A DNA stretch of 64,000 nucleotides from Natrinema sp. CBA1119 (lineage in GTDB: Archaea; Halobacteriota; Halobacteria; Halobacteriales; Natrialbaceae). The notes under the pieces were generated by a model. It had not been told where the DNA came from, did not search any database, and worked only from the letters and a program-made list of their open reading frames with translations. Location of the stretch: NCBI RefSeq assembly GCF_002572525.1, contig NZ_PDBS01000001.1, positions 1,798,001 through 1,862,000 of the forward strand. The letters are read 5' to 3'. The position numbers were made by a program, and so were the translations under genes. Position 1 is the first letter of the stretch. Each line of letters opens with the position of its first letter. Below are positions 1 to 64,000 of the stretch, piece after piece.

Positions 1-22
1 AACGGGGCCGTCGTCTTTATCT

Positions 23-36
23 TTTGACCGGTCAAA
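23..36. promoter_or_regulatory. 14-bp perfect palindrome before the Orc1/Cdc6-like gene
   Basis: TTTGACCGGTCAAA is its own reverse complement and ends 4 bases before the first ATG of the Orc1/Cdc6-like gene. A TATA-like TTTATC lies at 16-21, about 27 nt before the start, so the palindrome covers the expected transcription start. It could be an autoregulatory operator or part of an origin recognition box. Which of these is inference. Confidence 0.5.
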
Positions 37-40
37 TTCG

Positions 41-1069
41 ATGAATATGATACTGAATGACCGGGTGCTCGACGACGAGGAAGTTCCCGAACGCGAGCTC
101 GTCGTTCACCGACGCGACGAACTCGAGGAAGTCCTCGAAGAGTACCAGCTGTCTGCCGAGCAGAAGTCCGCCCGCAACCTGTTCATTACTGGGCCAACGG
201 GAACAGGAAAGACGATGCTCGCGCGTCTCTCACTTCGACTTATTCAGGACCGGACGGGTGCCCGGACTGGGTACGTGGACTGCTGGCAGAACTACAAGCG
301 TGCGGACATTCTCTATGCGATCGGCGACTCCTTGCTCGAGACGCCCGTTCACCCGGATACGACCTCCCTGGACACGGTGATTTCGAAGCTCCAGGAGGAG
401 CCAGGTCAGTACCGCCATCTCGTCCTCGACGAGGCCGACCAGATCGACGATCCCGATCTTCTTCGCGACCTCCACAGTTGCCCCCACCTCCAGCTCATAC
501 TGATCGCGCACACCGAAGAGGACATGTGGGCGACCGTTCCGGGCCACATCCAAAGCCGTGTCAGTGCCGGTCCACTGCTCACCCAGGACAGCTACGATGC
601 GTCCCAACTCGCGGACGTCCTAGAGCAGCGTGCCGATCATGGACTCCACCCGTCGACAATTACTCGGAAACAACTCGAGCGGATCGCCGCTGCTGCAGAC
701 GGGGATGCCCGCATCGCGATCACCACGCTTCGGGTAGCCGTCCAAAGTGGAAATCGCGATGAGAACGCGAGGTCCGTCCAGAATGAGCATATCGAAGCGG
801 CGATTCCCCAGGCCAACGAGGAGATCCATAACCGCAGCCTCGACCGTCTAAACGACGACCAGCAGACCCTCTATGAGATTATCTGTGACCAGGCCCCCAT
901 CGCTCCGGGAGAACTGTACGATGCGTACCGAGATCGCGTCGACGATGCGCGTGTTGAGCGTACCCTCCGAGGGTACATGACCAAGCTCGAACACTACCGC
1001 GTCGTCACCAGCATCGGGAGTGGGAAGGCAAAGCGGTTCCATCCCGGAAACGCGGATCTCGGCGATTAA
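41..1069 (+). CDS. Orc1/Cdc6-family AAA+ ATPase (mobile-element replication initiator type)
   Basis: A 342-residue AAA+ ATPase. The Walker A motif GPTGTGKT is at residues 51-58 and the Walker B LVLDEAD at 127-133. A sensor-1-like LILIAHTEE follows near 150, and the C-terminal 70 residues look like a winged helix. This is the layout of Orc1/Cdc6 initiators, but the protein is shorter than the usual 400 residues of chromosomal copies, which fits plasmid or provirus versions. ATG at 41 and at 47 are both possible starts; the TATA-like TTTATC at 16-21 favours a leaderless message. Its neighbours (PhiH1-type repressor, integrase) place it in an integrated element, where it probably directs replication of the excised form. 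A non-replicative AAA+ regulator is the alternative. Confidence 0.85.
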   Translation: MNMILNDRVLDDEEVPERELVVHRRDELEEVLEEYQLSAEQKSARNLFITGPTGTGKTMLARLSLRLIQDRTGARTGYVDCWQNYKRADILYAIGDSLLETPVHPDTTSLDTVISKLQEEPGQYRHLVLDEADQIDDPDLLRDLHSCPHLQLILIAHTEEDMWATVPGHIQSRVSAGPLLTQDSYDASQLADVLEQRADHGLHPSTITRKQLERIAAAADGDARIAITTLRVAVQSGNRDENARSVQNEHIEAAIPQANEEIHNRSLDRLNDDQQTLYEIICDQAPIAPGELYDAYRDRVDDARVERTLRGYMTKLEHYRVVTSIGSGKAKRFHPGNADLGD

Positions 1070-1169
1070 GATCCTGTGCCGGCTGAATTGGCCAGATAAC
1101 CGTACAACGCGGAAACCCGGAATGACGGTGGATTCTCTTTTGGTATCTCTGTGTGACTGTTCAGATACA

Positions 1170-1433
1170 ATGGCAGCGACAACTGACACCCGAACGATCG
1201 ACGTCGATCTCCGAACCGATATCGAGGCCGACCTTCCTGGAGACGTCCCTCGAGCAGCTACAATCGAGATCGGCTACGGATCGCGTGGGAAGACGGTGAC
1301 CGTTGATCACGGCCAGGAAGAGTGGATATTCGAGTTCGAGGACGGCCAGTGCATAGATCGCGATCCGGCGACGCGTCCGATCCCGCCGTGGATCAGCGAG
1401 GCCATGGACCTGGTCAAAAGCGAGATTCGGTGA
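1170..1433 (+). CDS. small hypothetical protein
   Basis: The 87-residue product starting MAATTDTRTIDVDL is not a family I recognise. It is acidic, mostly predicted beta strand, with two aromatic-rich stretches (EEWIFEFEDG and PPWISEAM) and no membrane segment. The frame is open further upstream, but ATG 1170 gives the most protein-like N-terminus and follows the preceding ATPase gene by 100 bases. It lies between the replication-type ATPase and the convergent repressor, so it is probably a mobile-element accessory gene. Function unknown. Confidence 0.6.
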   Translation: MAATTDTRTIDVDLRTDIEADLPGDVPRAATIEIGYGSRGKTVTVDHGQEEWIFEFEDGQCIDRDPATRPIPPWISEAMDLVKSEIR

Positions 1434-1442
1434 GAACGGATG

Positions 1443-1733
1443 TCAGTCTTCAACCGTGTCGAGTTCCCCCGCCTCAAGCTCCTCGTCAAGGAAAGCCTCA
1501 CCTTTGTCGGTAATCCGATAAAGGCCGTGCGCGACCCGCTCGACGAGGCCGTAATTGGCCATCTTAGAGAGCCGGTTGCTAGCGTAGTTCGCGACCGTCA
1601 CGTCGAGTTCCTCGAGTGCCCCAGGGGTCATATTTCCCTCATCTCGCATCACTTCAAGGATATGCTCGTCTTTGGGGCGCATCCACTCTGCACGTTGTCT
1701 CGCCACGCCGGAGGGTGGTACTGTGGAACTCAT
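1443..1733 (-). CDS. PhiH1 repressor-like winged-helix regulator
   Basis: A 96-residue DNA-binding protein. Residues 19-80 (MRPKDEHILEVMRDEGNMTPGALEELD, then YASNRLSKMANYGLVERVAHGLYRITDKGEAFL) form the winged helix of haloarchaeal PhiH1-repressor-like proteins, named after the immunity repressor of virus phiH. ATG 1733 is chosen; an internal Met at residue 19 is the other possible start. It is transcribed away from the accessory operon starting at 1934. The shared region holds a GTAAATTTAC palindrome at 1772-1781 and a TGCTGTGA/TCACAGCA repeat at 1799-1817. It most likely silences the element's genes, including its own; this role is inferred from context. Confidence 0.85.
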   Translation of the reverse strand: MSSTVPPSGVARQRAEWMRPKDEHILEVMRDEGNMTPGALEELDVTVANYASNRLSKMANYGLVERVAHGLYRITDKGEAFLDEELEAGELDTVED

Positions 1734-1771
1734 AGTATTATCGATGAACCAGTATTTGCGAAGGACAGTTG

Positions 1772-1817
1772 TAAATTTACTCCTAACCCTACTGCTTCTG
1801 CTGTGAGTCTCACAGCA
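1772..1817. promoter_or_regulatory. divergent promoter and candidate repressor operator
   Basis: GTAAATTTAC at 1772-1781 is a perfect palindrome that could act as the TATA region of the leftward repressor gene, about 43 bases before its start. At 1799-1817, TGCTGTGA and TCACAGCA flank a GTC centre, a perfect 8-bp inverted repeat of operator size. A TTAAAA box near 1834 may serve the rightward operon. The arrangement resembles a repressor-controlled divergent promoter. Confidence 0.5.
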
Positions 1818-1933
1818 AAGCATTAGTAACCTCGGGTTAAAACGTTTAGTTGACCCACCCCTTCCGGGCCGCAAAGGTCCGGCGTGCTGGCACACGCCGG
1901 GGTCGGGTCGACCTCTGCTGGAGGTTTCCGACC

Positions 1934-2224
1934 ATGAAGAACGAGAGCACCGGGGTAAATAGATATTACCCCACTGAACGCGGAACAGCCGGCCGTCCCC
2001 ACGGCCGAGATGACACTACGGACACAAGCAGTTCATCGAAAACGCCGCCGCGCAGTAACGCGGCAGCACGGACGGGAGGATATTCAGGAGCCTCGCCCCG
2101 TCCAGTTGAACCGTCCGCGCGCGACGCTGATAACACCAGCGACCCCAATTCGAACTACCTCGAGGCCGTCCTCGAGCGGGCCCCACAGCGCAACGGCAGC
2201 TTCTTCCACGGGGGCTCAACATGA
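1934..2224 (+). CDS. small hydrophilic protein, first gene of accessory operon
   Basis: The product is 96 residues, rich in Ser, Arg, Pro and Gly, low in complexity and probably disordered except for a short C-terminal helix (SNYLEAVLERAPQRN). No family is recognised. ATG 1934 is chosen because GGAGGT lies 7 bases upstream, a clear ribosome-binding site. The stop overlaps the next start as ATGA at 2221-2224, so the two genes are translationally coupled. Confidence 0.55.
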   Translation: MKNESTGVNRYYPTERGTAGRPHGRDDTTDTSSSSKTPPRSNAAARTGGYSGASPRPVEPSARDADNTSDPNSNYLEAVLERAPQRNGSFFHGGST

Positions 2225-3942
2225 CTTGTCCCTACTGCGAGACCGCGAACCATCCGGTCGCAGAGTGTCCCGAACGACACGAGGAACGGGACGGCCTCCC
2301 CTCGGAGCAGAACCCGGACCATTGGATCCTCGAGGATGGGCTCTGGCACGCCTCGATGGCGCTCGAAGACGGCATCCACACCTGCATATGCGGGACCTCG
2401 CTCAGAACGCCCGTCGAGCGGGTAGCTGACGATCTCCGCTACATCCCTGCAGAGTACGATGCTCCCGTCTGCCGAGACTGCGTGGCGACGATCGAGGGCC
2501 AGCGCGCCGAAACAGTCCCCGCTGACGCTACGTTCGAGCGTGCGAGCGAACTCCGAGCCGATGGCGGTGCGTTGACCGAAGGCGAGCTCATCGATCGCGC
2601 TGTTCGCGAAGCCGCCGATCTCGTCGGTGCCGGTGACTCGAACGATGTGGCCGTCGGCTACGTCGTCGACGAACACGAACTCGAGCACCGTCGCGACGAT
2701 GTTCGCAAGCGCCTCGAGGAGCGACTCGAGCTGGAGGTCGTCACCGACGGCGGCATCGATGTCGATTTCGACGCGATCCGCGAGGAGGTGTCGTTCTTCC
2801 TCCGGCGCGCCAACTCGGGGGGTGCAAAGGCGGCGCTGCATCTTCCGGCAGAGGGCGCCACCCGCGAGGATCCCGCCGTCCGATGCAAGTACAACAACCG
2901 CGAGGGAGTCGCGTTCCGGCCGCAGGAACTCGATGCGACGCCAGACTGGCAGCTCATCAAACGCGGCTGCTCGGAATGCTTCGGGACTGCATCCAGACCG
3001 ACCAACGAACAGTGCGGACGGAAGCCATCGGACGTCCTCGAGGAGGCGGGCTTCGACGTCGTCACCGACGGTGGTCGCGATCTCCAGGGACGCCAGGCGT
3101 TCCTCGCCGGCGACGCCCATTGGTGTGATATCTGCTCGAACCCGTTCGACAGCCTCGCCGAGTTGATCCACCACGACTGCAACGACGGCTCTGAACAGAC
3201 CGCAGTTGCCGACGGAGGCCACGAACCCGGTTCGATTGAGACCCGCCTCTCCGAGATCGACAAGCAGGCCGGGGTCATCCTTGAGGACCTCGATGACGAG
3301 GAACTCGAGTCGACCACTCGGCGGCTTGTCGAGGACTACCTCGGGATGATCAAATTCCACACCGAAACCATCGAGTTCCTCCTCGAGCACGGCGCACCGC
3401 CGTACGACAATGACGATGACGACGGTGGCACGCCGATTGCGGTCACGGACGGCGGGCAGTCGGAGCACCGGGCGCGCTGCGAGGACTGCGCCTGGTCGTA
3501 CAGCGACTCGGACCTCGTCGACGTCTCCGACGAGATGGATCGTCACGTGCGCAAGGAGATGCACGACGTCGACCTCGAGCGGGCGGTCGCCACCGACGGC
3601 GGCCAGGAGGCCGCGGCCTACATGAATGAAGAGGTCGAGCTGCGGATCCGCGGTGACCGCGTCCACGTCCAGACGTTGCTCGCGATCCTCAGCGTGACCT
3701 CGAGCCAGATGTCGGGCGGCAAACTCAACCAAGCAGGAGAGCTCGCGAAGTCCGTCCCGGATCAAGTGCTGACTCTCGAGGATGCCCGCGACGCGGCCCA
3801 CTCGATGATCGCCAGCGGAGGCGAAGGGTGGGCCGAAGACGATCCCGCGGAGGTACTCGACGTCGAGTATCGATCAGTCGTCGACGATCGTGGAGTCTCA
3901 GACAGTGAGAACTCCACCGGAACCCGAGGGGATAACCGATGA
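2221..3942 (+). CDS. multi-zinc-finger protein with repeated DGG linkers
   Basis: A 573-residue protein carrying several separate Cys/His clusters: C3/C6 with C16; C55/C57 with C84/C87; C222, C250/C253 and C265; C302/C305 with H317/H318 and C320; C420/C423 with later His. A short linker ending DGG separates the clusters at about residues 114, 176, 283, 331, 410 and 459, usually as V-T/A-DGG. The C-terminal 110 residues (from MNEEVELRIRGDR) lack Cys and may be a separate domain. The gene overlaps both neighbours by ATGA. It is probably a nucleic-acid or protein-binding scaffold of the mobile element; exact function unknown. Confidence 0.8.
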   Translation: MTCPYCETANHPVAECPERHEERDGLPSEQNPDHWILEDGLWHASMALEDGIHTCICGTSLRTPVERVADDLRYIPAEYDAPVCRDCVATIEGQRAETVPADATFERASELRADGGALTEGELIDRAVREAADLVGAGDSNDVAVGYVVDEHELEHRRDDVRKRLEERLELEVVTDGGIDVDFDAIREEVSFFLRRANSGGAKAALHLPAEGATREDPAVRCKYNNREGVAFRPQELDATPDWQLIKRGCSECFGTASRPTNEQCGRKPSDVLEEAGFDVVTDGGRDLQGRQAFLAGDAHWCDICSNPFDSLAELIHHDCNDGSEQTAVADGGHEPGSIETRLSEIDKQAGVILEDLDDEELESTTRRLVEDYLGMIKFHTETIEFLLEHGAPPYDNDDDDGGTPIAVTDGGQSEHRARCEDCAWSYSDSDLVDVSDEMDRHVRKEMHDVDLERAVATDGGQEAAAYMNEEVELRIRGDRVHVQTLLAILSVTSSQMSGGKLNQAGELAKSVPDQVLTLEDARDAAHSMIASGGEGWAEDDPAEVLDVEYRSVVDDRGVSDSENSTGTRGDNR

Positions 3943-4748
3943 CCGCCGACGCCGATGGCCTGCGACGCCTCGCCGACGTCGTCGATGCGCTCGGCGAAAC
4001 GAGGATTGGTGTCGACAGTGCGCAGCTGCTCGAGGCCGACGATACACAGATTCGCGGTCAGGTGTCGGTGACCGTTCCCGTCGACGGCGACCTCGCGATC
4101 GCCGGCGTCGCCGACTCTCAAGAGAGCGACCCGCAGACGACCGACAATCCAGAGTCCGACTCCGAGAGCGACGAGGTCGACGAGGATGCCGCTGATCCAG
4201 ATGGTGAACTGCTTGACCATACGTCGACCGAGGACCTCCAACTCGCGTACGACGAGGCGGACAGCAACATCAGCGCCGCGGCTGACCGGTTCGAGGTCGG
4301 CTACGCCGCTGTCTACCGACGGATGGTCCAACACGGTGTCCACAAAACGGATAGCGAAGACGACAGCGAGGAGGACGGCCCCTCCACCGAGGGCGACACA
4401 CCCACCAGCGATGTCGACTCTGAGTCAGAGGCAGAGGACGACGTCGCTCTCGAGGAGGAGGCCGCGGACGACGACGCTGGCGACGCCGGCGCCGACGTCC
4501 AGGAGGAACCTGCCGATCCCGAACCGATCACCGTCGACGCCGTCGACGATCCGGATGACCCAGACGAGACCGAGCTCGAACTCCCCGATGGGGTGACCAC
4601 GGCCAACGTCGAAGCGGCGGTCGGCGAACTCGAGACGCTCGGTGATGTCAGTGAAGAGATCGGGGTCACTCGCGGCCGGGCCCGAACGATCACGGTTGCG
4701 CTCGGTTGCTACGGTGATGTCCAAGACCTCCCGGCAGGTGGTCGGTGA
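3939..4748 (+). CDS. acidic protein with central HTH-like domain
   Basis: The product is 269 residues. Two very acidic, low-complexity stretches (around 60-85 and 130-205, dominated by Asp, Glu and Ser) surround a helix-turn-helix-like segment at about 88-125 (STEDLQLAYDEADSNISAAADRFEVGYAAVYRRM), which resembles the Fis-type or homeodomain-like HTH that reads DNA by recognition-helix insertion. A second short HTH-like stretch is near the C-terminus (GDVSEEIGVTRGRARTITVALG). ATGA overlaps join it to the zinc-finger gene upstream, and TGATG to the membrane peptide downstream. It is probably a regulator of the element. Confidence 0.7.
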   Translation: MTADADGLRRLADVVDALGETRIGVDSAQLLEADDTQIRGQVSVTVPVDGDLAIAGVADSQESDPQTTDNPESDSESDEVDEDAADPDGELLDHTSTEDLQLAYDEADSNISAAADRFEVGYAAVYRRMVQHGVHKTDSEDDSEEDGPSTEGDTPTSDVDSESEAEDDVALEEEAADDDAGDAGADVQEEPADPEPITVDAVDDPDDPDETELELPDGVTTANVEAAVGELETLGDVSEEIGVTRGRARTITVALGCYGDVQDLPAGGR

Positions 4749-4861
4749 TGTCTGGACACCGCGCTCGTCCCCAGCTGACGCCACTGCAGACGACTGCCCT
4801 ACTCGGCTTCGTCGCAGCTCTCCTCTGGATCACGCTTGCCGTTTACGAGGTGATCGCATGA
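4748..4861 (+). CDS. 37-residue single-pass membrane peptide
   Basis: This short ORF starts at ATG 4748, overlapping the upstream stop (TGATG), and ends at TGA 4861, overlapping the next start (ATGA). The N-terminal 14 residues are basic and polar (MSGHRARPQLTPLQ). Residues 16-35 are hydrophobic (TALLGFVAALLWITLAVYEV), one membrane span. The double overlap within an operon argues that it is translated. Similar tiny membrane proteins are common in haloarchaeal viruses and plasmids. Function unknown. Confidence 0.65.
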   Translation: MSGHRARPQLTPLQTTALLGFVAALLWITLAVYEVIA

Positions 4862-5184
4862 GCTCGACCGAGATCTCGGAGGAGGTCGCTGCTCGACAAC
4901 GCCGGCGCGCACGTGAGATGGCGATCGGCGAGATCTCGCGACACATCCGCGAGGAGAGTTGGCCGATCCGAGTCGGCGTCGACGCCGATCTCCGCGACGT
5001 CTGGCGTCGGGCTGAACCGGTCTACGACCCCAGTGCTGCCAACGGCTGCGTCACTCGGCTAGATCTCGAGACCGAGACCCTGCTGTTGGCCCGGCAGGGT
5101 GGGCTGGTGACGTGCAAGCCGCTGGAGGACCGCTCGCAAACTGACCGTCGATATATCCGCAACCAGGTGACCACTGATGAGTAA
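4858..5184 (+). CDS. small hypothetical accessory protein
   Basis: The 108-residue product starts MSSTEISEEVAARQRRRARE. It has an N-terminal amphipathic helix rich in Arg and Glu and a mixed domain (WPIRVGVDADLRDVWRRAEPVYD). No family is recognised. The frame is open upstream to 4642, but ATG 4858 overlaps the stop of the membrane peptide and fits the ATGA chain seen through this operon. The next ORF starts inside its last codons. Function unknown. Confidence 0.6.
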   Translation: MSSTEISEEVAARQRRRAREMAIGEISRHIREESWPIRVGVDADLRDVWRRAEPVYDPSAANGCVTRLDLETETLLLARQGGLVTCKPLEDRSQTDRRYIRNQVTTDE

Positions 5185-5347
5185 AGCGAATTTTGTAGAC
5201 AGCGACAACGAACTGGAGCCCGAGACGGGGGTCGACGCCCTCGAGGAGAACCGCGAACTCTTCGAGCGCATCGCCGACGCCGGTCTCTCGGTGTCCGAGC
5301 ACTTCCAACGGGCGCTCGAACGCGCCGAGGAGGCCGACGATGAGTAG
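5177..5347 (+). CDS. 56-residue acidic protein, last gene of accessory operon
   Basis: This ORF starts at ATG 5177 within the end of the preceding gene and stops at TAG 5347, two bases from the convergent integrase stop. The product is strongly acidic with an amphipathic helix (ENRELFERIADAGLSVSEHF). Tight coupling to the operon supports expression. No family is recognised. Confidence 0.55.
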   Translation: MSKANFVDSDNELEPETGVDALEENRELFERIADAGLSVSEHFQRALERAEEADDE

Positions 5348-5348
5348 T

Positions 5349-6680
5349 TCAGTCGGGGAGGAGCAGTTGCTTCAGGGCGGGGTTCTTCTCGATCGCCTGC
5401 CGAGCCTCGAGGACGTCCTCGGGATCGACGTCGACGTCCTCGTCGGTAGCACTTTCGGCGATGCTTTCAGCCATATCGTTATCGACATCGTCGACCTTCT
5501 CAGTCGCCTCGAGGGACAGCGCGTTGTGACACCACATGCAGAAGTCCTTTTCACGGGGCGTCTCCCGGTGACAGCGCGGGCACTCGATCGGGCCCGTGTC
5601 GGCGGGTTCGTCGGTTTCGACGTCGAGTCCGTGCATGCGTGCGTACGCGTTCTCGTTCGATTCGTCACCGAACCGAGCCATATACCGAGCGGTGTGTTCG
5701 GATCCACGCTTTCGACCCTGCCGGTCTTCGATCCGAGCGGTCGAGAACCCCTGGGTGACGAGCCAGCGGGTGTTCGACTTTCGGAAGTTCGTCGGCGTGA
5801 CCGTCTTCGAGATCTCGACGCGGCCTGCAGCGTTCTTGAAGTAGTTCAGGTAGGTGTTGTAGCTGGGCCGATCGGGCGAGGAAAGCTTACTCCAGAGGTA
5901 CGCCTGGTCGTCTTCGCTGGCGGGATGATCGTCGAGCCAGCGCTGGAGGTAGGGGACAGAGGAGATCAGATGGACGGTCCGCTCGCCCTCCTTGCCGTCG
6001 ACGTGGAGGCCGATCGAGTGATCACTGTCGAAGACGTCACCGACGTGGAGGTCATAGAGCTCGCCGCCGCGGAGGCCAGCTTCGAACTGGACGGCGAACA
6101 GCGCCTTATCGCGAGGGTTCCGAGCAGCGCCGACCATGTCTTGGAGATCGTCGTAGGTGAGGAGATCGCGTTCACTGGGGACGGGATCGAAGTCGTTGGA
6201 CGTCCCGGTCGGGATCCAGGTAAGCGTCCCGGGCGGCTCGTCCTTCTTGAGCCGGTAGCGCCCGAACGAGCGCAGCGCCGTCCGGTAGTCCTGGTTGGTG
6301 TGCTCGTTCGTATACTCGGAGTTGATCCAGCGGACGATCGCCTCGGCTACGGCCCGGTACTCGAGAGCGAGTCCGAGGAGACCCTGCTGCTCGAGCAGTT
6401 CCTTGACGTCGTCTTCGTCGACGACATCGGCGCCCTCGTCGTTGTCCTCGAAGTCCTCGACCGAGGGCGGGGTGACGAGGGCTGCCATCCGGCTGCAGTG
6501 TCGGAGCAGCTTGAGGTGACGGTGCTCACCGATCTCCGAGGGGACGAGTCGGATGTTGTCGGAGAACTTCAGGAGATGCCGGCGATCGGCGTCGAACTGG
6601 ACGTACCGAGCGTCCTCCCCGTTCGACCGGAGGCGTTCGCGAAGAGTGTCGACCTCTTCGCGTGGGTCTGCATCGGTCAT
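5349..6680 (-). CDS. tyrosine recombinase/integrase with C-terminal zinc ribbon
   Basis: A 443-residue site-specific recombinase of the XerC/phage integrase superfamily. The catalytic Arg is in GLRGGEL (Arg204), a Lys is at 230, the second Arg is in TNFRKSN (Arg300), and the nucleophile is probably Tyr333 (ARYMARF). The usual His before the second Arg is Asn298, and the usual His/Trp of the last box is replaced near QGRKRG. Residues 367-384 form a CPRC...CMWC zinc ribbon, and the tail is acidic. ATG 6680 (MTDADPREEV) is preferred to the upstream in-frame start. It faces inward, converging on the accessory operon, and should drive integration and excision of the element. Confidence 0.88.
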   Translation of the reverse strand: MTDADPREEVDTLRERLRSNGEDARYVQFDADRRHLLKFSDNIRLVPSEIGEHRHLKLLRHCSRMAALVTPPSVEDFEDNDEGADVVDEDDVKELLEQQGLLGLALEYRAVAEAIVRWINSEYTNEHTNQDYRTALRSFGRYRLKKDEPPGTLTWIPTGTSNDFDPVPSERDLLTYDDLQDMVGAARNPRDKALFAVQFEAGLRGGELYDLHVGDVFDSDHSIGLHVDGKEGERTVHLISSVPYLQRWLDDHPASEDDQAYLWSKLSSPDRPSYNTYLNYFKNAAGRVEISKTVTPTNFRKSNTRWLVTQGFSTARIEDRQGRKRGSEHTARYMARFGDESNENAYARMHGLDVETDEPADTGPIECPRCHRETPREKDFCMWCHNALSLEATEKVDDVDNDMAESIAESATDEDVDVDPEDVLEARQAIEKNPALKQLLLPD

Positions 6681-6719
6681 GATTTCGTGACTGTAACCGT
6701 GAAGGAACCAATGGATTGT

Positions 6720-6745
6720 AAGGGTTCGGCTAGAAGCCGGCCCTT
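6720..6745. repeat. hairpin upstream of integrase
   Basis: CGGCT and AGCCG flank an AGA loop at 6727-6739, and AAGGG/CCCTT form an outer arm at 6720-6745. It lies 40-65 bases before the integrase start, so it may be an operator, an accessory recombinase site or part of the attachment region. Confidence 0.4.
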
Positions 6746-6770
6746 GGCTCTCACACATTACCTTAAAGTC

Positions 6771-6854
6771 TATAGTAACAACTGAAACGATTTACACACC
6801 GATCGTACAGCAATCGTTCGATTGGGAGTGCAATGACTTTCAGTGGCTACTATA
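6771..6854 (-). mobile_element. 84-bp MITE-like inverted-repeat element, copy 1
   Basis: The ends TATAGTAACAACTGAA (6771-6786) and TTCAGTGGCTACTATA (6839-6854) are imperfect inverted repeats, 14 of 16 positions matching. The same 84-bp unit occurs in opposite orientation at 10962-11045 with about 80% identity by hand count. Small size, terminal inverted repeats and no coding capacity are the signature of a miniature inverted-repeat transposable element. I cannot name the parent insertion sequence, and no clear target duplication is visible. Confidence 0.75.
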
Positions 6855-6930
6855 GGACGACTCCGTCCAGACAACTATTCCCGTTCCAAGGCGCTATGTA
6901 AGGTTATCGAGAAAATTTGGCACGAGGCGA

Positions 6931-7393
6931 TCATCTACTCCGAATCGTCGTTGACTCGTCGTTCACTTCGAGAATCTCCGCCGCTACGTCCTTTACATAC
7001 TGCTGGTGGGAAGCCGACATCTCTACGCTTTGGGCCGTAGCGAGTTGATCGTTAACGACTGTGTTCTGTTGTGGTCCCCATGTCTCGAGGGGTCGGACTT
7101 GATGTATTCCACCCAGCGCTTGATGCCCTCGAGGCGCTGCTCGCGGTTGCGTTTGCGCTTTGCGTCGAGGTATTCACGTGTTTGGGTTGCTTAAATTCGG
7201 TCTTGAACAGAGACGTGAGCGGCATTGCCGGTCCCCAGAACTCTTCTTCGTCCAGTGTCGCGGCGAGGTCGTCAGCGGTCTCTTTGTCGATCCGTTCGAG
7301 GGGGACATCGACGTTCGTTGGCAGGCGGACGCATAAATCGTCGGGAGCCGCGGTATCCAGGACGGTTCGCTTGGTCTGCCTGTTTGTAGTCAT
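6931..7393 (-). pseudogene. frameshifted remnant of an unidentified protein gene
   Basis: Leftward reading from ATG 7393 gives a protein-like start (MTTNRQTKRTVLDTAAPDD...), but coding sense then moves between frames. One frame carries YLDAKRKRNREQRLEGIKRW at about 7110-7190, and another carries ETWGPQQNTVVNDQLATAQ and continues to TGA at 6931-6933. At least two frameshifts are needed to join the pieces into one product of roughly 150 residues. It sits beside the MITE in an A/T-richer zone, so decay after an insertion event is likely. The family is not recognised. Confidence 0.65.
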
Positions 7394-7561
7394 AGCGCGG
7401 CTTTCCCCGGTCTTCCCTCCGAACGCGACGAAATCGTGCGCACCGTGAACCGTCGCTCGGACTCTTCGTCATCGATGTTCAACTTCGACTCTGAGTCCGT
7501 AGCTAATCTCTTGCTGAAAGGATTTTCTGTGCAGGGAGACGGGTTTCCTTCTGGCCGGAAC

Positions 7562-8368
7562 TCACCGCTCATCTCGGTTTTCGAGGTCGTCGATCGCTCG
7601 GTAGAACTGCTCGCTGTGAGCTGGATGCTCCAACATCGCCTGTTCTTCCAGCACGCCGATGTACTTCTCAAACTCGTCTTGATCAGAATCGGCCGCGAGT
7701 ATGCACTCGACGTATCTGTCAAGGGCAGACTGCAAGGTCTTGGAGTAGTGGTCGTACGCGGCGTCGATCCGGACCTCGTTATCGTTGATCCCCTCGAACA
7801 GCGCGCGATAGACGGCCGCGGCTTCTAGGTAGTGGTCGCGCTCGTGGTACTGTTCAGCCAACTCGAAGAAGTGTGAAAAGTCGATGGAATCAGTGACGGC
7901 TGGGTAGTCCTGTGTGTGCTGGTCAAATAATTGTTCGATTTGGGCGCGGTACTCTTCGACAGATTTGCTGCCGTTGCCAAAGCGGGCGAGGAACTGATCA
8001 CGGAGATCCGGATGTTCCGCGAGTACGTCGTGCACGAATTCATGAAGGTCGTCGGACGATGCATCTTGAAGTAGTGTCCTTACACGTTTGCTCTCATCTT
8101 GGGGCGGGTCGGCGGCGACATCCAACAACACTGCGACAGCGTGCTTACATTCGCCAGCGTCGTCGTAGGGACACGTACATCGGGCGTCGATGGTGTTTTC
8201 TCCCTGTTCGACGGTCACGTCATATTGGGATGATCCTCGTACGACGGCGGTGACGATGTCGTCGAACCGTTCGACACGTTGAATACGTTCCTCGTTGCGG
8301 TACTTCTGTCCCCGTTCAAATACTACATCCGTACATAGACTTCGGATGGTCCTTTCGTCGATGTTCAT
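7562..8368 (-). CDS. SWIM zinc-finger domain protein
   Basis: A 268-residue protein. The SWIM motif CxC-x7-CxH is at Cys64, Cys66, Cys74 and His76 (CTCPYDDAGECKH) and binds zinc; in known SWIM proteins it contacts DNA or protein partners. The rest is acidic and helical (about 100-268), with repeats resembling a TPR-like scaffold (YHERDHYLEAAAVYRALFEG). In bacteria and haloarchaea such proteins are often encoded near Snf2-type helicases, but none is seen here. The 168 bases between it and the pseudogene show no gene. Confidence 0.85.
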   Translation of the reverse strand: MNIDERTIRSLCTDVVFERGQKYRNEERIQRVERFDDIVTAVVRGSSQYDVTVEQGENTIDARCTCPYDDAGECKHAVAVLLDVAADPPQDESKRVRTLLQDASSDDLHEFVHDVLAEHPDLRDQFLARFGNGSKSVEEYRAQIEQLFDQHTQDYPAVTDSIDFSHFFELAEQYHERDHYLEAAAVYRALFEGINDNEVRIDAAYDHYSKTLQSALDRYVECILAADSDQDEFEKYIGVLEEQAMLEHPAHSEQFYRAIDDLENRDER

Positions 8369-8739
8369 CCGTTAATGAGTACTATGGACTTGCTATCGTT
8401 TTGTTCCCTCGTCGTCTTGCTAGTCACCATCACAGCCAACCGCTGTCTCCGAACTAGTAGTGTTACCTTCACGGATTGGCCCGTATTTGGGCTTGACAGA
8501 CGGGTATTGCCGGGAACTAACCGCATCTCAAATCTTGCGATAGAAAACGCTGCCTTGACTCGGACCCTTGGCTTTTCTTTCCGCAACTCCCAGAGCGCAG
8601 TGGCTGCTGCTTTCGATCACTTGAATGCAATGTCCCAGATTCATCGTTCGTCCTCATAGCCGTCACTCACGATAACCGATCTCAACAGTGTCCTACTCAG
8701 CCTTCTTGATAGCACTGAGAAACGATCGCTGATAGAAAG
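8369..8739. other. non-coding stretch between SWIM gene and tRNA-Lys
   Basis: About 370 bases, more A/T-rich than the core genome. The short open frames on both strands have no start context and read as low-quality peptides. No repeat, hairpin or RNA gene is recognised. Confidence 0.5.
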
Positions 8740-8813
<74 letters not shown>

Positions 8814-8895
8814 TGTAGTTTCCTTTTTCGGGGAACAGCGGTTAAACGTTTCTTTCTCCACTGCTTCGATAGTGACCTCGCCGGTCCAACACTCT

Positions 8896-9591
8896 TTATT
8901 CGAAGTACTGTTCGAGCGCCTCGGTGACGAGTTCCCCAGGATTGACATCGTCGATGGAGGCACGCCGCCGGAGAGCGCGATAGGTCGTCGGCGAGAGGGT
9001 GAGCTCGAGCCGGCCGAGGGTAATATCGTGTTCGTCGAGGGCCTGATCGATGGAGGCACCATTGTTGATCGCGCTGGCGACGCTGCGGACGTCGCGGACG
9101 GTGAGGTCTCCGTCGAGGGTAGCCCACGCGAGGAGGAGCCGTGATTCGCCGCCGACACGGGCGATGTGTTTGGCGGCTGTCGGGGCGATCTGACCGAGTG
9201 CGACCTGTTTGCGGACCGAGCGCGGGAGATCGTGGACGCGAGCCCACTTGCGGATAAAGGAGACGGTAGCGTCGCCGCCGGCGCGTTCGGCGGCGGCCTT
9301 GTAGGAGCCTTCGCCGCGAACGAGGGCAGCGCAGGCAGCTGCCCCGCGAAGCATGTAGAGGTGATCGTCGTTGGTCTCACCGCCGGCGAACCGGCGGACG
9401 GTTTCGGCGGCGTCTGCGAGGCTCTCGGGGTCGTCTGGATCGAACTGGACGGCTTCGCGGGCGCGGGTTCCGGCGACCGATTCATCGCCCCGGATAACCG
9501 GTGAACCGACGGGCGATTCGCGATCCGTCGGGATCGATCGATCGCTCTCGTCACGTCTGTGCGAACGATCATCGGGGCGATTGTCGGTCAT
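8896..9591 (-). CDS. conserved haloarchaeal protein with ParB/KorB-like HTH (DUF7119 type)
   Basis: The 231-residue product starts MTDNRPDDRSHRRDESD with a polar, disordered N-terminus. The middle (LPRSVRKQVALGQIAPTAAKHIARV, about 125-150) resembles the HTH of ParB/KorB-type DNA-binding proteins. The C-terminus (ELTLSPTTYRALRRRASIDDVNPGELVTEALEQYF) looks like a ribbon-helix-helix or CopG-type segment. It follows tRNA-Lys on the same strand. The family name is from memory of similar haloarchaeal proteins; the function is not known. Confidence 0.7.
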   Translation of the reverse strand: MTDNRPDDRSHRRDESDRSIPTDRESPVGSPVIRGDESVAGTRAREAVQFDPDDPESLADAAETVRRFAGGETNDDHLYMLRGAAACAALVRGEGSYKAAAERAGGDATVSFIRKWARVHDLPRSVRKQVALGQIAPTAAKHIARVGGESRLLLAWATLDGDLTVRDVRSVASAINNGASIDQALDEHDITLGRLELTLSPTTYRALRRRASIDDVNPGELVTEALEQYFE

Positions 9592-9647
9592 GAACCTCGG
9601 TAGGAGCTCCGCTGTCAAAAAGGTCGTTATCGGGACTGAAGACTCGG

Positions 9648-9788
9648 TTATTCCTCGCGCTGTTCGGCGAGATGTTCCCAGATCTCCGTACAACCGGCTC
9701 CCTCTTCGATATCGTCGAGGTGAGCGTCGTCACGCTCTTCGGCTTCCTGCTTGATCGGCTCTGGTTTGCATTCGGCTGTATCAGTCAT
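9648..9788 (-). CDS. 46-residue acidic conserved protein
   Basis: This short leftward ORF starts at ATG 9788 (MTDTAECKPEPIKQEAEERD) and ends at TAA 9648, just upstream of the ParB-like HTH gene on the same strand. It is acidic, has Cys at 7 and 33 and a final amphipathic helix (CTEIWEHLAEQREE). Small proteins with this C-terminal helix are familiar from haloarchaeal genomes. No function is assigned. Confidence 0.6.
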   Translation of the reverse strand: MTDTAECKPEPIKQEAEERDDAHLDDIEEGAGCTEIWEHLAEQREE

Positions 9789-10586
9789 TGGCGGCCATTC
9801 GAACCCCGTAGCCATAAGTATCGCTTCGGCTGCAAACGATACCCGTGCTCTGTCTTATGGGACCTTTCTGCCGCTATCTCTGACGAGTCGACTTCTCGCG
9901 ACAGCTGTTCAGTATCCGTCTGGTATCGAATCGCACCTTATTGGACCGATGGTGACGGCCCAGATCCGTGTGGAACTCACGGAGTATTGACTGACGAACG
10001 ATCAGTGGCGGTCACTTGAGCCAGAAACACTGCATAGTCGCCCGTTTCGGCTCGAACTGGAGCGAGTGTTGCAATCCGATAGACCTCGGTTGTAACGTGT
10101 GTTGGTGTCTGCTTCGCCTGATGCGGGTATGACGATATCTGTCGTGTCGGCACAGGTGGAGCGCTGTTGGGCAAGAGCGAATGCGAACGGTGGTGTGACG
10201 TTCCCCGAGAGTGCCGTCGATCGGTACGTTGTGGTGGACTGTTCTTGCTTCTTGAACCGAGTTCCTGTGCACGCTTCGAGTCAGGAACTGAATGACTGCG
10301 AGCAAGTTGTGGCAAAAATAACCGATAGGTGTGGCGCTTGTTTTAGCGCTGGATGGCTAATCGCCGTGAGTAGTGCTGGCTCGAGTCCGTTCGTCTCCGT
10401 GTTCGACACTCGGCCGGCGGTCGAATGCATCGGAACCGGTTTCACACTTCCTCTCGTTCACGTCTGAAACCCGTTTCACCGAGTGCGTTGACAATCGCGC
10501 CTCGTGATCGTTCTGTTTCCGTTCTCGATGTCATCGCTCGAGACGGCCGGCAGTATAAGTGCTCGGAGACTGAGGATCGAATCAAT
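9789..10586. other. long stretch without a supportable gene
   Basis: About 800 bases. Open frames exist on both strands but none has a convincing start, composition or neighbour. A minus-strand stretch around 9990-10100 (TEVYRIATLAPVRAETGDYAVFLAQV) reads like protein and may be a decayed gene. With the MITE copy nearby, the region looks like an old insertion scar. Confidence 0.45.
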
Positions 10587-10868
10587 ATGTCCGATCGACT
10601 GATGTCGGTTACCGCGTATACGACGCTGGATTACGTCGAGGGGAAAGCAGTGGGCGAGACCTTCGAGTGGGAGTCGGTCGCCGTCGTGAACGCGACCGCT
10701 GATCGCGAGGATCCCGATAGCGTTCGATTCCAGTTCGAACTCGATAATCTCGCCGAGGAGCACCTGCCAAAGCACATGGACGAACTCGAGTTGACGCCGG
10801 AACAGGCCCGGACCCTGGCCGCGGACCTCGAGAAGCACGCGGGTCGAGTCGAGGACGCGACAGAGTAG
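10587..10868 (+). CDS. small conserved haloarchaeal protein (DUF6360 type)
   Basis: The 93-residue product starts MSDRLMSVTAYTTLDYVEGKA. It has a beta-rich N-terminal half (FEWESVAVVNATADREDPDSVRFQFEL) and a C-terminal helix (LTPEQARTLAADLEKHAGRV). The resemblance to DUF6360 is from memory; no biochemical role is known. It is monocistronic, followed by a hairpin and T-run. Confidence 0.7.
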   Translation: MSDRLMSVTAYTTLDYVEGKAVGETFEWESVAVVNATADREDPDSVRFQFELDNLAEEHLPKHMDELELTPEQARTLAADLEKHAGRVEDATE

Positions 10869-10906
10869 CTGTGGCTTCGTTGGCGGCGACGGTGGTCCGT
10901 ATCTGC

Positions 10907-10934
10907 GCCTGCCGTGGCAGGCTCCCGCCTTTTT
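10907..10934 (+). terminator. hairpin plus T-run after DUF6360-type gene
   Basis: GCCTGCC (10907-10913) and GGCAGGC (10916-10922) form a perfect 7-bp stem, followed by TTTTT at 10930-10934. It lies 39 bases after the stop codon. Confidence 0.55.
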
Positions 10935-10961
10935 CATTCGGGTAGCGAACGACGGAGTGGG

Positions 10962-11045
10962 TATAGTAGCCACTGAAAGTCACTGCACACTTGATCGCAC
11001 GACAGCTGCGCGATCAGTGTGTGAACCGCTTCAGTTGTTACTGTC
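10962..11045 (+). mobile_element. 84-bp MITE-like inverted-repeat element, copy 2
   Basis: This is the second copy, in the opposite orientation to 6771-6854 and of identical length. It starts TATAGTAGCCACTGAA and ends TTCAGTTGTTACTGTC. The first 21 bases and the block CAGTTGTTAC are identical between copies, with most changes in the centre. It ends 5 bases before the ATG of the DUF892 gene, so it forms the whole immediate upstream region of that gene. Confidence 0.75.
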
Positions 11046-11050
11046 TGAGC

Positions 11051-11539
11051 ATGAACACTATTCAGGACCTGTTCGAGCATGGCCTCGAAGACATCTATCA
11101 CGCGGAGCACCAGTTGCTCGACGCGCTCGAGGAACTCGAGGCGAACACCGAGCATGACGAGATTTCCCAGGCGTTCTCGGAGCACCGTGAGGAGACCCAA
11201 GACCAGATCAAGCGGCTCGAGGAGGGCTTCGATATGTTCGGCGAGCCACCCGAGACGGAGGAGTGCGAGGGCATCGAAGGGCTCCTCGAGGAGTACGAGG
11301 AGTTGACGTCGATGGATCCCGCACAGGAGGTGATGGAATATCACAACGTGGCGGCCGCCGAGAAGACCGAGCACTACGAAATCGCCGCCTACGGCAATTT
11401 GATCCCGCTGGCAGCCCAACTCGAAATGGGCGACGCGGCCGATCTGCTCGAGGAGAACCTCCGGGAAGAGCAGGAGGCCCTCGACGAACTCACGGGACTG
11501 TCCGAGGAGTTCGAGATGGATTCGGTCCCGGCCGAGTGA
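11051..11539 (+). CDS. DUF892 / YciF-like ferritin-like protein
   Basis: A 162-residue, all-helical, highly acidic protein of the YciE/YciF (DUF892) family. Conserved features are LFEHGLEDIYHAEHQLLDALEEL at the N-terminus, the EHREETQDQIKRLEEGF helix, and the later YHNVAAAEKTEHYEIAAYGNLIPLAAQL; the spaced Glu/His residues form the putative ferritin-like diiron site. Family members are stress-induced in bacteria, but the reaction is not established. ATG 11051 is chosen; upstream in-frame codons lie inside the MITE-like element. A short acidic ORF follows 5 bases after the stop. Confidence 0.88.
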   Translation: MNTIQDLFEHGLEDIYHAEHQLLDALEELEANTEHDEISQAFSEHREETQDQIKRLEEGFDMFGEPPETEECEGIEGLLEEYEELTSMDPAQEVMEYHNVAAAEKTEHYEIAAYGNLIPLAAQLEMGDAADLLEENLREEQEALDELTGLSEEFEMDSVPAE

Positions 11540-11544
11540 ATCGA

Positions 11545-11658
11545 ATGGCCGATGACTCTGACGCGCAAGACGACGTGGACCGGACACAGTGCGGCGGCAC
11601 CGAAGACGCGGAGCCGCCGACGGATCTCGATGAGGGCGAAGCGAGCGACGACGAATAG
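11545..11658 (+). CDS. 37-residue acidic protein downstream of DUF892
   Basis: This short ORF starts at ATG 11545, 5 bases after the DUF892 stop, and ends at TAG 11658. The product starts MADDSDAQDDVDRTQCGGTE and is almost entirely acidic and polar, with one Cys. Close spacing suggests cotranscription with the ferritin-like gene. No family is recognised. Confidence 0.45.
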   Translation: MADDSDAQDDVDRTQCGGTEDAEPPTDLDEGEASDDE

Positions 11659-11760
11659 GGTGTGCGCGATCCGTTTTCGCGGCGGAGTCGATCGCGTCGA
11701 ACTCGAGTGGTCCTGCCGCGACGCGTACGGCTTTTACTGTTCGGTGTGTTACTCTCGCGT

Positions 11761-12234
11761 GTGACGACGCCCGCCCCGGAGAGACGTGAGGAGGTGTCGA
11801 TTAGACCGGCAGAGCGTGCGGATTTACTCGCGGTCGTTCGTATCGAGAACGCGTCGTTCGCACAGGCCTGGCCGTACAACGCCTTCGAGCGGTTTCTCGG
11901 CGAACCGGGGTTTCTCGTCGCGGAGATCGACGGCGAGATTGCCGGTTACGTCGTCGCCGACGTGACACAGCAGATCGGTCGCGCGCTCGGCCACGTCAAG
12001 GACGTCGCCGTTCACCCAGAGCACCGTCGGGCGGGCGTCGCCTCCACGTTGCTCTCCCGATCGCTCGGCGTGCTCGCGGCCCACGGTGCGGAGACGGTCA
12101 AACTCGAGGTTCGGCGGTCGAACGACGGGGCGAAACAGCTGTATCGAGGCCTCGGCTTCGATCCGCTCCGGCGGGTTGCCAACTATTACGGCGACGGCGA
12201 GGACGCGATCGTGATGATTCGGAAACTGCGGTAG
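11761..12234 (+). CDS. rimI: ribosomal-protein-alanine N-acetyltransferase (GNAT)
   Basis: A 157-residue GNAT acetyltransferase that uses acetyl-CoA to modify protein N-termini (archaeal RimI/Naa10 type). Motif A is at VKDVAVHPEHRRAGVASTLL (the R-R-A-G-V-A loop binds CoA), followed by EVRRSNDGAKQLYRGLGF and RVANYYGDGEDAIVM, the typical RimI C-terminal signature. GTG 11761 is chosen: a TTTTA box at 11732-11736 lies 27 bases upstream, giving a leaderless start, and the upstream extension is Arg-rich and implausible. A 21-bp tandem duplication covers its stop codon. Confidence 0.88.
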   Translation: MTTPAPERREEVSIRPAERADLLAVVRIENASFAQAWPYNAFERFLGEPGFLVAEIDGEIAGYVVADVTQQIGRALGHVKDVAVHPEHRRAGVASTLLSRSLGVLAAHGAETVKLEVRRSNDGAKQLYRGLGFDPLRRVANYYGDGEDAIVMIRKLR

Positions 12235-12262
12235 CGGGTTGTGGCGCTGCGGTAGCGGGTTG
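12226..12262 (+). repeat. tandem 21-bp duplication over the rimI stop codon
   Basis: CTGCGGTAGCGGGTTG occurs at 12226-12241 and again at 12247-12262, a 21-base step. The first copy contains the rimI TAG; the second repeats an in-phase stop because the step is a multiple of 3. Confidence 0.7.
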
Positions 12263-12298
12263 CGCCACGTTTTACCGTCCGAACCCGTACGGTCTCGT

Positions 12299-12781
12299 AT
12301 GGGATACGCCTGTCCGGTCTGTGACGTCGAAGAGGCCGACGCGGTGCACCTCGCGAATCACCTCGCGATCACTGCGTCGCTCGGCCGCGAAAACCATCGC
12401 GAGTGGCTCGAGGAGCACGCGCCCCACTGGGGCGACTGCAGCCCCGAGGAACTCGGCGAGATCGTCAGTCCGCACGCGCGGGAAATCGACACGCCCGAGT
12501 TCGAGGGGTCCGGCCACGACCACGGCCGTGGCCACGAGCCCGGGCGACCGGACTCGCTCGAGGAGGGGATCGCCCGCCAGAGCAGTCAACCCGGCCGCGG
12601 TTCGATGACTACCGAAGCCGAAAACGTCCTTCAGGAAGCCGCCGAGCTGACTCGAGAGATGCAGCCCACGGGCGAGAGCGACGCGGACGACGAATCGCCA
12701 TCGAACGCGGACGACGGAGCGGGCGACAGCGAGGACGGCGAGAGCGTGGAGGGCGCCGTCGACGAGAACGAAAACGCGTAA
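12299..12781 (+). CDS. DUF5810 domain protein with N-terminal CxxC
   Basis: A 160-residue protein. The N-terminus MGYACPVCDVEEADAVHLANHLAI has a C2H2-like pattern (Cys5, Cys8, with His17 and His21) that probably binds zinc. Residues 22-60 are conserved (REWLEEHAPHWGDCSPEELGEIV), and the C-terminal half is an acidic, disordered tail. It matches the haloarchaeal family DUF5810, next to a DUF5809 gene as is usual. The TTTTAC at about 12269 gives a leaderless ATG at 12299. Function unknown. Confidence 0.85.
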   Translation: MGYACPVCDVEEADAVHLANHLAITASLGRENHREWLEEHAPHWGDCSPEELGEIVSPHAREIDTPEFEGSGHDHGRGHEPGRPDSLEEGIARQSSQPGRGSMTTEAENVLQEAAELTREMQPTGESDADDESPSNADDGAGDSEDGESVEGAVDENENA

Positions 12782-12806
12782 CTACGTCTCTGCCGACTGG
12801 ACGGAT

Positions 12807-13217
12807 ATGCACACAGTGGGGACGTTCACCTTCGAGTCGGTCGCGGACGCGCGCACGGCGTACGAATCGGTCGGTCCCGCGGCCCAGACGGTCGTCCGCG
12901 AGGTCGCGAAGGCCATGGAGTTCGACCGCGAGGAGTACGACGACCGCGTCACCGGCGACGTCATCGAAACCGCGCGCGATGCCCTCTTCGCGAGCCTGCT
13001 CGAGGTTCGTGTCGGTCCCCGCGAGGAGTTCGAGGGCTGGCGCGAGGACTACGACGGCGAGGTGACGATGGCGGGTCACGAGGACGTCGACCGCGTTGTC
13101 TGGCACGCGGGGCCGGACGGCGAGGCCGTCGCGGCGACGTTTCAGAACGAGGAGGAGGCGGCGGTCGCGACGCTTCGTCGACAGGCGTTCGGGCGGTTGT
13201 ACCGCGATATCGTGTAG
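12807..13217 (+). CDS. DUF5809 family protein
   Basis: The 136-residue product starts MHTVGTFTFESVADARTAYESVGPAAQTVVREVAKAMEFD. It is a mixed alpha/beta, acidic protein without membrane segments or known catalytic motifs. It follows DUF5810 by 25 bases on the same strand, and the two families are habitually paired in haloarchaea, suggesting a joint but unknown role. Confidence 0.82.
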   Translation: MHTVGTFTFESVADARTAYESVGPAAQTVVREVAKAMEFDREEYDDRVTGDVIETARDALFASLLEVRVGPREEFEGWREDYDGEVTMAGHEDVDRVVWHAGPDGEAVAATFQNEEEAAVATLRRQAFGRLYRDIV

Positions 13218-13336
13218 CCCGTCCGGTATACTCCGACCCGTAAGCGACGACGGGAAGTTCCGGACGAGTGACCGTCCCGTCGCAGCCGGCGGAGCGACCA
13301 GCACCTCTTATCCACTCGAGCGCCCACGTGTCCACC

Positions 13337-13924
13337 ATGACTGTACCCGACGAGTGGGACCTGCTCGAGGAGCGAACCGAGTACGAGACGGGCTGGTACG
13401 ACGGCGGTTACGATCTGCTCGAACAGCCCGACGGGAGCCGGAAACGATACTACTGGGCGTCCCTCCCTCCCGCGGTCGTCGTGGTCGCGCGGATCGACGG
13501 GAGCGTCCTCGCGGACGCGGACAGCGGTGGTGACGCTGGCGGCGACGACGACCGCCTCCTGTTCGTCGAACAGTATCGGCCTACGATCCGCGAGACGCAC
13601 CTCGAACTCCCCGCGGGGATCGTCGAGGACGGCGAGTCCTACACGCGGGCGGCGACCCGCGAACTCGAGGAGGAGACCGGCTTTCGCCCCTCGAGCACCG
13701 CGCTCCTCCAGGAGTACGCCGTCGCGACCGGTGTGTTGCGCCACGACCGCGGCGTCGTCTACGCCGAGGGACTCGAGCCCGGCGAGCGGGAACTCGACAA
13801 CAACGAGTTCCTCGAGGTGACGACGGTGCCGGTGAGCGAGGCGCTCGAACGCGCCCGCGAGCAGCCGGCGAACGATTCGACGCTGTCAGCGCTGTTGCTC
13901 GCGAAGGAAGACGGCGTTCTGTAG
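13337..13924 (+). CDS. Nudix hydrolase, ADP-ribose pyrophosphatase-like
   Basis: A 195-residue Nudix protein. The Nudix box GIVEDGESYTRAATRELEEE is followed by TGF and matches GX5EX7REUXEEXGU; its Glu residues coordinate the metal for cleaving nucleoside diphosphate-X bonds. FVEQYRPTIRETHLELPAG just before it is typical of the ADP-ribose/NDP-sugar pyrophosphatase branch. A Gly/Asp-rich insert (DADSGGDAGGDDD) lies near residue 60. ATG 13337 is preferred to the upstream in-frame start. Substrate not certain. Confidence 0.88.
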   Translation: MTVPDEWDLLEERTEYETGWYDGGYDLLEQPDGSRKRYYWASLPPAVVVVARIDGSVLADADSGGDAGGDDDRLLFVEQYRPTIRETHLELPAGIVEDGESYTRAATRELEEETGFRPSSTALLQEYAVATGVLRHDRGVVYAEGLEPGERELDNNEFLEVTTVPVSEALERAREQPANDSTLSALLLAKEDGVL

Positions 13925-14015
13925 CACGAGCGCGATTCGCCGATGCCATCTCCGACGACTCAGCCGGACGACTGGACCCGTATCCTTATTCAGCCCGCGA
14001 CCTAACGCGCCGGTA

Positions 14016-14381
14016 ATGGACGGCGAAATCTCCACCGACGAGGTCAAGGAACTTCTCGAAGACGATGCGAACGTTCGCATCGTCGACATCCGCGACGAGC
14101 GGAACTTCAAACACAGTCACATTCAGGGCAGCGAGAACATTCCCTTTCACGAACTCACGGAGCGCGTCGACGAACTCGAGGACGACGACCACATCGTCAC
14201 CGTCTGTCCGCACGGGAAGGCGAGCGTGCAGGCCGCGAAGCTCATCGGGTCCTACGAGGGGACCGCCGATGCGCGCGTCGAGAGCATGGCGGGTGGACTC
14301 GATAAGTACGGCATGAAGTTCGGCCTCGTTCGCGAGGCAGAAGACAGGGACGAACCGGCCGATCGCGAATCTCCGTTCTGA
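14016..14381 (+). CDS. single-domain rhodanese-like protein
   Basis: A 121-residue rhodanese domain. The motifs are VRIVDIRDERNFKHSHIQGSENIPFHEL and the active-site loop CPHGKAS, whose Cys carries the persulfide in sulfurtransferases. MAGGLDKYGMKFG is the usual C-terminal element. A CTTATT box about 30 bases upstream suggests a leaderless message. Likely cytoplasmic sulfur transfer or redox signalling. Confidence 0.9.
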   Translation: MDGEISTDEVKELLEDDANVRIVDIRDERNFKHSHIQGSENIPFHELTERVDELEDDDHIVTVCPHGKASVQAAKLIGSYEGTADARVESMAGGLDKYGMKFGLVREAEDRDEPADRESPF

Positions 14382-14566
14382 TCGGTTCGGTCGCAGGGGC
14401 AGCGCGCACGTCGTCTCCCGCGGAGCCTTGAGGCGGATCCCCGTCGCTCAGTCGGTAGTTCGGCTCAGCGATTTGGCGATTCGACTGGTTGATCGGTGTG
14501 AAAAAACGGAGAACTGCGTTGCGATGCGGTCGTGGGTTCGGAAGTCGTCTCAGCACATTGCGGGTA

Positions 14567-14860
14567 TCAGGCGACGTTGAAACCCCGGTCCCGAAGGAAC
14601 TCTTCGATGCGACCGGTGTGGTTGCCTTGGAGTTCGATGTGGTCGTCTTCGACGGTGCCGCCACACGCGAACTTCGATTTGAGATCCGACGAGAGACTGT
14701 CCAGATCGACGTCCTTCGGATCGAATCCTTCGACGATCGTTACCTCTTTCCCGTATCTGCGCTCGTCAATGCGGATGTTGAGTTGCTGTTGTCCCTTGGC
14801 CACGTCCTCACAGACGCAGAGTTCCTCGGGCAGCCCGCACGTCGAGCAGACTTCCGACAT
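14567..14860 (-). CDS. translation initiation factor SUI1/eIF1-like
   Basis: A 97-residue SUI1/YciH protein that helps start-codon selection on the small ribosomal subunit. The zinc-binding N-terminus [15 protein letters not shown] is followed by the SUI1 fold: [22 protein letters not shown] and [21 protein letters not shown]. The length is standard for archaeal aIF1. A TATA-like element at 14885-14892 lies about 28 bases before the start, so the message is nearly leaderless. Confidence 0.92.
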
Positions 14861-14884
14861 TACGTTCGTAGCTATGAAACGGGC

Positions 14885-14892
14885 ATATTAAA
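14885..14892 (-). promoter_or_regulatory. TATA box of SUI1 gene
   Basis: TTTAATAT on the minus strand is centred about 28 bases before ATG 14860, the expected haloarchaeal promoter spacing for a leaderless message. Confidence 0.6.
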
Positions 14893-15020
14893 CACTATCG
14901 GGACCCGCATGCTTTCGCGCGGTTCTTTTTGAGTGGGCGGGGGAGGTACCGGGGACTGGCCGCCGGTGAGCGACTCGAGTTCCCGTTCGATCGCGGTAAC
15001 ATTCGGACTGCCCCCGGGTC

Positions 15021-17324
15021 TTATCCGAGCCGACTGACCACTGGAAGGGACTCTCGAGCGATATCGTCGACGACTTCGATCGCTTCGTCGGCCTCAACTC
15101 GGCTGATACCGTTGCCGTAGGTGGCTCGCTCGTAGCGGTCGACGACCAGTTCGGTTCGCGGGTCGATCGGCTCCGCGTCGGTCGCGTCGTCCGCCGCTGC
15201 CGACAGTGCCGCCAGGTACGCTCGAGCCGATTCCGACCGACGACGCGGCCGGTACCGGCGTGCGAGCAGCCGCTCGAGCCGGGCGAACGCGCGTTCGGCG
15301 TCCCGATCGGGATCGCGCCGGCGGCCGTGCCAGTAGATGCCGAGTTCGCGACGGGCGCGCGTCGTCGCATCCGTTCGGCGCACGCCCGCGGCGAACCCGA
15401 AGAGGAGGACGATCCCGAGCGCCGCAGCCTCGCGCGTGACCGTGACGAGCGGTTCGTCGTCGCTCGACTCGGTACCGTCGGTGCGGTCGGCCGGGCTCTC
15501 GTTCGTTCCGTTGGCCGGTTCGTTCGGCGACCCGTTCGGCTCGCTCGGTTCGTTGGGGTCGTTCGGCTCACCCGGATCGTTCGGATCGTCGGGGTCGGGC
15601 TCGGACGGGTCGTTCGGGTCCTCCTCGGGATCGTCGGCGGAGTCGTCGCGAACCGGCACGTCGGCGCTCTCTTCGGTGTCGGCGTCCTCGTTGCCGTTCT
15701 CGCGAGCCTCCTCGAGCCGGTCGGTGTGGACATCGTCGCGGCCGTCCCCCGGCGTCGGGTCGAACCGGACCCAGCCGTGGTCGGGGAAGTAGACCTCGAC
15801 CCAGGCGTGAGCGTCGAGCCCGCGGACCACGTATCTATCGTCGTCGACCTGCTGGCCGCTCGTGTAGCCGGTGACGTAGCGGGCCGGGACGCCCTCCTCG
15901 CGGAGCATCTGCGTCATCGCCGTCGCGAAATAGACGCAGTAGCCTTCGTCCATCTCGAGCAGGAACTCCTCGGCGGCGTTCCCGGGGGGCTTGGAGACCG
16001 CCAGCGAGTACTCCTTCGAGGACTCGAGGTGGCGCTCGATCGCGACCGCGGTCTCGTATGGATTGTCGGCGTCGGCCGTGATCTCGGCGGTGCGCTCCCG
16101 GAATTCGCTCGAGGTACTCTCGGGCGTCTGCAGGTAGTGGTCGGTGACGTCGTCGGGATAGTTCGTCCCGGCGTCCCGGAGCGCGGACGGACTGGGGTCG
16201 ACGATCGCGCTCTCGACCCTGTAGCTGTCGCCCGCCTCGAGCGGCGTTTCGGGCCGGGGCTGGCCGTGGGTGGAGACGCTCGCCCGCCGCGTCACGTCGC
16301 CGCCGAGCGAGAGCGGCTGTGGGGCGACGGGCATGATCCCCAGTTTCGTCTCGGCGGTGATGGTCTGTTCGACCCGGTCGTAGTTGCCCGGCGGCGATCC
16401 GATCCGCCCGTCGTACCGATTGCTCTGGCCGGTTCGGATCCACTCGTCGCCGGTGAAGCGATCGTAGACGCCCGTTCGCCAGTACGACCGCCGCTCGGAC
16501 TCGACCGTGAACCGCACCTCCGGCGAGAGGTCGACCTGCCCGGAGATCCCCGACCGCTGGGGCGCGGTATCGAGCGTCGCCTCGAGCGTGCCGGCTTCGC
16601 CCTGGACGAGGTGGGTCGGCCCCGCCGGCTGGCCGGGGACGATCGTGACCGTCATCGAGAGGACGACGATCAGCGCAAACAGGGCAGCGAGCAGGTCAGC
16701 CTGCCGGATCGAGCCGCCCCGCTTCTCGAGTTCGCCGGCGGCGATGGCGCCGATGGCGGCGAGGGTGCCGGCCAGGGTGGTGAGCGTGCCCGCGTCGCCG
16801 GTCAACACGAGAAAGCCCAGCGCGGCCCCGCCGGGGACGACGCTGAGCGCGTATCGCCCCCGAAGGGCGAGATACCACGAGAGGAAGACGGGAGCGGGCG
16901 CGAATCCCAGCGTCCAGATGCCCGCCTGCAGCATCCGGAGGAGGGGGAGCCCGGTCGCGAGCGCGACGGTGTCGGAGACGAGCGCGTCGGTGGCGGTAAA
17001 GACGACGCCGGGATCGACGCCGGCCGACGTGAGGTAATAGGCGAACCCGATTCCCGTCGCCGCCAGCGCGAGGACCGCCGCGGTCCACGGCCGGATCAGC
17101 CGCGCGAGCACCGTCGCCGCGACGAGCATCGCCGCGACGAGCGCGAACAGCGACTGACTGCCGCCGACGACTCGCGTTATTCCGTAGAGGACGCTCACGT
17201 ACGACGCCGTCAGGGCCAGCACGCAGCCCAGGGCGACGGGCCGGACGATGTCGGCGTCGACGGCTCGGTCCGTATCGAGCGATATCGTCCGATCGCCGAC
17301 GCGTCCGGACGAGTCCGTACTCAT
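15021..17324 (-). CDS. TgpA-type membrane transglutaminase-like protein
   Basis: A 767-residue protein. Residues 28-230 hold about six to eight membrane spans, and the outside domain at 230-535 contains a transglutaminase-like fold with Cys463 (EGYCVYFATAM), His506 (DAHAWVEVYF) and Asp522 (RFDPTPGDG). A linker at 560-612 is built from Asn-Asp-Pro/Glu-Pro repeats. A further span at about 631-648 precedes a DUF4129-type cytoplasmic tail. This is the TgpA/DUF3488 layout, usually encoded with MoxR and DUF58 proteins, as here. Its start overlaps the DUF58 stop (ATGA). Thought to process extracytoplasmic proteins; the substrate is unknown. Confidence 0.88.
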   Translation of the reverse strand: MSTDSSGRVGDRTISLDTDRAVDADIVRPVALGCVLALTASYVSVLYGITRVVGGSQSLFALVAAMLVAATVLARLIRPWTAAVLALAATGIGFAYYLTSAGVDPGVVFTATDALVSDTVALATGLPLLRMLQAGIWTLGFAPAPVFLSWYLALRGRYALSVVPGGAALGFLVLTGDAGTLTTLAGTLAAIGAIAAGELEKRGGSIRQADLLAALFALIVVLSMTVTIVPGQPAGPTHLVQGEAGTLEATLDTAPQRSGISGQVDLSPEVRFTVESERRSYWRTGVYDRFTGDEWIRTGQSNRYDGRIGSPPGNYDRVEQTITAETKLGIMPVAPQPLSLGGDVTRRASVSTHGQPRPETPLEAGDSYRVESAIVDPSPSALRDAGTNYPDDVTDHYLQTPESTSSEFRERTAEITADADNPYETAVAIERHLESSKEYSLAVSKPPGNAAEEFLLEMDEGYCVYFATAMTQMLREEGVPARYVTGYTSGQQVDDDRYVVRGLDAHAWVEVYFPDHGWVRFDPTPGDGRDDVHTDRLEEARENGNEDADTEESADVPVRDDSADDPEEDPNDPSEPDPDDPNDPGEPNDPNEPSEPNGSPNEPANGTNESPADRTDGTESSDDEPLVTVTREAAALGIVLLFGFAAGVRRTDATTRARRELGIYWHGRRRDPDRDAERAFARLERLLARRYRPRRRSESARAYLAALSAAADDATDAEPIDPRTELVVDRYERATYGNGISRVEADEAIEVVDDIARESLPVVSRLG

Positions 17325-18454
17325 GGACTCACCTCCGATCGTCCGCCGCCGTCGCGTTCGCGACGACTGTCGCGATCGGCTCGACCGCGTCGCGCGTCGT
17401 GATCGCCCTCGTCGCTTCCGTTTCGTCGCCCTCGATCCCGGTCACGGAGTCGATCGAAGGGGATCTCCCGGTCGTCGACGACGATCGTCGTCCCGTCAGC
17501 GTCAGTTCGAACCAGAATGTCGGCGTCCCGCCGCGTCCGATCATCGAGTTCGCCGGGCTCGGCGACCGCCAGCAGTCCCAGCAGGTCGCGGTGATGCTCT
17601 CGCCCGTCTCCCGGCCGCTGCGTCTCGTCGGGAAGGCTGAGCCCGACCGGCGCGCCTCGCTCGAGGAGGACGGTGATCACGCTCGCGGCGGCCGCCGCCC
17701 ACTCATCGTCGCGGTCGACGAGTTCGTCGAACCGACGCGAACGGCACTCCGCAGCGACCGTGACGGCTCCGACCGCCTCGTCGTCGGCGTACTCCGCGAC
17801 GACCAGTTCGCCGTCGGGGCGCTTGGCCGCGGCCTTCCAGTGGACATCGCGGAGCGGATCCCCGCGGTGGTACTCCCGGAGGTGGTCGAACTCCTCGCGG
17901 TCGCGACGATCGGCAACGCCGGTGAGCGCCCGAATATCGGCGGCCGGGCCACCGTCCAGCTCGTGAACGCGCGGATAGACGAGCACGGGCGTCGTCGTCT
18001 CGTACTCGAATCGGCGTTCGACGAGGCCGACGACGTCGCTGACGACGATCGAGAGCGGACCGACCCAGTGGCGGCCTCGCGCCTCGAGTTCCACGTCGTA
18101 TGCGACCGTCTCGTCGCCCTCGAGAGTCGTCTCGGCGACGGGTTCCGCGGTCGACGAGAGGCCGTCACCGACGGTGTCGCGGACGGTCGCGGCGACCGGG
18201 CCGTCGGTCTCGATCGCGACCTCGACCCGTCGCTGCTCGCCGATGAATCCCTCACTGACGGGCTGGCGGTCGACGCGCGGGCGGGTCGTTCGGGCGGTCG
18301 TGACGAGGCCGGCGAGCAAAACGACGACCAGCGGGACGACGACCGCGTTCAGCGCGCGAGGGCCGAACCCCCAGCTCAGCGCGACGGCCACGACGACGGC
18401 GACGACCGCGGTCCAGCCGCGGAGCGTCAATCGAAGTCGACGCGGGCGCCTCAT
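17321..18454 (-). CDS. DUF58 domain protein
   Basis: A 377-residue protein with two N-terminal membrane segments (about 12-45) and the DUF58 core (EEFDHLREYHRGDPLRDVHWKAAAKRPDGELVVAEY, near 215-250), a von Willebrand-A-like domain. The C-terminus is a highly charged Arg/Asp tail. ATG 18454 is chosen because it overlaps the MoxR stop (ATGA); a longer open frame runs back through the MoxR gene but is only its shadow. Together with MoxR and the transglutaminase it forms a three-gene coupled operon, probably an envelope-protein assembly or maturation module. Confidence 0.87.
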   Translation of the reverse strand: MRRPRRLRLTLRGWTAVVAVVVAVALSWGFGPRALNAVVVPLVVVLLAGLVTTARTTRPRVDRQPVSEGFIGEQRRVEVAIETDGPVAATVRDTVGDGLSSTAEPVAETTLEGDETVAYDVELEARGRHWVGPLSIVVSDVVGLVERRFEYETTTPVLVYPRVHELDGGPAADIRALTGVADRRDREEFDHLREYHRGDPLRDVHWKAAAKRPDGELVVAEYADDEAVGAVTVAAECRSRRFDELVDRDDEWAAAAASVITVLLERGAPVGLSLPDETQRPGDGREHHRDLLGLLAVAEPGELDDRTRRDADILVRTDADGTTIVVDDREIPFDRLRDRDRGRRNGSDEGDHDARRGRADRDSRRERDGGGRSEVSP

Positions 18455-19431
18455 TCGACGGGGACGCGCTCGAGTGCGTCCTCGACGACCGCGTCGCCGG
18501 TGCGGTCGCGACCGTCCGTCTTGATCCGGTGGCCCATGACGACGGGGGCTTCGGCCTGCACGTCGTCGGGAGTCACGTACTCCCGGCCGTTCGTGACGGC
18601 CCGGGCCTGGGCCGCCCGGAGCAACGAGATCGTCCCGCGGGGACTCACGCCGATGTGCGCGTGCTCGCGGGTGTACGCCGCGAGCCGCGTCACGTACGCT
18701 CGGACCGGCTCCGCGACCCGCACCGTCGAGACGGTTTCGCGGGCGGCGACGAGCGTCTCGCGGTCGGTCACCGGTTCGAGCGACTCGATGGGGTGGTCGC
18801 CGACGGTCCGGCCGAGCAGTTCCGACTCCTCCTCGGCATCGGGATAGCCGAGATGGAGCTTCTTCATGAATCGATCGAGTTCGGCGAAGGGTAGATCGTA
18901 GGTCCGATTCGGTTCGACGGCGTTCTGGGTCGCGATCACGGTAAACGGCGTCGGTAGCTCGCGCGTCCGGCCGTCGGTGGTGACCTGCCCCTCCTCCATG
19001 GCCTCGAGCAGGGCGGCCTGGGTCTTGGGCGGCGCGCGGTTGATCTCGTCGCCGAGGACGATGTTGCCGAAGACGGGGCCGGACTGGAACTCGAACTCGC
19101 GGGTCTTCTGGTTGAAGACGTTGACGCCGGTGACGTCGGTGGGGAGGAGATCCGGCGTGAACTGGACGCGACTGAACGTGCAGTCGACGGACTTGGCAAT
19201 CGAGCGCGCCAGCATGGTCTTGCCGACGCCGGGAACGTCGTCGAGCAGGACGTGTCCGCGCCCGAGGACGGCGGTGACGACGTGTTCGATCACGTCGTCG
19301 TGGCCGACGATCACGCGCGAGACGTTCGCCTCGATGTCGGCACACAGTCGTTCGACCGTCGAAATTCGGAGGGCGTCGCCGTCGACCGTTGACTCGGTGC
19401 CTGCGTCTACTGTCGGGTTTGCATCAGTCAT
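18451..19431 (-). CDS. MoxR-family AAA+ ATPase
   Basis: A 326-residue AAA+ ATPase of the MoxR group (AAA_3 plus lid domain). Walker A is DDVPGVGKTMLA, Walker B is VLGDEINRAPPKTQAALLEAMEE, and sensor 1 is ATQNAVE, where most relatives have ATQNPIE. The lid has RGTISLLRAAQARAV. ATG 19431 (MTDANPTVDAG) is chosen over upstream in-frame starts. MoxR proteins act as chaperones for metal or complex assembly with a von Willebrand-A partner, here DUF58, whose start overlaps its stop. Confidence 0.92.
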   Translation of the reverse strand: MTDANPTVDAGTESTVDGDALRISTVERLCADIEANVSRVIVGHDDVIEHVVTAVLGRGHVLLDDVPGVGKTMLARSIAKSVDCTFSRVQFTPDLLPTDVTGVNVFNQKTREFEFQSGPVFGNIVLGDEINRAPPKTQAALLEAMEEGQVTTDGRTRELPTPFTVIATQNAVEPNRTYDLPFAELDRFMKKLHLGYPDAEEESELLGRTVGDHPIESLEPVTDRETLVAARETVSTVRVAEPVRAYVTRLAAYTREHAHIGVSPRGTISLLRAAQARAVTNGREYVTPDDVQAEAPVVMGHRIKTDGRDRTGDAVVEDALERVPVE

Positions 19432-19510
19432 AGTGTCGAAGGTGTCCGCGGGGACCCGGACGACCCGGTCATTACGACGATATCCGTGGCTCCGGAACAT
19501 ATGCTTTGTG

Positions 19511-19534
19511 TCACATGAACTACCAGTTATGTGA
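19511..19534. promoter_or_regulatory. imperfect palindrome upstream of moxR operon
   Basis: TCACAT and ATGTGA, with inner AACT and AGTT, flank an ACC centre; one extra G is the only break. It lies about 80 bases before the moxR start, a plausible operator position. Confidence 0.4.
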
Positions 19535-19610
19535 GAAGACATCGCCGTCGTCGTCCTCCCTTGACGCTCCGCTCGGGACGAGCGCGGGTCTCGAGTAAGT
19601 CGCGAACGAT

Positions 19611-19649
19611 CTCACACGAGGCCCGTTCCACTCACACGAGGCCGCTCCA
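19611..19649. repeat. 20-bp tandem direct repeat
   Basis: CTCACACGAGGCCCGTTCCA at 19611-19630 is followed directly by CTCACACGAGGCCGCTCCA at 19631-19649, in the gap between moxR and cspA. Confidence 0.6.
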
Positions 19650-19714
19650 CTCTCCCCCGAGCGCCGTCGCTACCCAAGTAGCAATCAGAAAACGATACCA
19701 CTCGACGGAACAGC

Positions 19715-19909
19715 TTAGACTCGCTCGAGGTTCGTCGCGCGTGGCCCTTTTTCGGCCTCCTCGATATCGAACTCGACCTCCTGCCCCTCTTCGAGGTCGG
19801 GGCCGCCGACGTCTTCCATGTGGAAGAACACGTCGTCGTCCGCGTCGTCAGTTTCGATGAATCCGTAGCCGCCTGTGTCGTTGAAGAAGTCGACCGTACC
19901 TTTCGCCAT
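19715..19909 (-). CDS. cspA: cold shock domain protein
   Basis: A 64-residue single cold shock domain that binds single-stranded RNA/DNA. RNP1-like GGYGFIET and RNP2-like DVFFHMED are present, with the usual MAKGTVDFFND start and acidic surface. The length is that of CspA. A TATA box inside a palindrome at 19931-19948 lies about 30 bases upstream, giving an almost leaderless message that may be regulated through the palindrome. Confidence 0.94.
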   Translation of the reverse strand: MAKGTVDFFNDTGGYGFIETDDADDDVFFHMEDVGGPDLEEGQEVEFDIEEAEKGPRATNLERV

Positions 19910-19930
19910 TGCATCTCAATAGAACCGCGA

Positions 19931-19948
19931 CGAAGATATAAATCTTCG
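19931..19948 (-). promoter_or_regulatory. palindrome overlapping the cspA TATA box
   Basis: CGAAGAT and ATCTTCG flank ATAA, forming a 7-bp inverted repeat that contains TTTATA (19937-19942, minus strand), about 30 bases before the cspA start. A protein bound here would block TBP. Confidence 0.55.
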
Positions 19949-20005
19949 GGAGTACATTCGCAGGCATCCCTCGAGAAGTCCGCCGTTACCCCGACCAGTC
20001 ATCCG

Positions 20006-20323
20006 TTACCACTCCTTGCAGTCGGGACAGACCAGATCGCCGTCCGAACGCCAGACGCGGTCGGTCGCGCCGTCGCACTGACCGCAGTCGAACTCGCCCC
20101 AAGCGTACGTGGAGAGTCCTGCTTCGCCGGTCGAGTCCTCCGCGTCCGCTGACGGAGTATCGGAGTCGACACCCGATGCCGGTTCAGCGCCGGCTTCCGG
20201 CGTTGGGTCGGCGTCGGCTTCCGCTGTCGAGTCGCCGTCGCCGTCCCCCTTGGTACTCGAGTCGTCGTTCGACTCGTCGGTAGCGGCGGACGCGAAATCC
20301 GAGAGCGTCGCGTCGTCGGTCAC
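20006..20323 (-). CDS. small zinc-ribbon protein with acidic spacer (DUF7573 type)
   Basis: A 105-residue protein from GTG 20323 (read as MTDDATLSDFASAATDE). A long Asp/Glu/Ala/Pro spacer leads to a C-terminal zinc ribbon with CGQC and CPDC, ending at the final Trp. The N-terminal DDATLSDF and C-terminal ribbon are the pattern I associate with DUF7573. ATG 20431 would add an Arg-rich extension out of keeping with the rest. Function unknown. Confidence 0.72.
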   Translation of the reverse strand: MTDDATLSDFASAATDESNDDSSTKGDGDGDSTAEADADPTPEAGAEPASGVDSDTPSADAEDSTGEAGLSTYAWGEFDCGQCDGATDRVWRSDGDLVCPDCKEW

Positions 20324-20442
20324 GGACGGGAGTACGAGCGCCGGCGGCTTAATCGCTCGCCTCCGCTCTCGAGGACGATGCACAGCGAGCAGCGTTGAAC
20401 GGGACCGGTACGGCCAAGTAGCACGGGTCACAACGCCCGAAT

Positions 20443-20637
20443 ATGGACACCGTCACACCGCTGAACCTCGTCGTTGACAACCTTACCGAGATGATCGAAC
20501 TCTTCAGTGACGTCGCGATGGGTGCAGGACTCGCACCCCTCCTCATTCTGATCGGCGCGCTCCTCGTCGCCTTCTCGATGGGCGTCTTCGGCATCCTCAC
20601 CCTCGGCGCGGTGGGCAACCTCTTCACCGCGAACTGA
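20443..20637 (+). CDS. small membrane protein
   Basis: The 64-residue product starts MDTVTPLNLVVDNLTEMIE. It has one or two hydrophobic segments (about 28-60: APLLILIGALLVAFSMGVFGIL) and almost no soluble part. It reads rightward from a region divergent with the zinc-ribbon gene and converges on the F420 gene pair. No family is recognised. Confidence 0.65.
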   Translation: MDTVTPLNLVVDNLTEMIELFSDVAMGAGLAPLLILIGALLVAFSMGVFGILTLGAVGNLFTAN

Positions 20638-20654
20638 CCGCAGCAGCCGACTCT

Positions 20655-21683
20655 TCACTCGCGTTGCATCTCGCTCGCCCGAGCGAGCGCCTCGCTCGCC
20701 CGCTCGATCGCGTCCTCGAGATCCGGCCCCAGCGGCGAGCCGACGACGATCCCGTCGACGTGCTCGAGCGCCGCGGCGAACCGGTCCGCGACCGTCTCCG
20801 TCGTCCCGGCGATACAAAAGGCGTCGATCATCGCCGGGGTAACGCGATCGAAGGCCTCAGGAAGCGCTCCCCGCTCGAGCGCCTCGCTCACCGCGGTCGC
20901 GGCGTCGCGGTCGATATCGTGTCGCTCGAGGACCGGCTCGGCGGCCCCGCCGACGATGAAGGCGACCGGTGGTCGGGCGGCCTCGCGCGCGGCATCCTCG
21001 TCGGCGGCGACGCTGACGCTCGCGAACGCGAGCGACTCGAACTCGCCGCGCTCGTCCGGTCGCTCCTCGCCCCCCCGCTCGAGTTGGCCCGCCGCCCACT
21101 CGAGATCTCGCGGGTGGGCTGCGTTGACTAGCACGCCGTCGGCGTGTTTCGCGCTCATCCGGAGCATGTGCGGGCCCTGCGCGCCGACGTAGACCGGAAT
21201 CTCCTCGGACGGTGGCTCGAGGTTCAGCGACGCGTCCCGCGCGGTGAACGTTCCCTCGTGGGTGACCGTCCGGCCGTCCCAGAGCTCTCGAGCGAGGTCG
21301 AACGTCTCGAGGACGCGCCGGAGCGGGCTATCGCGTTCGAGACCGAGGTTCGACAGGGAGGAACGGTCGCCCGCGCCGACGCCGAAGACGCCTCTGCCGT
21401 CGCTGATCTCGTCGATCGTCGCCGTCTGTGCGGCCAGTTTCACGGGGTGCGTTTCGTAGGGATTGACGACGCCCGGTCCGAGCCGGATTTCGTCCGTGGC
21501 GTCGGCCATCCGGGAGAGCACCACGAACGGATCCCGATTGAAGTAGTGGCTGCTCGCGAACGCGACGTCGAACCCCTCGTCCTCCGCGAGCGCGGCCAGG
21601 TCGGCCACTCGTTCGGGCGGGTGTTCGGGCGTGAGTTCGATGCCCCAGGTCGGATCGTCGCTCGAGTTGGTGTTCTCACTCAT
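20655..21683 (-). CDS. F420-dependent luciferase-like oxidoreductase (Mer-like)
   Basis: A 342-residue member of the luciferase-like/F420-dependent reductase superfamily, a TIM barrel that binds coenzyme F420. Landmarks are TWGIELTPEHPPERVADLAALAEDEGFDVAF, RLGPGVVNPYETHPVKLAAQTATIDEISDGRGVFGVGAG and EIPVYVGAQGPHMLRMSAKHADGVL. The best-known relative is methylenetetrahydromethanopterin reductase (Mer); in haloarchaea the true substrate may be a folate derivative or something else. Its start overlaps the cofE stop (ATGA), linking it to F420 biosynthesis. Confidence 0.85.
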   Translation of the reverse strand: MSENTNSSDDPTWGIELTPEHPPERVADLAALAEDEGFDVAFASSHYFNRDPFVVLSRMADATDEIRLGPGVVNPYETHPVKLAAQTATIDEISDGRGVFGVGAGDRSSLSNLGLERDSPLRRVLETFDLARELWDGRTVTHEGTFTARDASLNLEPPSEEIPVYVGAQGPHMLRMSAKHADGVLVNAAHPRDLEWAAGQLERGGEERPDERGEFESLAFASVSVAADEDAAREAARPPVAFIVGGAAEPVLERHDIDRDAATAVSEALERGALPEAFDRVTPAMIDAFCIAGTTETVADRFAAALEHVDGIVVGSPLGPDLEDAIERASEALARASEMQRE

Positions 21684-22450
21684 TCACTGAACCTCCACTC
21701 TCGAAGCGACTGCCGAACGAAGTCGCTCTCGACGGATCGAAAGAGTTCGTCGCTCCCCTCGTGATCGCCGAAGTCCCAGCCCCGGACGACGACGGCGGGC
21801 GTGCCGCCGGCTCCCTCGCCGGTGACGAGGTTCGCGGCGGCGGCGAGTTCGTCGACGACCGACTGGACGGTGACGCCGAGCTCGTGGCCGTCCCGGTCGA
21901 GCTCGCCCCGCCAGTCCCTGCTCGCGGGCATCCCGGCCCAGCCGAGCGCGACGCCGCGCTGGCCGTGTCGGAACGGGCGACCGCAGGTGTCCGTGACGAC
22001 CACCGCGACGTCCTCGAGGCCCCGCCGCTCGAGCCCCGATCGAATCCGCTCGGCGCTCCCGGTCGGTCGCTTCGGCAGGAGTAACAGGTCGTGATCCGGT
22101 ACGTTCGAGCGGTCGATCCCCGCGTTGACGCAGATGTGGCCGAATCGAGTTTCGGTCAGCAGAAAGGGGGCGTCGATCAGCAGTTCCGTGCTCTCCTCGA
22201 GGACCGCCTGCGCGAATCGCGGGTCCTTCTCCTCGTCTGCCAACGCCGAGATCCGGTCGGCGATCTCTTCCGCCCGGCCGCTGACCGGGTAGTCCTCGAG
22301 ATTCGCCGTCCGTCCCTCGGCCTTCGAGACGATGGTGCTGGCGACGGTGAGCACGTCGCCGGGCTCGAGAGCGGCCCGATCCGCGACGAGGTCGGCGATG
22401 TCGTCGCCGGGGCGGATTTCGGGCAAGTCCACCACGCCGTTGAGTTCCAT
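21680..22450 (-). CDS. cofE: coenzyme F420-0:L-glutamate ligase
   Basis: A 256-residue CofE enzyme that adds glutamates to F420-0 using GTP. Conserved blocks are PEIRPGDDIADLVADRA, DVLTVASTIVSKAEGR, SNVPDHDLLLLPKRPTGSAERIRSGLE and VVVTDTCGRPFRHGQRGVALGWAG. The length is standard for archaeal CofE. It is coupled to the Mer-like gene downstream; npdG at 43.2-43.8 kb supplies F420 reduction with NADPH. Confidence 0.92.
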   Translation of the reverse strand: MELNGVVDLPEIRPGDDIADLVADRAALEPGDVLTVASTIVSKAEGRTANLEDYPVSGRAEEIADRISALADEEKDPRFAQAVLEESTELLIDAPFLLTETRFGHICVNAGIDRSNVPDHDLLLLPKRPTGSAERIRSGLERRGLEDVAVVVTDTCGRPFRHGQRGVALGWAGMPASRDWRGELDRDGHELGVTVQSVVDELAAAANLVTGEGAGGTPAVVVRGWDFGDHEGSDELFRSVESDFVRQSLREWRFSE

Positions 22451-22573
22451 ACCGGTGGGTGGGCGAGCGGCGCTAAAAACGCACCGTCACCGGAGAATGG
22501 AGCCAGCGATAGCCGGTTCGTCCCGATCGCCGAGCAACGAATCGAGACAAAAGGCACAAACGCGGAAAACAGA

Positions 22574-22604
22574 CATATCCTCCAAACACGAAAACGGAGA
22601 TATG
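22574..22604. promoter_or_regulatory. inverted repeat covering the antitoxin start codon
   Basis: CATATCCTCC at 22574-22583 and GGAGATATG at 22596-22604 are inverted repeats with one extra base in the left arm; the right arm ends in the start ATG. GGAG is only 2 bases from ATG, too close for a ribosome site, so an operator for autoregulation is the better reading. Confidence 0.5.
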
Positions 22605-22973
22605 CCGATCGATATCGACACGTTCGACCGGGAAGCGGAGTTCGAAGGGGACCGGACCCAGGCGGAGCGGATACTCTCCTTTCTCGCTTTGAACGACGAC
22701 AAGGCGTTCAGGCGACGGGAAATCGCCGATTCGACGGGCATCGATCCGAACGCCGTCAGCGCGGTACTGAGCCGATTGAAGGAGAGAGATCTGGTGCGAC
22801 ACAAGCCACCGTACTGGGCCGCCGGTGATCCGGAACGCGTTCGGTCCGCCATCGACCTGCGTCGCAGCCTCGATACGCTCAACGAGCAACTCGGCACGGA
22901 AGATATGGACGCGTGGCGTGACGCCGGCGCTGACGAGCAGCATCCGAGCCAACGGGGGACGGACGGCGAATGA
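22602..22973 (+). CDS. winged-helix (MarR-like) partner of PemK-like toxin
   Basis: A 123-residue protein. Residues 20-70 (ERILSFLALNDDKAFRRREIADSTGIDPNAVSAVLSRLKERDLVRHKPPYWA) form a winged helix-turn-helix of MarR type, followed by an acidic, probably flexible tail that could wrap the toxin. The stop overlaps the PemK-like start (ATGA). The inverted repeat over its start suggests autoregulation. Known MazF/PemK antitoxins usually use AbrB or RHH folds, so a winged helix here is unusual. Antitoxin role is inferred. Confidence 0.78.
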   Translation: MPIDIDTFDREAEFEGDRTQAERILSFLALNDDKAFRRREIADSTGIDPNAVSAVLSRLKERDLVRHKPPYWAAGDPERVRSAIDLRRSLDTLNEQLGTEDMDAWRDAGADEQHPSQRGTDGE

Positions 22974-23302
22974 AGTACGAACGCGGCGACATCGTCGAGG
23001 CCGGTGATCCGTTCAACGAGGAGAAACCGAGTCGCCCGTTCGCGATCGTCAGCACCACTGCCCATCCGTTCGACGGAGAACAGTACATCGCAGTCACGTT
23101 GACGACGCGAACGTGGTACGACGAGACGATTCCGCTCGGCGAGGACGACTTTCTCGATGGCGGACTCCCGAAACGGAGCTCCCTCGTCCCTTGGGGTGTC
23201 GTCTCGCTGTCTCACGACGACGTTCTCGATTGGTTCGGCCGAGTAGAGCGTGCGCCGCTAGACGAAAGGGTCGACAGACCCGTCGGCTATCTACGAGAGT
23301 AA
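22970..23302 (+). CDS. PemK/MazF-like protein, putative toxin
   Basis: A 110-residue protein of the PemK/MazF (CcdB-like barrel) superfamily. It begins YERGDIVEAGDPFNEEKPSRPFAIVST, where the R-G-D-I-V start and the R-P-F-A-I-V strand are typical; PLGEDDFLDGGLPKRSSLVPWGVVSLS follows. MazF enzymes cleave mRNA, but active-site residues cannot be assigned confidently here. Coupled to the winged-helix gene by ATGA, giving a two-gene toxin-antitoxin-like unit. Confidence 0.8.
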   Translation: MKYERGDIVEAGDPFNEEKPSRPFAIVSTTAHPFDGEQYIAVTLTTRTWYDETIPLGEDDFLDGGLPKRSSLVPWGVVSLSHDDVLDWFGRVERAPLDERVDRPVGYLRE

Positions 23303-23359
23303 CCGCCTCTCGAGAACGATCGATCGGGTCTCAATCGTCTCAGTACTGTCCTCGAGCCC

Positions 23360-25014
<1,655 letters not shown>

Positions 25015-25018
<4 letters not shown>

Positions 25019-27072
25019 CGGTGTCCCTCCGCCGTGTCGCTCGCTCGAGTCAGTACCAGGGTGCCGTCAGCGAGCACGTTGCCGGCCCACGCGGGCGGGA
25101 CGACGGTCGTACTCTCGGCCTGTTCCAGGATCGCCGGCCCGGACACCGTCGCGCCGGGCGCGAGCCGATCCCGATCGAAGACGGTTGCTGACCGCGCACC
25201 GCCGGCGAAGTGCACTCGCCGGGTGCCGATGATATCGTCGCCCGCGCCGTCGTACCGGACGGTCGGCTCCGAGCCGGGAACTGTCGCCGTCGCGCGGAGG
25301 GTGACGATCTCGATCGATTCGTCCATCGCGTAGCCGTGGGCCCGCTCGTGGGCGTCGTGGAAGCGTTCCGCGACCCCGGCCGCGTCGAACTCGTCGTCGA
25401 CGGCGACCGTCAGCTCGAAGCTCTGGCCCGCGTACCGGCAGTCGGCGGCGCGCTCGACCCGCGCCGCGTCCGGATCGGACGCGTCCGCGAGGACGTCGGC
25501 CACGAGGTCGTCGTAGACGCCCTCGAGCTCGGCCGGATCGGCCGCCCGGAGCTCCGCCCCGACGGTACGGGCCGCGTCGTAGCTCTCGTCGGCCGCGAGG
25601 AGGCCGAAGGCCGACAGGACCCCGCTCGGTCGCGGGACGACGACCCGGTCGACGGACAGCGAGTCCGCCAGCGCCGCGGCGTGCATCGGCCCCGCGCCGC
25701 CGAAGGCCACGAGCGCGAACTCCCGGGGGTCGTGCCCGCGCTCGACGGTGACGGACCGGATCGTTCGCGTCATCGTCGCGTTCGCCACGCGGTAGACCCC
25801 GCGAGCGGCCTCGAGCGCGTCCCCGAGACCGGCCTCGTCCGCCAGTCCCTCGAGCGCGTCGCGGGCGGCGTCGACGTCGAGCGTCAGTTCACCGCCCAGC
25901 GCGGTGTCGGGGCCGATGTAGCCGAGCGCGACGGCGGCGTCGGTGACGGTCGGCTCGGTCCCCCCGCGACCGTAGCAGGCCGGGCCGGGATCGGCGCCCG
26001 CGGACTCCGGACCGACCCGGAGCGCGCCGCCGGGGTCGACCCAGGTGACGGAGCCGCCGCCCGCGCCGACGGTGTTCACGTCGACCATCGGCGTCCGGAT
26101 CGGTAATCCGTCGATTTCGGCGTCGGTCGTCCGCTCCGCTCGCCCGTCCCGGACGAGACTCACGTCGCTCGAGGTGCCGCCCATGTCGAAGGTGACGAGC
26201 CCCTCGACGTCGGCGTCGTCGACGGTCGCCGAAGCGCCGACGACGCCGGCGGCAGGCCCCGAGAGCGTCGTCGTCACGGCGCGCTCGCGGACCGTCTCGG
26301 AATCGGCGATGCCGCCGTTGGCCTGCATGATCCACGGTTCGGGGGCGCCCGCGGCGTCGGCTTTCTCGACCAGCCGGCCGACGTAGCCGTCGATCGCCGG
26401 TCGGAGGTAGGCGTCGGCGGCCGTCGTGGACGTCCGCTCGAACTCGCGGAACTCGGCGAGCACCTCGTGGGACGCGGAGATCGGGACCGCGAGTTCCTCG
26501 CGCAGCGTCTCGGCGACGACCCGCTCGTTGTCGGGGTCCGCATAGGCGTGTAGCAGGCAGACCGCGACCGCTTCGACCTCGCGCTCGCGCAGGCTCGCCG
26601 CGATGTCGCGGACCGCGTCGGCGTCGACCGGCCGTTCGACCCCCTCGGTCGTCGCCCGTTCGTCGACTTCGAACCGCAGCTCGCGAGGGACCAGCGGGTC
26701 GGGCTTCTCGGCCTCGAGATCGTAGAGATCGGGTCGGTCCTGGCGGCCGATCTCGAGGACGTCGCGAAAGCCCTCGGTCGTCACGAGCGCCGTCTTCGCG
26801 CCGTCGCGCTCGAGCAGGGCGTTGACCGAGACGGTCATCGCGTGTGCGAAGCCGTCGATCTCGCTCGGCGCGATCCCGGCGCGGTCGCAGGCCTTGTCGA
26901 TCCCTTCGAGGACGCCGACGTGCTGGTCGTCGGTCGTCGGCACCTTCGCGGTGACGAGCCGGTCGTCGACGGAGAGCGCCACGTCGGTGAACGTGCCGCC
27001 GACGTCGACGCCGATCCGCGTCTCGCCGTCGCCGGTCGCGCCTCCGTCCGCTCTCGGCTCACCTCCCGTCAT
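25015..27072 (-). CDS. hyuA: hydantoinase A / 5-oxoprolinase-type ATPase subunit
   Basis: A 685-residue HyuA family ATPase. RIGVDVGGTFTDVAL is the actin-like phosphate-1 motif, VTFDMGGTSSDVSLV is the second nucleotide motif, and NTVGAGGGSVTWVDPGGALRVGPESAGADPGPACYGRGG is the family signature. ATG 27072 is chosen because it overlaps the TGA of a leader ORF and has GGAGAGGAG just upstream; the earlier in-frame start lies before the promoter. It forms an operon with hyuB. The pair probably serves 5-oxoproline or hydantoin use as a nitrogen source. Confidence 0.9.
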
Positions 27073-27140
27073 CGATCCTTCTCCTCTCCGTGGCCCGCGG
27101 CCGATTCGCCGTCGAGCGATCCCGTCACGTGCTGTGTCAT
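27069..27140 (-). CDS. 23-residue leader ORF overlapping hyuA
   Basis: This ORF runs from ATG 27140 to TGA 27069, whose last bases overlap the hyuA start (ATGA). A TATA element at 27167-27170 lies 28 bases before its ATG, so it would be translated from a leaderless message, with hyuA reached by reinitiation or through its own GGAG site. The peptide (starting MTQHVTGSLDGESAAGHGEE) is hydrophilic with no recognised family. It may be a regulatory uORF; this is inference. Confidence 0.45.
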   Translation of the reverse strand: MTQHVTGSLDGESAAGHGEEKDR

Positions 27141-27166
27141 GGACAGACAGGGGGAGCCGAGGTAGG

Positions 27167-27170
27167 TATA
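27167..27170 (-). promoter_or_regulatory. TATA element of the hyu operon
   Basis: TATA (within ACTATACC, minus strand) is centred 28 bases before ATG 27140, the haloarchaeal spacing for a leaderless message. Confidence 0.45.
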
Positions 27171-27225
27171 GTTCACGCACTCGCCTCGCGAGTATATTCG
27201 CCCCGTCGCGGCCGCGCGCCGACGG

Positions 27226-27777
27226 TCAGTCGGTCCGTAACTCGACGGTGAGATCGCCGTCGTCGACGGTCGCGACGTACATCGTCACGAGAGTCGTGGG
27301 TGCAGCGCCGGTGGCGCTCCCCGGATTGAGTACCCGGACGCGACCGGCTGCGTGGCCCTCGTCTGCCGAGCGGAACTCGTCTAACGCGACGGTCTCGTCG
27401 ACCACCTCGTGGGTGTGACCGGCGACGGCGACGAGCGTCGCTTCGGCGTCCGCGCCCGCTTCCTCACGGGCCGTTTCGACGACCCGTTCCCGCCAGTCGC
27501 CCGATGATCCGTCGCCGTGGGTGACGACGAACGTCACGCCGTCGATCTCGAGGGTGGCCGTCGTCGGCACGTCGAGCGTCGCCGGATCCACGTTGCCTCG
27601 AACGGCCGTCAACTCGCCACCCGTGAGGTCGACGATCCGCTCGTACGCCCCGAACGACTCGAAATCGCCGGCGTGTATGGTGTGGTCGGCCGCCTCGATC
27701 TCGGTGACGACCCACGCGGGAATCTCCGGCTCTCGAGTGGGCACGTGGGTGTCGGAAACGATCGCGATACGCGTCAT
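27226..27777 (-). CDS. metallophosphoesterase (YfcE/MJ0936-like)
   Basis: A 183-residue calcineurin-like phosphoesterase. Metal-binding motifs are in order: SDTHVP (residues 8-13), HAGDFES, GNVDPA (most relatives have GNCD/GNVD), VVTHGDGSS and VAGHTHEVV. It is the YfcE/MJ0936 size and layout, enzymes that cleave phosphodiesters with Mn or Ni in vitro. Natural substrate unknown. Confidence 0.88.
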   Translation of the reverse strand: MTRIAIVSDTHVPTREPEIPAWVVTEIEAADHTIHAGDFESFGAYERIVDLTGGELTAVRGNVDPATLDVPTTATLEIDGVTFVVTHGDGSSGDWRERVVETAREEAGADAEATLVAVAGHTHEVVDETVALDEFRSADEGHAAGRVRVLNPGSATGAAPTTLVTMYVATVDDGDLTVELRTD

Positions 27778-27933
27778 AGCCGTGCGTTCGTCTGCAGTTC
27801 CGAAAAGCGTTCGTCAGCGGACGACCTCTAGTCGTCCGTCTCGCTCACTCGAGGACGGACTCGGGGCGAGTACCTCGCGGTCCGTAGCGGCGCGTTCGAA
27901 AGCGACACGTTCCCGGTCGCCGTGGACTATCGT

Positions 27934-29274
27934 ATGTGCCCGGACACCGACACCTCGAGCGATGACCCGGTTCACGTCGTCACCGCGTTCCTCCGCCATC
28001 GGGGCGACGTTCTCTGCTTGCGCCGCAGCGACGCCGTCGGCACCTACCGGGGCCGGTGGGGCGGCGTCTCCGGGTTTGCGGAGGGCGACCCCGACGAACA
28101 GGTTCTCGTCGAGATCCGCGAGGAGACGGGCCTCGAGATCGACGCCGTCTCGCTGGTCCGCTCCGGGCGGCCGGTCGCGTTCGAGGACCCCGCTCTCGAG
28201 CGCGAGTGGGTCGTCCACCCCTACCTGTTCGACTGCGACGCCCGGGAGATCGAGTTGAGCGAGGAACACGACGCCTTCGAGTGGGTTCCGCCGACCGCGA
28301 TCCTCGAGGCCGTCGGCGACGGCCGCGAGGGACTCGACGGCGAGACGGTCCCCGAACTGTGGACCGCCTACGAGCGGGTGGCACCCACCGTTCGATCGAT
28401 CGCGGCCGACGACGAGCACGGCGCTGCGTTCCTCTCGATCCGCGCGCTCGAGGTGCTGCGCGATCGAGCGGGGCTGCTCGTGGCCGAACGCGACTCGTCC
28501 GGTAGCGATTCCGAGGGTGAATGGGACGAACTCGCCGAACTCGCGGGCCGGTTGCTCGAGGCCCGGCCGTCGATGGCCGTCCTCCGGAATCGAGTGAATC
28601 GGACGATGGCCGGTGCGGACGGCGGTGCGAGTGCGGAGACAGGTGCAGCCGCGGTGCTCGAGTCCGCGTTGTCGAACGTCGACCGCGCGCTGACGGCCGA
28701 CGAGGAGGCTGCGAGAAACGCGAGCGAGCGCCTCGAGGGCAGCGTCGCGACCCTATCGCGGTCGGGGACCGTCCTCGAGGCGCTCCGGGCGGCCGAGCCG
28801 TCGCGGGTCTTCGTCGCCGAATCGCGGCCGGCTCGCGAGGGGATCGACGTCGCGGAACGGCTGGCCGAAACGACGGCGAGCACCGTGACGGTTCACATCG
28901 ATGCGGCGATCGCGCACGTGCTCGCCGGCGAGGACGTCGACCGCGTCGTGGTCGGCGCCGACACCGTCTCGCCCGACGGTGCCGTCGTAAACAAGACCGG
29001 AACGAGAGCGCTGGCGATCGCCGCCGACCGCGAGGGGATTCCGGTGTCCATCGTCGCGGCGACGGACAAGGTCTCGACCCGCGAGGCTGTGAACCTCGAG
29101 TCCGGCGACCGGGCCGCGGTGTACGACGGCGACGTCGGGATCGATGTGCTGAACCCGACGTTCGATGTGACGCCCGCCGACTGCGTGTCCGAAATCGTGA
29201 CCGAACGCGGCGCGCTCGAGCCCGATGCTGTGGGAGACGTGGCCGCGGAACTGCGCGGGCTCGAGGAGTGGTAG
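27934..29274 (+). CDS. Nudix domain fused to eIF2B-alpha-like domain
   Basis: A 446-residue fusion. Residues 10-145 are a Nudix domain (RGRWGGVSGFAEGDPDEQ then EIREETGLEID, with a slightly irregular Nudix box), and 150-446 are an eIF2B alpha/beta/delta-like domain related to ribose-1,5-bisphosphate isomerase (SRVFVAESRPAREGIDVAERLAE, VDRVVVGADTVSPDGAVVNKTGT, NPTFDVTPADCVSEIVTERG). ATG 27934 is preferred to GTG 27922. The fusion occurs in several haloarchaea and may link nucleotide hydrolysis with AMP/ribose-bisphosphate metabolism; the reaction is not known to me. Confidence 0.85.
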   Translation: MCPDTDTSSDDPVHVVTAFLRHRGDVLCLRRSDAVGTYRGRWGGVSGFAEGDPDEQVLVEIREETGLEIDAVSLVRSGRPVAFEDPALEREWVVHPYLFDCDAREIELSEEHDAFEWVPPTAILEAVGDGREGLDGETVPELWTAYERVAPTVRSIAADDEHGAAFLSIRALEVLRDRAGLLVAERDSSGSDSEGEWDELAELAGRLLEARPSMAVLRNRVNRTMAGADGGASAETGAAAVLESALSNVDRALTADEEAARNASERLEGSVATLSRSGTVLEALRAAEPSRVFVAESRPAREGIDVAERLAETTASTVTVHIDAAIAHVLAGEDVDRVVVGADTVSPDGAVVNKTGTRALAIAADREGIPVSIVAATDKVSTREAVNLESGDRAAVYDGDVGIDVLNPTFDVTPADCVSEIVTERGALEPDAVGDVAAELRGLEEW

Positions 29275-29527
29275 CGGTATTTGGATGCGGCTGCCCGTCG
29301 GGGCTCGTGACGCAGCGAATTTTCGACGTGAACGGATGTCCGTGAGGCTTTTGCGTCCGACGGGGGTATCATCGATCGGTGGCGATGACGAGAGTTACCC
29401 CCGCTTAGCCCCTTGTGATGATAGCTTTCACTGAGCCACCGTCTCAGCGTCCCGGAGACGCATCTTCGTGCATTCCTGTGGAATCCAAGGTAACGCGACG
29501 GATGCGTCCCGCGGTGACCGACCGCAA

Positions 29528-30031
29528 CTACCGCTCGAAATCACTCCAGCGTTCTCCCACGGCGAAACTGATCTCGTCCTCGTGGTCATCCGAGCCGAGA
29601 ACGACGGCGAGCAGTTCGCTATCCGTGTCCGTGATCGTCACTGTTTCGTCCGCACGTGTTTTCCCGGCGATGTCGAAGCCGTCAGCCAGTTCGACGGAAA
29701 CCTCGTAGTCGCCGATGGTTCCCCAGACCTGCTCGTACGCTGCCGTCGCGTTCGAGTTCCCGTCGTCTTCCTCGTCGTGCGATGCAACGTCGAACGCGTC
29801 CGAGAGAGCGATCTCATCGTCCGGACCGGCGATTTCGATCGTCCCGTCGATCGGCTCGTGGGTCCCGTTGAAGACGCTCACGTCCTCGAGTCTCTCGTTC
29901 GCCCTGGCCGAACACCCGGCCAGCCCGGTAACGGCCATCGTCCCGACCCCGATCAGGGTGCTTCGTCGAGTGACGCGACTCGTTTCGATCCCGTGCTCGC
30001 CGTTCGAACCGGCGTCAATTCGTTGTTGCAT
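29528..30031 (-). CDS. Tat-exported lipoprotein
   Basis: A 167-residue secreted protein. The N-terminus has a twin-arginine motif (SRVTRRSTLIGVGTMAVTGL) followed by the lipobox LAGC, so the mature protein starts at Cys near residue 40, lipid-anchored outside the cell. The mature part is acidic and beta-rich (DVSVFNGTHEPIDGTIEIAG), suggesting an immunoglobulin-like domain. No enzymatic motif is visible. Family not identified. Confidence 0.75.
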   Translation of the reverse strand: MQQRIDAGSNGEHGIETSRVTRRSTLIGVGTMAVTGLAGCSARANERLEDVSVFNGTHEPIDGTIEIAGPDDEIALSDAFDVASHDEEDDGNSNATAAYEQVWGTIGDYEVSVELADGFDIAGKTRADETVTITDTDSELLAVVLGSDDHEDEISFAVGERWSDFER

Positions 30032-30162
30032 AGCGGGACGTTACGACCGGTAGTATATCAATATGAAAGGGTAGTATCCGGGTCAGAAAACCCGCCAACG
30101 CGGTCAGTTTTCGGATCGAAATCGACCAAAGGTTCAATCTTGCCTCGTTCGTAGCGGTGCGT

Positions 30163-31104
30163 ATGCGTACCCAACTCGAGTCGTCGGTCGACAGTCTGGG
30201 CGTCCACGAGTCGGTCGACGACGTCTTTCCGCCGGGGGAGCTCGCGACGTCCCTCGCCGATCTTCCGATCGAGGTCGAAGTCATCGACGACGACGGGATC
30301 GCGGGTTGCGACGCGGTCGTCACCCTCGAGTACCGGGAGGCGTTCCTCGACCTGGAGTGGGTCCACTCGATTCAGGCCGGGGTCGACCGATTTCCGTTCG
30401 ACGACCTCGCGGAACGCGGCGTCGTCCTTACGAATAGCACGGGCATTCACGACCGGACCGTCGGCGAGACGGTCGCAGGCTACCTGCTCATGTTCGCTCG
30501 GCGGCTCCACGACCACGTTTCGAACCAGCAGGAACGCCGGTGGAACCGACCGGAATGGGATGAAGCGTTCACGCTCCCGGGGTCGACGGCCTGCGTCGTC
30601 GGCACCGGAACGCTCGGTCGCGGCGTCGCGGAAACGCTGGGTGCACTCGGGGTCCGCGTGACGGGGGTTCGCCGCTCCGACGATCCGGTTCCCGGCTTCG
30701 ACGAGATCTACGCGACCGAGCGGCTGCTCGAGGGGATCTCCAGCGCCGAGTTCGTCATCGTCACGGTCCCATTGACCGACGAGACGCACCATCTCTTCGA
30801 CGCCGAGTCGTTCGAGGCCATGCGCGACGACGCGTACTTCGTGAACGTCGCTCGAGGACCGGTCGTCGACGAACCGGCGCTGATCGACGCGCTCGAGGCG
30901 GATTCGCTCGCTGGGGCGGCCTTAGATGTGTTCGAGGAGGAGCCGTTGCCCGAAGAGTCGCCGCTGTGGGGAATGGACGAGGTACTAATCTCACCGCACT
31001 GCGCCGCGTACACGCGGGACTATTTCCGGGACGTGGGTGATATCGTCCGCGAGAACGTCGATCGGCTCGCGGACGGCGAGGAGTTCCACAACCGCGTGGT
31101 CTGA
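30163..31104 (+). CDS. D-2-hydroxyacid dehydrogenase
   Basis: A 313-residue NAD(P)-dependent dehydrogenase. The dinucleotide fold has VVGTGTLGRGVAETLGALGVRV, and the catalytic set is Arg in NVARGPVVDEPALIDAL, Glu in DVFEEEPLPEESPLW and His in ISPHCAAYT. N-terminal sequence such as WVHSIQAGVDRFPFDDLAERGVVLTNSTGIH matches the haloarchaeal enzymes acting on 2-oxoacids. ATG 30163 is preferred to GTG 30157. The exact 2-oxoacid cannot be told from sequence. Confidence 0.9.
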   Translation: MRTQLESSVDSLGVHESVDDVFPPGELATSLADLPIEVEVIDDDGIAGCDAVVTLEYREAFLDLEWVHSIQAGVDRFPFDDLAERGVVLTNSTGIHDRTVGETVAGYLLMFARRLHDHVSNQQERRWNRPEWDEAFTLPGSTACVVGTGTLGRGVAETLGALGVRVTGVRRSDDPVPGFDEIYATERLLEGISSAEFVIVTVPLTDETHHLFDAESFEAMRDDAYFVNVARGPVVDEPALIDALEADSLAGAALDVFEEEPLPEESPLWGMDEVLISPHCAAYTRDYFRDVGDIVRENVDRLADGEEFHNRVV

Positions 31105-31409
31105 CGGTGTCTCTGACGTAACATGGCCGAGAGCGCGGCTCGAGCGAACGCGAGAGTCGCGCGATCCGGGGGAGGGCAGGCGCTTCCCCTGTTTCGACCG
31201 CGAGCGAAGCCGTGCGCGGCGCGACGCGCCGCGAACAGTCGAACGGCCGAAGGCCGTGAGACGGGGTGAGCGAGCGGGCCGACGACTGACTCGGAACGAA
31301 GTGAGTGGAGAGGAGGGAGGAGTGCTTTTGATCGACCTTTTGCCGAGGGACGTCGCGCGTGCGGCAGCGACGCTGCCGCACGCGCGACAGACCGCAGAGC
31401 AAAAGGTCG
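31105..31409. repeat. intergenic cluster of triloop hairpins with a nested 75-bp palindrome
   Basis: The convergent gap between the dehydrogenase and engB holds CGCGGCGC-GAC-GCGCCGCG (31215-31233), ACGGCC-GAA-GGCCGT (31243-31257) and a 17-bp perfect stem GTCGCGCGTGCGGCAGC with GAC loop (31352-31388). The last is enclosed by GACCTTTTGC (31334-31343) and GCAAAAGGTC (31399-31408). No ORF is convincing. Confidence 0.75.
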
Positions 31410-32027
31410 TTAGAAGAACTTGAACAGATCGTCCCGCTCCTGCTCGTGCAGGTGGCTCCGGACGGCCTCGTTCAGCGGCTCGAGTTGCCCCTTCTTCGCG
31501 CTGATCGGCGCGATGGTCTCTTGCCACTGCTTCCAGGGCGGGTAGAGACCGAGGCGGTCACAGAGCGCGTCGAGTCGCTCGTCCTCGTCGTCGACCTTGT
31601 CCATTTTGTTGACGGCGACGATCGTCGGGATGTCGAGATCACGCAGGAAGTGAAACATCTCGACGTCGTAGGGGATTTCGTCGGGGCCGGAGTGGCGGTC
31701 GATGATGTCGATGACGCTCTTGCCGTCGACGACCAAAATGGCGACGAGGACGTTGTCGGCGTACTCCTCGAGATAGTGGACGATTTCGGTCTTAATCTGC
31801 TCACGGCGGTCCTCGTCGACGCCGCTCATGAAGCCGAAGCCGGGGAGGTCGGTGATGACGAAGTCCTCGGGGGCCCAGTCGTAGTGGTTAGGCGAGCGGG
31901 TGACGCCGGGTTTGCCGCCGGTGTCGAAGCTGTGGCCGGTCAGCTCGCGCATGAGCGTGGATTTGCCCACGTTCGAGCGGCCGACGAGGGCGATTTCGGC
32001 CCCTCGATTGGGGCGAGTATCGAACAT
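31410..32027 (-). CDS. engB: EngB/YihA-type GTP-binding protein
   Basis: A 205-residue small GTPase. G1 is GRSNVGKST (16-24), G3 is DLPGFGF, G4 is NKMD and G5 is SAKKG, with the TRSPN switch region typical of EngB. In bacteria EngB assists large-subunit assembly; archaeal homologues are presumed similar. A large palindrome begins one base after its stop codon. Confidence 0.92.
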
Positions 32028-32111
32028 ACATCGGTGTATGCGTCTCGTCCCTTTATATACTCTGACCGGGGGACGACTGCTCGGTCGCGCTCGCCGTCGT
32101 GCGGACGGGTC

Positions 32112-32585
32112 CTACACCACCGTTCCCGCGAGCAATCCGACGCCGAACGCGCCGGCGACGAGCAGCGCGACGGCGAGGAGCCGTCCGCTCGAGGATGCCT
32201 CCTCGAGGTCGACGTGGCGGCTATCGACGGCTATCTGGACGCCCTGCCAGGATAGTGAGGTGCCGCCGGCGAGCATCGCCGCGGCGATGAGCCAGGCGCT
32301 TTCGGTACCGGTGGCGATGGCGGACCGAACGGTCAGGAGAACGACGGCGACCGACAGGACGACGTTCGCCGCTCCGACGAAGACGTTCCACGGGACGGCC
32401 AGTCGGCCGACCGAGACCGAATCGGTGAGGCTGCCGGTGATCCACAGGAGCGACGCGAGGACGAGACCGGCGACGACCGTCGCGGTGACGGGGTCGGTGA
32501 GAACGTCGCGCCCGACGACTGCGAGCAGGCCACCGGCGAACACCAGTATCACCGCACCGGCTACCGAGGCGAGACGTCGTATCAT
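32112..32585 (-). CDS. four-span membrane protein
   Basis: A 157-residue hydrophobic protein with about five membrane segments (roughly 8-27, 35-53, 66-90, 95-115 and 135-155). Starts at ATG 32585, with GTG 32591 as an alternative. No family is recognised beyond a general haloarchaeal membrane protein. It is divergent from the DUF389 gene. Function unknown. Confidence 0.7.
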   Translation of the reverse strand: MIRRLASVAGAVILVFAGGLLAVVGRDVLTDPVTATVVAGLVLASLLWITGSLTDSVSVGRLAVPWNVFVGAANVVLSVAVVLLTVRSAIATGTESAWLIAAAMLAGGTSLSWQGVQIAVDSRHVDLEEASSSGRLLAVALLVAGAFGVGLLAGTVV

Positions 32586-32711
32586 ACGCACACTCCCAGA
32601 AATTACTATAAGAAAACGACGAAACGATTCGATCCCCTCGAGGCGGAACCGTCCGCCGCGGTGGGACGGAATGCCCCGGAGTTATGACCCCCCGCGGTCT
32701 CAAACGGACAC

Positions 32712-34004
32712 GTGCGGCTCGTACAGTTGACGGTACCGACGGGGAAGCGAGAGACGATCCTCGAGACCCTCGATGAGCGGGAGATCGACTACGTCGTGAC
32801 GGACGAGACCGGCAGCCGAAAGTACACGGCGGTCATCTATTTTCCGTTGCCGGACGCTGCCGTCGAACCGGTACTCGACGAGATTCAGGCGGCCGGCGTC
32901 GACGAGGACGCCTACACGGTTGTCGTCGACGCAGAGACGGTCGTCTCCCGCCGATTTGAGGCGTTACGCGAGGAGTACGAGGACGGCGACGTCGGCTCGG
33001 ACCGCATCTCGCGTCAGGAGCTGCAGGCGGAGGCCGACGATCTGACGCCGAGCTTTCCCGTCTACGTGGTGATGACGGTCATCAGCGCCGTCGTCGCGAC
33101 CGCCGGACTGCTGTTGGACTCGCCCGCGGTCGTCGTCGGATCGATGGTGATCGCGCCGCTGATCGGGCCGGCGCTGGGGGCCAGCGTCGGCACGGTGATC
33201 GACGACGAGGAACTATTTATCGAGAGCATTACCTACCAGATCCTCGGCGTCGTGGTCGCGATCGGGGCGGCGGCGATCTTCGCGGTTCTGGTTCGGTCGA
33301 TGAACATCGTCCCGCCCGACCTCGTCCTCTCGAGCGTCGGTGAGATCTCCGAACGGCTCGCGCCCGACTTACTGTCGCTCGCGATCGCGCTCGGCGCGGG
33401 CATCGCGGGGGTCGTCAGCATCGCGACGGGAACTTCCGTCGCGCTCGTCGGCGTGATGATCGCGGCAGCGTTGATTCCGCCCGCCGGTGTCGCGGGGATC
33501 ACGCTCGCGTGGGGACAACCGACGGCCGCGATCGGGGCGACGGTCCTCGTCCTCGTCAACCTGCTGTCGGTGAACCTCGCCGGTCTGTTGACGCTGTGGT
33601 ACGCCGGCTACCGCCCGGAGAACCTGTTCCAGATGGGCGAGACGGAACAGCGCGTTCGCCATCGGATCGTCGGACTCATCGTCATCGTCCTCGTCTTCGC
33701 GGTGTTCCTCGGCGCGATCACCTACGCCTCCTACGAGGCGGGAAACTTCGAACAGGACGCCCGCGACGAAGTCGAGACGGTCCTCACAGACGGTGAATAC
33801 GAGAGCTACGAACTGCTCGAGTTCGAGGTCGTGATGGACGACAACTACCCGTTCAGGAATCCGGATCGGGTGGTCGTGACGATCGGCGGGCCGCCGGGCG
33901 AGTCGGCACCCGAGCTGGCCGATATCCTCCACGAGCGAATCAACGATCACGCCGATCAGTCGGTCTCGGTCGAGATCAGGTACGTCGAAATCCTCAGACG
34001 GTAG
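32712..34004 (+). CDS. DUF389/TIGR00341 family membrane protein
   Basis: A 430-residue protein from GTG 32712. An ACT-like soluble N-terminal domain (1-85, RLVQLTVPTGKRETILETLDER) precedes about six membrane spans (115-345) with the DUF389 core PAVVVGSMVIAPLIGPALGASVG and ALVGVMIAAALIPPAGVAGI. The C-terminal 80 residues are soluble. Such proteins are presumed transporters, with no proven substrate. Confidence 0.87.
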   Translation: MRLVQLTVPTGKRETILETLDEREIDYVVTDETGSRKYTAVIYFPLPDAAVEPVLDEIQAAGVDEDAYTVVVDAETVVSRRFEALREEYEDGDVGSDRISRQELQAEADDLTPSFPVYVVMTVISAVVATAGLLLDSPAVVVGSMVIAPLIGPALGASVGTVIDDEELFIESITYQILGVVVAIGAAAIFAVLVRSMNIVPPDLVLSSVGEISERLAPDLLSLAIALGAGIAGVVSIATGTSVALVGVMIAAALIPPAGVAGITLAWGQPTAAIGATVLVLVNLLSVNLAGLLTLWYAGYRPENLFQMGETEQRVRHRIVGLIVIVLVFAVFLGAITYASYEAGNFEQDARDEVETVLTDGEYESYELLEFEVVMDDNYPFRNPDRVVVTIGGPPGESAPELADILHERINDHADQSVSVEIRYVEILRR

Positions 34005-34102
34005 CCCCTGTGGATTCGCGACTCGCCTGCGGTCAGTACCCCGTTCGGGAGCCGCCCTCAGTCCGTGACTTGACACTGACGAGACCGTCAGTTCGTCGCC
34101 CG

Positions 34103-34426
34103 CTATCGTCGAAGCCGCTCGAGGATCCTCGAGCGTCGAGATTCGGAGCCGGGCTTGGGCTCGGACCTGGGATCGGCGTCAGAACCGGTAGCGGTACTGT
34201 CGCGGCCGGTGCGACCGATCCGTCGCCGAAGCCACGTCCTCGGACCGCCGATCCGGTTGACGAGATACGTCGGGAAGTAGAGCGTCGCCGCGCCGAGCGC
34301 CAGAAATCCGATCCCTCCGACGAGCTGTCCGCTCCGAAGGAATCCGACGCCGACGACGAACATCGGTCCCGCCATCGAGATTCCAGCGGCGGTCTGGAGC
34401 AGCCAGAGAATACCCGGTCCCTTCAT
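34103..34426 (-). CDS. small membrane protein
   Basis: A 107-residue protein with two or three hydrophobic segments in the first 60 residues (ILWLLQTAAGISMAGPMFVVG and GGIGFLALGAATLYFP) and an Arg/Ser-rich cytoplasmic tail. No family is recognised. It lies between DUF389 (convergent) and the NOG1-type GTPase (same strand). Confidence 0.65.
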   Translation of the reverse strand: MKGPGILWLLQTAAGISMAGPMFVVGVGFLRSGQLVGGIGFLALGAATLYFPTYLVNRIGGPRTWLRRRIGRTGRDSTATGSDADPRSEPKPGSESRRSRILERLRR

Positions 34427-34503
34427 CGCGGGGTCTCGAGTTCGATCGCGACCATGGGTAGTGTGGTTCTTCTATTTTGCCTGCAGCGTAGGTGTGAGAT
34501 ATC

Positions 34504-35493
34504 CTATCCGTCGAACGGCAGCTCCGGCTCGTAATCGATCGCCTCGACGGTGGCATCCACGACCGTCTCGACGTTCGCGCCGGTCTCGATGCTCATGGTG
34601 AAATCGGCCGCGACGGCTTCGGTCAGGTCTCCCTCCTCGAACCGGTCTTCCTTGTTCGCGATCGTGAACACGGGGATGTCCTCGAACCGGGCCGAAATCG
34701 CGTCCCGAAGCTCGAGTTGCGGGCCGATCGGATAGCCACAGTCGCCGGTGGGGTCGACCATGACGAGCATGCAGTCGGCGAGGTGCTCGATGGCGCTGAC
34801 CGCCTGTGACTCGATCTCGTTGCGATCCTGCGGCGGTCGGTCGAGCAGCCCGGGGGTGTCGACGATCTGGTAGCGGAGATGGTCGCGCTCGAAGTGGCCG
34901 ACGCCGATCCCCTTCGTCGTGAAGGGGTAGGAGGCGGTCTCGCCGCGGGCGTTCGTGATGGTATTGACGAACGAGGACTTGCCGACGTTTGGATAGCCGG
35001 CGACGACGATCGTCGGCTCGTCGGGGTTGATCTCCGGCAGGTCGCGCAGGTCGTTACGCGATTTGTTGATGTACAGCAGGTGGTCGTCGACCTGCTCGAC
35101 GATGTCGGCGAGGCGGGCGAAGGCCTGCTTGCGGTGCTTGCGCGCCGTGTCCACGTCGGTCTTCCGCAGTCGGGACTGGTACTCCTCGTGAATCTCGCGG
35201 GCCTTCCGGCTGGCCCACATCACTTCCGACAGCGCCTGTCGGAGTTTGTCAACGTCGACGATCGCGTCGGCCAACTCGTAATAGAAGGGATGGACGTCGT
35301 CCTCGTACTCGAAGTCGGGCCACGCCGTGACGACGTTCTCGAGGTTGTCCGAGATGATGTTCGCCGCCGTCTGGAGCATCGACTGCTGGGCCTCGAGGCC
35401 GCCCTTTGCCTTGCCGGCCCGCGCCGCTCGCGAAAACGCCTTGTCGATCAGCTCTTCCGACGTGGGCGTTGTCGGAAGGTCTTCGAAAATCAT
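34504..35493 (-). CDS. NOG1-type GTPase
   Basis: A 329-residue Obg-related GTPase. The N-terminal 150 residues are the helical NOG1 domain (FSRAARAGKAKGGLEAQQSMLQ and later RLRKTDVDTARKHRKQAFARL). G1 is GYPNVGKSS (166-174), G2/G3 are YPFTTKGIGVGHF and DTPGLLDRP, and G4 is NKED. NOG1 is a 60S assembly factor in eukaryotes; the archaeal protein is expected to act on the large ribosomal subunit. Confidence 0.92.
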   Translation of the reverse strand: MIFEDLPTTPTSEELIDKAFSRAARAGKAKGGLEAQQSMLQTAANIISDNLENVVTAWPDFEYEDDVHPFYYELADAIVDVDKLRQALSEVMWASRKAREIHEEYQSRLRKTDVDTARKHRKQAFARLADIVEQVDDHLLYINKSRNDLRDLPEINPDEPTIVVAGYPNVGKSSFVNTITNARGETASYPFTTKGIGVGHFERDHLRYQIVDTPGLLDRPPQDRNEIESQAVSAIEHLADCMLVMVDPTGDCGYPIGPQLELRDAISARFEDIPVFTIANKEDRFEEGDLTEAVAADFTMSIETGANVETVVDATVEAIDYEPELPFDG

Positions 35494-35575
35494 GGGTAAG
35501 AGTAGAACGCGCGGTCATAAAAGGTCGTTCGTTGTCCGCCGCGAGCTTATCCCCGTCGCCGTCCTTCGATCTGGC

Positions 35576-35947
35576 ATGACAAACTGGCGCGCCGTCTTCG
35601 TCGGGTTCGTCGTCGCGACCGTCTTCGGAATCGTCGGCCTCGTCGTTCCGGGCGTCGGACAGCTCGCCGCCGGGCTACTCGGTGGTTTCGTCGCCGGCTA
35701 CATGGCCGGCGGCGGTATCGGTAGCGGCGTCTGGCACGGGCTGCTCGCCGGCTCGCTCGGCGGGATCATCGGTGGCCTACTCCTCGCCGTCGCCGTCGGT
35801 CTCGCGGGTCTCGCGCTCGGACCGCTCGGCGGGGCGATCTCCGGCGCCGCCGGGATCGGCATCTTCCTGCTCGCGGTTACGATCTCGATCGTGATGGCGC
35901 TCGAGAGCGCGGTCGCCGGTGCCGTCGGTGCCGCGGTCAGCAACTAA
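35576..35947 (+). CDS. DUF5518 family membrane protein
   Basis: A 123-residue Gly/Ala-rich integral membrane protein with three or four spans (about 5-25, 28-45, 55-80 and 85-115) and the sequence VPGVGQLAAGLLGGFVAGYMAGGGIGSGVWHG typical of haloarchaeal DUF5518. ATG 35576 is used; upstream in-frame sequence is antisense to the GTPase. Function unknown. Confidence 0.8.
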   Translation: MTNWRAVFVGFVVATVFGIVGLVVPGVGQLAAGLLGGFVAGYMAGGGIGSGVWHGLLAGSLGGIIGGLLLAVAVGLAGLALGPLGGAISGAAGIGIFLLAVTISIVMALESAVAGAVGAAVSN

Positions 35948-36066
35948 CGGACTGCTGGTCGGTCTCTCGAGCCGTCGGTGACGGACCGATGTGTGGGAGA
36001 TCCCGATCCCCGATGATCTGTCCCTGCGCAACCATTACAACGGGCGGGTCCGATCGTTTACCCGAC

Positions 36067-37518
36067 GTGTCACCTTCGGTCTACGATCCGCGACTCGAGT
36101 CGGTTACCGTCGCCGAAACGTCGCTCAGCGATATCGACGGCGAGAACGGCGATCTCCTGATCGGCGGCTATCCCGTCGCGGAACTCGCGACCAACGCGAC
36201 CTACGAGGAAACGGTCTTTCTCCTGTTCGAGGGTCGACTGCCGACCGCCGAGGAACTCGCGGACTTTCGCGGCGCTCTCGTGAGTCGCCGCAACCTCCCT
36301 TCGGCGGTCCGAGCGGTACTTCGGGAGGCCGCCGCGGCCGACGAACCCGTGATGGATGCGATCCGGATGGGTATCGCGGCGGCGACCCTCGAGACCGACG
36401 CGACGGAGCCGCGGGCGGCCGCCGAGCGAGTCGTTGCCGTCTTCCCCACGATCGCTGCCGCGTACTGGCGGTATCGACGCGGTGCGGAGCCGGTTGCGCC
36501 CGACGAGGAGCTTGGCCACGCCGCGAACTATCTGTACATGCTCACGGGCGAGCGGCCGGCCGACACCGACGTTCGCGGCCTCGAGGCGTTCCTGACGACC
36601 CTGATCGAACACGGCCTCAATCCGTCGACGTTTACCGCCCGAACCGTGCTGTCGACGGAGTCCGACGTCGTCTCCGCGGTGACGGCCGCCGTCGGGACGT
36701 TCAAGGGATCGCGCCACGGCGGCGGGCTCGAACTGGTCGCCGACGCCCTGCAGACGGTCCACGAGTCCGGCGGTGGCGAGGCGTACGTCCGCGAGAAGCT
36801 GGACGCCGGCGAGCGCGTGAAGGGGTTCGGCCATCCGGTCTACGAGGGACGGGACCCGCGTGCGCCGGTGCTTTCGGCGGTCGCCGAGCGCCTCGCCGAC
36901 GGGTCGGGCGACGACTTCCTCGAGACCGTCCGGGAGTTCGAGGCGGTCGCCGGCGACGTGCTGGCCGAGCGCGTTCCCAAGCGGGGGACGGAGCCGAACG
37001 TCGAGTTCTACGCCGCCGCCGTGCTCCGGGCGATCGGTCTCCCGCGGGAGCTGTTTACGGCGACGTTCGGCGTCTCGCGGGTCGGCGGCTGGACGGCCCA
37101 CTGTCTCGAGCAGTTGGCCGACAACGACCTCGTTCGGCCCACCGGCCGGTACGTCGGCGCGACGGAGCAGGCGTGGCTCCCCGTCGAGAACCGATACGTC
37201 GCGGGTGATTCGGTGGTTCGACACCCGGTCGAGTCCTCGTCGCTCGAGCCCGTTTCGGAGACGCTCGCGGTCCTCTCGGAGCCGAGTCGGCTCGAACTCC
37301 TCTTGCTGTTGTCCGACCGCGACGACGTGGTTTCGTACTCGGCGCTGCGCGCGTCGTCGTCGATCGAGGACAAGGGGCGGTTCAACTACCACCTGCGCCA
37401 GCTCCGGGAGTATTTCGTCGCGAAGCGCGAGGCGGGGTACGAACTGACCGACGCCGGTCGAACGGTCGTCCGGAGCGTCCTGACCGAGGGCCGACTCGCC
37501 GACGACCTCCGCAAGTAG
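36067..37518 (+). CDS. citrate synthase-like protein fused to a C-terminal winged helix
   Basis: A 483-residue protein from GTG 36067. Residues 1-380 follow the citrate synthase fold: EHGLNPSTFTARTV, GTFKGSRHGG (His217), GFGHPVYEGRDPRA (His256) and SRVGGWTAHCLEQ. The catalytic Asp of NVDFY is Glu313 (NVEFY), and the Arg that normally follows GFGH is Pro257. Residues 395-475 form an ArsR-like winged helix (EPSRLELLLLLSDRDDVVSYSALR, KGRFNYHLRQLREYF). A similar gene follows 240 bases downstream. It may be an altered enzyme or a metabolite-sensing regulator; neither is proven. Confidence 0.85.
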   Translation: MSPSVYDPRLESVTVAETSLSDIDGENGDLLIGGYPVAELATNATYEETVFLLFEGRLPTAEELADFRGALVSRRNLPSAVRAVLREAAAADEPVMDAIRMGIAAATLETDATEPRAAAERVVAVFPTIAAAYWRYRRGAEPVAPDEELGHAANYLYMLTGERPADTDVRGLEAFLTTLIEHGLNPSTFTARTVLSTESDVVSAVTAAVGTFKGSRHGGGLELVADALQTVHESGGGEAYVREKLDAGERVKGFGHPVYEGRDPRAPVLSAVAERLADGSGDDFLETVREFEAVAGDVLAERVPKRGTEPNVEFYAAAVLRAIGLPRELFTATFGVSRVGGWTAHCLEQLADNDLVRPTGRYVGATEQAWLPVENRYVAGDSVVRHPVESSSLEPVSETLAVLSEPSRLELLLLLSDRDDVVSYSALRASSSIEDKGRFNYHLRQLREYFVAKREAGYELTDAGRTVVRSVLTEGRLADDLRK

Positions 37519-37758
37519 GGCCGTCGGCCGGTCGTCGCTCGAGGGGAAGCGAGGTTCTCCGGCTCCGATGAAACGACAGTGCGTCACCGTTCGACGGATT
37601 CGGCCGTTTTGCCCGGTATCGGCCGTGGGTGGCTGGATTCGAACGCTACTGGAAACACCGCATGACCGACTGGTCCCGGAAGCGGTCGCCGCCGACCGCG
37701 AATCGGGAGAACGACGCTGCTCCGAGCGCTTACGGTGGTGTCGGCCCTCCGGAGAGAC

Positions 37759-38886
37759 ATGAGCGAGACCGTCAATCGGGGACTCGAGGGTATCACCGTC
37801 GCGGAGACGAGACTGAGCGACATCGACGGGGAGTCGGGAGCGCTGACCATCGGCGGGTTCCCGGTGGCGGAACTCGCGACGAATGCGACCTACGAGGAAA
37901 GCGTCTTTCTCCTGGTCGAGGATCGACTGCCGACGGCCGCGGAACTCGCCGACTTCCGTGCGGACCTCGCGAGCCGACGCGAGATCTCCGAGGAGGTCCG
38001 TGCCGTCCTTCGACGGGCCGCCGCCGAGGACCGTCCGGCGATGGACGCGCTCCGGATGGGGTTGGCCGCGTCGACGCTCGGAACCGCGGAGTCCGTGTCG
38101 GAGGAGACCGCACGGCGAGTCGTCGCTGTCGTCCCGACCATCGTCGCGACCTACTGGCGATACCGACGGGGTAACGAGCCCGTCCCCCCGCGCGAGGACC
38201 TCGGCCACGCCGCGAACTACCTGTACATGCTCACCGGTACAGAGCCGGACGAGGCCACCGTCCGCGGGCTCGAGACCTACCTCAATACCGTCGTCGACCA
38301 CGGCGTCAATGCTTCGACGTTTACCGCGCGGACCGTCGTCTCGACGCAGTCGGATCTCGTCTCGGCGGCGACCGCCGCGGTCGGTTCGCTCAAGGGACCG
38401 CTCCACGGCGGCGCGCCCGGTCCCGTTCTCGACATGCTCCGGACCGTCCACGAGCGCGGGGATCCCGACGCCTACGTCCGCGAAAAACTCGACGCCGGCG
38501 AACGGCTGATGGGTTTTGGCCACCGCGTCTACCGGGTCCGAGACCCGCGAGCGGCGGTCCTCTCGTCGGCGGCGGACCGCCTCTATCAGGGGAGGGACGA
38601 CGACTTCTTCGAGACGGTCCGGGCGTTCGAGACGGTCGCCGTCGACGCCCTCGCGGCGCGGGGCGGCGACCGCCGCCTCGACACTAACGTCGAGTTCTAC
38701 ACCGCCGCCTTGCTCGAGGGCGTCGGGATTCCGATGGAACTGTTCACGACGACGTTCGCGGTCTCGCGAGTCGCCGGGTGGATGGCCCACTGCCTCGAGC
38801 AGCGGGCAGACAACCGACTGATCCGACCGGTCTCCCGGCACGTCGGCGAGACCGATCGGACGTGGACGCCAGTCGACGAGCGGTGA
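37759..38886 (+). CDS. citrate synthase-like protein (paralogue, no HTH)
   Basis: A 375-residue citrate synthase family protein. Conserved parts are DHGVNASTFTARTVVST, LKGPLHGGAPGPVLDM (His216), GFGHRVYRVRDPRA (His255, Arg256) and SRVAGWMAHCLEQ. As in the upstream paralogue, the catalytic Asp is replaced by Glu (Glu312 in NVEFY). The two share most of their sequence and probably arose by duplication. GGAGAG lies just before ATG 37759. Citrate, 2-methylcitrate or another acyl-CoA condensation is possible. Confidence 0.85.
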   Translation: MSETVNRGLEGITVAETRLSDIDGESGALTIGGFPVAELATNATYEESVFLLVEDRLPTAAELADFRADLASRREISEEVRAVLRRAAAEDRPAMDALRMGLAASTLGTAESVSEETARRVVAVVPTIVATYWRYRRGNEPVPPREDLGHAANYLYMLTGTEPDEATVRGLETYLNTVVDHGVNASTFTARTVVSTQSDLVSAATAAVGSLKGPLHGGAPGPVLDMLRTVHERGDPDAYVREKLDAGERLMGFGHRVYRVRDPRAAVLSSAADRLYQGRDDDFFETVRAFETVAVDALAARGGDRRLDTNVEFYTAALLEGVGIPMELFTTTFAVSRVAGWMAHCLEQRADNRLIRPVSRHVGETDRTWTPVDER

Positions 38887-38922
38887 GTGGACCTCGGGTT
38901 CCGACCGCAGTCGGGACGCGAC

Positions 38923-39276
38923 TCAGGCCCCGGCCATCTCCCGACAGCTCTCGGCGCACTTCGGCAGGACTTCTGCACAGGCCTGACAGTGGTCGTGATC
39001 GTGCTGTTCGCACTCCTCGGCACACTCCTCGCAGAGGTCTGCACAGAGTTCGCCCAGCTCCTGGTGATACCCCGAGTTGCGCGCCATGAATCGCGCGTGC
39101 AGCGACGCGATGTCGGCTACGTCCCGGCAGAGCCGGATACAGCGGGCCATCCCTTCGCCCTCGCCCGCACAGGCGTCCGCACACCACTCGCAGACCTGGG
39201 CGGCCTCGAGGCAGTTGTCGATACACTCCTGCATGTGCTCGTCAGAATGCGCGTTTTCGAGTTGTTGTAGTGCCAT
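38923..39276 (-). CDS. Cys-rich four-helix bundle protein (DUF326/copper-storage type)
   Basis: A 117-residue protein with 15 cysteines in CxxxC-like patterns along predicted helices (ECIDNCLEAAQVCEWCADAC, RCIRLCRDV, CADLCEECAEECEQ, HCQACAEVLPKCAESC) and a His-rich turn (EQHDHDHC). This matches the DUF326 / Csp-like copper-binding four-helix bundles, which store Cu(I) inside a Cys-lined core. No signal peptide, so cytosolic. Confidence 0.88.
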   Translation of the reverse strand: MALQQLENAHSDEHMQECIDNCLEAAQVCEWCADACAGEGEGMARCIRLCRDVADIASLHARFMARNSGYHQELGELCADLCEECAEECEQHDHDHCQACAEVLPKCAESCREMAGA

Positions 39277-39318
39277 CGCCCGTGTCTCTACTGCCCAGCC
39301 TGTTCAAGATGCTCGCGG

Positions 39319-39389
39319 CGAATGCAAGCGGCGGTGACTGTGTGCGACGGAGCAACGAATGCGAGCAGCGGTGATGTGTGCGACGGAGC
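39319..39389. repeat. imperfect tandem repeat, 37-base step
   Basis: Two 34-35 base units beginning CGAATGC and ending GTGTGCGACGGAGC lie at 39319-39353 and 39356-39389, in the gap before hisE. Confidence 0.55.
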
Positions 39390-39415
39390 GGCGGAGCGAC
39401 GATCGATTGTAGCGG

Positions 39416-39700
39416 CTAGCGCCGCGCCTCGAGTTCCGCCTCGAGATCCGAGAGCTCCATGTCCTTCATGGAGAGCAAGACGAGCAGGTGGTAGACGATG
39501 TCGGCACCCTCGTGGGCGATCTCCTCGCGGTCGTCGTCCTTTGCGGCCAACACGAGTTCGGTCGTCTCCTCGCCGAGTTTTTCTAACACTTCGTTCTCCC
39601 CTTTCTCGTGGGTAAACAGCGACGCGGTGTAGGAGTCCTCGGGCAGCGTTTCCTTCCGGTCTTCGATCACGGCGAACAGTTCCTCGAGCGTTTCGTCCAT
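39416..39700 (-). CDS. hisE: phosphoribosyl-ATP diphosphatase
   Basis: A 94-residue HisE, second step of histidine biosynthesis (PR-ATP to PR-AMP). The all-alpha NTP-pyrophosphatase motif is EKLGEETTELVLAAKDDDREEIAHEGADIVYHLLVLL, with the metal-binding Glu/Asp pattern EExxE...ExxD. Standard length. It directly follows the DUF151 gene (stop and start adjacent), an operon-like arrangement with pdxT upstream. Confidence 0.93.
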   Translation of the reverse strand: MDETLEELFAVIEDRKETLPEDSYTASLFTHEKGENEVLEKLGEETTELVLAAKDDDREEIAHEGADIVYHLLVLLSMKDMELSDLEAELEARR

Positions 39701-40168
39701 CTACATTTCACCCGACACGTTGCGGATGTCTTCGAGTTCGTCAAACTTTTCGCTATCGTCTCGCCCGTCCTCGAAGACCGACTCGGAGACCTCGATCGGC
39801 GCGTTCGTCCGGGCCGCCAGCGCGAGCGAATCGCTCGGCCGGGCGTCGACGACCGTCTCGCCGCGGGCCGTCTCGAGGTGGAGATCGGCGATGTAGGTCC
39901 CGCCCTGTCCGTCTCCGCGCTCCTTGATTTCGTTGACGACGACGCGGTCGATCCGACTGCCCAACTCCTCCATGACGTCCAACAAGAGATCGTGCGTCAG
40001 CGGCCGTCCGATGTCCTCGGCTTCGAGCCCGCGGGCGATGCTTGTCGCCTCGCTGAAGCCGATGAATATCGGCACGACATCGTCCTCGCCGTCGACGGCG
40101 AGGACGACAACCGGGACCGGTCCCTGGGGGGTCCCCGCGACGCGAACCGCGTCGATGGATGCCTGCAT
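39701..40168 (-). CDS. DUF151 / bifunctional-nuclease-like protein
   Basis: A 155-residue protein of the DUF151 family. Landmarks are VVVLAVDGEDDVVPIFIGFSEATSIARGLE, RPLTHDLLLDVMEELGSRIDRVVVNEIKERG and VDARPSDSLALAARTNAPIEVSESVFED. Plant and bacterial members are called bifunctional nucleases, but activity in archaea is not established. ATG 40168 begins MQASIDAVRV; the longer frame is antisense or Arg-rich filler. Confidence 0.87.
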   Translation of the reverse strand: MQASIDAVRVAGTPQGPVPVVVLAVDGEDDVVPIFIGFSEATSIARGLEAEDIGRPLTHDLLLDVMEELGSRIDRVVVNEIKERGDGQGGTYIADLHLETARGETVVDARPSDSLALAARTNAPIEVSESVFEDGRDDSEKFDELEDIRNVSGEM

Positions 40169-40278
40169 ACCCGTACCGTGGGGAAGGAGAGAGAAAACAG
40201 GTCCGGTCGCGAATGCATGCACGGAGGCCCGGGACGCCATCGAACGCAGTGCCGGGACGTCGTCCTCGAGGCGCGGCG

Positions 40279-40896
40279 TTATCGGGGCTCCTCGAGCGCC
40301 GGCGTCGTCGCCGCGTCGTTTTCGAAGAAGGCCAGCCCGTGAATCCGGCTGTCCGGCGTCAGTTCCGGGTGAAAGGAGGTCCCGACGACCGGCCCGTCCC
40401 GGACGGCGACCGGGCGGTCGTCCCACGACGCGAGGACATCAGCGCCGCCGACCGAATCGATAGCGGGTGCGCGAATGAACACCGCCGGATACGGCTCGTC
40501 GAGGCCCGCGACGGCGAGCGGCGCTTCGAAGCTGTCTTTCTGCCGGCCGAACGCGTTTCGCTCGACGCTCACGTCGAGGACGCCGAGTTCCTCGATCCGG
40601 TCGTCGCCGGCGTCGCTCGAGGCGACGATCAGGCCGGCACACGTCGCGAGCAGGGGCTTCCCGGCGGCGACGTGCGCTCGGATTTCGGGGGCGATCCCCT
40701 CGCTGTGGAGCAGTCGGGAGATGGTCGTCGACTCGCCGCCGGGCATCGCCAGCAGATCGCAGTCGGGGACGATCCCCGACTCGCGGATCTCGCGGACGGT
40801 GACTTCGCGGTCGCGAACCGCGGCGGCGCGCTCGATGGCCGCTGCGTGTTCCTCGACGTCGCCCTGAACCGCGACGACGCCCGCAGTCAGTGACAT
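40279..40896 (-). CDS. pdxT: pyridoxal 5'-phosphate synthase glutaminase subunit
   Basis: A 205-residue class I glutamine amidotransferase. GVVAVQGDVEEH starts the fold, PGGEST (52-57) is the PdxT signature, Cys86 in LLATCAGLI is the nucleophile, and His in VGTSFHPEL completes the triad. It releases ammonia for PdxS to make vitamin B6; pdxS is not in the window. ATG 40896 (MSLTAGVVAV) is chosen over an upstream frame. Confidence 0.93.
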   Translation of the reverse strand: MSLTAGVVAVQGDVEEHAAAIERAAAVRDREVTVREIRESGIVPDCDLLAMPGGESTTISRLLHSEGIAPEIRAHVAAGKPLLATCAGLIVASSDAGDDRIEELGVLDVSVERNAFGRQKDSFEAPLAVAGLDEPYPAVFIRAPAIDSVGGADVLASWDDRPVAVRDGPVVGTSFHPELTPDSRIHGLAFFENDAATTPALEEPR

Positions 40897-41023
40897 GGCC
40901 CCGGCTACGGATGGGGGCGTCAAAAACATCGCGCCATCGGAACTGGCCGCATCGTCGGACTCGGTCGACCGTGACATGTCTGCCGCATCCTTACTGCCCT
41001 CGGCAACGTTTGCTGAACCGGAG

Positions 41024-41239
41024 ATGAGCCGAATTGACGCGCGTCGATGGGAGTACAGGACGCTCAGACCGGTTCGCGGCGAAACGAAAAAGGAGGCCGA
41101 GGACCCCCAAGCGGCGCTGAACGAGCACGGCGCTGACGGCTGGGAACTCGTCGAGACGATCGACTACACGGGCGGCGGGACCAAGTACCTGGTATTCAAA
41201 CGCCCCGCCGAGACGAGTGCCGGTGCCGATGACGGGTGA
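41024..41239 (+). CDS. small DUF4177-type protein
   Basis: The 71-residue product starts MSRIDARRWEYRTLRPVRGE. It has the DUF4177 pattern of an aromatic first strand (WEYRTLRP), a central ALNEHGADGWELVETI and a final strand YLVFKRP. It lies 6 bases before the next gene on the same strand. Function unknown. Confidence 0.75.
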   Translation: MSRIDARRWEYRTLRPVRGETKKEAEDPQAALNEHGADGWELVETIDYTGGGTKYLVFKRPAETSAGADDG

Positions 41240-41245
41240 AACGCT

Positions 41246-42316
41246 GTGAACGACACCGACGACCTCGATAGTGAGATAGCCGGCGACTCCGACATCGAGA
41301 CGGCCGGCGACTCCGACATCAGCACGGCAAACACGATGCGCGAACGCGCCGGTGAAAGTCGGCTCAAAATCTGGCTCCTGCTCGCCGCCTCTCGGCTGCA
41401 GGTGACCGCCGTCTTGGCGCTCGGCGTGTTCGTCACGTTCGTGGTGTTCGTCACCCTCACGCCGTCGCCCCTGCATGCGCAACTCCAGACCGGCGACACC
41501 ATCGAGACGATGTTCTCGACGATGATCGGGGCGATTATCACCGGCGCTACGCTCGTCGTCACCATCGGCCAACTAGTGCTCTCTCAGGAGAACGGTCCGC
41601 TCGGCGACCAGCGCGACCGGATGGAGAACTCGATGGACTTCCGCGATTACACCGAGGAGCTCATCGGGTCGCCCAGTCCGGCGGATCCGTCGGAGTTCCT
41701 CCGCCAACTCGTCTTCGTGGCCGAACTGCGAGCGAAGGCGCTTCGCGACGGTGTCGCTGACAACGATAACGACCAGCTCCGCGCGGAGGTCGACGAGTTC
41801 ACCGACAGCCTCGTGGGCAACGCCGAACTGGTCATCGACCAACTCGAAGACGCGACGTTCGGGAACTTCAGCGTCCTGTTCGCCGCGCTGAACTTCAATT
41901 ACGGCTGGAAGATCTTCCAGGTCGAGCGGATCGCCAACGAGTTCGAAGACAGCCTGAGCGCCGAAGAGCTGTCCACTCTGGACGAGCTAAAGACGTCGCT
42001 CAGCCTGTTCGGGCCGGCGCGAGAGCACGTCAAGACGCTGTACTTCGAGTGGGAACTCGTCACACTCTCGCAGATGATAATTTACGCGGCGGTTCCGGCG
42101 CTGGTCCTCGCCGGGATTATGCTCACGGTTGTCGACGCGGGCACGTTCCCCGGGCGAACGCTCGGCGTGGCGAACATCACGTGGGCGATCGGGGCGGCGT
42201 TTACAGTGACGCTCCTGCCGTTTCTGCTGTTCGCGTCCTACGTCCTCCGGATCGTGACGGTCGCCAAGCGAACGCTCGCCATCGAACCGCTGATCCTTCG
42301 CAACTCCCAGCGGTAG
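41246..42316 (+). CDS. haloarchaeal four-span membrane protein
   Basis: A 356-residue protein from GTG 41246. The N-terminus repeats AGDSDIETAGDSDIS, encoded by a direct DNA repeat at about 41279-41320. Two spans lie at about 52-72 and 88-112, a long acidic soluble domain at 115-270 (EDATFGNFSVLFAALNFNYG in it), and two spans at 278-300 and 312-337. No transport motif is recognised. Probably an uncharacterised membrane protein of haloarchaea. Confidence 0.78.
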   Translation: MNDTDDLDSEIAGDSDIETAGDSDISTANTMRERAGESRLKIWLLLAASRLQVTAVLALGVFVTFVVFVTLTPSPLHAQLQTGDTIETMFSTMIGAIITGATLVVTIGQLVLSQENGPLGDQRDRMENSMDFRDYTEELIGSPSPADPSEFLRQLVFVAELRAKALRDGVADNDNDQLRAEVDEFTDSLVGNAELVIDQLEDATFGNFSVLFAALNFNYGWKIFQVERIANEFEDSLSAEELSTLDELKTSLSLFGPAREHVKTLYFEWELVTLSQMIIYAAVPALVLAGIMLTVVDAGTFPGRTLGVANITWAIGAAFTVTLLPFLLFASYVLRIVTVAKRTLAIEPLILRNSQR

Positions 42317-42443
42317 CGGCGATTCGGATTGCCGATCACGGTTCGGTCGCGGTGACCGACCGGCCGACCGCTTGCCTCTCGCAACGGAGTTCCGGCAGTG
42401 CTGTGGCTACTCGAGGCGACGCTGAAAGAAGGGAGCCGATGCG

Positions 42444-42605
42444 TTACGAGACGAACGTCAGCAGCTGGACCAGCACGCCCAGCATGACGCCGAACGCGAT
42501 GACCGTCTTGGGGTCGATACGGATGGCGTTCGAGTCCTCGGAGTCGAAGTACCGGACGAGTCCGGCACTGGACATCAGCCCGCCAGTGTTCTGTCCTTTG
42601 TCCAT
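42444..42605 (-). CDS. secG: preprotein translocase Sec61-beta/SecG
   Basis: A 53-residue tail-anchored protein. The cytoplasmic part ([20 protein letters not shown], then [12 protein letters not shown]) and the C-terminal span ([18 protein letters not shown]) are the hallmarks of archaeal Sec61-beta, the third subunit of the SecYEG channel. Too short for the usual ORF cut-off. Monocistronic. Confidence 0.92.
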
Positions 42606-42723
42606 ACCCGTCCCTATGGGCCCCTGAAACTAAACCTTTCGACCGGAGCCCGTCGTCGATCACGGCAATCGGTTGGCAGTGGGAAACCCTTATGCGCAGC
42701 GCGAGGCAACTAGCGTTGACCGC

Positions 42724-42993
42724 ATGACTGTCACACTCAAGGACTTCTACGCAGACTGGTGTGGCCCCTGCAAGACCCAGGATCCGATCCTCGAGGACCT
42801 CGAGGACGATTGGGAGGGCCGATTCGAAGTCGAGAAAGTAAACGTCGACGAGCAACAGGATATCGCGAACGAGTACCAGGTTCGGTCGCTGCCGACGCTG
42901 ATCATCGAGAACGACGACGGCATCGTCGAGCGCTTCGTCGGCGTCACCCAGCGCAACGACATCGAGGACGCCCTCGAGTCGGCCGGCGCATAA
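42724..42993 (+). CDS. thioredoxin
   Basis: An 89-residue thioredoxin fold. Active site WCGPC (Cys13, Cys16) is followed by the cis-proline strand RSLPTLIIENDDG. Short for the family (about 105) because the N-terminal helix is missing. A CCTTAT box lies about 33 bases before ATG 42724. Cytosolic disulfide reductase. Confidence 0.93.
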   Translation: MTVTLKDFYADWCGPCKTQDPILEDLEDDWEGRFEVEKVNVDEQQDIANEYQVRSLPTLIIENDDGIVERFVGVTQRNDIEDALESAGA

Positions 42994-43164
42994 ACGACGA
43001 ACACCGGCGGTTCTCTTCGGTTTTCGCGATCGACGAGCGACCGCGCCCGCGGTTTCGTTTGACGCACTCGCTCGAGGCGCAGGTACTCCTCAAGCGGATC
43101 GAACCGTGAGAACGTCGAGCGGAGCGAACCAGGACGGTGGTCACGCCGGCTCAGTCGACGCCGT

Positions 43165-43833
43165 CTAGAGCCACTTCACGCCGACGTCGTGCATCTCCTC
43201 GTTGTACTTCGCGATGTTGATGACCAGCGGCGTGACGCTCTCGACTTCGGCCGCGTTGGCCAGCGGTCCGGCCTCAAGCGCGCGCAAGCCGTCGATCTCG
43301 TTCGCGATCGACAGGACGGTTGCCGCGGCGTCCGAGTCATCGGCGACGACGAGCGTGTCGAGCCCGAGGTCGTTGTCGAGGTTCGACAGCGCGTCGGCCG
43401 CGAGGTTGTGGAACGCGCCGACGACCGGCACCTCGTCGGGGGCCCGCTGTGCGACGAGTTCGGTGACGCTGCCGGCGTCCGGCGGGTGGTAGTGCAGGCC
43501 GTCCTCGTCGCCCTGCATGCCGACCGCGGGAGTGATCAGAATCGAGTCCGCGTCGAGGCTGTCGGCGACCGCTTCGACGGTGTCGCCGACGTAGTACGGC
43601 GGGACGCTGAGAATGACGACGTCGGCTCGATCGGCCGCCATCTCGTTGCCAAAGCCCTTGATATCGGCGTCGGCACCGCGCGCCTCGAGTTCGTCTTCGT
43701 ATTCCGCGACCGCGTCGCGAGCCTTCTCGGGATCCCTCGAGCCGATGAGGATCTCGTGGTCCGTATCCCGGGCAAACCGCAGTGCGAGCCCTTCGCCGAT
43801 GTCGCCGGTGCCGCCGAGCAGTGCAATTCGCAT
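43165..43833 (-). CDS. npdG: NADPH-dependent F420 reductase
   Basis: A 222-residue F420H2:NADP oxidoreductase. The NADP-binding motif LLGGTGDIGEGLALRFA, ILIGSRDPEKA and the later GAFHNLAADAL (with VESVTPLVINIAKYN at the end) are the family signatures. It reduces F420 with NADPH or the reverse and pairs functionally with cofE and the Mer-like enzyme at 20.7-22.4 kb. ATG 43833 is used. Confidence 0.93.
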   Translation of the reverse strand: MRIALLGGTGDIGEGLALRFARDTDHEILIGSRDPEKARDAVAEYEDELEARGADADIKGFGNEMAADRADVVILSVPPYYVGDTVEAVADSLDADSILITPAVGMQGDEDGLHYHPPDAGSVTELVAQRAPDEVPVVGAFHNLAADALSNLDNDLGLDTLVVADDSDAAATVLSIANEIDGLRALEAGPLANAAEVESVTPLVINIAKYNEEMHDVGVKWL

Positions 43834-44381
43834 ACGCACCTCTCGGGAGGGCACCCGAATAAAAGGGCCGGGGATCGGCCGATATCGCCGGGTTCTCGGA
43901 CGGAAACTTCCACCCGGACCCGTTTCAACGCGATCGACAGACTCGACCAAATCCGCGAGAGGGGAGTCGAAAACGTTCCGTCGAACGAGCTCGATTCGTC
44001 GGTGGTCTGAACGCGACGGAGAAGATCGTCTCGAGAGAGACCGCGAGTCAACGAGAACGCGAACGCACTGCTCGCGCTGCTCGCTCTGGCTTCTAGGAGG
44101 GTCACACCCTCCCTAACCGACTCGCTCACTCACTTCCCTCGTTCGCTCATCCGCATGAAGACGCTTTGCGTCTTCCAAGCCTTCGTTCACTGCGTCTGCT
44201 CACGGGTGCGAAGCACCCGTTCGCATGGTATGCGGGACCGTCGGTCCCGCACTATTCACGAAGACCTCGCACGACATCGACCAGCGATTCACCCGTCGTT
44301 CATCGCTGGACAGCGCGCGCCACCGCATCGAACTCCCTCGTCGTAACGGCGGTGGAACGCGCAGTCTGACAGGAACCCGTC
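43834..44381. repeat. intergenic run of short perfect hairpins with three-base loops
   Basis: The 550-base gap contains GGAGGGT-CAC-ACCCTCC (44096-44112), GAAGACGC-TTT-GCGTCTTC (44157-44175), ACGGGTGC-GAA-GCACCCGT (44202-44220), CGCAT-GGT-ATGCG (44222-44234) and TGCGGGACC-GTC-GGTCCCGCA (44231-44251). The last two share bases, so only one can form at a time. No ORF here is convincing. Confidence 0.75.
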
Positions 44382-44639
44382 TCAGGGCGCGTCGTCTTCG
44401 TTCGGGTTCATCGCCGCGCCCAGCCCGCCGTCGTAGGCGTCGCGCTCGGTCACCTCGCGGATCCGCTGCTCGAGTCGCCCCTCGAGTTCCTGCCGCCGCT
44501 GCTCGTCCACGTCGGCGTTGGTCCCCAGGTCCCGCAGGTCGTGTCGTGCCGTTCGAAGGACGGAGACGGCCTCCTCGGTCTCGAGGTCGTCCGCGCGGTC
44601 GAGTGCGCGCTCGACGTCCGCGAGCGTGGTCTCGGTCAT
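44382..44639 (-). CDS. small acidic conserved protein (DUF7553-like)
   Basis: The 85-residue product starts MTETTLADVERALDRADDL. It is all helical and acidic, with a predicted coiled coil through DEQRRQELEGRLEQRIREVTERD, and no enzymatic motif. DUF7553 is suggested from memory only. It is divergent from the glycerophosphodiesterase gene. Function unknown. Confidence 0.65.
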   Translation of the reverse strand: MTETTLADVERALDRADDLETEEAVSVLRTARHDLRDLGTNADVDEQRRQELEGRLEQRIREVTERDAYDGGLGAAMNPNEDDAP

Positions 44640-44746
44640 ACCGGTGGTTCGCGGGGAACACGGATCAACAACCGGCCGGGAAGCGCCACGTCGGCGACTC
44701 GCGGCCAATCCACAGCTTTCGTTACCCGGCTTCCCGTCGATCCGGT

Positions 44747-45577
44747 ATGGCACGCCCCGCCGTCATCGCTCACCGCGGCTACGCCGGCGTCGCACCCGAA
44801 AACACGATCGAGGCGGTGACTCGAGCGGCCGATCGCGACGAGACCGCGATGCTCGAGATCGACGTCCAGCCGGCCGCCTGCGGGACCCCGGTCGTTATCC
44901 ACGACGAGCGCCTCGGAGGGATCCGTGACGGCCGGTCCCTGACCGACGCCGGGGGGTTCGTGTGGGAGACGCCGCTCGCGGCGCTTCGAGAGACGCGGGT
45001 TCTGGGTACCGACGCGGCGGTGCCGACGCTCGCGGACGTGCTCGAGGCCGTCCCCGAGACGGTGGCCCTCAACGTCGAACTGAAGAATCCAGGCCGATCG
45101 GATCTGCGCGTCGGCGAGTCGCTCTCGCCGACCCAACGCGCCGAGCGCCGCGAGGTCTGGCTGCCGTTCGTCCAGCGGGTCGTCGCGGACTGCGGAGCCT
45201 TCCGCGGCGAACTCCTCTTCTCGTCGTTCTGCGAGGGCGCGATCGCGGCGCTGCGCGAGGTCGCCGACGACGCCGCGGCACCGCTGGTGTGGGACGACCT
45301 CGAGGCCGGACTCGAGATCGCGCGCCGTTACGACTGCGAGGCGATCCACCCGCCGCGGAACGCGATCGCCGGAACGGAGCTGGCCGGGACAGCCTACGCC
45401 GGTTTTTCGACGAGGGAACCCGAGATCGACGTGCTCGAGGCGGCCCACGCGGCGGGCCGAGCGGTTAACGTCTGGACGGCGACCAACTGGGTCCAGTTCG
45501 ACGAACTCGCGGCGGCCGGCGTCGACGGGATCATCGCCGACTATCCCGGGCTGGATAGGGGCTCGAGCGGTCGATAA
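44747..45577 (+). CDS. glycerophosphodiester phosphodiesterase
   Basis: A 276-residue GDPD-family TIM barrel. VIAHRGYAGVAPENTIEAVTRA carries the catalytic His and Glu, LEIDVQPAACGTPVVIHDERL the metal ligands and second His; NVELKN and NVWTATNWVQFDELAAAGVDGIIADYPGL close the barrel. Cleaves glycerophosphodiesters to glycerol phosphate and an alcohol. No signal peptide, so cytosolic. Confidence 0.92.
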   Translation: MARPAVIAHRGYAGVAPENTIEAVTRAADRDETAMLEIDVQPAACGTPVVIHDERLGGIRDGRSLTDAGGFVWETPLAALRETRVLGTDAAVPTLADVLEAVPETVALNVELKNPGRSDLRVGESLSPTQRAERREVWLPFVQRVVADCGAFRGELLFSSFCEGAIAALREVADDAAAPLVWDDLEAGLEIARRYDCEAIHPPRNAIAGTELAGTAYAGFSTREPEIDVLEAAHAAGRAVNVWTATNWVQFDELAAAGVDGIIADYPGLDRGSSGR

Positions 45578-45813
45578 CGACGGCAGTCGGCGCGATGCCG
45601 CGCGATTCGATCCCAGCCGCGTCACCGGATGGCAAGTACTGCCTGCAACTGCGCCGGATACCTTGATGCGACAAATCGTGCAAAGGAAGTGTTGACTATG
45701 TATCTCGTCTCGCGTTCGAGGTGTCGGTTCGACCGCGGGCTTGCGAACGAACCCTGCGTCGCCGCGGTCCGGCACGGTGTCGACTCGAGGCACTGGTCGG
45801 GAGGTGGCGGACC

Positions 45814-48282
45814 ATGAGCGAGCTTCCACCGCAGACGACCATCAAGCGGTGGCTGGTGACGACCAATCACAAGGATGTCGGCATTCTCTATCTGGCGACG
45901 GCGCTATTCTTCCTCGTCGCCGGCGGCGTCCTCGCATTGCTGTTTCGCGCTCACCTCTGGGAGTTCGGCGGCACCGGACTCCTCACGAACACCGAGTACA
46001 ATCAGTCGGTCTCGATCCACGGATTGCTGATGGTGTTCTGGTTTATCTCACCGCTCGGATTCGGTTTCGGGAACTATATCGTTCCGCTCCAGATCGGGGC
46101 GAAGGACATGGCATTTCCGCGCCTGAACGCGCTGAGTTACTGGTTCTACCTGTTTTCGGGCCTTCTCGTCATCTTCTCGTTCTTTCAGGGGACGACGTGG
46201 GCCAACGGCTGGTACATGTACGCGCCGCTGAACGTGCCGATCTACAACCCAGGCTACACGCTGACGATGGGAGGCAATACGACGATCCTCGCGTTGACCC
46301 TGTTCGTCCTGTCGACCACCCTCAGTACGGTGAATTTCCTGACGACGATCCACCGCTGTCGCGCCGAGGGTCTCGGCCTGTGGAACATGCCGCTGGTCAC
46401 GTGGGGGATCCTCCTGACCGTCTGGATGATGCTGTTCGCGTTCGCGGCGCTGCTGGCCGCACTCATTCTCATGTTGACCGACCGCCTCCTGCTCACGCAG
46501 TACTTCGCGACCGCCCAGGGCTCGAGTCTGCTGTGGGGACACCTCTTCTGGTTCTTCGGCCATCCGGAGGTGTATATCGTCTTTTTCCCTGCCCTGGGGA
46601 TCATGTTCGAGACGTTCCAGACGTTCACTGGCCGCCGAATCGTCGGCCGAAAGTGGGTCATTATCGCGATGGTCCTGGTGGCCGTTCAGTCCTTCTTGGT
46701 CTGGATGCACCACATGTTTCTGACGACGATCAACCTCCCGATCAAGACGCTGTTCATGGCGACGACGATTGGGATTTCGCTTCCCTTCGACCTGATGGTC
46801 TTCGCGCTGATCTACACGATGATCAAGGGTCGCGTCCGATTCACGACGCCGTTTCTGTTCTCGCTGGGTGCGCTCGTGTTGTTCATCCTCGGCGGGATCA
46901 CCGGCGTCTTCCTCGGTGCCGTCGTCCTCGACTACGAGTTCCGCGGGACCTACTGGGTCGTCGCGCACTTCCACTACGTGATGGTCGCGGGAGTCACCGC
47001 GCTGATCGGTGGCCTCTACTACTGGTGGCCGAAGATTTCCGGCAAGATGTACTCCGAACGGCTCGGGAAGCTCAGCTTCGCCGTCTACTTCATCGGCTTC
47101 AACCTGCTGTACTTCCCGATGTTCCTCGCCTGGGAGACGCCGCGGCGCGTCTTCCACTACCCCGAGGGAACCGAGCTTTACCACCAGCTGGCGACCGTCG
47201 GAGCCTTCGTCATCGGGACGGGAGTTCTGCTCGTCTTCATCACGCTCGCGAAGAGTTTCGTCTCCGGGCCCGACGCGCCGGACAACCCGTGGGCGTACTC
47301 GCGAACCGCCGAGTGGGCGACGACCTCACCCCCGCCGCTCGAGAACTGGCCGAACCGACCCAGCTACGCGAACGGTCGCCTCGAGTTCGTCGATGACGCG
47401 ACGGCGGCCGACGGCGGCGCGGTCGCCCACGAGCGCACCGGAGCGGCCGAGTCGCTCGAGGCCGACCACGAGGATCACGCGAGCATCTGGCCGTTCGGAA
47501 TCGGGGTCGGCATGTTCGTTATGTTCCTCGGATTATCGGGACTAACGCCGTACGTCGCCGACTTCGCGACCGCGCGCGGCGCGGAACTCGCCGGGAGCAC
47601 CGCCGGATCGGAGAACGTTCTCTATCCCGTGCTCTCGCTCGTCGGCGTCGGCATCCTGGGGTTCGCGCTGTTCCAGTACGGACGCGAGGAATTCAACGCA
47701 CCCGAGATGGCCATCGCCGAACGGTGGCCGTTCGAGGGGGTCGGCACGACCAAGACTGGCGTCTGGTTCTTCCTGGCCTCGGACGTCGTCGTCTTCGGTG
47801 CCGTCATCGGGGCGTACGTGTTCATGCGGATCCACGGCGGCTGGGGCAACTTCGATCCCGTGCCGCCCTCGGCGACGATCGGACTGATCAACACCTACGT
47901 CCTGCTCACCTCGAGTTTCACGGTCGTCCTCGCGCTGGTGATGGCCGAACGCGGGAACAAGCGCGGGCTGCTGGCGTCAATGGGGGCCACGCTGCTACTC
48001 GGACTCACGTTCCTCGCCATCAAGGGCTACGAGTGGGGGCAGGAGTTCGCCCACGACATCTACTGGTTCACCGATCTCGAGTACTCGATGTACTTCGTGA
48101 CGACCGGCCTCCACGCGCTGCACGTCATCCTCGGCCTGCTCATCGCGGCGTTTCTGATCTACCGGATCGTGAGCGTCGATGCCTACCTCGAGGATGATCG
48201 ACCGGTCGAGTACTTCGGCCTCTACTGGCACTTCGTCGACATCGTCTGGGTGATTCTCTTCCCGCTGTTCTACCTCATGTAG
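45814..48282 (+). CDS. fused cytochrome c oxidase subunits I and III (CoxAC)
   Basis: An 822-residue aa3-type heme-copper oxidase fusion. In subunit I: His69 (heme a), His250-Pro-Glu252-Val-Tyr254 (CuB and cross-linked Tyr; Glu252 marks type A1), His299/His300 (CuB) and His385/His387 (hemes a3 and a). A soluble linker at 485-555 leads to an extra span pair and then a subunit III domain at about 630-822 (WFFLASDVVVFGAVIGAYVF, TGLHALHVILG). GGGAGGTGG lies just before ATG 45814. It pumps protons while reducing oxygen; subunit II must be encoded elsewhere. Confidence 0.93.
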   Translation: MSELPPQTTIKRWLVTTNHKDVGILYLATALFFLVAGGVLALLFRAHLWEFGGTGLLTNTEYNQSVSIHGLLMVFWFISPLGFGFGNYIVPLQIGAKDMAFPRLNALSYWFYLFSGLLVIFSFFQGTTWANGWYMYAPLNVPIYNPGYTLTMGGNTTILALTLFVLSTTLSTVNFLTTIHRCRAEGLGLWNMPLVTWGILLTVWMMLFAFAALLAALILMLTDRLLLTQYFATAQGSSLLWGHLFWFFGHPEVYIVFFPALGIMFETFQTFTGRRIVGRKWVIIAMVLVAVQSFLVWMHHMFLTTINLPIKTLFMATTIGISLPFDLMVFALIYTMIKGRVRFTTPFLFSLGALVLFILGGITGVFLGAVVLDYEFRGTYWVVAHFHYVMVAGVTALIGGLYYWWPKISGKMYSERLGKLSFAVYFIGFNLLYFPMFLAWETPRRVFHYPEGTELYHQLATVGAFVIGTGVLLVFITLAKSFVSGPDAPDNPWAYSRTAEWATTSPPPLENWPNRPSYANGRLEFVDDATAADGGAVAHERTGAAESLEADHEDHASIWPFGIGVGMFVMFLGLSGLTPYVADFATARGAELAGSTAGSENVLYPVLSLVGVGILGFALFQYGREEFNAPEMAIAERWPFEGVGTTKTGVWFFLASDVVVFGAVIGAYVFMRIHGGWGNFDPVPPSATIGLINTYVLLTSSFTVVLALVMAERGNKRGLLASMGATLLLGLTFLAIKGYEWGQEFAHDIYWFTDLEYSMYFVTTGLHALHVILGLLIAAFLIYRIVSVDAYLEDDRPVEYFGLYWHFVDIVWVILFPLFYLM

Positions 48283-48391
48283 CGCGGTGGGGTGCCGTTT
48301 TTCTACACGCGACGGGCGAGGGAGCCTCGAGGCCGTCCTCCGATCGGAGGAGATCAACCCAATACAAGGAGATCCCCGCCGAACGAGGCGT

Positions 48392-49159
48392 ATGGAACTC
48401 TCGAGCATCGTCGACAGACTCGACGAGGAGTTGCGAACCGACGAGTACGCCGATCTCGACGCCAGCGCGAACGGCCTGCAGGTCGGCCCGGACGAGGCCG
48501 ATATCGAGCGCGTCGCGTTCGCCGTCGACGGCGTCCGCGAGACGGTCGACCGTGCTCTCGAGGCCGACGCGGACCTGCTGGTCGTCCACCACGGGCTCTC
48601 GTGGGGCGGCTTCGACCGCGTGACCGGCCGCACCTACGACCGAATCGCGCCCCTGATCGAGAACGACCTCGCGCTGTACGTCTCCCATCTCCCGCTCGAC
48701 GGCCATCAGGAACTGGGCAACGCCGCCGGCGTCGCCGACCTGCTCGGACTCGAGGACCGCGCCCCGTTCGGCGACCACGGCCCCGAACACATCGGCCAGC
48801 GCGGGACGGCCGCCGACCCCTACGCGCCCGCCGACCTGCGCGAGCGCCTCGAGACGAATCTGGATACCGGCGGTCAGCCCGTCCAGCACCTCGCGTTCGG
48901 GCCGGACGAGATCGAAGACGTCGCGGTCGTTACCGGTAGCGGGGTCGACTGGCTCGACGAGGCCGTCGACGCGGGCGCGGATGCGCTGGTGACCGGCGAG
49001 GGGAAAGGGAAGGCCTACCACGAAGCGCAGGAGGCAGGAATCCACGTCTTCCTCGCGGGCCACTACGCGACGGAGACGTTCGGCGTCCGCTCGCTGCAGG
49101 ATCTCGTAGCAGGATGGGATCTCGAGACGACCTTCCTCGACGCGCCGACGGGATTGTAG
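48392..49159 (+). CDS. Nif3-like dinuclear metal centre protein
   Basis: A 255-residue NIF3 family protein (GTP cyclohydrolase I type 2 in some annotations). Metal ligands are in LLVVHHGLSWGG (two His), SHLPLDGHQELGN and, near the C-terminus, TGEGKGKAYHEAQEAGIHVFLAGHYATE. It forms a toroidal hexamer in relatives. The role is uncertain. Confidence 0.9.
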   Translation: MELSSIVDRLDEELRTDEYADLDASANGLQVGPDEADIERVAFAVDGVRETVDRALEADADLLVVHHGLSWGGFDRVTGRTYDRIAPLIENDLALYVSHLPLDGHQELGNAAGVADLLGLEDRAPFGDHGPEHIGQRGTAADPYAPADLRERLETNLDTGGQPVQHLAFGPDEIEDVAVVTGSGVDWLDEAVDAGADALVTGEGKGKAYHEAQEAGIHVFLAGHYATETFGVRSLQDLVAGWDLETTFLDAPTGL

Positions 49160-49243
49160 CACCGGCCCCCTGAAGCCGGCTTGAGGGAACCGACGCCGGT
49201 TGCGGGGATGGGTAAAATCCCTCTTTCAGGTATCCCGTCCGTT

Positions 49244-49555
49244 ATGTTAGACGCGTCGAAACGACGCGTCGTGGCTTCATCATCGACACTGCCGACGGCT
49301 CTCTCAGTATCGACCTACGTCGAGGAGGGCGCTCGTATCGCCGCAATCTTGCTCGTCTGGGGCGTTATCGCCGCGTTTTTCGCCTACGGCATCGCCGAGA
49401 TCGGCGGGCCGGGGAGCCTCTTCGAAACGATCGGTCCGCAACTCGGCGCGCTCTTCGCACTGACCGGACTGCTCAACGCGATCCTCTATCTCCTGTATCG
49501 CACCGTCGATTACTGGCAACGGGGTGTGACGGGGGCGCTCGAGCCCGAGGGATGA
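49244..49555 (+). CDS. two-span membrane protein
   Basis: The 103-residue product starts MLDASKRRVVASSSTLPT. Two spans (about 32-52, AAILLVWGVIAAFFAYGIAEI, and 66-86) surround a short loop. ATG 49244 is preferred to the earlier in-frame codon. No family is recognised. Confidence 0.68.
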   Translation: MLDASKRRVVASSSTLPTALSVSTYVEEGARIAAILLVWGVIAAFFAYGIAEIGGPGSLFETIGPQLGALFALTGLLNAILYLLYRTVDYWQRGVTGALEPEG

Positions 49556-49642
49556 TTCACGGGGTCGAAACCGATCACTGGCGGCACACAGAGACGGAAC
49601 TGGACCGCGACGTTCAAACCGCTCGCCCGCCCATTCGAGGAC

Positions 49643-50704
49643 ATGAGCGACGAGCACGACCACGGGAGCGACGACGCCGGCGAGGCGGACGATCACCATG
49701 ACCCCGAGGAAACCTTCGCACACGACCCGATCGGCCACGCCGAGGTCCGCGCCGGAATGACGGTCGGCGAACTCGCGGACGAGTACGGCAACGCGGGCGT
49801 CGGCGCGGCGGACCTCCACGATGCCGTCGACGTCACCGAAGCGATGTTCGACGACGACGTGACCGTCTTCTTCGGCCTCGCGGGCGCGATGGTTCCGACG
49901 GGGATGCGATCGATCGTCGCCGAGCTGATCCGCGACGGCTACATCGACGTGCTCGTCACGACCGGCGCGAACCTCACCCACGATTCCATCGAGGCCATCG
50001 GCGGGAAACACCACCACGGCGCGGTCCACGCCGAGGGGAAGACCGAGCGCGAACACGACGAAACGCTGCGCGACGAGGGCGTCGATCGCATCTACAACGT
50101 CTATCTCCCACAGGAGTTCTTCGCCGACTTTGAGTCGCACCTCCGCGAGGAGGTCTTTCCGGTCCTCGAGGCCGAGTGCGAAGACGAGGGACTCGTCTCG
50201 ATCCAGCGGCTCACGGAGGAACTCGGCCGGGCGAACGCCGAGGTGAACGAACGCGACGGCGTCGACGAGGACGCGGGTATCGCCGCCGCGGCATACGAGA
50301 ACGACGTGCCGATCTACTGTCCCGCCGTTCAGGACTCCGTGCTCGGCCTGCAGGCGTGGATGTACTCCCAGACCTCGGCCTTCTCGCTGGACGCGCTGGC
50401 GGACATGACGCCGCTGACCGATATCGCCTACCACGCCGAGGAAGCCGGCGCGTTCGTCGTCGGCGGGGGCGTCCCCAAGAATTTCACCCTCCAGACGATG
50501 CTCGTCTCGCCCGACGCCTACGATTACGCCGTCCAGTTGACGATGGACCCGAAACAGACCGGCGGCCTCTCCGGCGCGACGCTGGACGAGGCCCGCTCGT
50601 GGGGGAAACTCGAGAAAGACGCCGAGAACGTCTCGGTCTACGCCGACGCGACGATCACGCTGCCGCTCGTGGTCGCCGCGGCTCGCGAGCGACTCGAAAA
50701 CTGA
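49643..50704 (+). CDS. dys: deoxyhypusine synthase
   Basis: A 353-residue enzyme that moves the aminobutyl group of spermidine onto initiation factor aIF5A. Landmarks are FFGLAGAMVPTGMRSIVAELI, VLVTTGANLTHDSIEAIGG, PIYCPAVQDSVLG, GGGVPKNFTLQTML and the active-site Lys in ARSWGKLEKDAENVSVYAD. The first 35 residues are His/Asp-rich. Its presence confirms archaeal-type translation. Confidence 0.94.
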   Translation: MSDEHDHGSDDAGEADDHHDPEETFAHDPIGHAEVRAGMTVGELADEYGNAGVGAADLHDAVDVTEAMFDDDVTVFFGLAGAMVPTGMRSIVAELIRDGYIDVLVTTGANLTHDSIEAIGGKHHHGAVHAEGKTEREHDETLRDEGVDRIYNVYLPQEFFADFESHLREEVFPVLEAECEDEGLVSIQRLTEELGRANAEVNERDGVDEDAGIAAAAYENDVPIYCPAVQDSVLGLQAWMYSQTSAFSLDALADMTPLTDIAYHAEEAGAFVVGGGVPKNFTLQTMLVSPDAYDYAVQLTMDPKQTGGLSGATLDEARSWGKLEKDAENVSVYADATITLPLVVAAARERLEN

Positions 50705-50753
50705 TATTACGGCGCTCGAGGGAGCGATAGCGCCTCCCTCGTTCGAGCGCTCA

Positions 50754-51140
50754 TCAGTACGTCTGGTACGTCGCCGAGCCGACCTCGATCCGGACCAGCG
50801 TGTTTTCGGCGTACGCGTCGGACTCCGCGTCGTACTTCTCGTTGATCCGGCGGCGAGCCGCGGCGGTCTCGCTTTCGTCGTCGACGACCGTCGCCGTGCC
50901 GAGTAGCGAGACCATCCATTGCGTGTGCCCCGCCTCGTCGCTCTGTACCGAGATGGCGACCCGCGGATTCTCCCTGATATTCGCCAGCTTCCGGCCGGTT
51001 GTCACGATCTCGACGACCCCGTCGGCGTACCGGTACCAGACCGGCGCGACGTGGGGCCGTCCCTCGGCACAGGTTCCCAGATGGGCCATCAACGGCTCGC
51101 TCTCGAGCAGGCGCTCCGCTTCGGGTGGGACCGTCGACAC
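50754..51140 (-). CDS. pyridoxamine 5'-phosphate oxidase-like flavin protein
   Basis: A 128-residue split-barrel protein of the PNPOx superfamily. MAHLGTCAEGRPHVAPVWYRYADGVVEIVTTGRKLANIRENPRVAISV is the family core that binds FMN or F420. Because the window carries F420 genes, an F420-dependent reductase is possible, but the sequence does not decide. Confidence 0.85.
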   Translation of the reverse strand: MSTVPPEAERLLESEPLMAHLGTCAEGRPHVAPVWYRYADGVVEIVTTGRKLANIRENPRVAISVQSDEAGHTQWMVSLLGTATVVDDESETAAARRRINEKYDAESDAYAENTLVRIEVGSATYQTY

Positions 51141-51271
51141 GGTCGTCCCAGCGACGGGCAGCGAAAAAAGGGGTCACCATGCCGATGCCGGCGCGCCGGT
51201 CGCCACTGCGTCCGAACTGCCGGACGGCTTATTACCTCGTCGTCCGTTTACGGGTGTATTCAATCGATCCT

Positions 51272-53581
51272 ATGAGTGAGTCGACCGGGGCCCCCACGAG
51301 CGACGAAATCGGGGACGTGAGCGGCGAGATCGACGTGCTCTCCGTCGACGACGACCCGACCGTCGCGGCGGAGTTCGCCGCCGCACTCGAGTCCGCGAGC
51401 GACCGGCTGATGGTCGAGACGGTCGACGACGAACACGCGGCGCTCGAGTCCGTGCGTGCGGACGACGTCGACTGTCTGGTCGAGCGGACCGCGGCCGCGG
51501 ACGGCGACGGCCGCTCGCTGCTCGCACGTCTCCGCGACGACCGACCGAACCTGCCAGTGTTCCTCGTCATCGACGGATGGGACGAAGACCGGGTCAGCGC
51601 CGCGCTCGAGGCCGGTGCGACCGGCTGTCTGCCGGAATCGGCCGCCGCCGACGGGACGCGCCTCGCGATCCGCATCGAGCGGGCGGTCGAGGCGGTGGCC
51701 GAGCGCCGAGCGCTCGAGGCGACGACCGCCCGATTTCGAGCGTTCACCGAGAGCGCGTCCTTCGCGGTGATCACGGCGTCCGACGACGGGACCGTCCAGT
51801 ACGCGAACGACGCGGTCGAGTCACTGTTCGGCTACGCGCCGACCGCCATCGTCGGCGAGCCGCTGACGACCCTCGTACCCGCGACGTATCAGACCGATCA
51901 CAGCGCGGCGATCGCGCGCTACCTCGAGACGGGAGAACGAACCCTCGACTGGAACTGGGTCGAACTCGAGGGACTCCGTGCGGACGGACGGACGATCCCC
52001 ATCGGCGTTTCCTTCGGCGAAGCGGTCGTCAACGGCGAGCACCTCTTCACCGCCGTCATCAGGGATGTCACGGACCAAAAGCGCCTCGAGCGCGAGCGCG
52101 AAGCCACTCTCGAACGGATCGGCGACGCCTTCGTCTCGATCGACGCCGACTGGGAGTACACCTACGTCAACGAGCAGGCCGTCGACCTCCTCCAGCGGCC
52201 CGGCGAGGAACTGCTCGGCGAGCCGCTCGGGACGGCGTTCGAAACCGTCGGCGGGACCGAACTCGAACGGCAACTCGAGCGGGCGTTCGCCGACCAGACG
52301 ACCGTGAGTTTCACGGAGTACTTCGGCGCGCTCGAGCGCTGGTTCGAGGTCCGGGCCCACCCCTCCGAGGACGGCCTCTCGATCTTCTTCACCGATGTCA
52401 CCGATCGCATTCGTGCCGAGGAGGAACTCGAGGCGAACGTCACGGCGCTACAGGCGCTGTATGACATCTCGACGAAGCCGGACGCGTCGCTCGACGCGAA
52501 GCTGCCGGAGCTGCTCGAGCTCGGCTGCGAGTATCTGGATCTCCCCTACGGGTTCATGACGCGGATCAACCTCGACGAGCGGACCCAGACCGTCGTCGAA
52601 TCACGGAGCGATCACCCGCTCCTCCAGCAGGGCGAATCCTGCCCGCTCTCCGAAGCCTACTGCCGGAAGACGATCAAGACCCACGAGCTCGTCACCGTCG
52701 CGAACGCGCCCGACGAGGGGTGGACCGGCGATCCCGCCTACGAGCTGTTCGAACTCGGGAGCTACGTCGGCGCGAAGGTGACCGTCGACGGCACCATCTG
52801 GGGCACCCTCTGTTTCGCCTCGAGCGACCCCCGCGACGGCGACGGCTTCTCGGAAGCCGAGCGATCGCTGGTCAAGCTGATGGCGAAGTGGGTCAGCTAC
52901 GAGACCGAACGCGAACGATCTCGTGAGACGCTCGAACGGCAGAACGACCGCCTGCAGGAGTTCACGAGCGTCGTCAGCCATGACCTGCGGAACCCGCTGA
53001 ACGTCGCGCAGGGCGCGCTGAAACTCGCCGAGGAGGGAGATCGGTCCCAGCTCGAGGCCTGCGAGGAAGCGCTCGACCGGATGGCGCAACTGATCGAGGA
53101 CCTGCTCTCGTTGGCCGAGCAGGGGGCGACGACGGCCGAGCTGGATCCGGTGTCAGTCCAGGACTGCGCGACGAGGGCCTGGTCGATGGTCGACACCGGG
53201 GACGCCGCACTGGCGGTCGAGGGGGAGTCCTGGGTCCGGGCCGACCCCGACCGGCTCCAGCAGCTGCTCGAGAACCTGTTTCGGAACGCGCTCGATCACG
53301 GGGTCCCCGAGGGAGGGTCGACTGCCGACCTGGCCGTTTCCGTCGGCGACTGTGCGGACGGGTTTTACGTCGCCGACACGGGGCGGGGGATTCCCGAATC
53401 CGAGCGCAACGAGGTCTTCGATATCGGCTTTACCACGGCCGAGGACGGCACCGGGTTCGGACTGGGGATCGTGGAACGGGTCGCCGAGGCCCACGACTGG
53501 GACCTCGCGGTAACGGCCAGCGACGCCGGCGGCGCTCGCTTCGAGGTGACCGGCGTCGATCAACCGCGTGACTCGCGGTGA
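51272..53581 (+). CDS. hybrid sensor histidine kinase (degenerate receiver, PAS, PAS, GAF, HisKA, HATPase)
   Basis: A 769-residue soluble sensor kinase. A receiver-like domain (20-140) keeps the acidic pocket VDDDP but has Glu71 (CLVERTAA) where the phospho-accepting Asp should be. PAS domains follow at about 150-270 and 275-385, then GAF at 395-545 (TISKPD region, CPLSEAYCRKTI). HisKA has His570 (VVSHDLRNPLN) and the ATPase domain N box NLFRNALDHG, G1 DTGRGIP and G2 GTGFGLGI. ATG 51272 is chosen over the long upstream frame. No regulator neighbour is seen; the signal is unknown. Confidence 0.88.
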   Translation: MSESTGAPTSDEIGDVSGEIDVLSVDDDPTVAAEFAAALESASDRLMVETVDDEHAALESVRADDVDCLVERTAAADGDGRSLLARLRDDRPNLPVFLVIDGWDEDRVSAALEAGATGCLPESAAADGTRLAIRIERAVEAVAERRALEATTARFRAFTESASFAVITASDDGTVQYANDAVESLFGYAPTAIVGEPLTTLVPATYQTDHSAAIARYLETGERTLDWNWVELEGLRADGRTIPIGVSFGEAVVNGEHLFTAVIRDVTDQKRLEREREATLERIGDAFVSIDADWEYTYVNEQAVDLLQRPGEELLGEPLGTAFETVGGTELERQLERAFADQTTVSFTEYFGALERWFEVRAHPSEDGLSIFFTDVTDRIRAEEELEANVTALQALYDISTKPDASLDAKLPELLELGCEYLDLPYGFMTRINLDERTQTVVESRSDHPLLQQGESCPLSEAYCRKTIKTHELVTVANAPDEGWTGDPAYELFELGSYVGAKVTVDGTIWGTLCFASSDPRDGDGFSEAERSLVKLMAKWVSYETERERSRETLERQNDRLQEFTSVVSHDLRNPLNVAQGALKLAEEGDRSQLEACEEALDRMAQLIEDLLSLAEQGATTAELDPVSVQDCATRAWSMVDTGDAALAVEGESWVRADPDRLQQLLENLFRNALDHGVPEGGSTADLAVSVGDCADGFYVADTGRGIPESERNEVFDIGFTTAEDGTGFGLGIVERVAEAHDWDLAVTASDAGGARFEVTGVDQPRDSR

Positions 53582-53869
53582 TCCGTCCGCGCGTTCGTGG
53601 CGACCTCGAGTGCGAGAGCCGTTCAGTAGCCGAGCGAATGGAACGCTGCGGAAGGTGTTGAGCATCCGCGAGCGAAGCGAGCGGTTCACCGCCGGAGCGG
53701 GGTGAAACCCCGCGACGGCGGCTTTTTGGCATCAACGGGTTTTACCGGGGGTTGAGGCTGGCGTCTGCGACGCCAGCCGATTCCCCCGGTAAAAGAGGCT
53801 GCTGTACTGCACGCTCTCATCTTCGAGTGCGTACTTGCCCACAGAACGTCACCGACGACCGACACCCGC
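53582..53869. repeat. intergenic hairpin cluster, including a terminator-like stem and a nested palindrome
   Basis: GCGGGGT-GAA-ACCCCGC (53697-53713) is enclosed by CCGCCG/CGGCGG (53689-53721) and followed by TTTTT (53723-53727), a probable terminator for the kinase gene. Next comes GGCTGGCGTC-TGC-GACGCCAGCC (53756-53778), enclosed by TTTTACCGGGGG (53740-53751) and CCCCCGGTAAAA (53783-53794). Short GAGCGAAG-type repeats lie upstream. Confidence 0.75.
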
Positions 53870-54550
53870 TCAGTACTCCGCCCGGAGCCGCTCGAGGTCG
53901 AGTCGCGCGTAGTGCCAGAGCGTCCCTGTCAACCCGTCCTCGGTGATCCGCCGGCCCGAACTCTCGACCAGGACGGTCGGGCAGTAGGCCGTCGGGTAGC
54001 GGCGAGCGAGCCGTCGGCTGAATGCCGTGTCCTCGTTCGACACCTCGGGAAAGCCGCCGATTTCCTCGAAGGCCCGCCGGTGGACGAAGCAGTTGAACCC
54101 CGGCAGGATCGGTCGTTCGAGCCGCGAGAAGACGTGGTTGATCGTCGCCTCCATGAGCTTCGCTCGGCGGGGGCCGGTGATTCGACAGTAGGAACTCGCG
54201 GCCGCGAGCCCGTTGGCCTCGACGAAGCCGAGCAGTTCAGTGAGGTAGTTCGCCCGCACCCGCGTGTCCGCATCGACGAAGGCCAGCCACTCGCCGGACG
54301 CGTGCTCGGCCCCGAGATTCCGCGCTGCGGCGATGCTCTCGCCGCTCTCGGGAACGACCGTCGCGTCGTATTCGCGGGCGATCTCTCTGGTCGCGTCGCT
54401 CGAGTCGCCGTCGACGACGAGCACCTCGTACACGTAGGCCGTATCCAGCGCGGTCAGACTCGCGAGGGTTCCCCGGAGGTACTCCGCCTCGTTTCGTGCC
54501 GGCACCACGAAGCTGACGTCTGCGTCGCCGTCACGCTCGTCGCCAGTCAT
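53870..54550 (-). CDS. family 2 glycosyltransferase
   Basis: A 226-residue GT2 enzyme with a GT-A fold. VSFVVPARNEAEYLRGTLASL is the start, LVVDGDSSDATREIAREY follows, and the metal-binding DxD is in AFVDADTRVRANYL. The end (FSRRLARRYPTAYCPTVLVESSGRRITEDGL) contains the usual ED-type acceptor motif in NEDTAFSRR. The sugar and acceptor are not clear. No membrane segment. Confidence 0.9.
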   Translation of the reverse strand: MTGDERDGDADVSFVVPARNEAEYLRGTLASLTALDTAYVYEVLVVDGDSSDATREIAREYDATVVPESGESIAAARNLGAEHASGEWLAFVDADTRVRANYLTELLGFVEANGLAAASSYCRITGPRRAKLMEATINHVFSRLERPILPGFNCFVHRRAFEEIGGFPEVSNEDTAFSRRLARRYPTAYCPTVLVESSGRRITEDGLTGTLWHYARLDLERLRAEY

Positions 54551-54721
54551 CAGTACTCGAGTGATTACGGGGACGGGTTCTCAAGCTATCGGACTTGTGT
54601 GGCCTGAAACGAGCGTCCACACGCGGTTTGAGCGAGTCGGTGGGCGCGACAGATCGTGTGAATAGAACCCATGATATTTGTTTTCAGACAGCTGCCCGCA
54701 GAGACGATATCTATCATGAAC

Positions 54722-54728
54722 TTTTATA
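54722..54728 (+). promoter_or_regulatory. TATA box before the small ORF at 54835
   Basis: TTTATAA is a good haloarchaeal TATA box; a start near 54750 is expected, about 85 bases before the ATG at 54835. Confidence 0.45.
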
Positions 54729-54834
54729 ACCGTGGACTCAGTAGGGGTGAGTACAGATGTCGGTCGTACACGTAGCAGCCTGAATTCGTTGCCGACGAGT
54801 ACCGATTTTCGACGATATCCCACACCCGACCGAC

Positions 54835-55059
54835 ATGAGCACACAACACTTGCAGTCCACGACCGACGCCGAACCGACACCGAATCGAACCGCGACCCGA
54901 ACGCGACCGGCCCCCTCGAGCGCCGTCACCGAGGATCCGCGGACGGCCACCGACCGCGCTCCCCGGACGTTCTCGCAGCAGAGTACGGGGCGACTCGAGA
55001 ACCTGATCGACGAGTGGAACGCGGCTTTCGCGAACGAGGACGCGGGACGCGGCCGGTAA
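54835..55059 (+). CDS. small hydrophilic protein
   Basis: The 74-residue product starts MSTQHLQSTTDAEPTPNRTA. Most of it is Thr/Pro/Arg-rich and disordered; the C-terminal helix (GRLENLIDEWNAAFANED) looks conserved. Another frame in this region reads as Arg-rich filler. No family is recognised. Confidence 0.5.
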   Translation: MSTQHLQSTTDAEPTPNRTATRTRPAPSSAVTEDPRTATDRAPRTFSQQSTGRLENLIDEWNAAFANEDAGRGR

Positions 55060-55373
55060 GGCCGAGGTTCGATGTAGTTTTCGCTGCCGAATCCAAACCG
55101 TCTTTGGAGCGACGGCGGTAGGACCGCGTGGCCGATGACGAAGCACCCGCTCCGAGCCGGACTCGGCATCCGGTGGTGACGAGCCCTATGAGTGCCGAGG
55201 CTACCACTTTCACATGCTCGATGGCTATTCTATGAATCGATCTTCAACGATCGAGTAGGAATACTCACCTCAGCCAAACCCAGCCAGAAGACTTCATTCC
55301 AGACTGGTCTGCCAGATACTGCCTTTTTACGCTTTCAGGGCTCTGGACTCCGTACCAGTTACAGAGAGGTCAG
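55060..55373. other. A/T-richer gap before the multi-PAS kinase
   Basis: About 310 bases without a supported gene or hairpin. The base composition falls at about 55.2 kb, coinciding with the edge of the kinase gene. Confidence 0.5.
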
Positions 55374-58300
55374 TCATTCTCGATTGGTGCCGGGTTCATC
55401 CGCTGCAGGCAACGTGAACGAGAAGGTCGCTCCCTCACCGGGTTCGGACTCGACCCAGATCTCACCACCGTGTCGCTCGATAATCCGTTGACAGAGAGCG
55501 AGACCGATACCAGTCCCCTCGTGTTCGTCGTGCCCGTGAAGCCGCTGGAACACTTTGAAAATACGATCGGTATCGCTGGGATCGATACCAATCCCCTCAT
55601 CACGGATCGAGAGACGCAAGTCTCCACCATTCCGTTCAGCAGCGATCTCTATTTGTGGTGGTTCGTCGCCGCTATACTCGATCGCATTGTCCAACAAGTT
55701 CTGGAAGACTTGACGCAATTGACTGGGATCACCCTCGACACACGGTAATGATTCGGCTGTGATCTCGGCGTCACTCTCCTCAATCTGCAGTTGAAGATCA
55801 TCACGTACCGCAGAAAGAATCGCGTCCAGATCGATTGTCTCGAACGGGTCGCCTTGTGTTTCGACCCGTGAGTACTGTAGCAGCCCCTCAATCATCTCAC
55901 GCATCCGGTCAGCGCCATCGACGGCAAACTCGATGAACTCTTCCGCGTCCTCATCGAGTTCATCACTATACCGGTTTTCGAGAAGCTGCAGATAACTCGT
56001 AACCATCCGCAAGGGTTCCTGTAGGTCGTGAGACGCAGCATATGCGAACTGTTCGAGACGTTCGTTGGACTCCTCGAGCTTGCGCTCGTACTTCCGACGG
56101 TCAGTGATATCACGGCCAATCCCCGTCAGAACTACATTCCCGTCGGGGTCTTCGACCGTTGACGCAACGAACTCATAGGGGATAGACTCGCCATCCTTGG
56201 TGAGGACTTCTGCTTCTACCTGTGCGTTGCCGGCTTCGAACCCTTCAGCGATAGTGGCCGAGATGTTCTCGTGTTCGTCCTCGCTGAAGAACTCTAGAGC
56301 ATGCATCGACCCGACCTCCGAATCTGAAAATCCTGTTACGTCACTGAGACTCTCATTCCACCGCTGAAGGTCACCGTTCTCGCCGACCAGATAAAATATG
56401 TCTCCAACGGCATCCAGAATATCGTCGGTGAACTCCTTGTACCGTTTGAGATGGCGTTCACGTTCACGGAGCGCCTGCTCTCGCTCCTTCCGTTCGGTGA
56501 TATCTCGTACGATACCGACTTCCTCCTGTTCGCCGTCAGTCTGTAACGTTGCGAAGGTTCCCTCTGCAGGGACACGGTCACCACCTGCCGTCTGAATCTC
56601 CGCCTCTAAGACCGGGTTCTCAGGTCTATCGTCGGCTGTTGCTGTTATATCCCGTGATTGTTCGACTGTGGACTCGTTGACGACCAGGGAGGCGTGTTCT
56701 CCAACTAGTGCTTCACGGTCGTAGCCGGTCAGCTCTGCGTAGGCCTCGTTGACCATCGTGAAGTACCCGTCCTCGTCTTTGACGTAGATCCCGTCATTAA
56801 CCGTCTCAACGATCGTTTCGTACTTCGTGAGCTCTCGCTCATGCTCCACTCGTTCGGTCACATCTCGAAAGTAGACCGAAAGCCCGCTATCCGAGGGGTA
56901 GAGATTGTATTCATACCAGGAGTCGAAGTCTTCCTCGTACACTTCGAAGCTGATCGGTTCCTGTTTCTCCATCGCCGTTTGATACTTCTCTCGGTAAGTG
57001 CTCTCCGACTCCGCAGGCATGACGTCCCAGACTTTCTGACCGAGTAGTTCCTCTTTCGGTTGTTGCATCGGCTGGGCGGCCTGGTCGTTGAGGTGGGTAA
57101 ATCGCCATTCGTTATCAAGCGCGTAGAACGCGTCAGAAATCCGACCGAGAATCTCGCTCAGCTCCGTCTCGAGTTCGGTCTTGCGCTGTTCGAGCTGTCG
57201 TTCACGTCTCTTGAGCTCCGTGATCTCTTCACCGGTCGTTATCACGCGTTCGATGGTTCCGTCGCCGCTACATATTGGAGTAGCGCTCAGGCGGAAATGC
57301 ATCTGTTCGCCGGTCGGCAGATCGAAGATAAATTCCTCGTCAGATACTGGCTCTCCAGTCGCTAAAACGCGAGCAGATGGTGTTTCATGAGGAGGGACCA
57401 AGTTACCATCTGCGTCATATAGATCCCACTCATCAGGGTTTTCGGGCTCCTCAATGATCTCCTGTTCGGATAATCCAAGAGCTTCTTGGGCTTGCTGATT
57501 TGCCATCACCGTCTCACCCTCGGCATCCTGAACGGCAATCGCGATCGGTGCCGTCCGCAACAGTTTCTCAGTCTGTTTGTATTCGCGACGGAGTTGTTGC
57601 TCACGCTCCTTCTGCTCCGTGATATCGTCTACGGAAAAGACGATTCGATCGTCTTCGTTCTCTTCACTCTGAATCGGAGCGGCATTAATCGAAAGCCACC
57701 GACGACGACCGCCCGGAACATCAGTTTGACACTCGTAACCGTAGACGGTTTCGCCGGTTTCGACGACCTGCGTCCATGGATACTCGTCGAACGGAATCGG
57801 CTCTCCCGTACTATCGTAGATCTCCCACGATTCGACAGTGTAATCCGTGAGTTCAGATTCCTCGCTATCAATACGCTCGAGAGCTCGCTGGTTCGCTCGG
57901 ATGAACTCGCCTTCGGAATTGATCGTATAGATACTGACCGGGACGGTCTCGAAGATCTGTTCGGTGAGATCGCGTTCCTGTTGCAGCTGTTGTTCGTACT
58001 CCTGGCGCTCGGTCATGTCACGCGTGACTTTCGTGAACCCCTGAAGCGTACCAGTATCGTCACGAATGGCGGTGATAGTGACGTTTGCCCAGAACTCGCT
58101 ACCGTTCTTACGGACCCTCCAGCCTTCCTCTTCTACACGGCCCTCTTCTGCCGCGACTTCGAGGTTCTCTTTCGGAACTCCAGAGTCGCTATCCTCCTCG
58201 GTATAGAACGTAGAGAAGTGCTCACCGACAATTTCGCTTTCCTCGTAGCCCTTGATCCGTTCCGCTCCGGTATTCCAACTGACAACAGTACCATTCGGAT

Positions 58301-58580
58301 CGAGCCTGAAGACGGCGTAGTCTTCCACCGCATCAACAAAGGCAGTAAACTCCTCCGGTTCCGCATGCCACCAGACCTGAGTCGCGCCGCAAATCCGCTT
58401 CGTCTGCAGCTCACCGCGTTCAACGAGTTCCTCGAGACTGTGACGAGCGGCTCGACGATCACATTCCAGTTTCTCGGCGACCTCCACCGCAGCAATCGGT
58501 TCAGACGGCTGCTCTAACCGTGTAAAAAGACTCCGAACGTCCTCCGTAGAGATGTCTTGAGCCGAACCCGAGGATCCCAT
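55374..58580 (-). CDS. multi-PAS sensor histidine kinase with N-terminal HTH
   Basis: A 1068-residue soluble kinase. Residues 10-75 are a winged-helix/HTH (SEPIAAVEVAEKLECDRRAARHSLEELVERGELQTKR), followed by six PAS domains (about 80-190, 200-320, 330-450, 465-580, 585-700 and 715-830), HisKA with His851 (FAYAASHDLQEPLRM), and an ATPase domain with NLLDNAIEY, DEGIGID and GTGIGLAL. ATG 58580 (MGSSGSAQDIS) is preferred to the 16-codon longer form. The gene is visibly more A/T-rich than its neighbours, suggesting recent transfer. No response regulator gene is adjacent. Confidence 0.9.
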   Translation of the reverse strand: MGSSGSAQDISTEDVRSLFTRLEQPSEPIAAVEVAEKLECDRRAARHSLEELVERGELQTKRICGATQVWWHAEPEEFTAFVDAVEDYAVFRLDPNGTVVSWNTGAERIKGYEESEIVGEHFSTFYTEEDSDSGVPKENLEVAAEEGRVEEEGWRVRKNGSEFWANVTITAIRDDTGTLQGFTKVTRDMTERQEYEQQLQQERDLTEQIFETVPVSIYTINSEGEFIRANQRALERIDSEESELTDYTVESWEIYDSTGEPIPFDEYPWTQVVETGETVYGYECQTDVPGGRRRWLSINAAPIQSEENEDDRIVFSVDDITEQKEREQQLRREYKQTEKLLRTAPIAIAVQDAEGETVMANQQAQEALGLSEQEIIEEPENPDEWDLYDADGNLVPPHETPSARVLATGEPVSDEEFIFDLPTGEQMHFRLSATPICSGDGTIERVITTGEEITELKRRERQLEQRKTELETELSEILGRISDAFYALDNEWRFTHLNDQAAQPMQQPKEELLGQKVWDVMPAESESTYREKYQTAMEKQEPISFEVYEEDFDSWYEYNLYPSDSGLSVYFRDVTERVEHERELTKYETIVETVNDGIYVKDEDGYFTMVNEAYAELTGYDREALVGEHASLVVNESTVEQSRDITATADDRPENPVLEAEIQTAGGDRVPAEGTFATLQTDGEQEEVGIVRDITERKEREQALRERERHLKRYKEFTDDILDAVGDIFYLVGENGDLQRWNESLSDVTGFSDSEVGSMHALEFFSEDEHENISATIAEGFEAGNAQVEAEVLTKDGESIPYEFVASTVEDPDGNVVLTGIGRDITDRRKYERKLEESNERLEQFAYAASHDLQEPLRMVTSYLQLLENRYSDELDEDAEEFIEFAVDGADRMREMIEGLLQYSRVETQGDPFETIDLDAILSAVRDDLQLQIEESDAEITAESLPCVEGDPSQLRQVFQNLLDNAIEYSGDEPPQIEIAAERNGGDLRLSIRDEGIGIDPSDTDRIFKVFQRLHGHDEHEGTGIGLALCQRIIERHGGEIWVESEPGEGATFSFTLPAADEPGTNRE

Positions 58581-58921
58581 GGGTTCACGTAGCGCTACGA
58601 ATGCATAACGCTTGGCGTTCACAAACACGTTACGGGAAAACTATACCCGCCGGTTTCTCGGGAATTCGGCACTCCAGTATGCCCAACTCGAGCCGGAAAA
58701 TCGCGTTTTCAGCTCTTCGAACGCCTGTCGATCCATCTATTTCACCCGCATCGAGTAGCGGCCTCGATCCGCTGTGTTGTTGTTGTTATACGCTCCGATC
58801 ACCGCGAACGAACTCGTTCGGTGAGAGCTATCCAGTCCATAAACTATACCGAACTGATATATTGAGCGCGGTTCACGACGTGATGAAGAATGTATCAAAT
58901 ATCACGGCCCAGTTTCCGCCA
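58581..58921. other. gap between kinase and HTH regulator
   Basis: About 340 bases upstream of the kinase and downstream of the regulator. The open frames have no start context. Nothing else is recognised. Confidence 0.5.
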
Positions 58922-59704
58922 TCAAAACCGAAAGCGGTCGAGATCCTCCGTGAGAGGAGTCGCTTCGGTGCGATATTTCGTATAGACAGCTTCGGCCCAC
59001 TCGCGTGCGGTTTGTGAATCGGTATCGACGTACGTGCGCAACAGACCCGTCTCATCGTCGTAGATGCCGACTCCGATCCGGTCGTCACAGAGCGTCAGTC
59101 CGAACGGGATGTCATCGTGGATCCAAAACGTCAGATTTCCGCTTTCGATGACTGAGCGTGCCCGTTCCGGGTTCGACGTAAGGACCTCCTCGAGTACCGC
59201 CAACGGATAGACGGCCTCCGTTTCCATCCCGGCGTTGATGCGGTCGGACAACTCGTCTAGGTGCAGCGGGTTGATGGTCGCTGGGTCGAGCCCCCGCAAT
59301 GTCTCGGTCGTTTTCACCAGCGACATGAACCGATTCACCGGGCGGTAGGGATCCCCGGGCGCAACCGTCGTCACGGTTGCGCCCGTGAACGCCGCGATAT
59401 CGATGTCGATGTCGTGAGCGGCCGCAACCTGGAGGACGGGGGCGAGTTCCGACGCGGCCTCGAGAGTCGACTGAAATTCGGCGACCTCCGCAGCGGTTAC
59501 CTCACCGAACGGCGTGAGGACGAACTCGCCGTCGATGCGTTCGATCAGGCCGCTGTCCCGGAGCGATCGGGTGAACCGGTGGACGGTCGACCGAGAGACA
59601 TCCAGGCGTTCTTCTAACTCTCGTCGATCTATCCCACCCTTCTCACGTAACGCGTCGAGCACCGGCTTTTGCCGGACGATTTCGATGAGTCCCTCGGCAT
59701 CCAT
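58922..59704 (-). CDS. HTH transcriptional regulator (DUF1724-like)
   Basis: A 260-residue regulator. Residues 12-60 form a winged helix (KPVLDALREKGGIDRRELEERLDVSRSTVHRFTRSLRDSGLIERIDGEFVLTPFG). Residues 75-260 resemble the DUF1724 ligand domain of archaeal regulators (PVLQVAAAHDIDIDIAAFTGATVTTVAPGDPYRPVNRF, then HDDIPFGLTLCDDRIGVGIYDDETGLLRTYVDT). This layout is common in haloarchaea; the signal is unknown. Confidence 0.85.
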   Translation of the reverse strand: MDAEGLIEIVRQKPVLDALREKGGIDRRELEERLDVSRSTVHRFTRSLRDSGLIERIDGEFVLTPFGEVTAAEVAEFQSTLEAASELAPVLQVAAAHDIDIDIAAFTGATVTTVAPGDPYRPVNRFMSLVKTTETLRGLDPATINPLHLDELSDRINAGMETEAVYPLAVLEEVLTSNPERARSVIESGNLTFWIHDDIPFGLTLCDDRIGVGIYDDETGLLRTYVDTDSQTAREWAEAVYTKYRTEATPLTEDLDRFRF

Positions 59705-59960
59705 TCACACGGTGATAGTGACTCATGATGCTCTTAAGTCCACTGGTCAGTCACCGATCCTGCGACGACGAGACGGTATCTCGCGTCTATTGCGACTCTC
59801 TCGAGCGGAACTGAACTATAGTAGTCGCCGAGCGTCGTCTCGCGACTTGAGATGATGTCACCGGCTGAAATGATCCCACTCGGTTCATATAACCGACTGT
59901 CGCGCCTGCTGACTGGTACTGGAGCGGGCACGACGACGGAGCCCCTCACCGATACCACTA

Positions 59961-60395
59961 ATGGCAAGTAATACACAAGACGTCGATATCGAGGCCGAAC
60001 GCGCGGCGGACGCAGTAGAAACCGAATCGGGGCTCGAGCCGAACATCGCGGGGGCGCTCTCGTATCTGTTCGGGTTTATCACGGGGCTGCTCTTCTTCGT
60101 GATCGAAGGGGACAACCGGTTCGTGCGGTTTCACGCCGCCCAGAGCATGGTTGTTTCCGGCCTGTTCATACTGTCGTCTATCGCAGTGAGCGTCGTCGGG
60201 ACTATCGTCACGATTCTGTTCGCCAGTCTGAACTCGTTCATCATCGGGAGCATCATCTCGTTGTTCCTCGGGTTGCTCTGGCTGGGACTCGCGGTCGGCG
60301 GGTTCGCGATCTGGGCCTATCTCATGGTCACGTCCTACCGGGGCGAGACGATCCGCCTGCCCGTCGTCGCTGGAATCGCAGACAGGCTGGTCTGA
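59961..60395 (+). CDS. DUF4870 family membrane protein
   Basis: A 144-residue protein. A 28-residue soluble N-terminus precedes three spans (about 29-48, 60-95, 97-125). LSYLFGFITGLLFFVIEGDNRFVRFHAAQSMVV is the DUF4870 (Tic20-like) hallmark. It starts a group of three genes with gaps of 9 and 22 bases. Function unknown. Confidence 0.87.
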   Translation: MASNTQDVDIEAERAADAVETESGLEPNIAGALSYLFGFITGLLFFVIEGDNRFVRFHAAQSMVVSGLFILSSIAVSVVGTIVTILFASLNSFIIGSIISLFLGLLWLGLAVGGFAIWAYLMVTSYRGETIRLPVVAGIADRLV

Positions 60396-60404
60396 GGTGA
60401 CGGC

Positions 60405-60953
60405 GTGCCCACGAACCGGAAGGAAACGGGGAATACGGCCGAACGAGCGAGCGATGGCCGAGCGGATGGGACCAGTGACGATGAGATGGATAGTGCGGAA
60501 CCGACACCGCCGTTCGAGGCGTACGCCGACGACGAGTACGGCTACCGACTCGCGTATCCGACGACCTGGTCCGCGAAGACGGAGCCCGCGGGCGGGGCGT
60601 CATTTGACGACCGGACGGGCTCGGCCGGCGCGACCGTCTCCGTCGACGAGGGCGTCGCCCTCACGCTGGCGGAGTACGTCGCGAACTTCCTCGAGACCCT
60701 CGAGGCCGACGAGCACGTCCGGACGATCGAGCGCATCGAGCGGCGAGACCGCTTCCTCGAGCCTGGTGGGACGGGTCAGGTGATCGATTGCGCCTACTGG
60801 AGCGTGCCCGATGGTGAGCGTTGGCGGCTCACGTATCTCTTCGCCATCGAGGGCGAGACCGGGTACGTCCTCGGAGTGGACTGGAACGACGACGACGGAC
60901 TCGACGAACTCGCCGCGCGAGTCGTCGAGTCATTCGCCGTCGAAACGAACTGA
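60405..60953 (+). CDS. small PsbP-like soluble protein
   Basis: A 182-residue protein from GTG 60405, with ATG 60486 as a fallback. A charged N-terminal tail of about 40 residues leads to FEAYADDEYGYRLAYPTTWSAKTEP, and the end reads RWRLTYLFAIEGETGYVLGVDW. The fold resembles PsbP/DUF1795-type proteins. No signal peptide. Same strand and tightly spaced with its neighbours. Confidence 0.7.
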   Translation: MPTNRKETGNTAERASDGRADGTSDDEMDSAEPTPPFEAYADDEYGYRLAYPTTWSAKTEPAGGASFDDRTGSAGATVSVDEGVALTLAEYVANFLETLEADEHVRTIERIERRDRFLEPGGTGQVIDCAYWSVPDGERWRLTYLFAIEGETGYVLGVDWNDDDGLDELAARVVESFAVETN

Positions 60954-60975
60954 ACGCGGAAGTACGACACGATAC

Positions 60976-61722
60976 ATGAACGAATCACACGGACAATCCG
61001 GACTGGCTCGACTCCTGAACACGAGACTGACTGCCCACACCCTGCTGACGCTGGCGGTCGTCCTCTCGGTCGCCCTTGCGGGCTGTACCGGGATGGGCGG
61101 GGTTGGTGACGTCGGAAACGGCGAAAACGATGGGACCGGCAGCAGCGATGCCGACGGCGACGACTTCAACTCGATGGTCGACGCGGACGACGACTGGTTC
61201 AACCTGAGTCGACCGGGCTACTACGCCTTCGACCTCGCGGGAATGGATGAGGAGACCGGCGAACAGGTCACCGGGCACCTGGTGTACGACATCGAGGACG
61301 CCGGCGAGGAGGTGACCGTGAGCGTCGACTACGAGTTCGGCGACGAGCAGTATCAATCGACGATAACCAGTCCCGGTGACGAGGTGAGGGGCCAGCTGTT
61401 CCTCACACCCGCACACGCGCCGGTCTTAGCCCTCCAGAGCGCATCCTTGCTCTACTACTTCGAGATGGGCTTTACGAACCCCTCGGTCGGTAACCGCAAA
61501 CAGACAACCACCGACGAGGGGACCCAGATCACCGAGGTCACGGCGGAACGCTCCTACGCGGGGCTCGAGTGCGTCTTCGTCGAGACGACAGTCGACGGCG
61601 AACTCTCACAGCAGAGCTGTCTCCGCGGCTCGGACGGCGGGAGCGCTCCCTACGTGGCTACCTACACCGAGGACGGCGATCTCGACCTCGAGGTCGAACT
61701 CGTCGAGTACGAGTCGAGCTGA
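60976..61722 (+). CDS. Sec-exported lipoprotein
   Basis: A 248-residue secreted protein. The signal (LLNTRLTAHTLLTLAVVLSVA) ends in lipobox LAGC, so the mature protein begins at Cys near residue 36. A Gly/Asn/Asp-rich linker leads to a beta-rich domain (about 75-245) with repeats such as SVDYEFGDEQYQSTI and a Cys pair (LECVFVETT, QQSCLRG). Family unknown. Third gene of the group. Confidence 0.78.
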   Translation: MNESHGQSGLARLLNTRLTAHTLLTLAVVLSVALAGCTGMGGVGDVGNGENDGTGSSDADGDDFNSMVDADDDWFNLSRPGYYAFDLAGMDEETGEQVTGHLVYDIEDAGEEVTVSVDYEFGDEQYQSTITSPGDEVRGQLFLTPAHAPVLALQSASLLYYFEMGFTNPSVGNRKQTTTDEGTQITEVTAERSYAGLECVFVETTVDGELSQQSCLRGSDGGSAPYVATYTEDGDLDLEVELVEYESS

Positions 61723-61752
61723 ACCGACCGCTCGAGCAGCCCACAAAAAAAC

Positions 61753-62397
61753 CTACTCCTGCGACGTGCGGAAGGCTCGGACGGTATCTCGCTTGCCCAC
61801 CTCGACGTCGACCTCGAGCAACCCGAGCTCGGTAAACACGCGGTTCCAATCGCGGTGGTAGAGAGGGAAGTCGTCGTTGACGTAGCTCACGTCGGGGTCG
61901 GCCGACTCCGGGTGATCGGTCTGCTCATCGTCTTCGCCCTCGTTTTCGACCGTGATGAGGAGGTCGTCGGTGATCCGGCAGATGTCCTCGAGGACCCACT
62001 CCGCGTCCGGGTGGAGGTGCTGGAGCGTCTCGACCGAGTAGACGACGTCGAACTGGTCGTCGTCGAAGTCGCCGACGACGCCTTCGATGGTGTCGTGGTA
62101 GAACGTGCCGGCGTCGGCGAGATCCGGGTAGGTCTCCTCCATGACGTCGAACGCGTCGCCGTTGACGTCGATCCCGGTCAGGTCGTCGAAGCCGTGCTCG
62201 TAGAGGTGTGCGAGGTGTCGGCCCGAACTACAGCCGAGTTCGAGGACGGACGCGTCTCGGTCGACGAAGCGCTCGAGACGCTCGAGAATCGACTCGCTGC
62301 GCTCGTCCGGGCCGTAGTAGGCGTAATACTCCGGGGAGTACTCTCCGGTCCGCTCTGCCCACTGGCGACGGACCTCGTTAGAATTCACGTGCATCAT
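61753..62397 (-). CDS. SAM-dependent methyltransferase
   Basis: A 214-residue class I methyltransferase. SVLELGCSSGRHLAHLYEHGFDDLTGIDVNGDAFDVM holds motif I and the acidic loop; FDVVYSVETLQHLHPD is motif IV, and DLLITVENEGEDDE follows. The start is MMHVNSNEVR, with the second Met equally possible. Substrate unknown. Confidence 0.9.
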   Translation of the reverse strand: MMHVNSNEVRRQWAERTGEYSPEYYAYYGPDERSESILERLERFVDRDASVLELGCSSGRHLAHLYEHGFDDLTGIDVNGDAFDVMEETYPDLADAGTFYHDTIEGVVGDFDDDQFDVVYSVETLQHLHPDAEWVLEDICRITDDLLITVENEGEDDEQTDHPESADPDVSYVNDDFPLYHRDWNRVFTELGLLEVDVEVGKRDTVRAFRTSQE

Positions 62398-62532
62398 ATC
62401 CGGTGAACACCTAAAGTCTAGTCGGACTCCGACTGGCCCTCGATGGGGTGATAACGAGCCGGGTGCGGTGAGACTGGCCGTGTTCGATAATCCGAGGGCC
62501 TACGTATCTTGCACTCGGAGTACGACTGTCGA

Positions 62533-63372
62533 ATGCCGATCGAATTGTCGCCCGGCGGCCGCGACGTTCGGGAAGCCGTCCGGTTTTATCTCCTGGATCA
62601 CCGGACGCCGCTGGGAAAGGCGATCGACATCGCGCTGTTGGTACTCAACCTCGTCTTCGTCGCCGTCTTCGTCGCGGAAACCTATCCGCTCTCCGCCGAG
62701 CTTCAGTCTCGACTCTGGCGACTCGAGATCGCGATCGCCGCCGTGTTTCTGGTGGAGTACATCCTCCGACTCTACGGTGCGGCGAATCGCCTCGAGGAGG
62801 CCACCGATCCCTACACCGTGGTCGACCTGATCGCGATTCTTCCGACGTTCCTCGTGGTGTTGCTGCCGGGCGTCGCGATGGTTGCCAACGTCGGCTTCCT
62901 GCGCGTGGTTCGGGTCGTCCGCGTCCTCCGGTTTTACCGGTTTACGCAGGATGCGGAGTTCTTCTTTGGGACGATTTCGGATAACGCCTTACGCGCGCTG
63001 AAGCTGTTGTTGACGGTGCTGGTGCTTCTTTTCGTCTCTGCTGGCCTGTTCTACAGCGCGGAACACGTTGTTAACCCCGACGTCAGTACGTTTGGTGACG
63101 CGTTCTACTACGTCGTGGTCGCGCTGTCGACCGTCGGATTCGGCGATATCGTCCCGATCACGACCGCAGGGCGGTGGGTCACGGTAGCTGCGATCCTGGC
63201 CGGTATCATCGTTATCCCCTGGCAGGCGAGCAGGATCGTCCGCGAGTGGAGCCACAGGGGGAAGATCAACGTCACGTGCCCGAACTGTGGACTCTCGTAT
63301 CACGACCACGATGCGTCACACTGCAAGGCGTGTGGCCACGTCATCTATCAGGAACACGACTCGCGCGAGTAG
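62533..63372 (+). CDS. voltage-gated potassium channel with C-terminal zinc ribbon
   Basis: A 279-residue six-span channel. The S4-like helix has Arg at every third position (124, 127, 130, 133, 136; GFLRVVRVVRVLRFYR), and the selectivity filter TVGFGD (200-205) marks potassium. The C-terminus has a zinc ribbon (Cys249, Cys252, Cys264, Cys267). ATG 62533 is preferred to the short upstream extension. The zinc ribbon probably assists tetramer assembly or regulation. Confidence 0.9.
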   Translation: MPIELSPGGRDVREAVRFYLLDHRTPLGKAIDIALLVLNLVFVAVFVAETYPLSAELQSRLWRLEIAIAAVFLVEYILRLYGAANRLEEATDPYTVVDLIAILPTFLVVLLPGVAMVANVGFLRVVRVVRVLRFYRFTQDAEFFFGTISDNALRALKLLLTVLVLLFVSAGLFYSAEHVVNPDVSTFGDAFYYVVVALSTVGFGDIVPITTAGRWVTVAAILAGIIVIPWQASRIVREWSHRGKINVTCPNCGLSYHDHDASHCKACGHVIYQEHDSRE

Positions 63373-63806
63373 ACCGAACCCGGAAACGGATCGTCCCTCC
63401 TCGGAGACCACAGAGCGAAGACAACGACTCGAGAGTTTACTCCCGTTCTATACGTGCGTTTTCGTCCTGCCGCTGTGCGACGAGTGATTCGTCACTCTCG
63501 CGCTCGGGAGCACGGGTTGTAACCGGTACGTCGACTGTCGATACAACTGCGGCTGAATGACACCGGATCGCCGAGGATGAGAGACGAGAACGGGAGCGGA
63601 TTGCCGGATCACGAGTGGGTTTCTCCAGCTGTATTCCTGGGTAGAGGCCCAATATATGACAATCTGGGCACTCTCTTCCTGGTATCCGAAGTCCGAGAAT
63701 ACAGCCGTCGATGAGGGATACGACAACCGTCGAAAACTCGATCGAAAAAATATGAGTTATCAGTCTGGAGTCGAGCACTTGCAATACCGACCCACACCGA
63801 TCAATA
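63373..63806. other. gap upstream of malate:quinone oxidoreductase
   Basis: About 430 bases with falling GC content. Short open frames on both strands are unconvincing. Nothing else is recognised. Confidence 0.5.
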
Positions 63807-64000
63807 ATGTCTGGTAAATACGACCTCGTAATCGTCGGCGGTGGTATCAGTGGTGCATCACTTCTATACACGACTGCGAAGTTCACTGATATCGACTCGA
63901 TCGCGCTGATCGAAAAGGAATCGGAGATCGCAGCGATCAACTCCCACCACACGAACAACTCACAGACCCTCCACTTCGGAGACATCGAGACGAACTACAC
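63807..64000 (+). CDS. mqo: malate:quinone oxidoreductase, 5' part only
   Basis: The first 64 residues, running off the window. YDLVIVGGGISGASLLYTTAKF is the FAD-binding Rossmann motif, and HHTNNSQTLHFGDIETNYT matches the conserved Mqo motif near the N-terminus. It oxidises malate to oxaloacetate and passes electrons to quinone. The 3' end is outside the window. Confidence 0.8.
   Translation, partial: MSGKYDLVIVGGGISGASLLYTTAKFTDIDSIALIEKESEIAAINSHHTNNSQTLHFGDIETNY

Follow-up and report, generated by a model that had tools for sequence, protein, structure and literature searches.

The intergenic region between npdG and a small protein gene of Natrinema sp. CBA1119 contains four hairpins with loops of only three nucleotides, all of them within 156 nt (44096-44251). 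Such a run could be a string of DNA cruciforms, a structured RNA or an array of REP-like repeats, and the question raised by this locus is which of these it is. Positions refer to the window, that is, the whole stretch of 64,000 nt that was analysed. Both flanking genes are on the minus strand, and Pfam and NCBIfam searches with the 85-aa product of the smaller one gave no match.

The hairpin cluster and the element that contains it

The four stems (7, 8, 8 and 9 bp in hairpins 1 to 4, respectively) are all present and perfect, as the original prediction had described, and its claim that they are clustered beyond what unselected sequence gives is borne out: in 30 dinucleotide-preserving shuffles of the whole window, the maximum number of triloop hairpins with stems of at least 7 bp was two per 156 nt. 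The window is hairpin-rich in general, with 26 such triloop stems against 9.5 expected, and no second cluster of this kind was found elsewhere in its 64,000 nt. Other long perfect hairpins outside the matches described below include a 17-bp stem with a triloop (31352-31388) and a 13-bp stem with a tetraloop (59356-59385). Rfam matches in the window correspond to an sR-tMet C/D RNA (55130-55202, plus strand) and a tRNA (8740-8813, minus strand).

Although clustered, the hairpins are not a free-standing array, and the unit is larger than the run first noticed. Hairpins 2 to 4 lie inside one copy of a dispersed element, here called E1 (Table 1), whereas hairpin 1 overlaps the end of this copy and is unique to it; in the other copies compared, no pairing was found upstream of CCACRCCCTCCCC. 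Hairpins 3 and 4 form one joint cassette of 60 bp, nested in a module (module D) which carries hairpin 2; this module is split by the cassette in the window copy and uninterrupted in others, such as L028. The covariance model R1 recovers the window copy on the minus strand in two halves, 44322-44256 (E 1.8e-7) and 44177-44102 (E 1.1e-7), because the insert splits it.

Table 1. Features of the window copy of E1 and of its flanking genes
Feature	Position	Strand	Basis or remark
E1 window copy	44102..44322	-	RNA-like strand runs from 44322 to 44102; DNA homology to dozens of copies
P1 5' strand, CGCGCG	44314..44319	-	Partner strand at 44268-44273; covariation of P1 seen across the class
P1 3' strand, CGTGCG then AGG	44268..44273	-	One G.U pair in the window copy
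P2 hairpin, CCAGCGAT (44281-44288) with ATCGCTGG (44302-44309)	44281..44309	-	Sequence; P2 covaries in A1
Double-hairpin cassette (DHC), 60 bp, hairpins 3 and 4	44195..44254	-	Same cassette in many E1 copies
hpC (hairpin 3), ACGGGTGC-GAA-GCACCCGT as plus-strand letters	44202..44220	-	Sequence
hpB (hairpin 4), TGCGGGACC-GTC-GGTCCCGCA as plus-strand letters	44231..44251	-	Sequence
Module D, part 1, with hpD (hairpin 2) at 44157-44175	44153..44194	-	Flanked by TCATCC and CTCGCGC in many copies
Module D, part 2, TTCACGAAGA on the plus strand	44255..44264	-	Comparison with uninterrupted copies
GGATGA linker (44147-44152) and P3 arm (44123-44146)	44123..44152	-	Model R1 alignment
Conserved 3' core, here AGTCGGTTAGGGAGGGTGTGA; class consensus AATCGGYTGGGGAGGGYGTGG	44102..44122	-	
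Hairpin 1, GGAGGGT-CAC-ACCCTCC	44096..44112	.	Overlaps the core; absent from other copies compared
npdG, NADPH-dependent F420 reductase, flanking gene	43165..43833	-	TIGR01915, E 1e-77
Small protein gene, 85 aa, other flank	44382..44639	-	tblastx: beside npdG in congeners examined

Distribution and genomic context

DNA searches with the region give dozens of matches within the CBA1119 genome itself and in most congeners. These matches are modular, with the left end, the hairpin modules and the right end recurring in differing combinations. The E1 core CCACRCCCTCCCCARCCGATT, allowing up to two mismatches, occurs 86 times in Natrinema sp. CBA1119 and between 0 and 98 times in its congeners (98 in G008, 0 in four species); the reversed pattern, used as control, gave 0 occurrences. 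With the covariance model (E<=1e-4), E1 was detected in 147 of the 292 class genomes sampled, representing 45 of 77 genera, and among the matches listed all belong to one order. The 20 genomes with E1 in a phylum-wide sample of 295 are all from this same order. Named genera with the core include Natrinema, Haloterrigena, Natronococcus, Haladaptatus, Halorussus, Halococcus and Halopiger. IMG/VR yielded no exact match to the core, and six haloarchaeal plasmids showed partial E1 matches only.

The gene context was analysed in the CBA1119 genome using a simple codon-usage gene finder, so the figures are approximate. None of 54 copies overlaps a predicted gene. Among the 53 copies that were classified, the neighbouring genes are convergent in 23 cases and divergent in 6, and the flanking gene ends comprise 71 3' ends and 36 5' ends. 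The orientation of E1 with respect to tandem neighbouring genes is unbiased (11 same, 13 opposite). A dispersed, strictly intergenic and palindromic repeat is REP-like in its distribution, and to this extent the REP-like option of the original prediction was right.

Divergent pairs of E1 copies, separated by about 100 bp, are frequent, and tail-to-tail arrangements also occur (G011, G020, G041, G004; L022). Outside Natrinema, a repeat GGGTGGGACTGAAAGGGGCCG...GGGGGCTTTC often follows directly on the 3' side (L113, L154, L158, L160, L177, L180 and others). A possible conserved 3' extension of E1, GGGACTGAAAGGGGC, was rejected, being present in only 36 of 233 copies; it appears to be a neighbouring repeat. 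In genus g43, E1 is a single-copy element, syntenic across several species (L385, L387, L390, L394-L397) and antisense between two cobalamin-synthesis-like genes, which in sequence resemble cbiG and cbiF.

Fold and strand signature

Base-length copies of E1 from many genera share, on the minus strand, the plan TGGCGCGYGC-[P2]-GYGCGAGGGATGAG-[P3]-AATCGGYTGGGGAGGGYGTGG. In 63 base-length sequences 92.0% of the pair cells are standard, compared with 76.3% after shuffling and 17-45% when the partners are slid, and double-change cells amount to 209 against 67.5, it being understood that the copies are not independent and that replacement of entire arms accounts for a large part of the covariation in them. 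The original prediction held that structure rather than sequence is conserved, which is correct for the arms and incorrect for the linkers, whose sequence is conserved across the class.

The helix P1 provides a strong indication of the strand that folds. When its three outer pairs are taken as anchors and the three inner ones are left free on both sides, the inner pairs of 270 copies include 512 Watson-Crick, 220 G.U (27%) and only 4 A.C pairs; this count replaces an initial tally (60 G.U to 1 A.C) partly biased by the choice of copies. The excess is alike in three data sets: Natrinema, other named genera and copies found by the model. A G.U pair on one strand is an A.C pair on the opposite one, so an excess of G.U indicates the folding strand, and the proportion in P1 therefore argues for selection on the minus strand of E1 as a single-stranded nucleic acid, most simply RNA. 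Nevertheless, G.T wobble is also tolerated in single-stranded DNA, which is the alternative reading of that strand. The short hairpins inside E1 show independent mismatches in a proportion of 36:10 for the minus strand (p=0.002 versus shuffled sequence). On the other hand, cassette stems have no strand bias (hpB, 19 G.T and 14 A.C; hpC, 5 and 5), so it seems that the cassettes behave simply as hairpins. Covariation and a one-strand G.U excess, both features of a structured RNA, are found in E1. Of the options raised originally, structured RNA is favoured over cruciforms by this single-strand signature of the minus strand, and the part of that option which separates RNA from single-stranded DNA is probable rather than observed.

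Promoter-like sequences were also considered. In genus g5 a TATA-like box is located at -35 to -5 of the E1 5' end in 16 of 32 copies, and about one third of the copies have a second box farther upstream, with conserved sequence between the two (L411-L430, L402-L409). Since the spacing in g5 would put the start near or just inside P1, these boxes are suggestive only as E1 promoters. No such box was found in that interval in any of 72 Natrinema copies, nor in the other lineages outside g5. The minus-strand core GGYTGGGGAGGGYGTGG (44102-44122, as in all E1 cores) fits a two-tier G-quadruplex pattern with two variable bases in the loops; a G-quadruplex is possible, and the non-G positions of this core are fixed too.

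Modular structure and the double-hairpin cassette

The lengths of E1 cluster near 136, 197, 253 and 310 nt and continue upwards, the steps of about 60 nt reflecting the insertion of double-hairpin modules into the arms. The commonest of them, of 60 bp, has the sequence TCTGCTCACGGGYGC-NNN-GCRCCCGTTCGCATGGT...CGGGACC-NNN-GGTCCCG...CTA, and all 42 cassettes associated with E1 are in the same orientation. Triloops are highly variable; about half have the form GNA or the complementary TNC, and these occur on both strands. Elements other than E1 carry the cassette too, namely about 30 near-identical IS605/PATE-like ones retrieved from genome G023 and members of another repeat family. The G023 elements (L017, L260-L288) start with TTAGCTGTAATTGAGGGCG, end with ...GGGTAGTTCAC and in all cases carry the cassette near the left end; the second family, also hairpin-rich, is of the form TTTTTGCG...CGCAAAAATCTCGACCAAAAA (L014, L016, L036, L038, L336).

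Turnover and mobility

The npdG site shows how E1 varies between relatives. In most congeners there is a short gap without E1, whereas G006 has an E1 of reduced length, oriented as in the window, and G011 retains only a P2 remnant. The original prediction called for compensatory changes in the stems of this gap; the gap mostly lacks the element in congeners, whereas pairing is kept across E1 copies by changes on both sides, often by replacement of a whole arm. Arms are often replaced wholesale between species: among 36 groups of copies whose flanks are homologous on either side, an arm had frequently given way to an unrelated but fully paired one. Module exchange or ectopic conversion therefore accounts for some of the apparent compensation. 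Within genomes the best pair of copies is 91% identical and the median best identity is 81%, values which indicate that most copies are old and which do not show recent movement. Three syntenic regions of 400-460 kb (flank identity 88-94%) yielded no clean unoccupied site from which exact ends, or a target-site duplication, could be read. Dispersal and turnover, taken together, suggest that E1 is mobile.

Related to this, a transposase of the IS200/IS605 type (Y1, PF01797) was rejected as the driver of E1, since its gene counts do not track the number of E1 copies: there are 0 such genes in the E1-rich genomes G008, G021, G043, G004, G006 and G020, and 1-7 in the E1-free genomes G012, G017, G018 and G022. 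No recurring gene family was found beside E1 among 951 predicted neighbouring genes. A long autonomous form was also discarded: the cores without a nearby right end are decayed or variant copies, and none bearing a transposase was seen.

Comparison with known repeats and RNAs

The bacterial REP, BIME and REPIN elements, associated with RAYT transposases, are high-copy, extragenic, palindromic and mosaic, and their units are often paired (PMC3733652, PMC3116915, PMC8266576); GTAG and CGTC are the REP tags named in the title of PMC3733652. E1 resembles them in having many extragenic palindromic copies per genome, in its mosaic structure and in its frequent pairs. However, neither tag flanks the window hairpins hpB, hpC and hpD on either strand, the distribution of Y1/RAYT genes does not match that of E1 across genomes, and the unit is longer, with several helices, fixed linkers and a one-strand G.U signature.

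The Haloquadratum PATEs are transposase-free haloarchaeal repeats with IS605-related ends, and SMR repeats have inverted terminal repeats, SMR-A being about 110 bp long and inserted in palindromes of PATE/IS605 elements (PMC3119063). Like PATEs and SMR-A, E1 is haloarchaeal and transposase-free, and it shares short hairpin DNA with IS605-type elements. It has neither IS605-related ends nor inverted terminal repeats, its ends differ from that of the G023 elements, it is spread over many genera, and the E1-rich genomes lack the Y1 transposase. The cassette, which does occur within IS605/PATE-like elements, is a 60-bp sequence without an inverted terminal repeat. In contrast to a MITE, the ends of the base element, TGGCGCG and GGYGTGG, are not inverted repeats of each other.

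Mitochondrial double-hairpin elements and GC clusters are also short, dispersed, mobile-looking hairpin elements; their likeness to E1 is one of description, the genomes being different, and we know of no larger structured element in them. HEARO and the omega RNAs of IscB-TnpB elements are multi-copy structured RNAs which can be dispersed by mobile elements, but no IscB/TnpB-type gene recurs beside E1 among the 951 predicted neighbours. In scans of the window and of two well-conserved copies, no Rfam 15 family matched E1 above its gathering threshold, with only weak chance matches, and a search for tRNA or tmRNA identity was negative. Searches of the open-access literature for the conserved motifs retrieved unrelated papers only; E1 is apparently undescribed, an earlier description beyond that literature being possible.

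Nature of the element

The explanation favoured here, with somewhat more confidence than an even balance would give, is that E1 is a class-wide, multi-copy, non-autonomous repeat whose selected product would be a structured single strand with the minus-strand sequence; an RNA of at least about 110 nt is its most likely form. The closing helix P1 holds the variable hairpin P2, after which come the fixed linker GAGGGATGAG, the variable P3 arm and a 3' segment that is fixed and rich in G. E1 behaves as a dispersed repeat that is not autonomous and that lands or survives between genes only; its loops accept the modules of about 60 nt as extra stems, the fixed linkers staying in place, and copies exchange arms. 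The strand would be RNA rather than single-stranded DNA, it would be transcribed, and a putative trans-acting factor recognising the fixed linkers would spread it. Going further, E1 could be a novel, class-wide RNA family of haloarchaea, propagated via its own structured RNA in a SINE-like or RNA-guided manner, while growing by the insertion of 60-nt double-hairpin modules and exchanging arms, a proposal that is tentative and rather doubtful.

A selfish REP/MITE-like element made of DNA only, in which a transposase (HUH or other) would recognise hairpins on one single strand and no RNA would be made, is improbable to about the same degree. It would account for a dispersed, strictly intergenic, palindromic and modular repeat, for the many perfect, strand-neutral Watson-Crick stems of the cassettes, for the GNA/TNC loops on both strands and for the cassette within IS605/PATE-like elements; however, the Y1 counts and the G.U content of inner P1, a heavy wobble load for a DNA duplex, argue against it. 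It is unlikely that E1 is a host element at gene ends, either a bidirectional terminator or a protector of mRNA ends between convergent genes. The excess of convergent neighbours and of flanking 3' ends fits such a role, but most congeners lack E1 at the orthologous npdG position and some lack it altogether, the g43 copy is antisense between its neighbours, and a bidirectional terminator would not be expected to show so strong a signature on one strand. A cruciform array conserved as such at the npdG locus, the other option raised at the outset, is very improbable in spite of its perfect stems and short loops, given that the hairpins all belong to a single copy of a repeat and that most relatives have an empty or decayed locus.

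Implications

E1 is a real dispersed element, REP-like in distribution and RNA-like in its conserved fold. The intergenic regions of haloarchaea would then hold an unannotated family of repeats or RNAs with up to about 100 copies per genome, an abundance that is not explained by the transposase tested (Y1). From the point of view of annotation, many of the perfect hairpins in these genomes are not locus-specific signals. If the product is RNA, E1 would be a natural system in which the addition and swapping of hairpin modules in a structured RNA may be followed, and the agent that mobilises it could represent a new mechanism of mobility.
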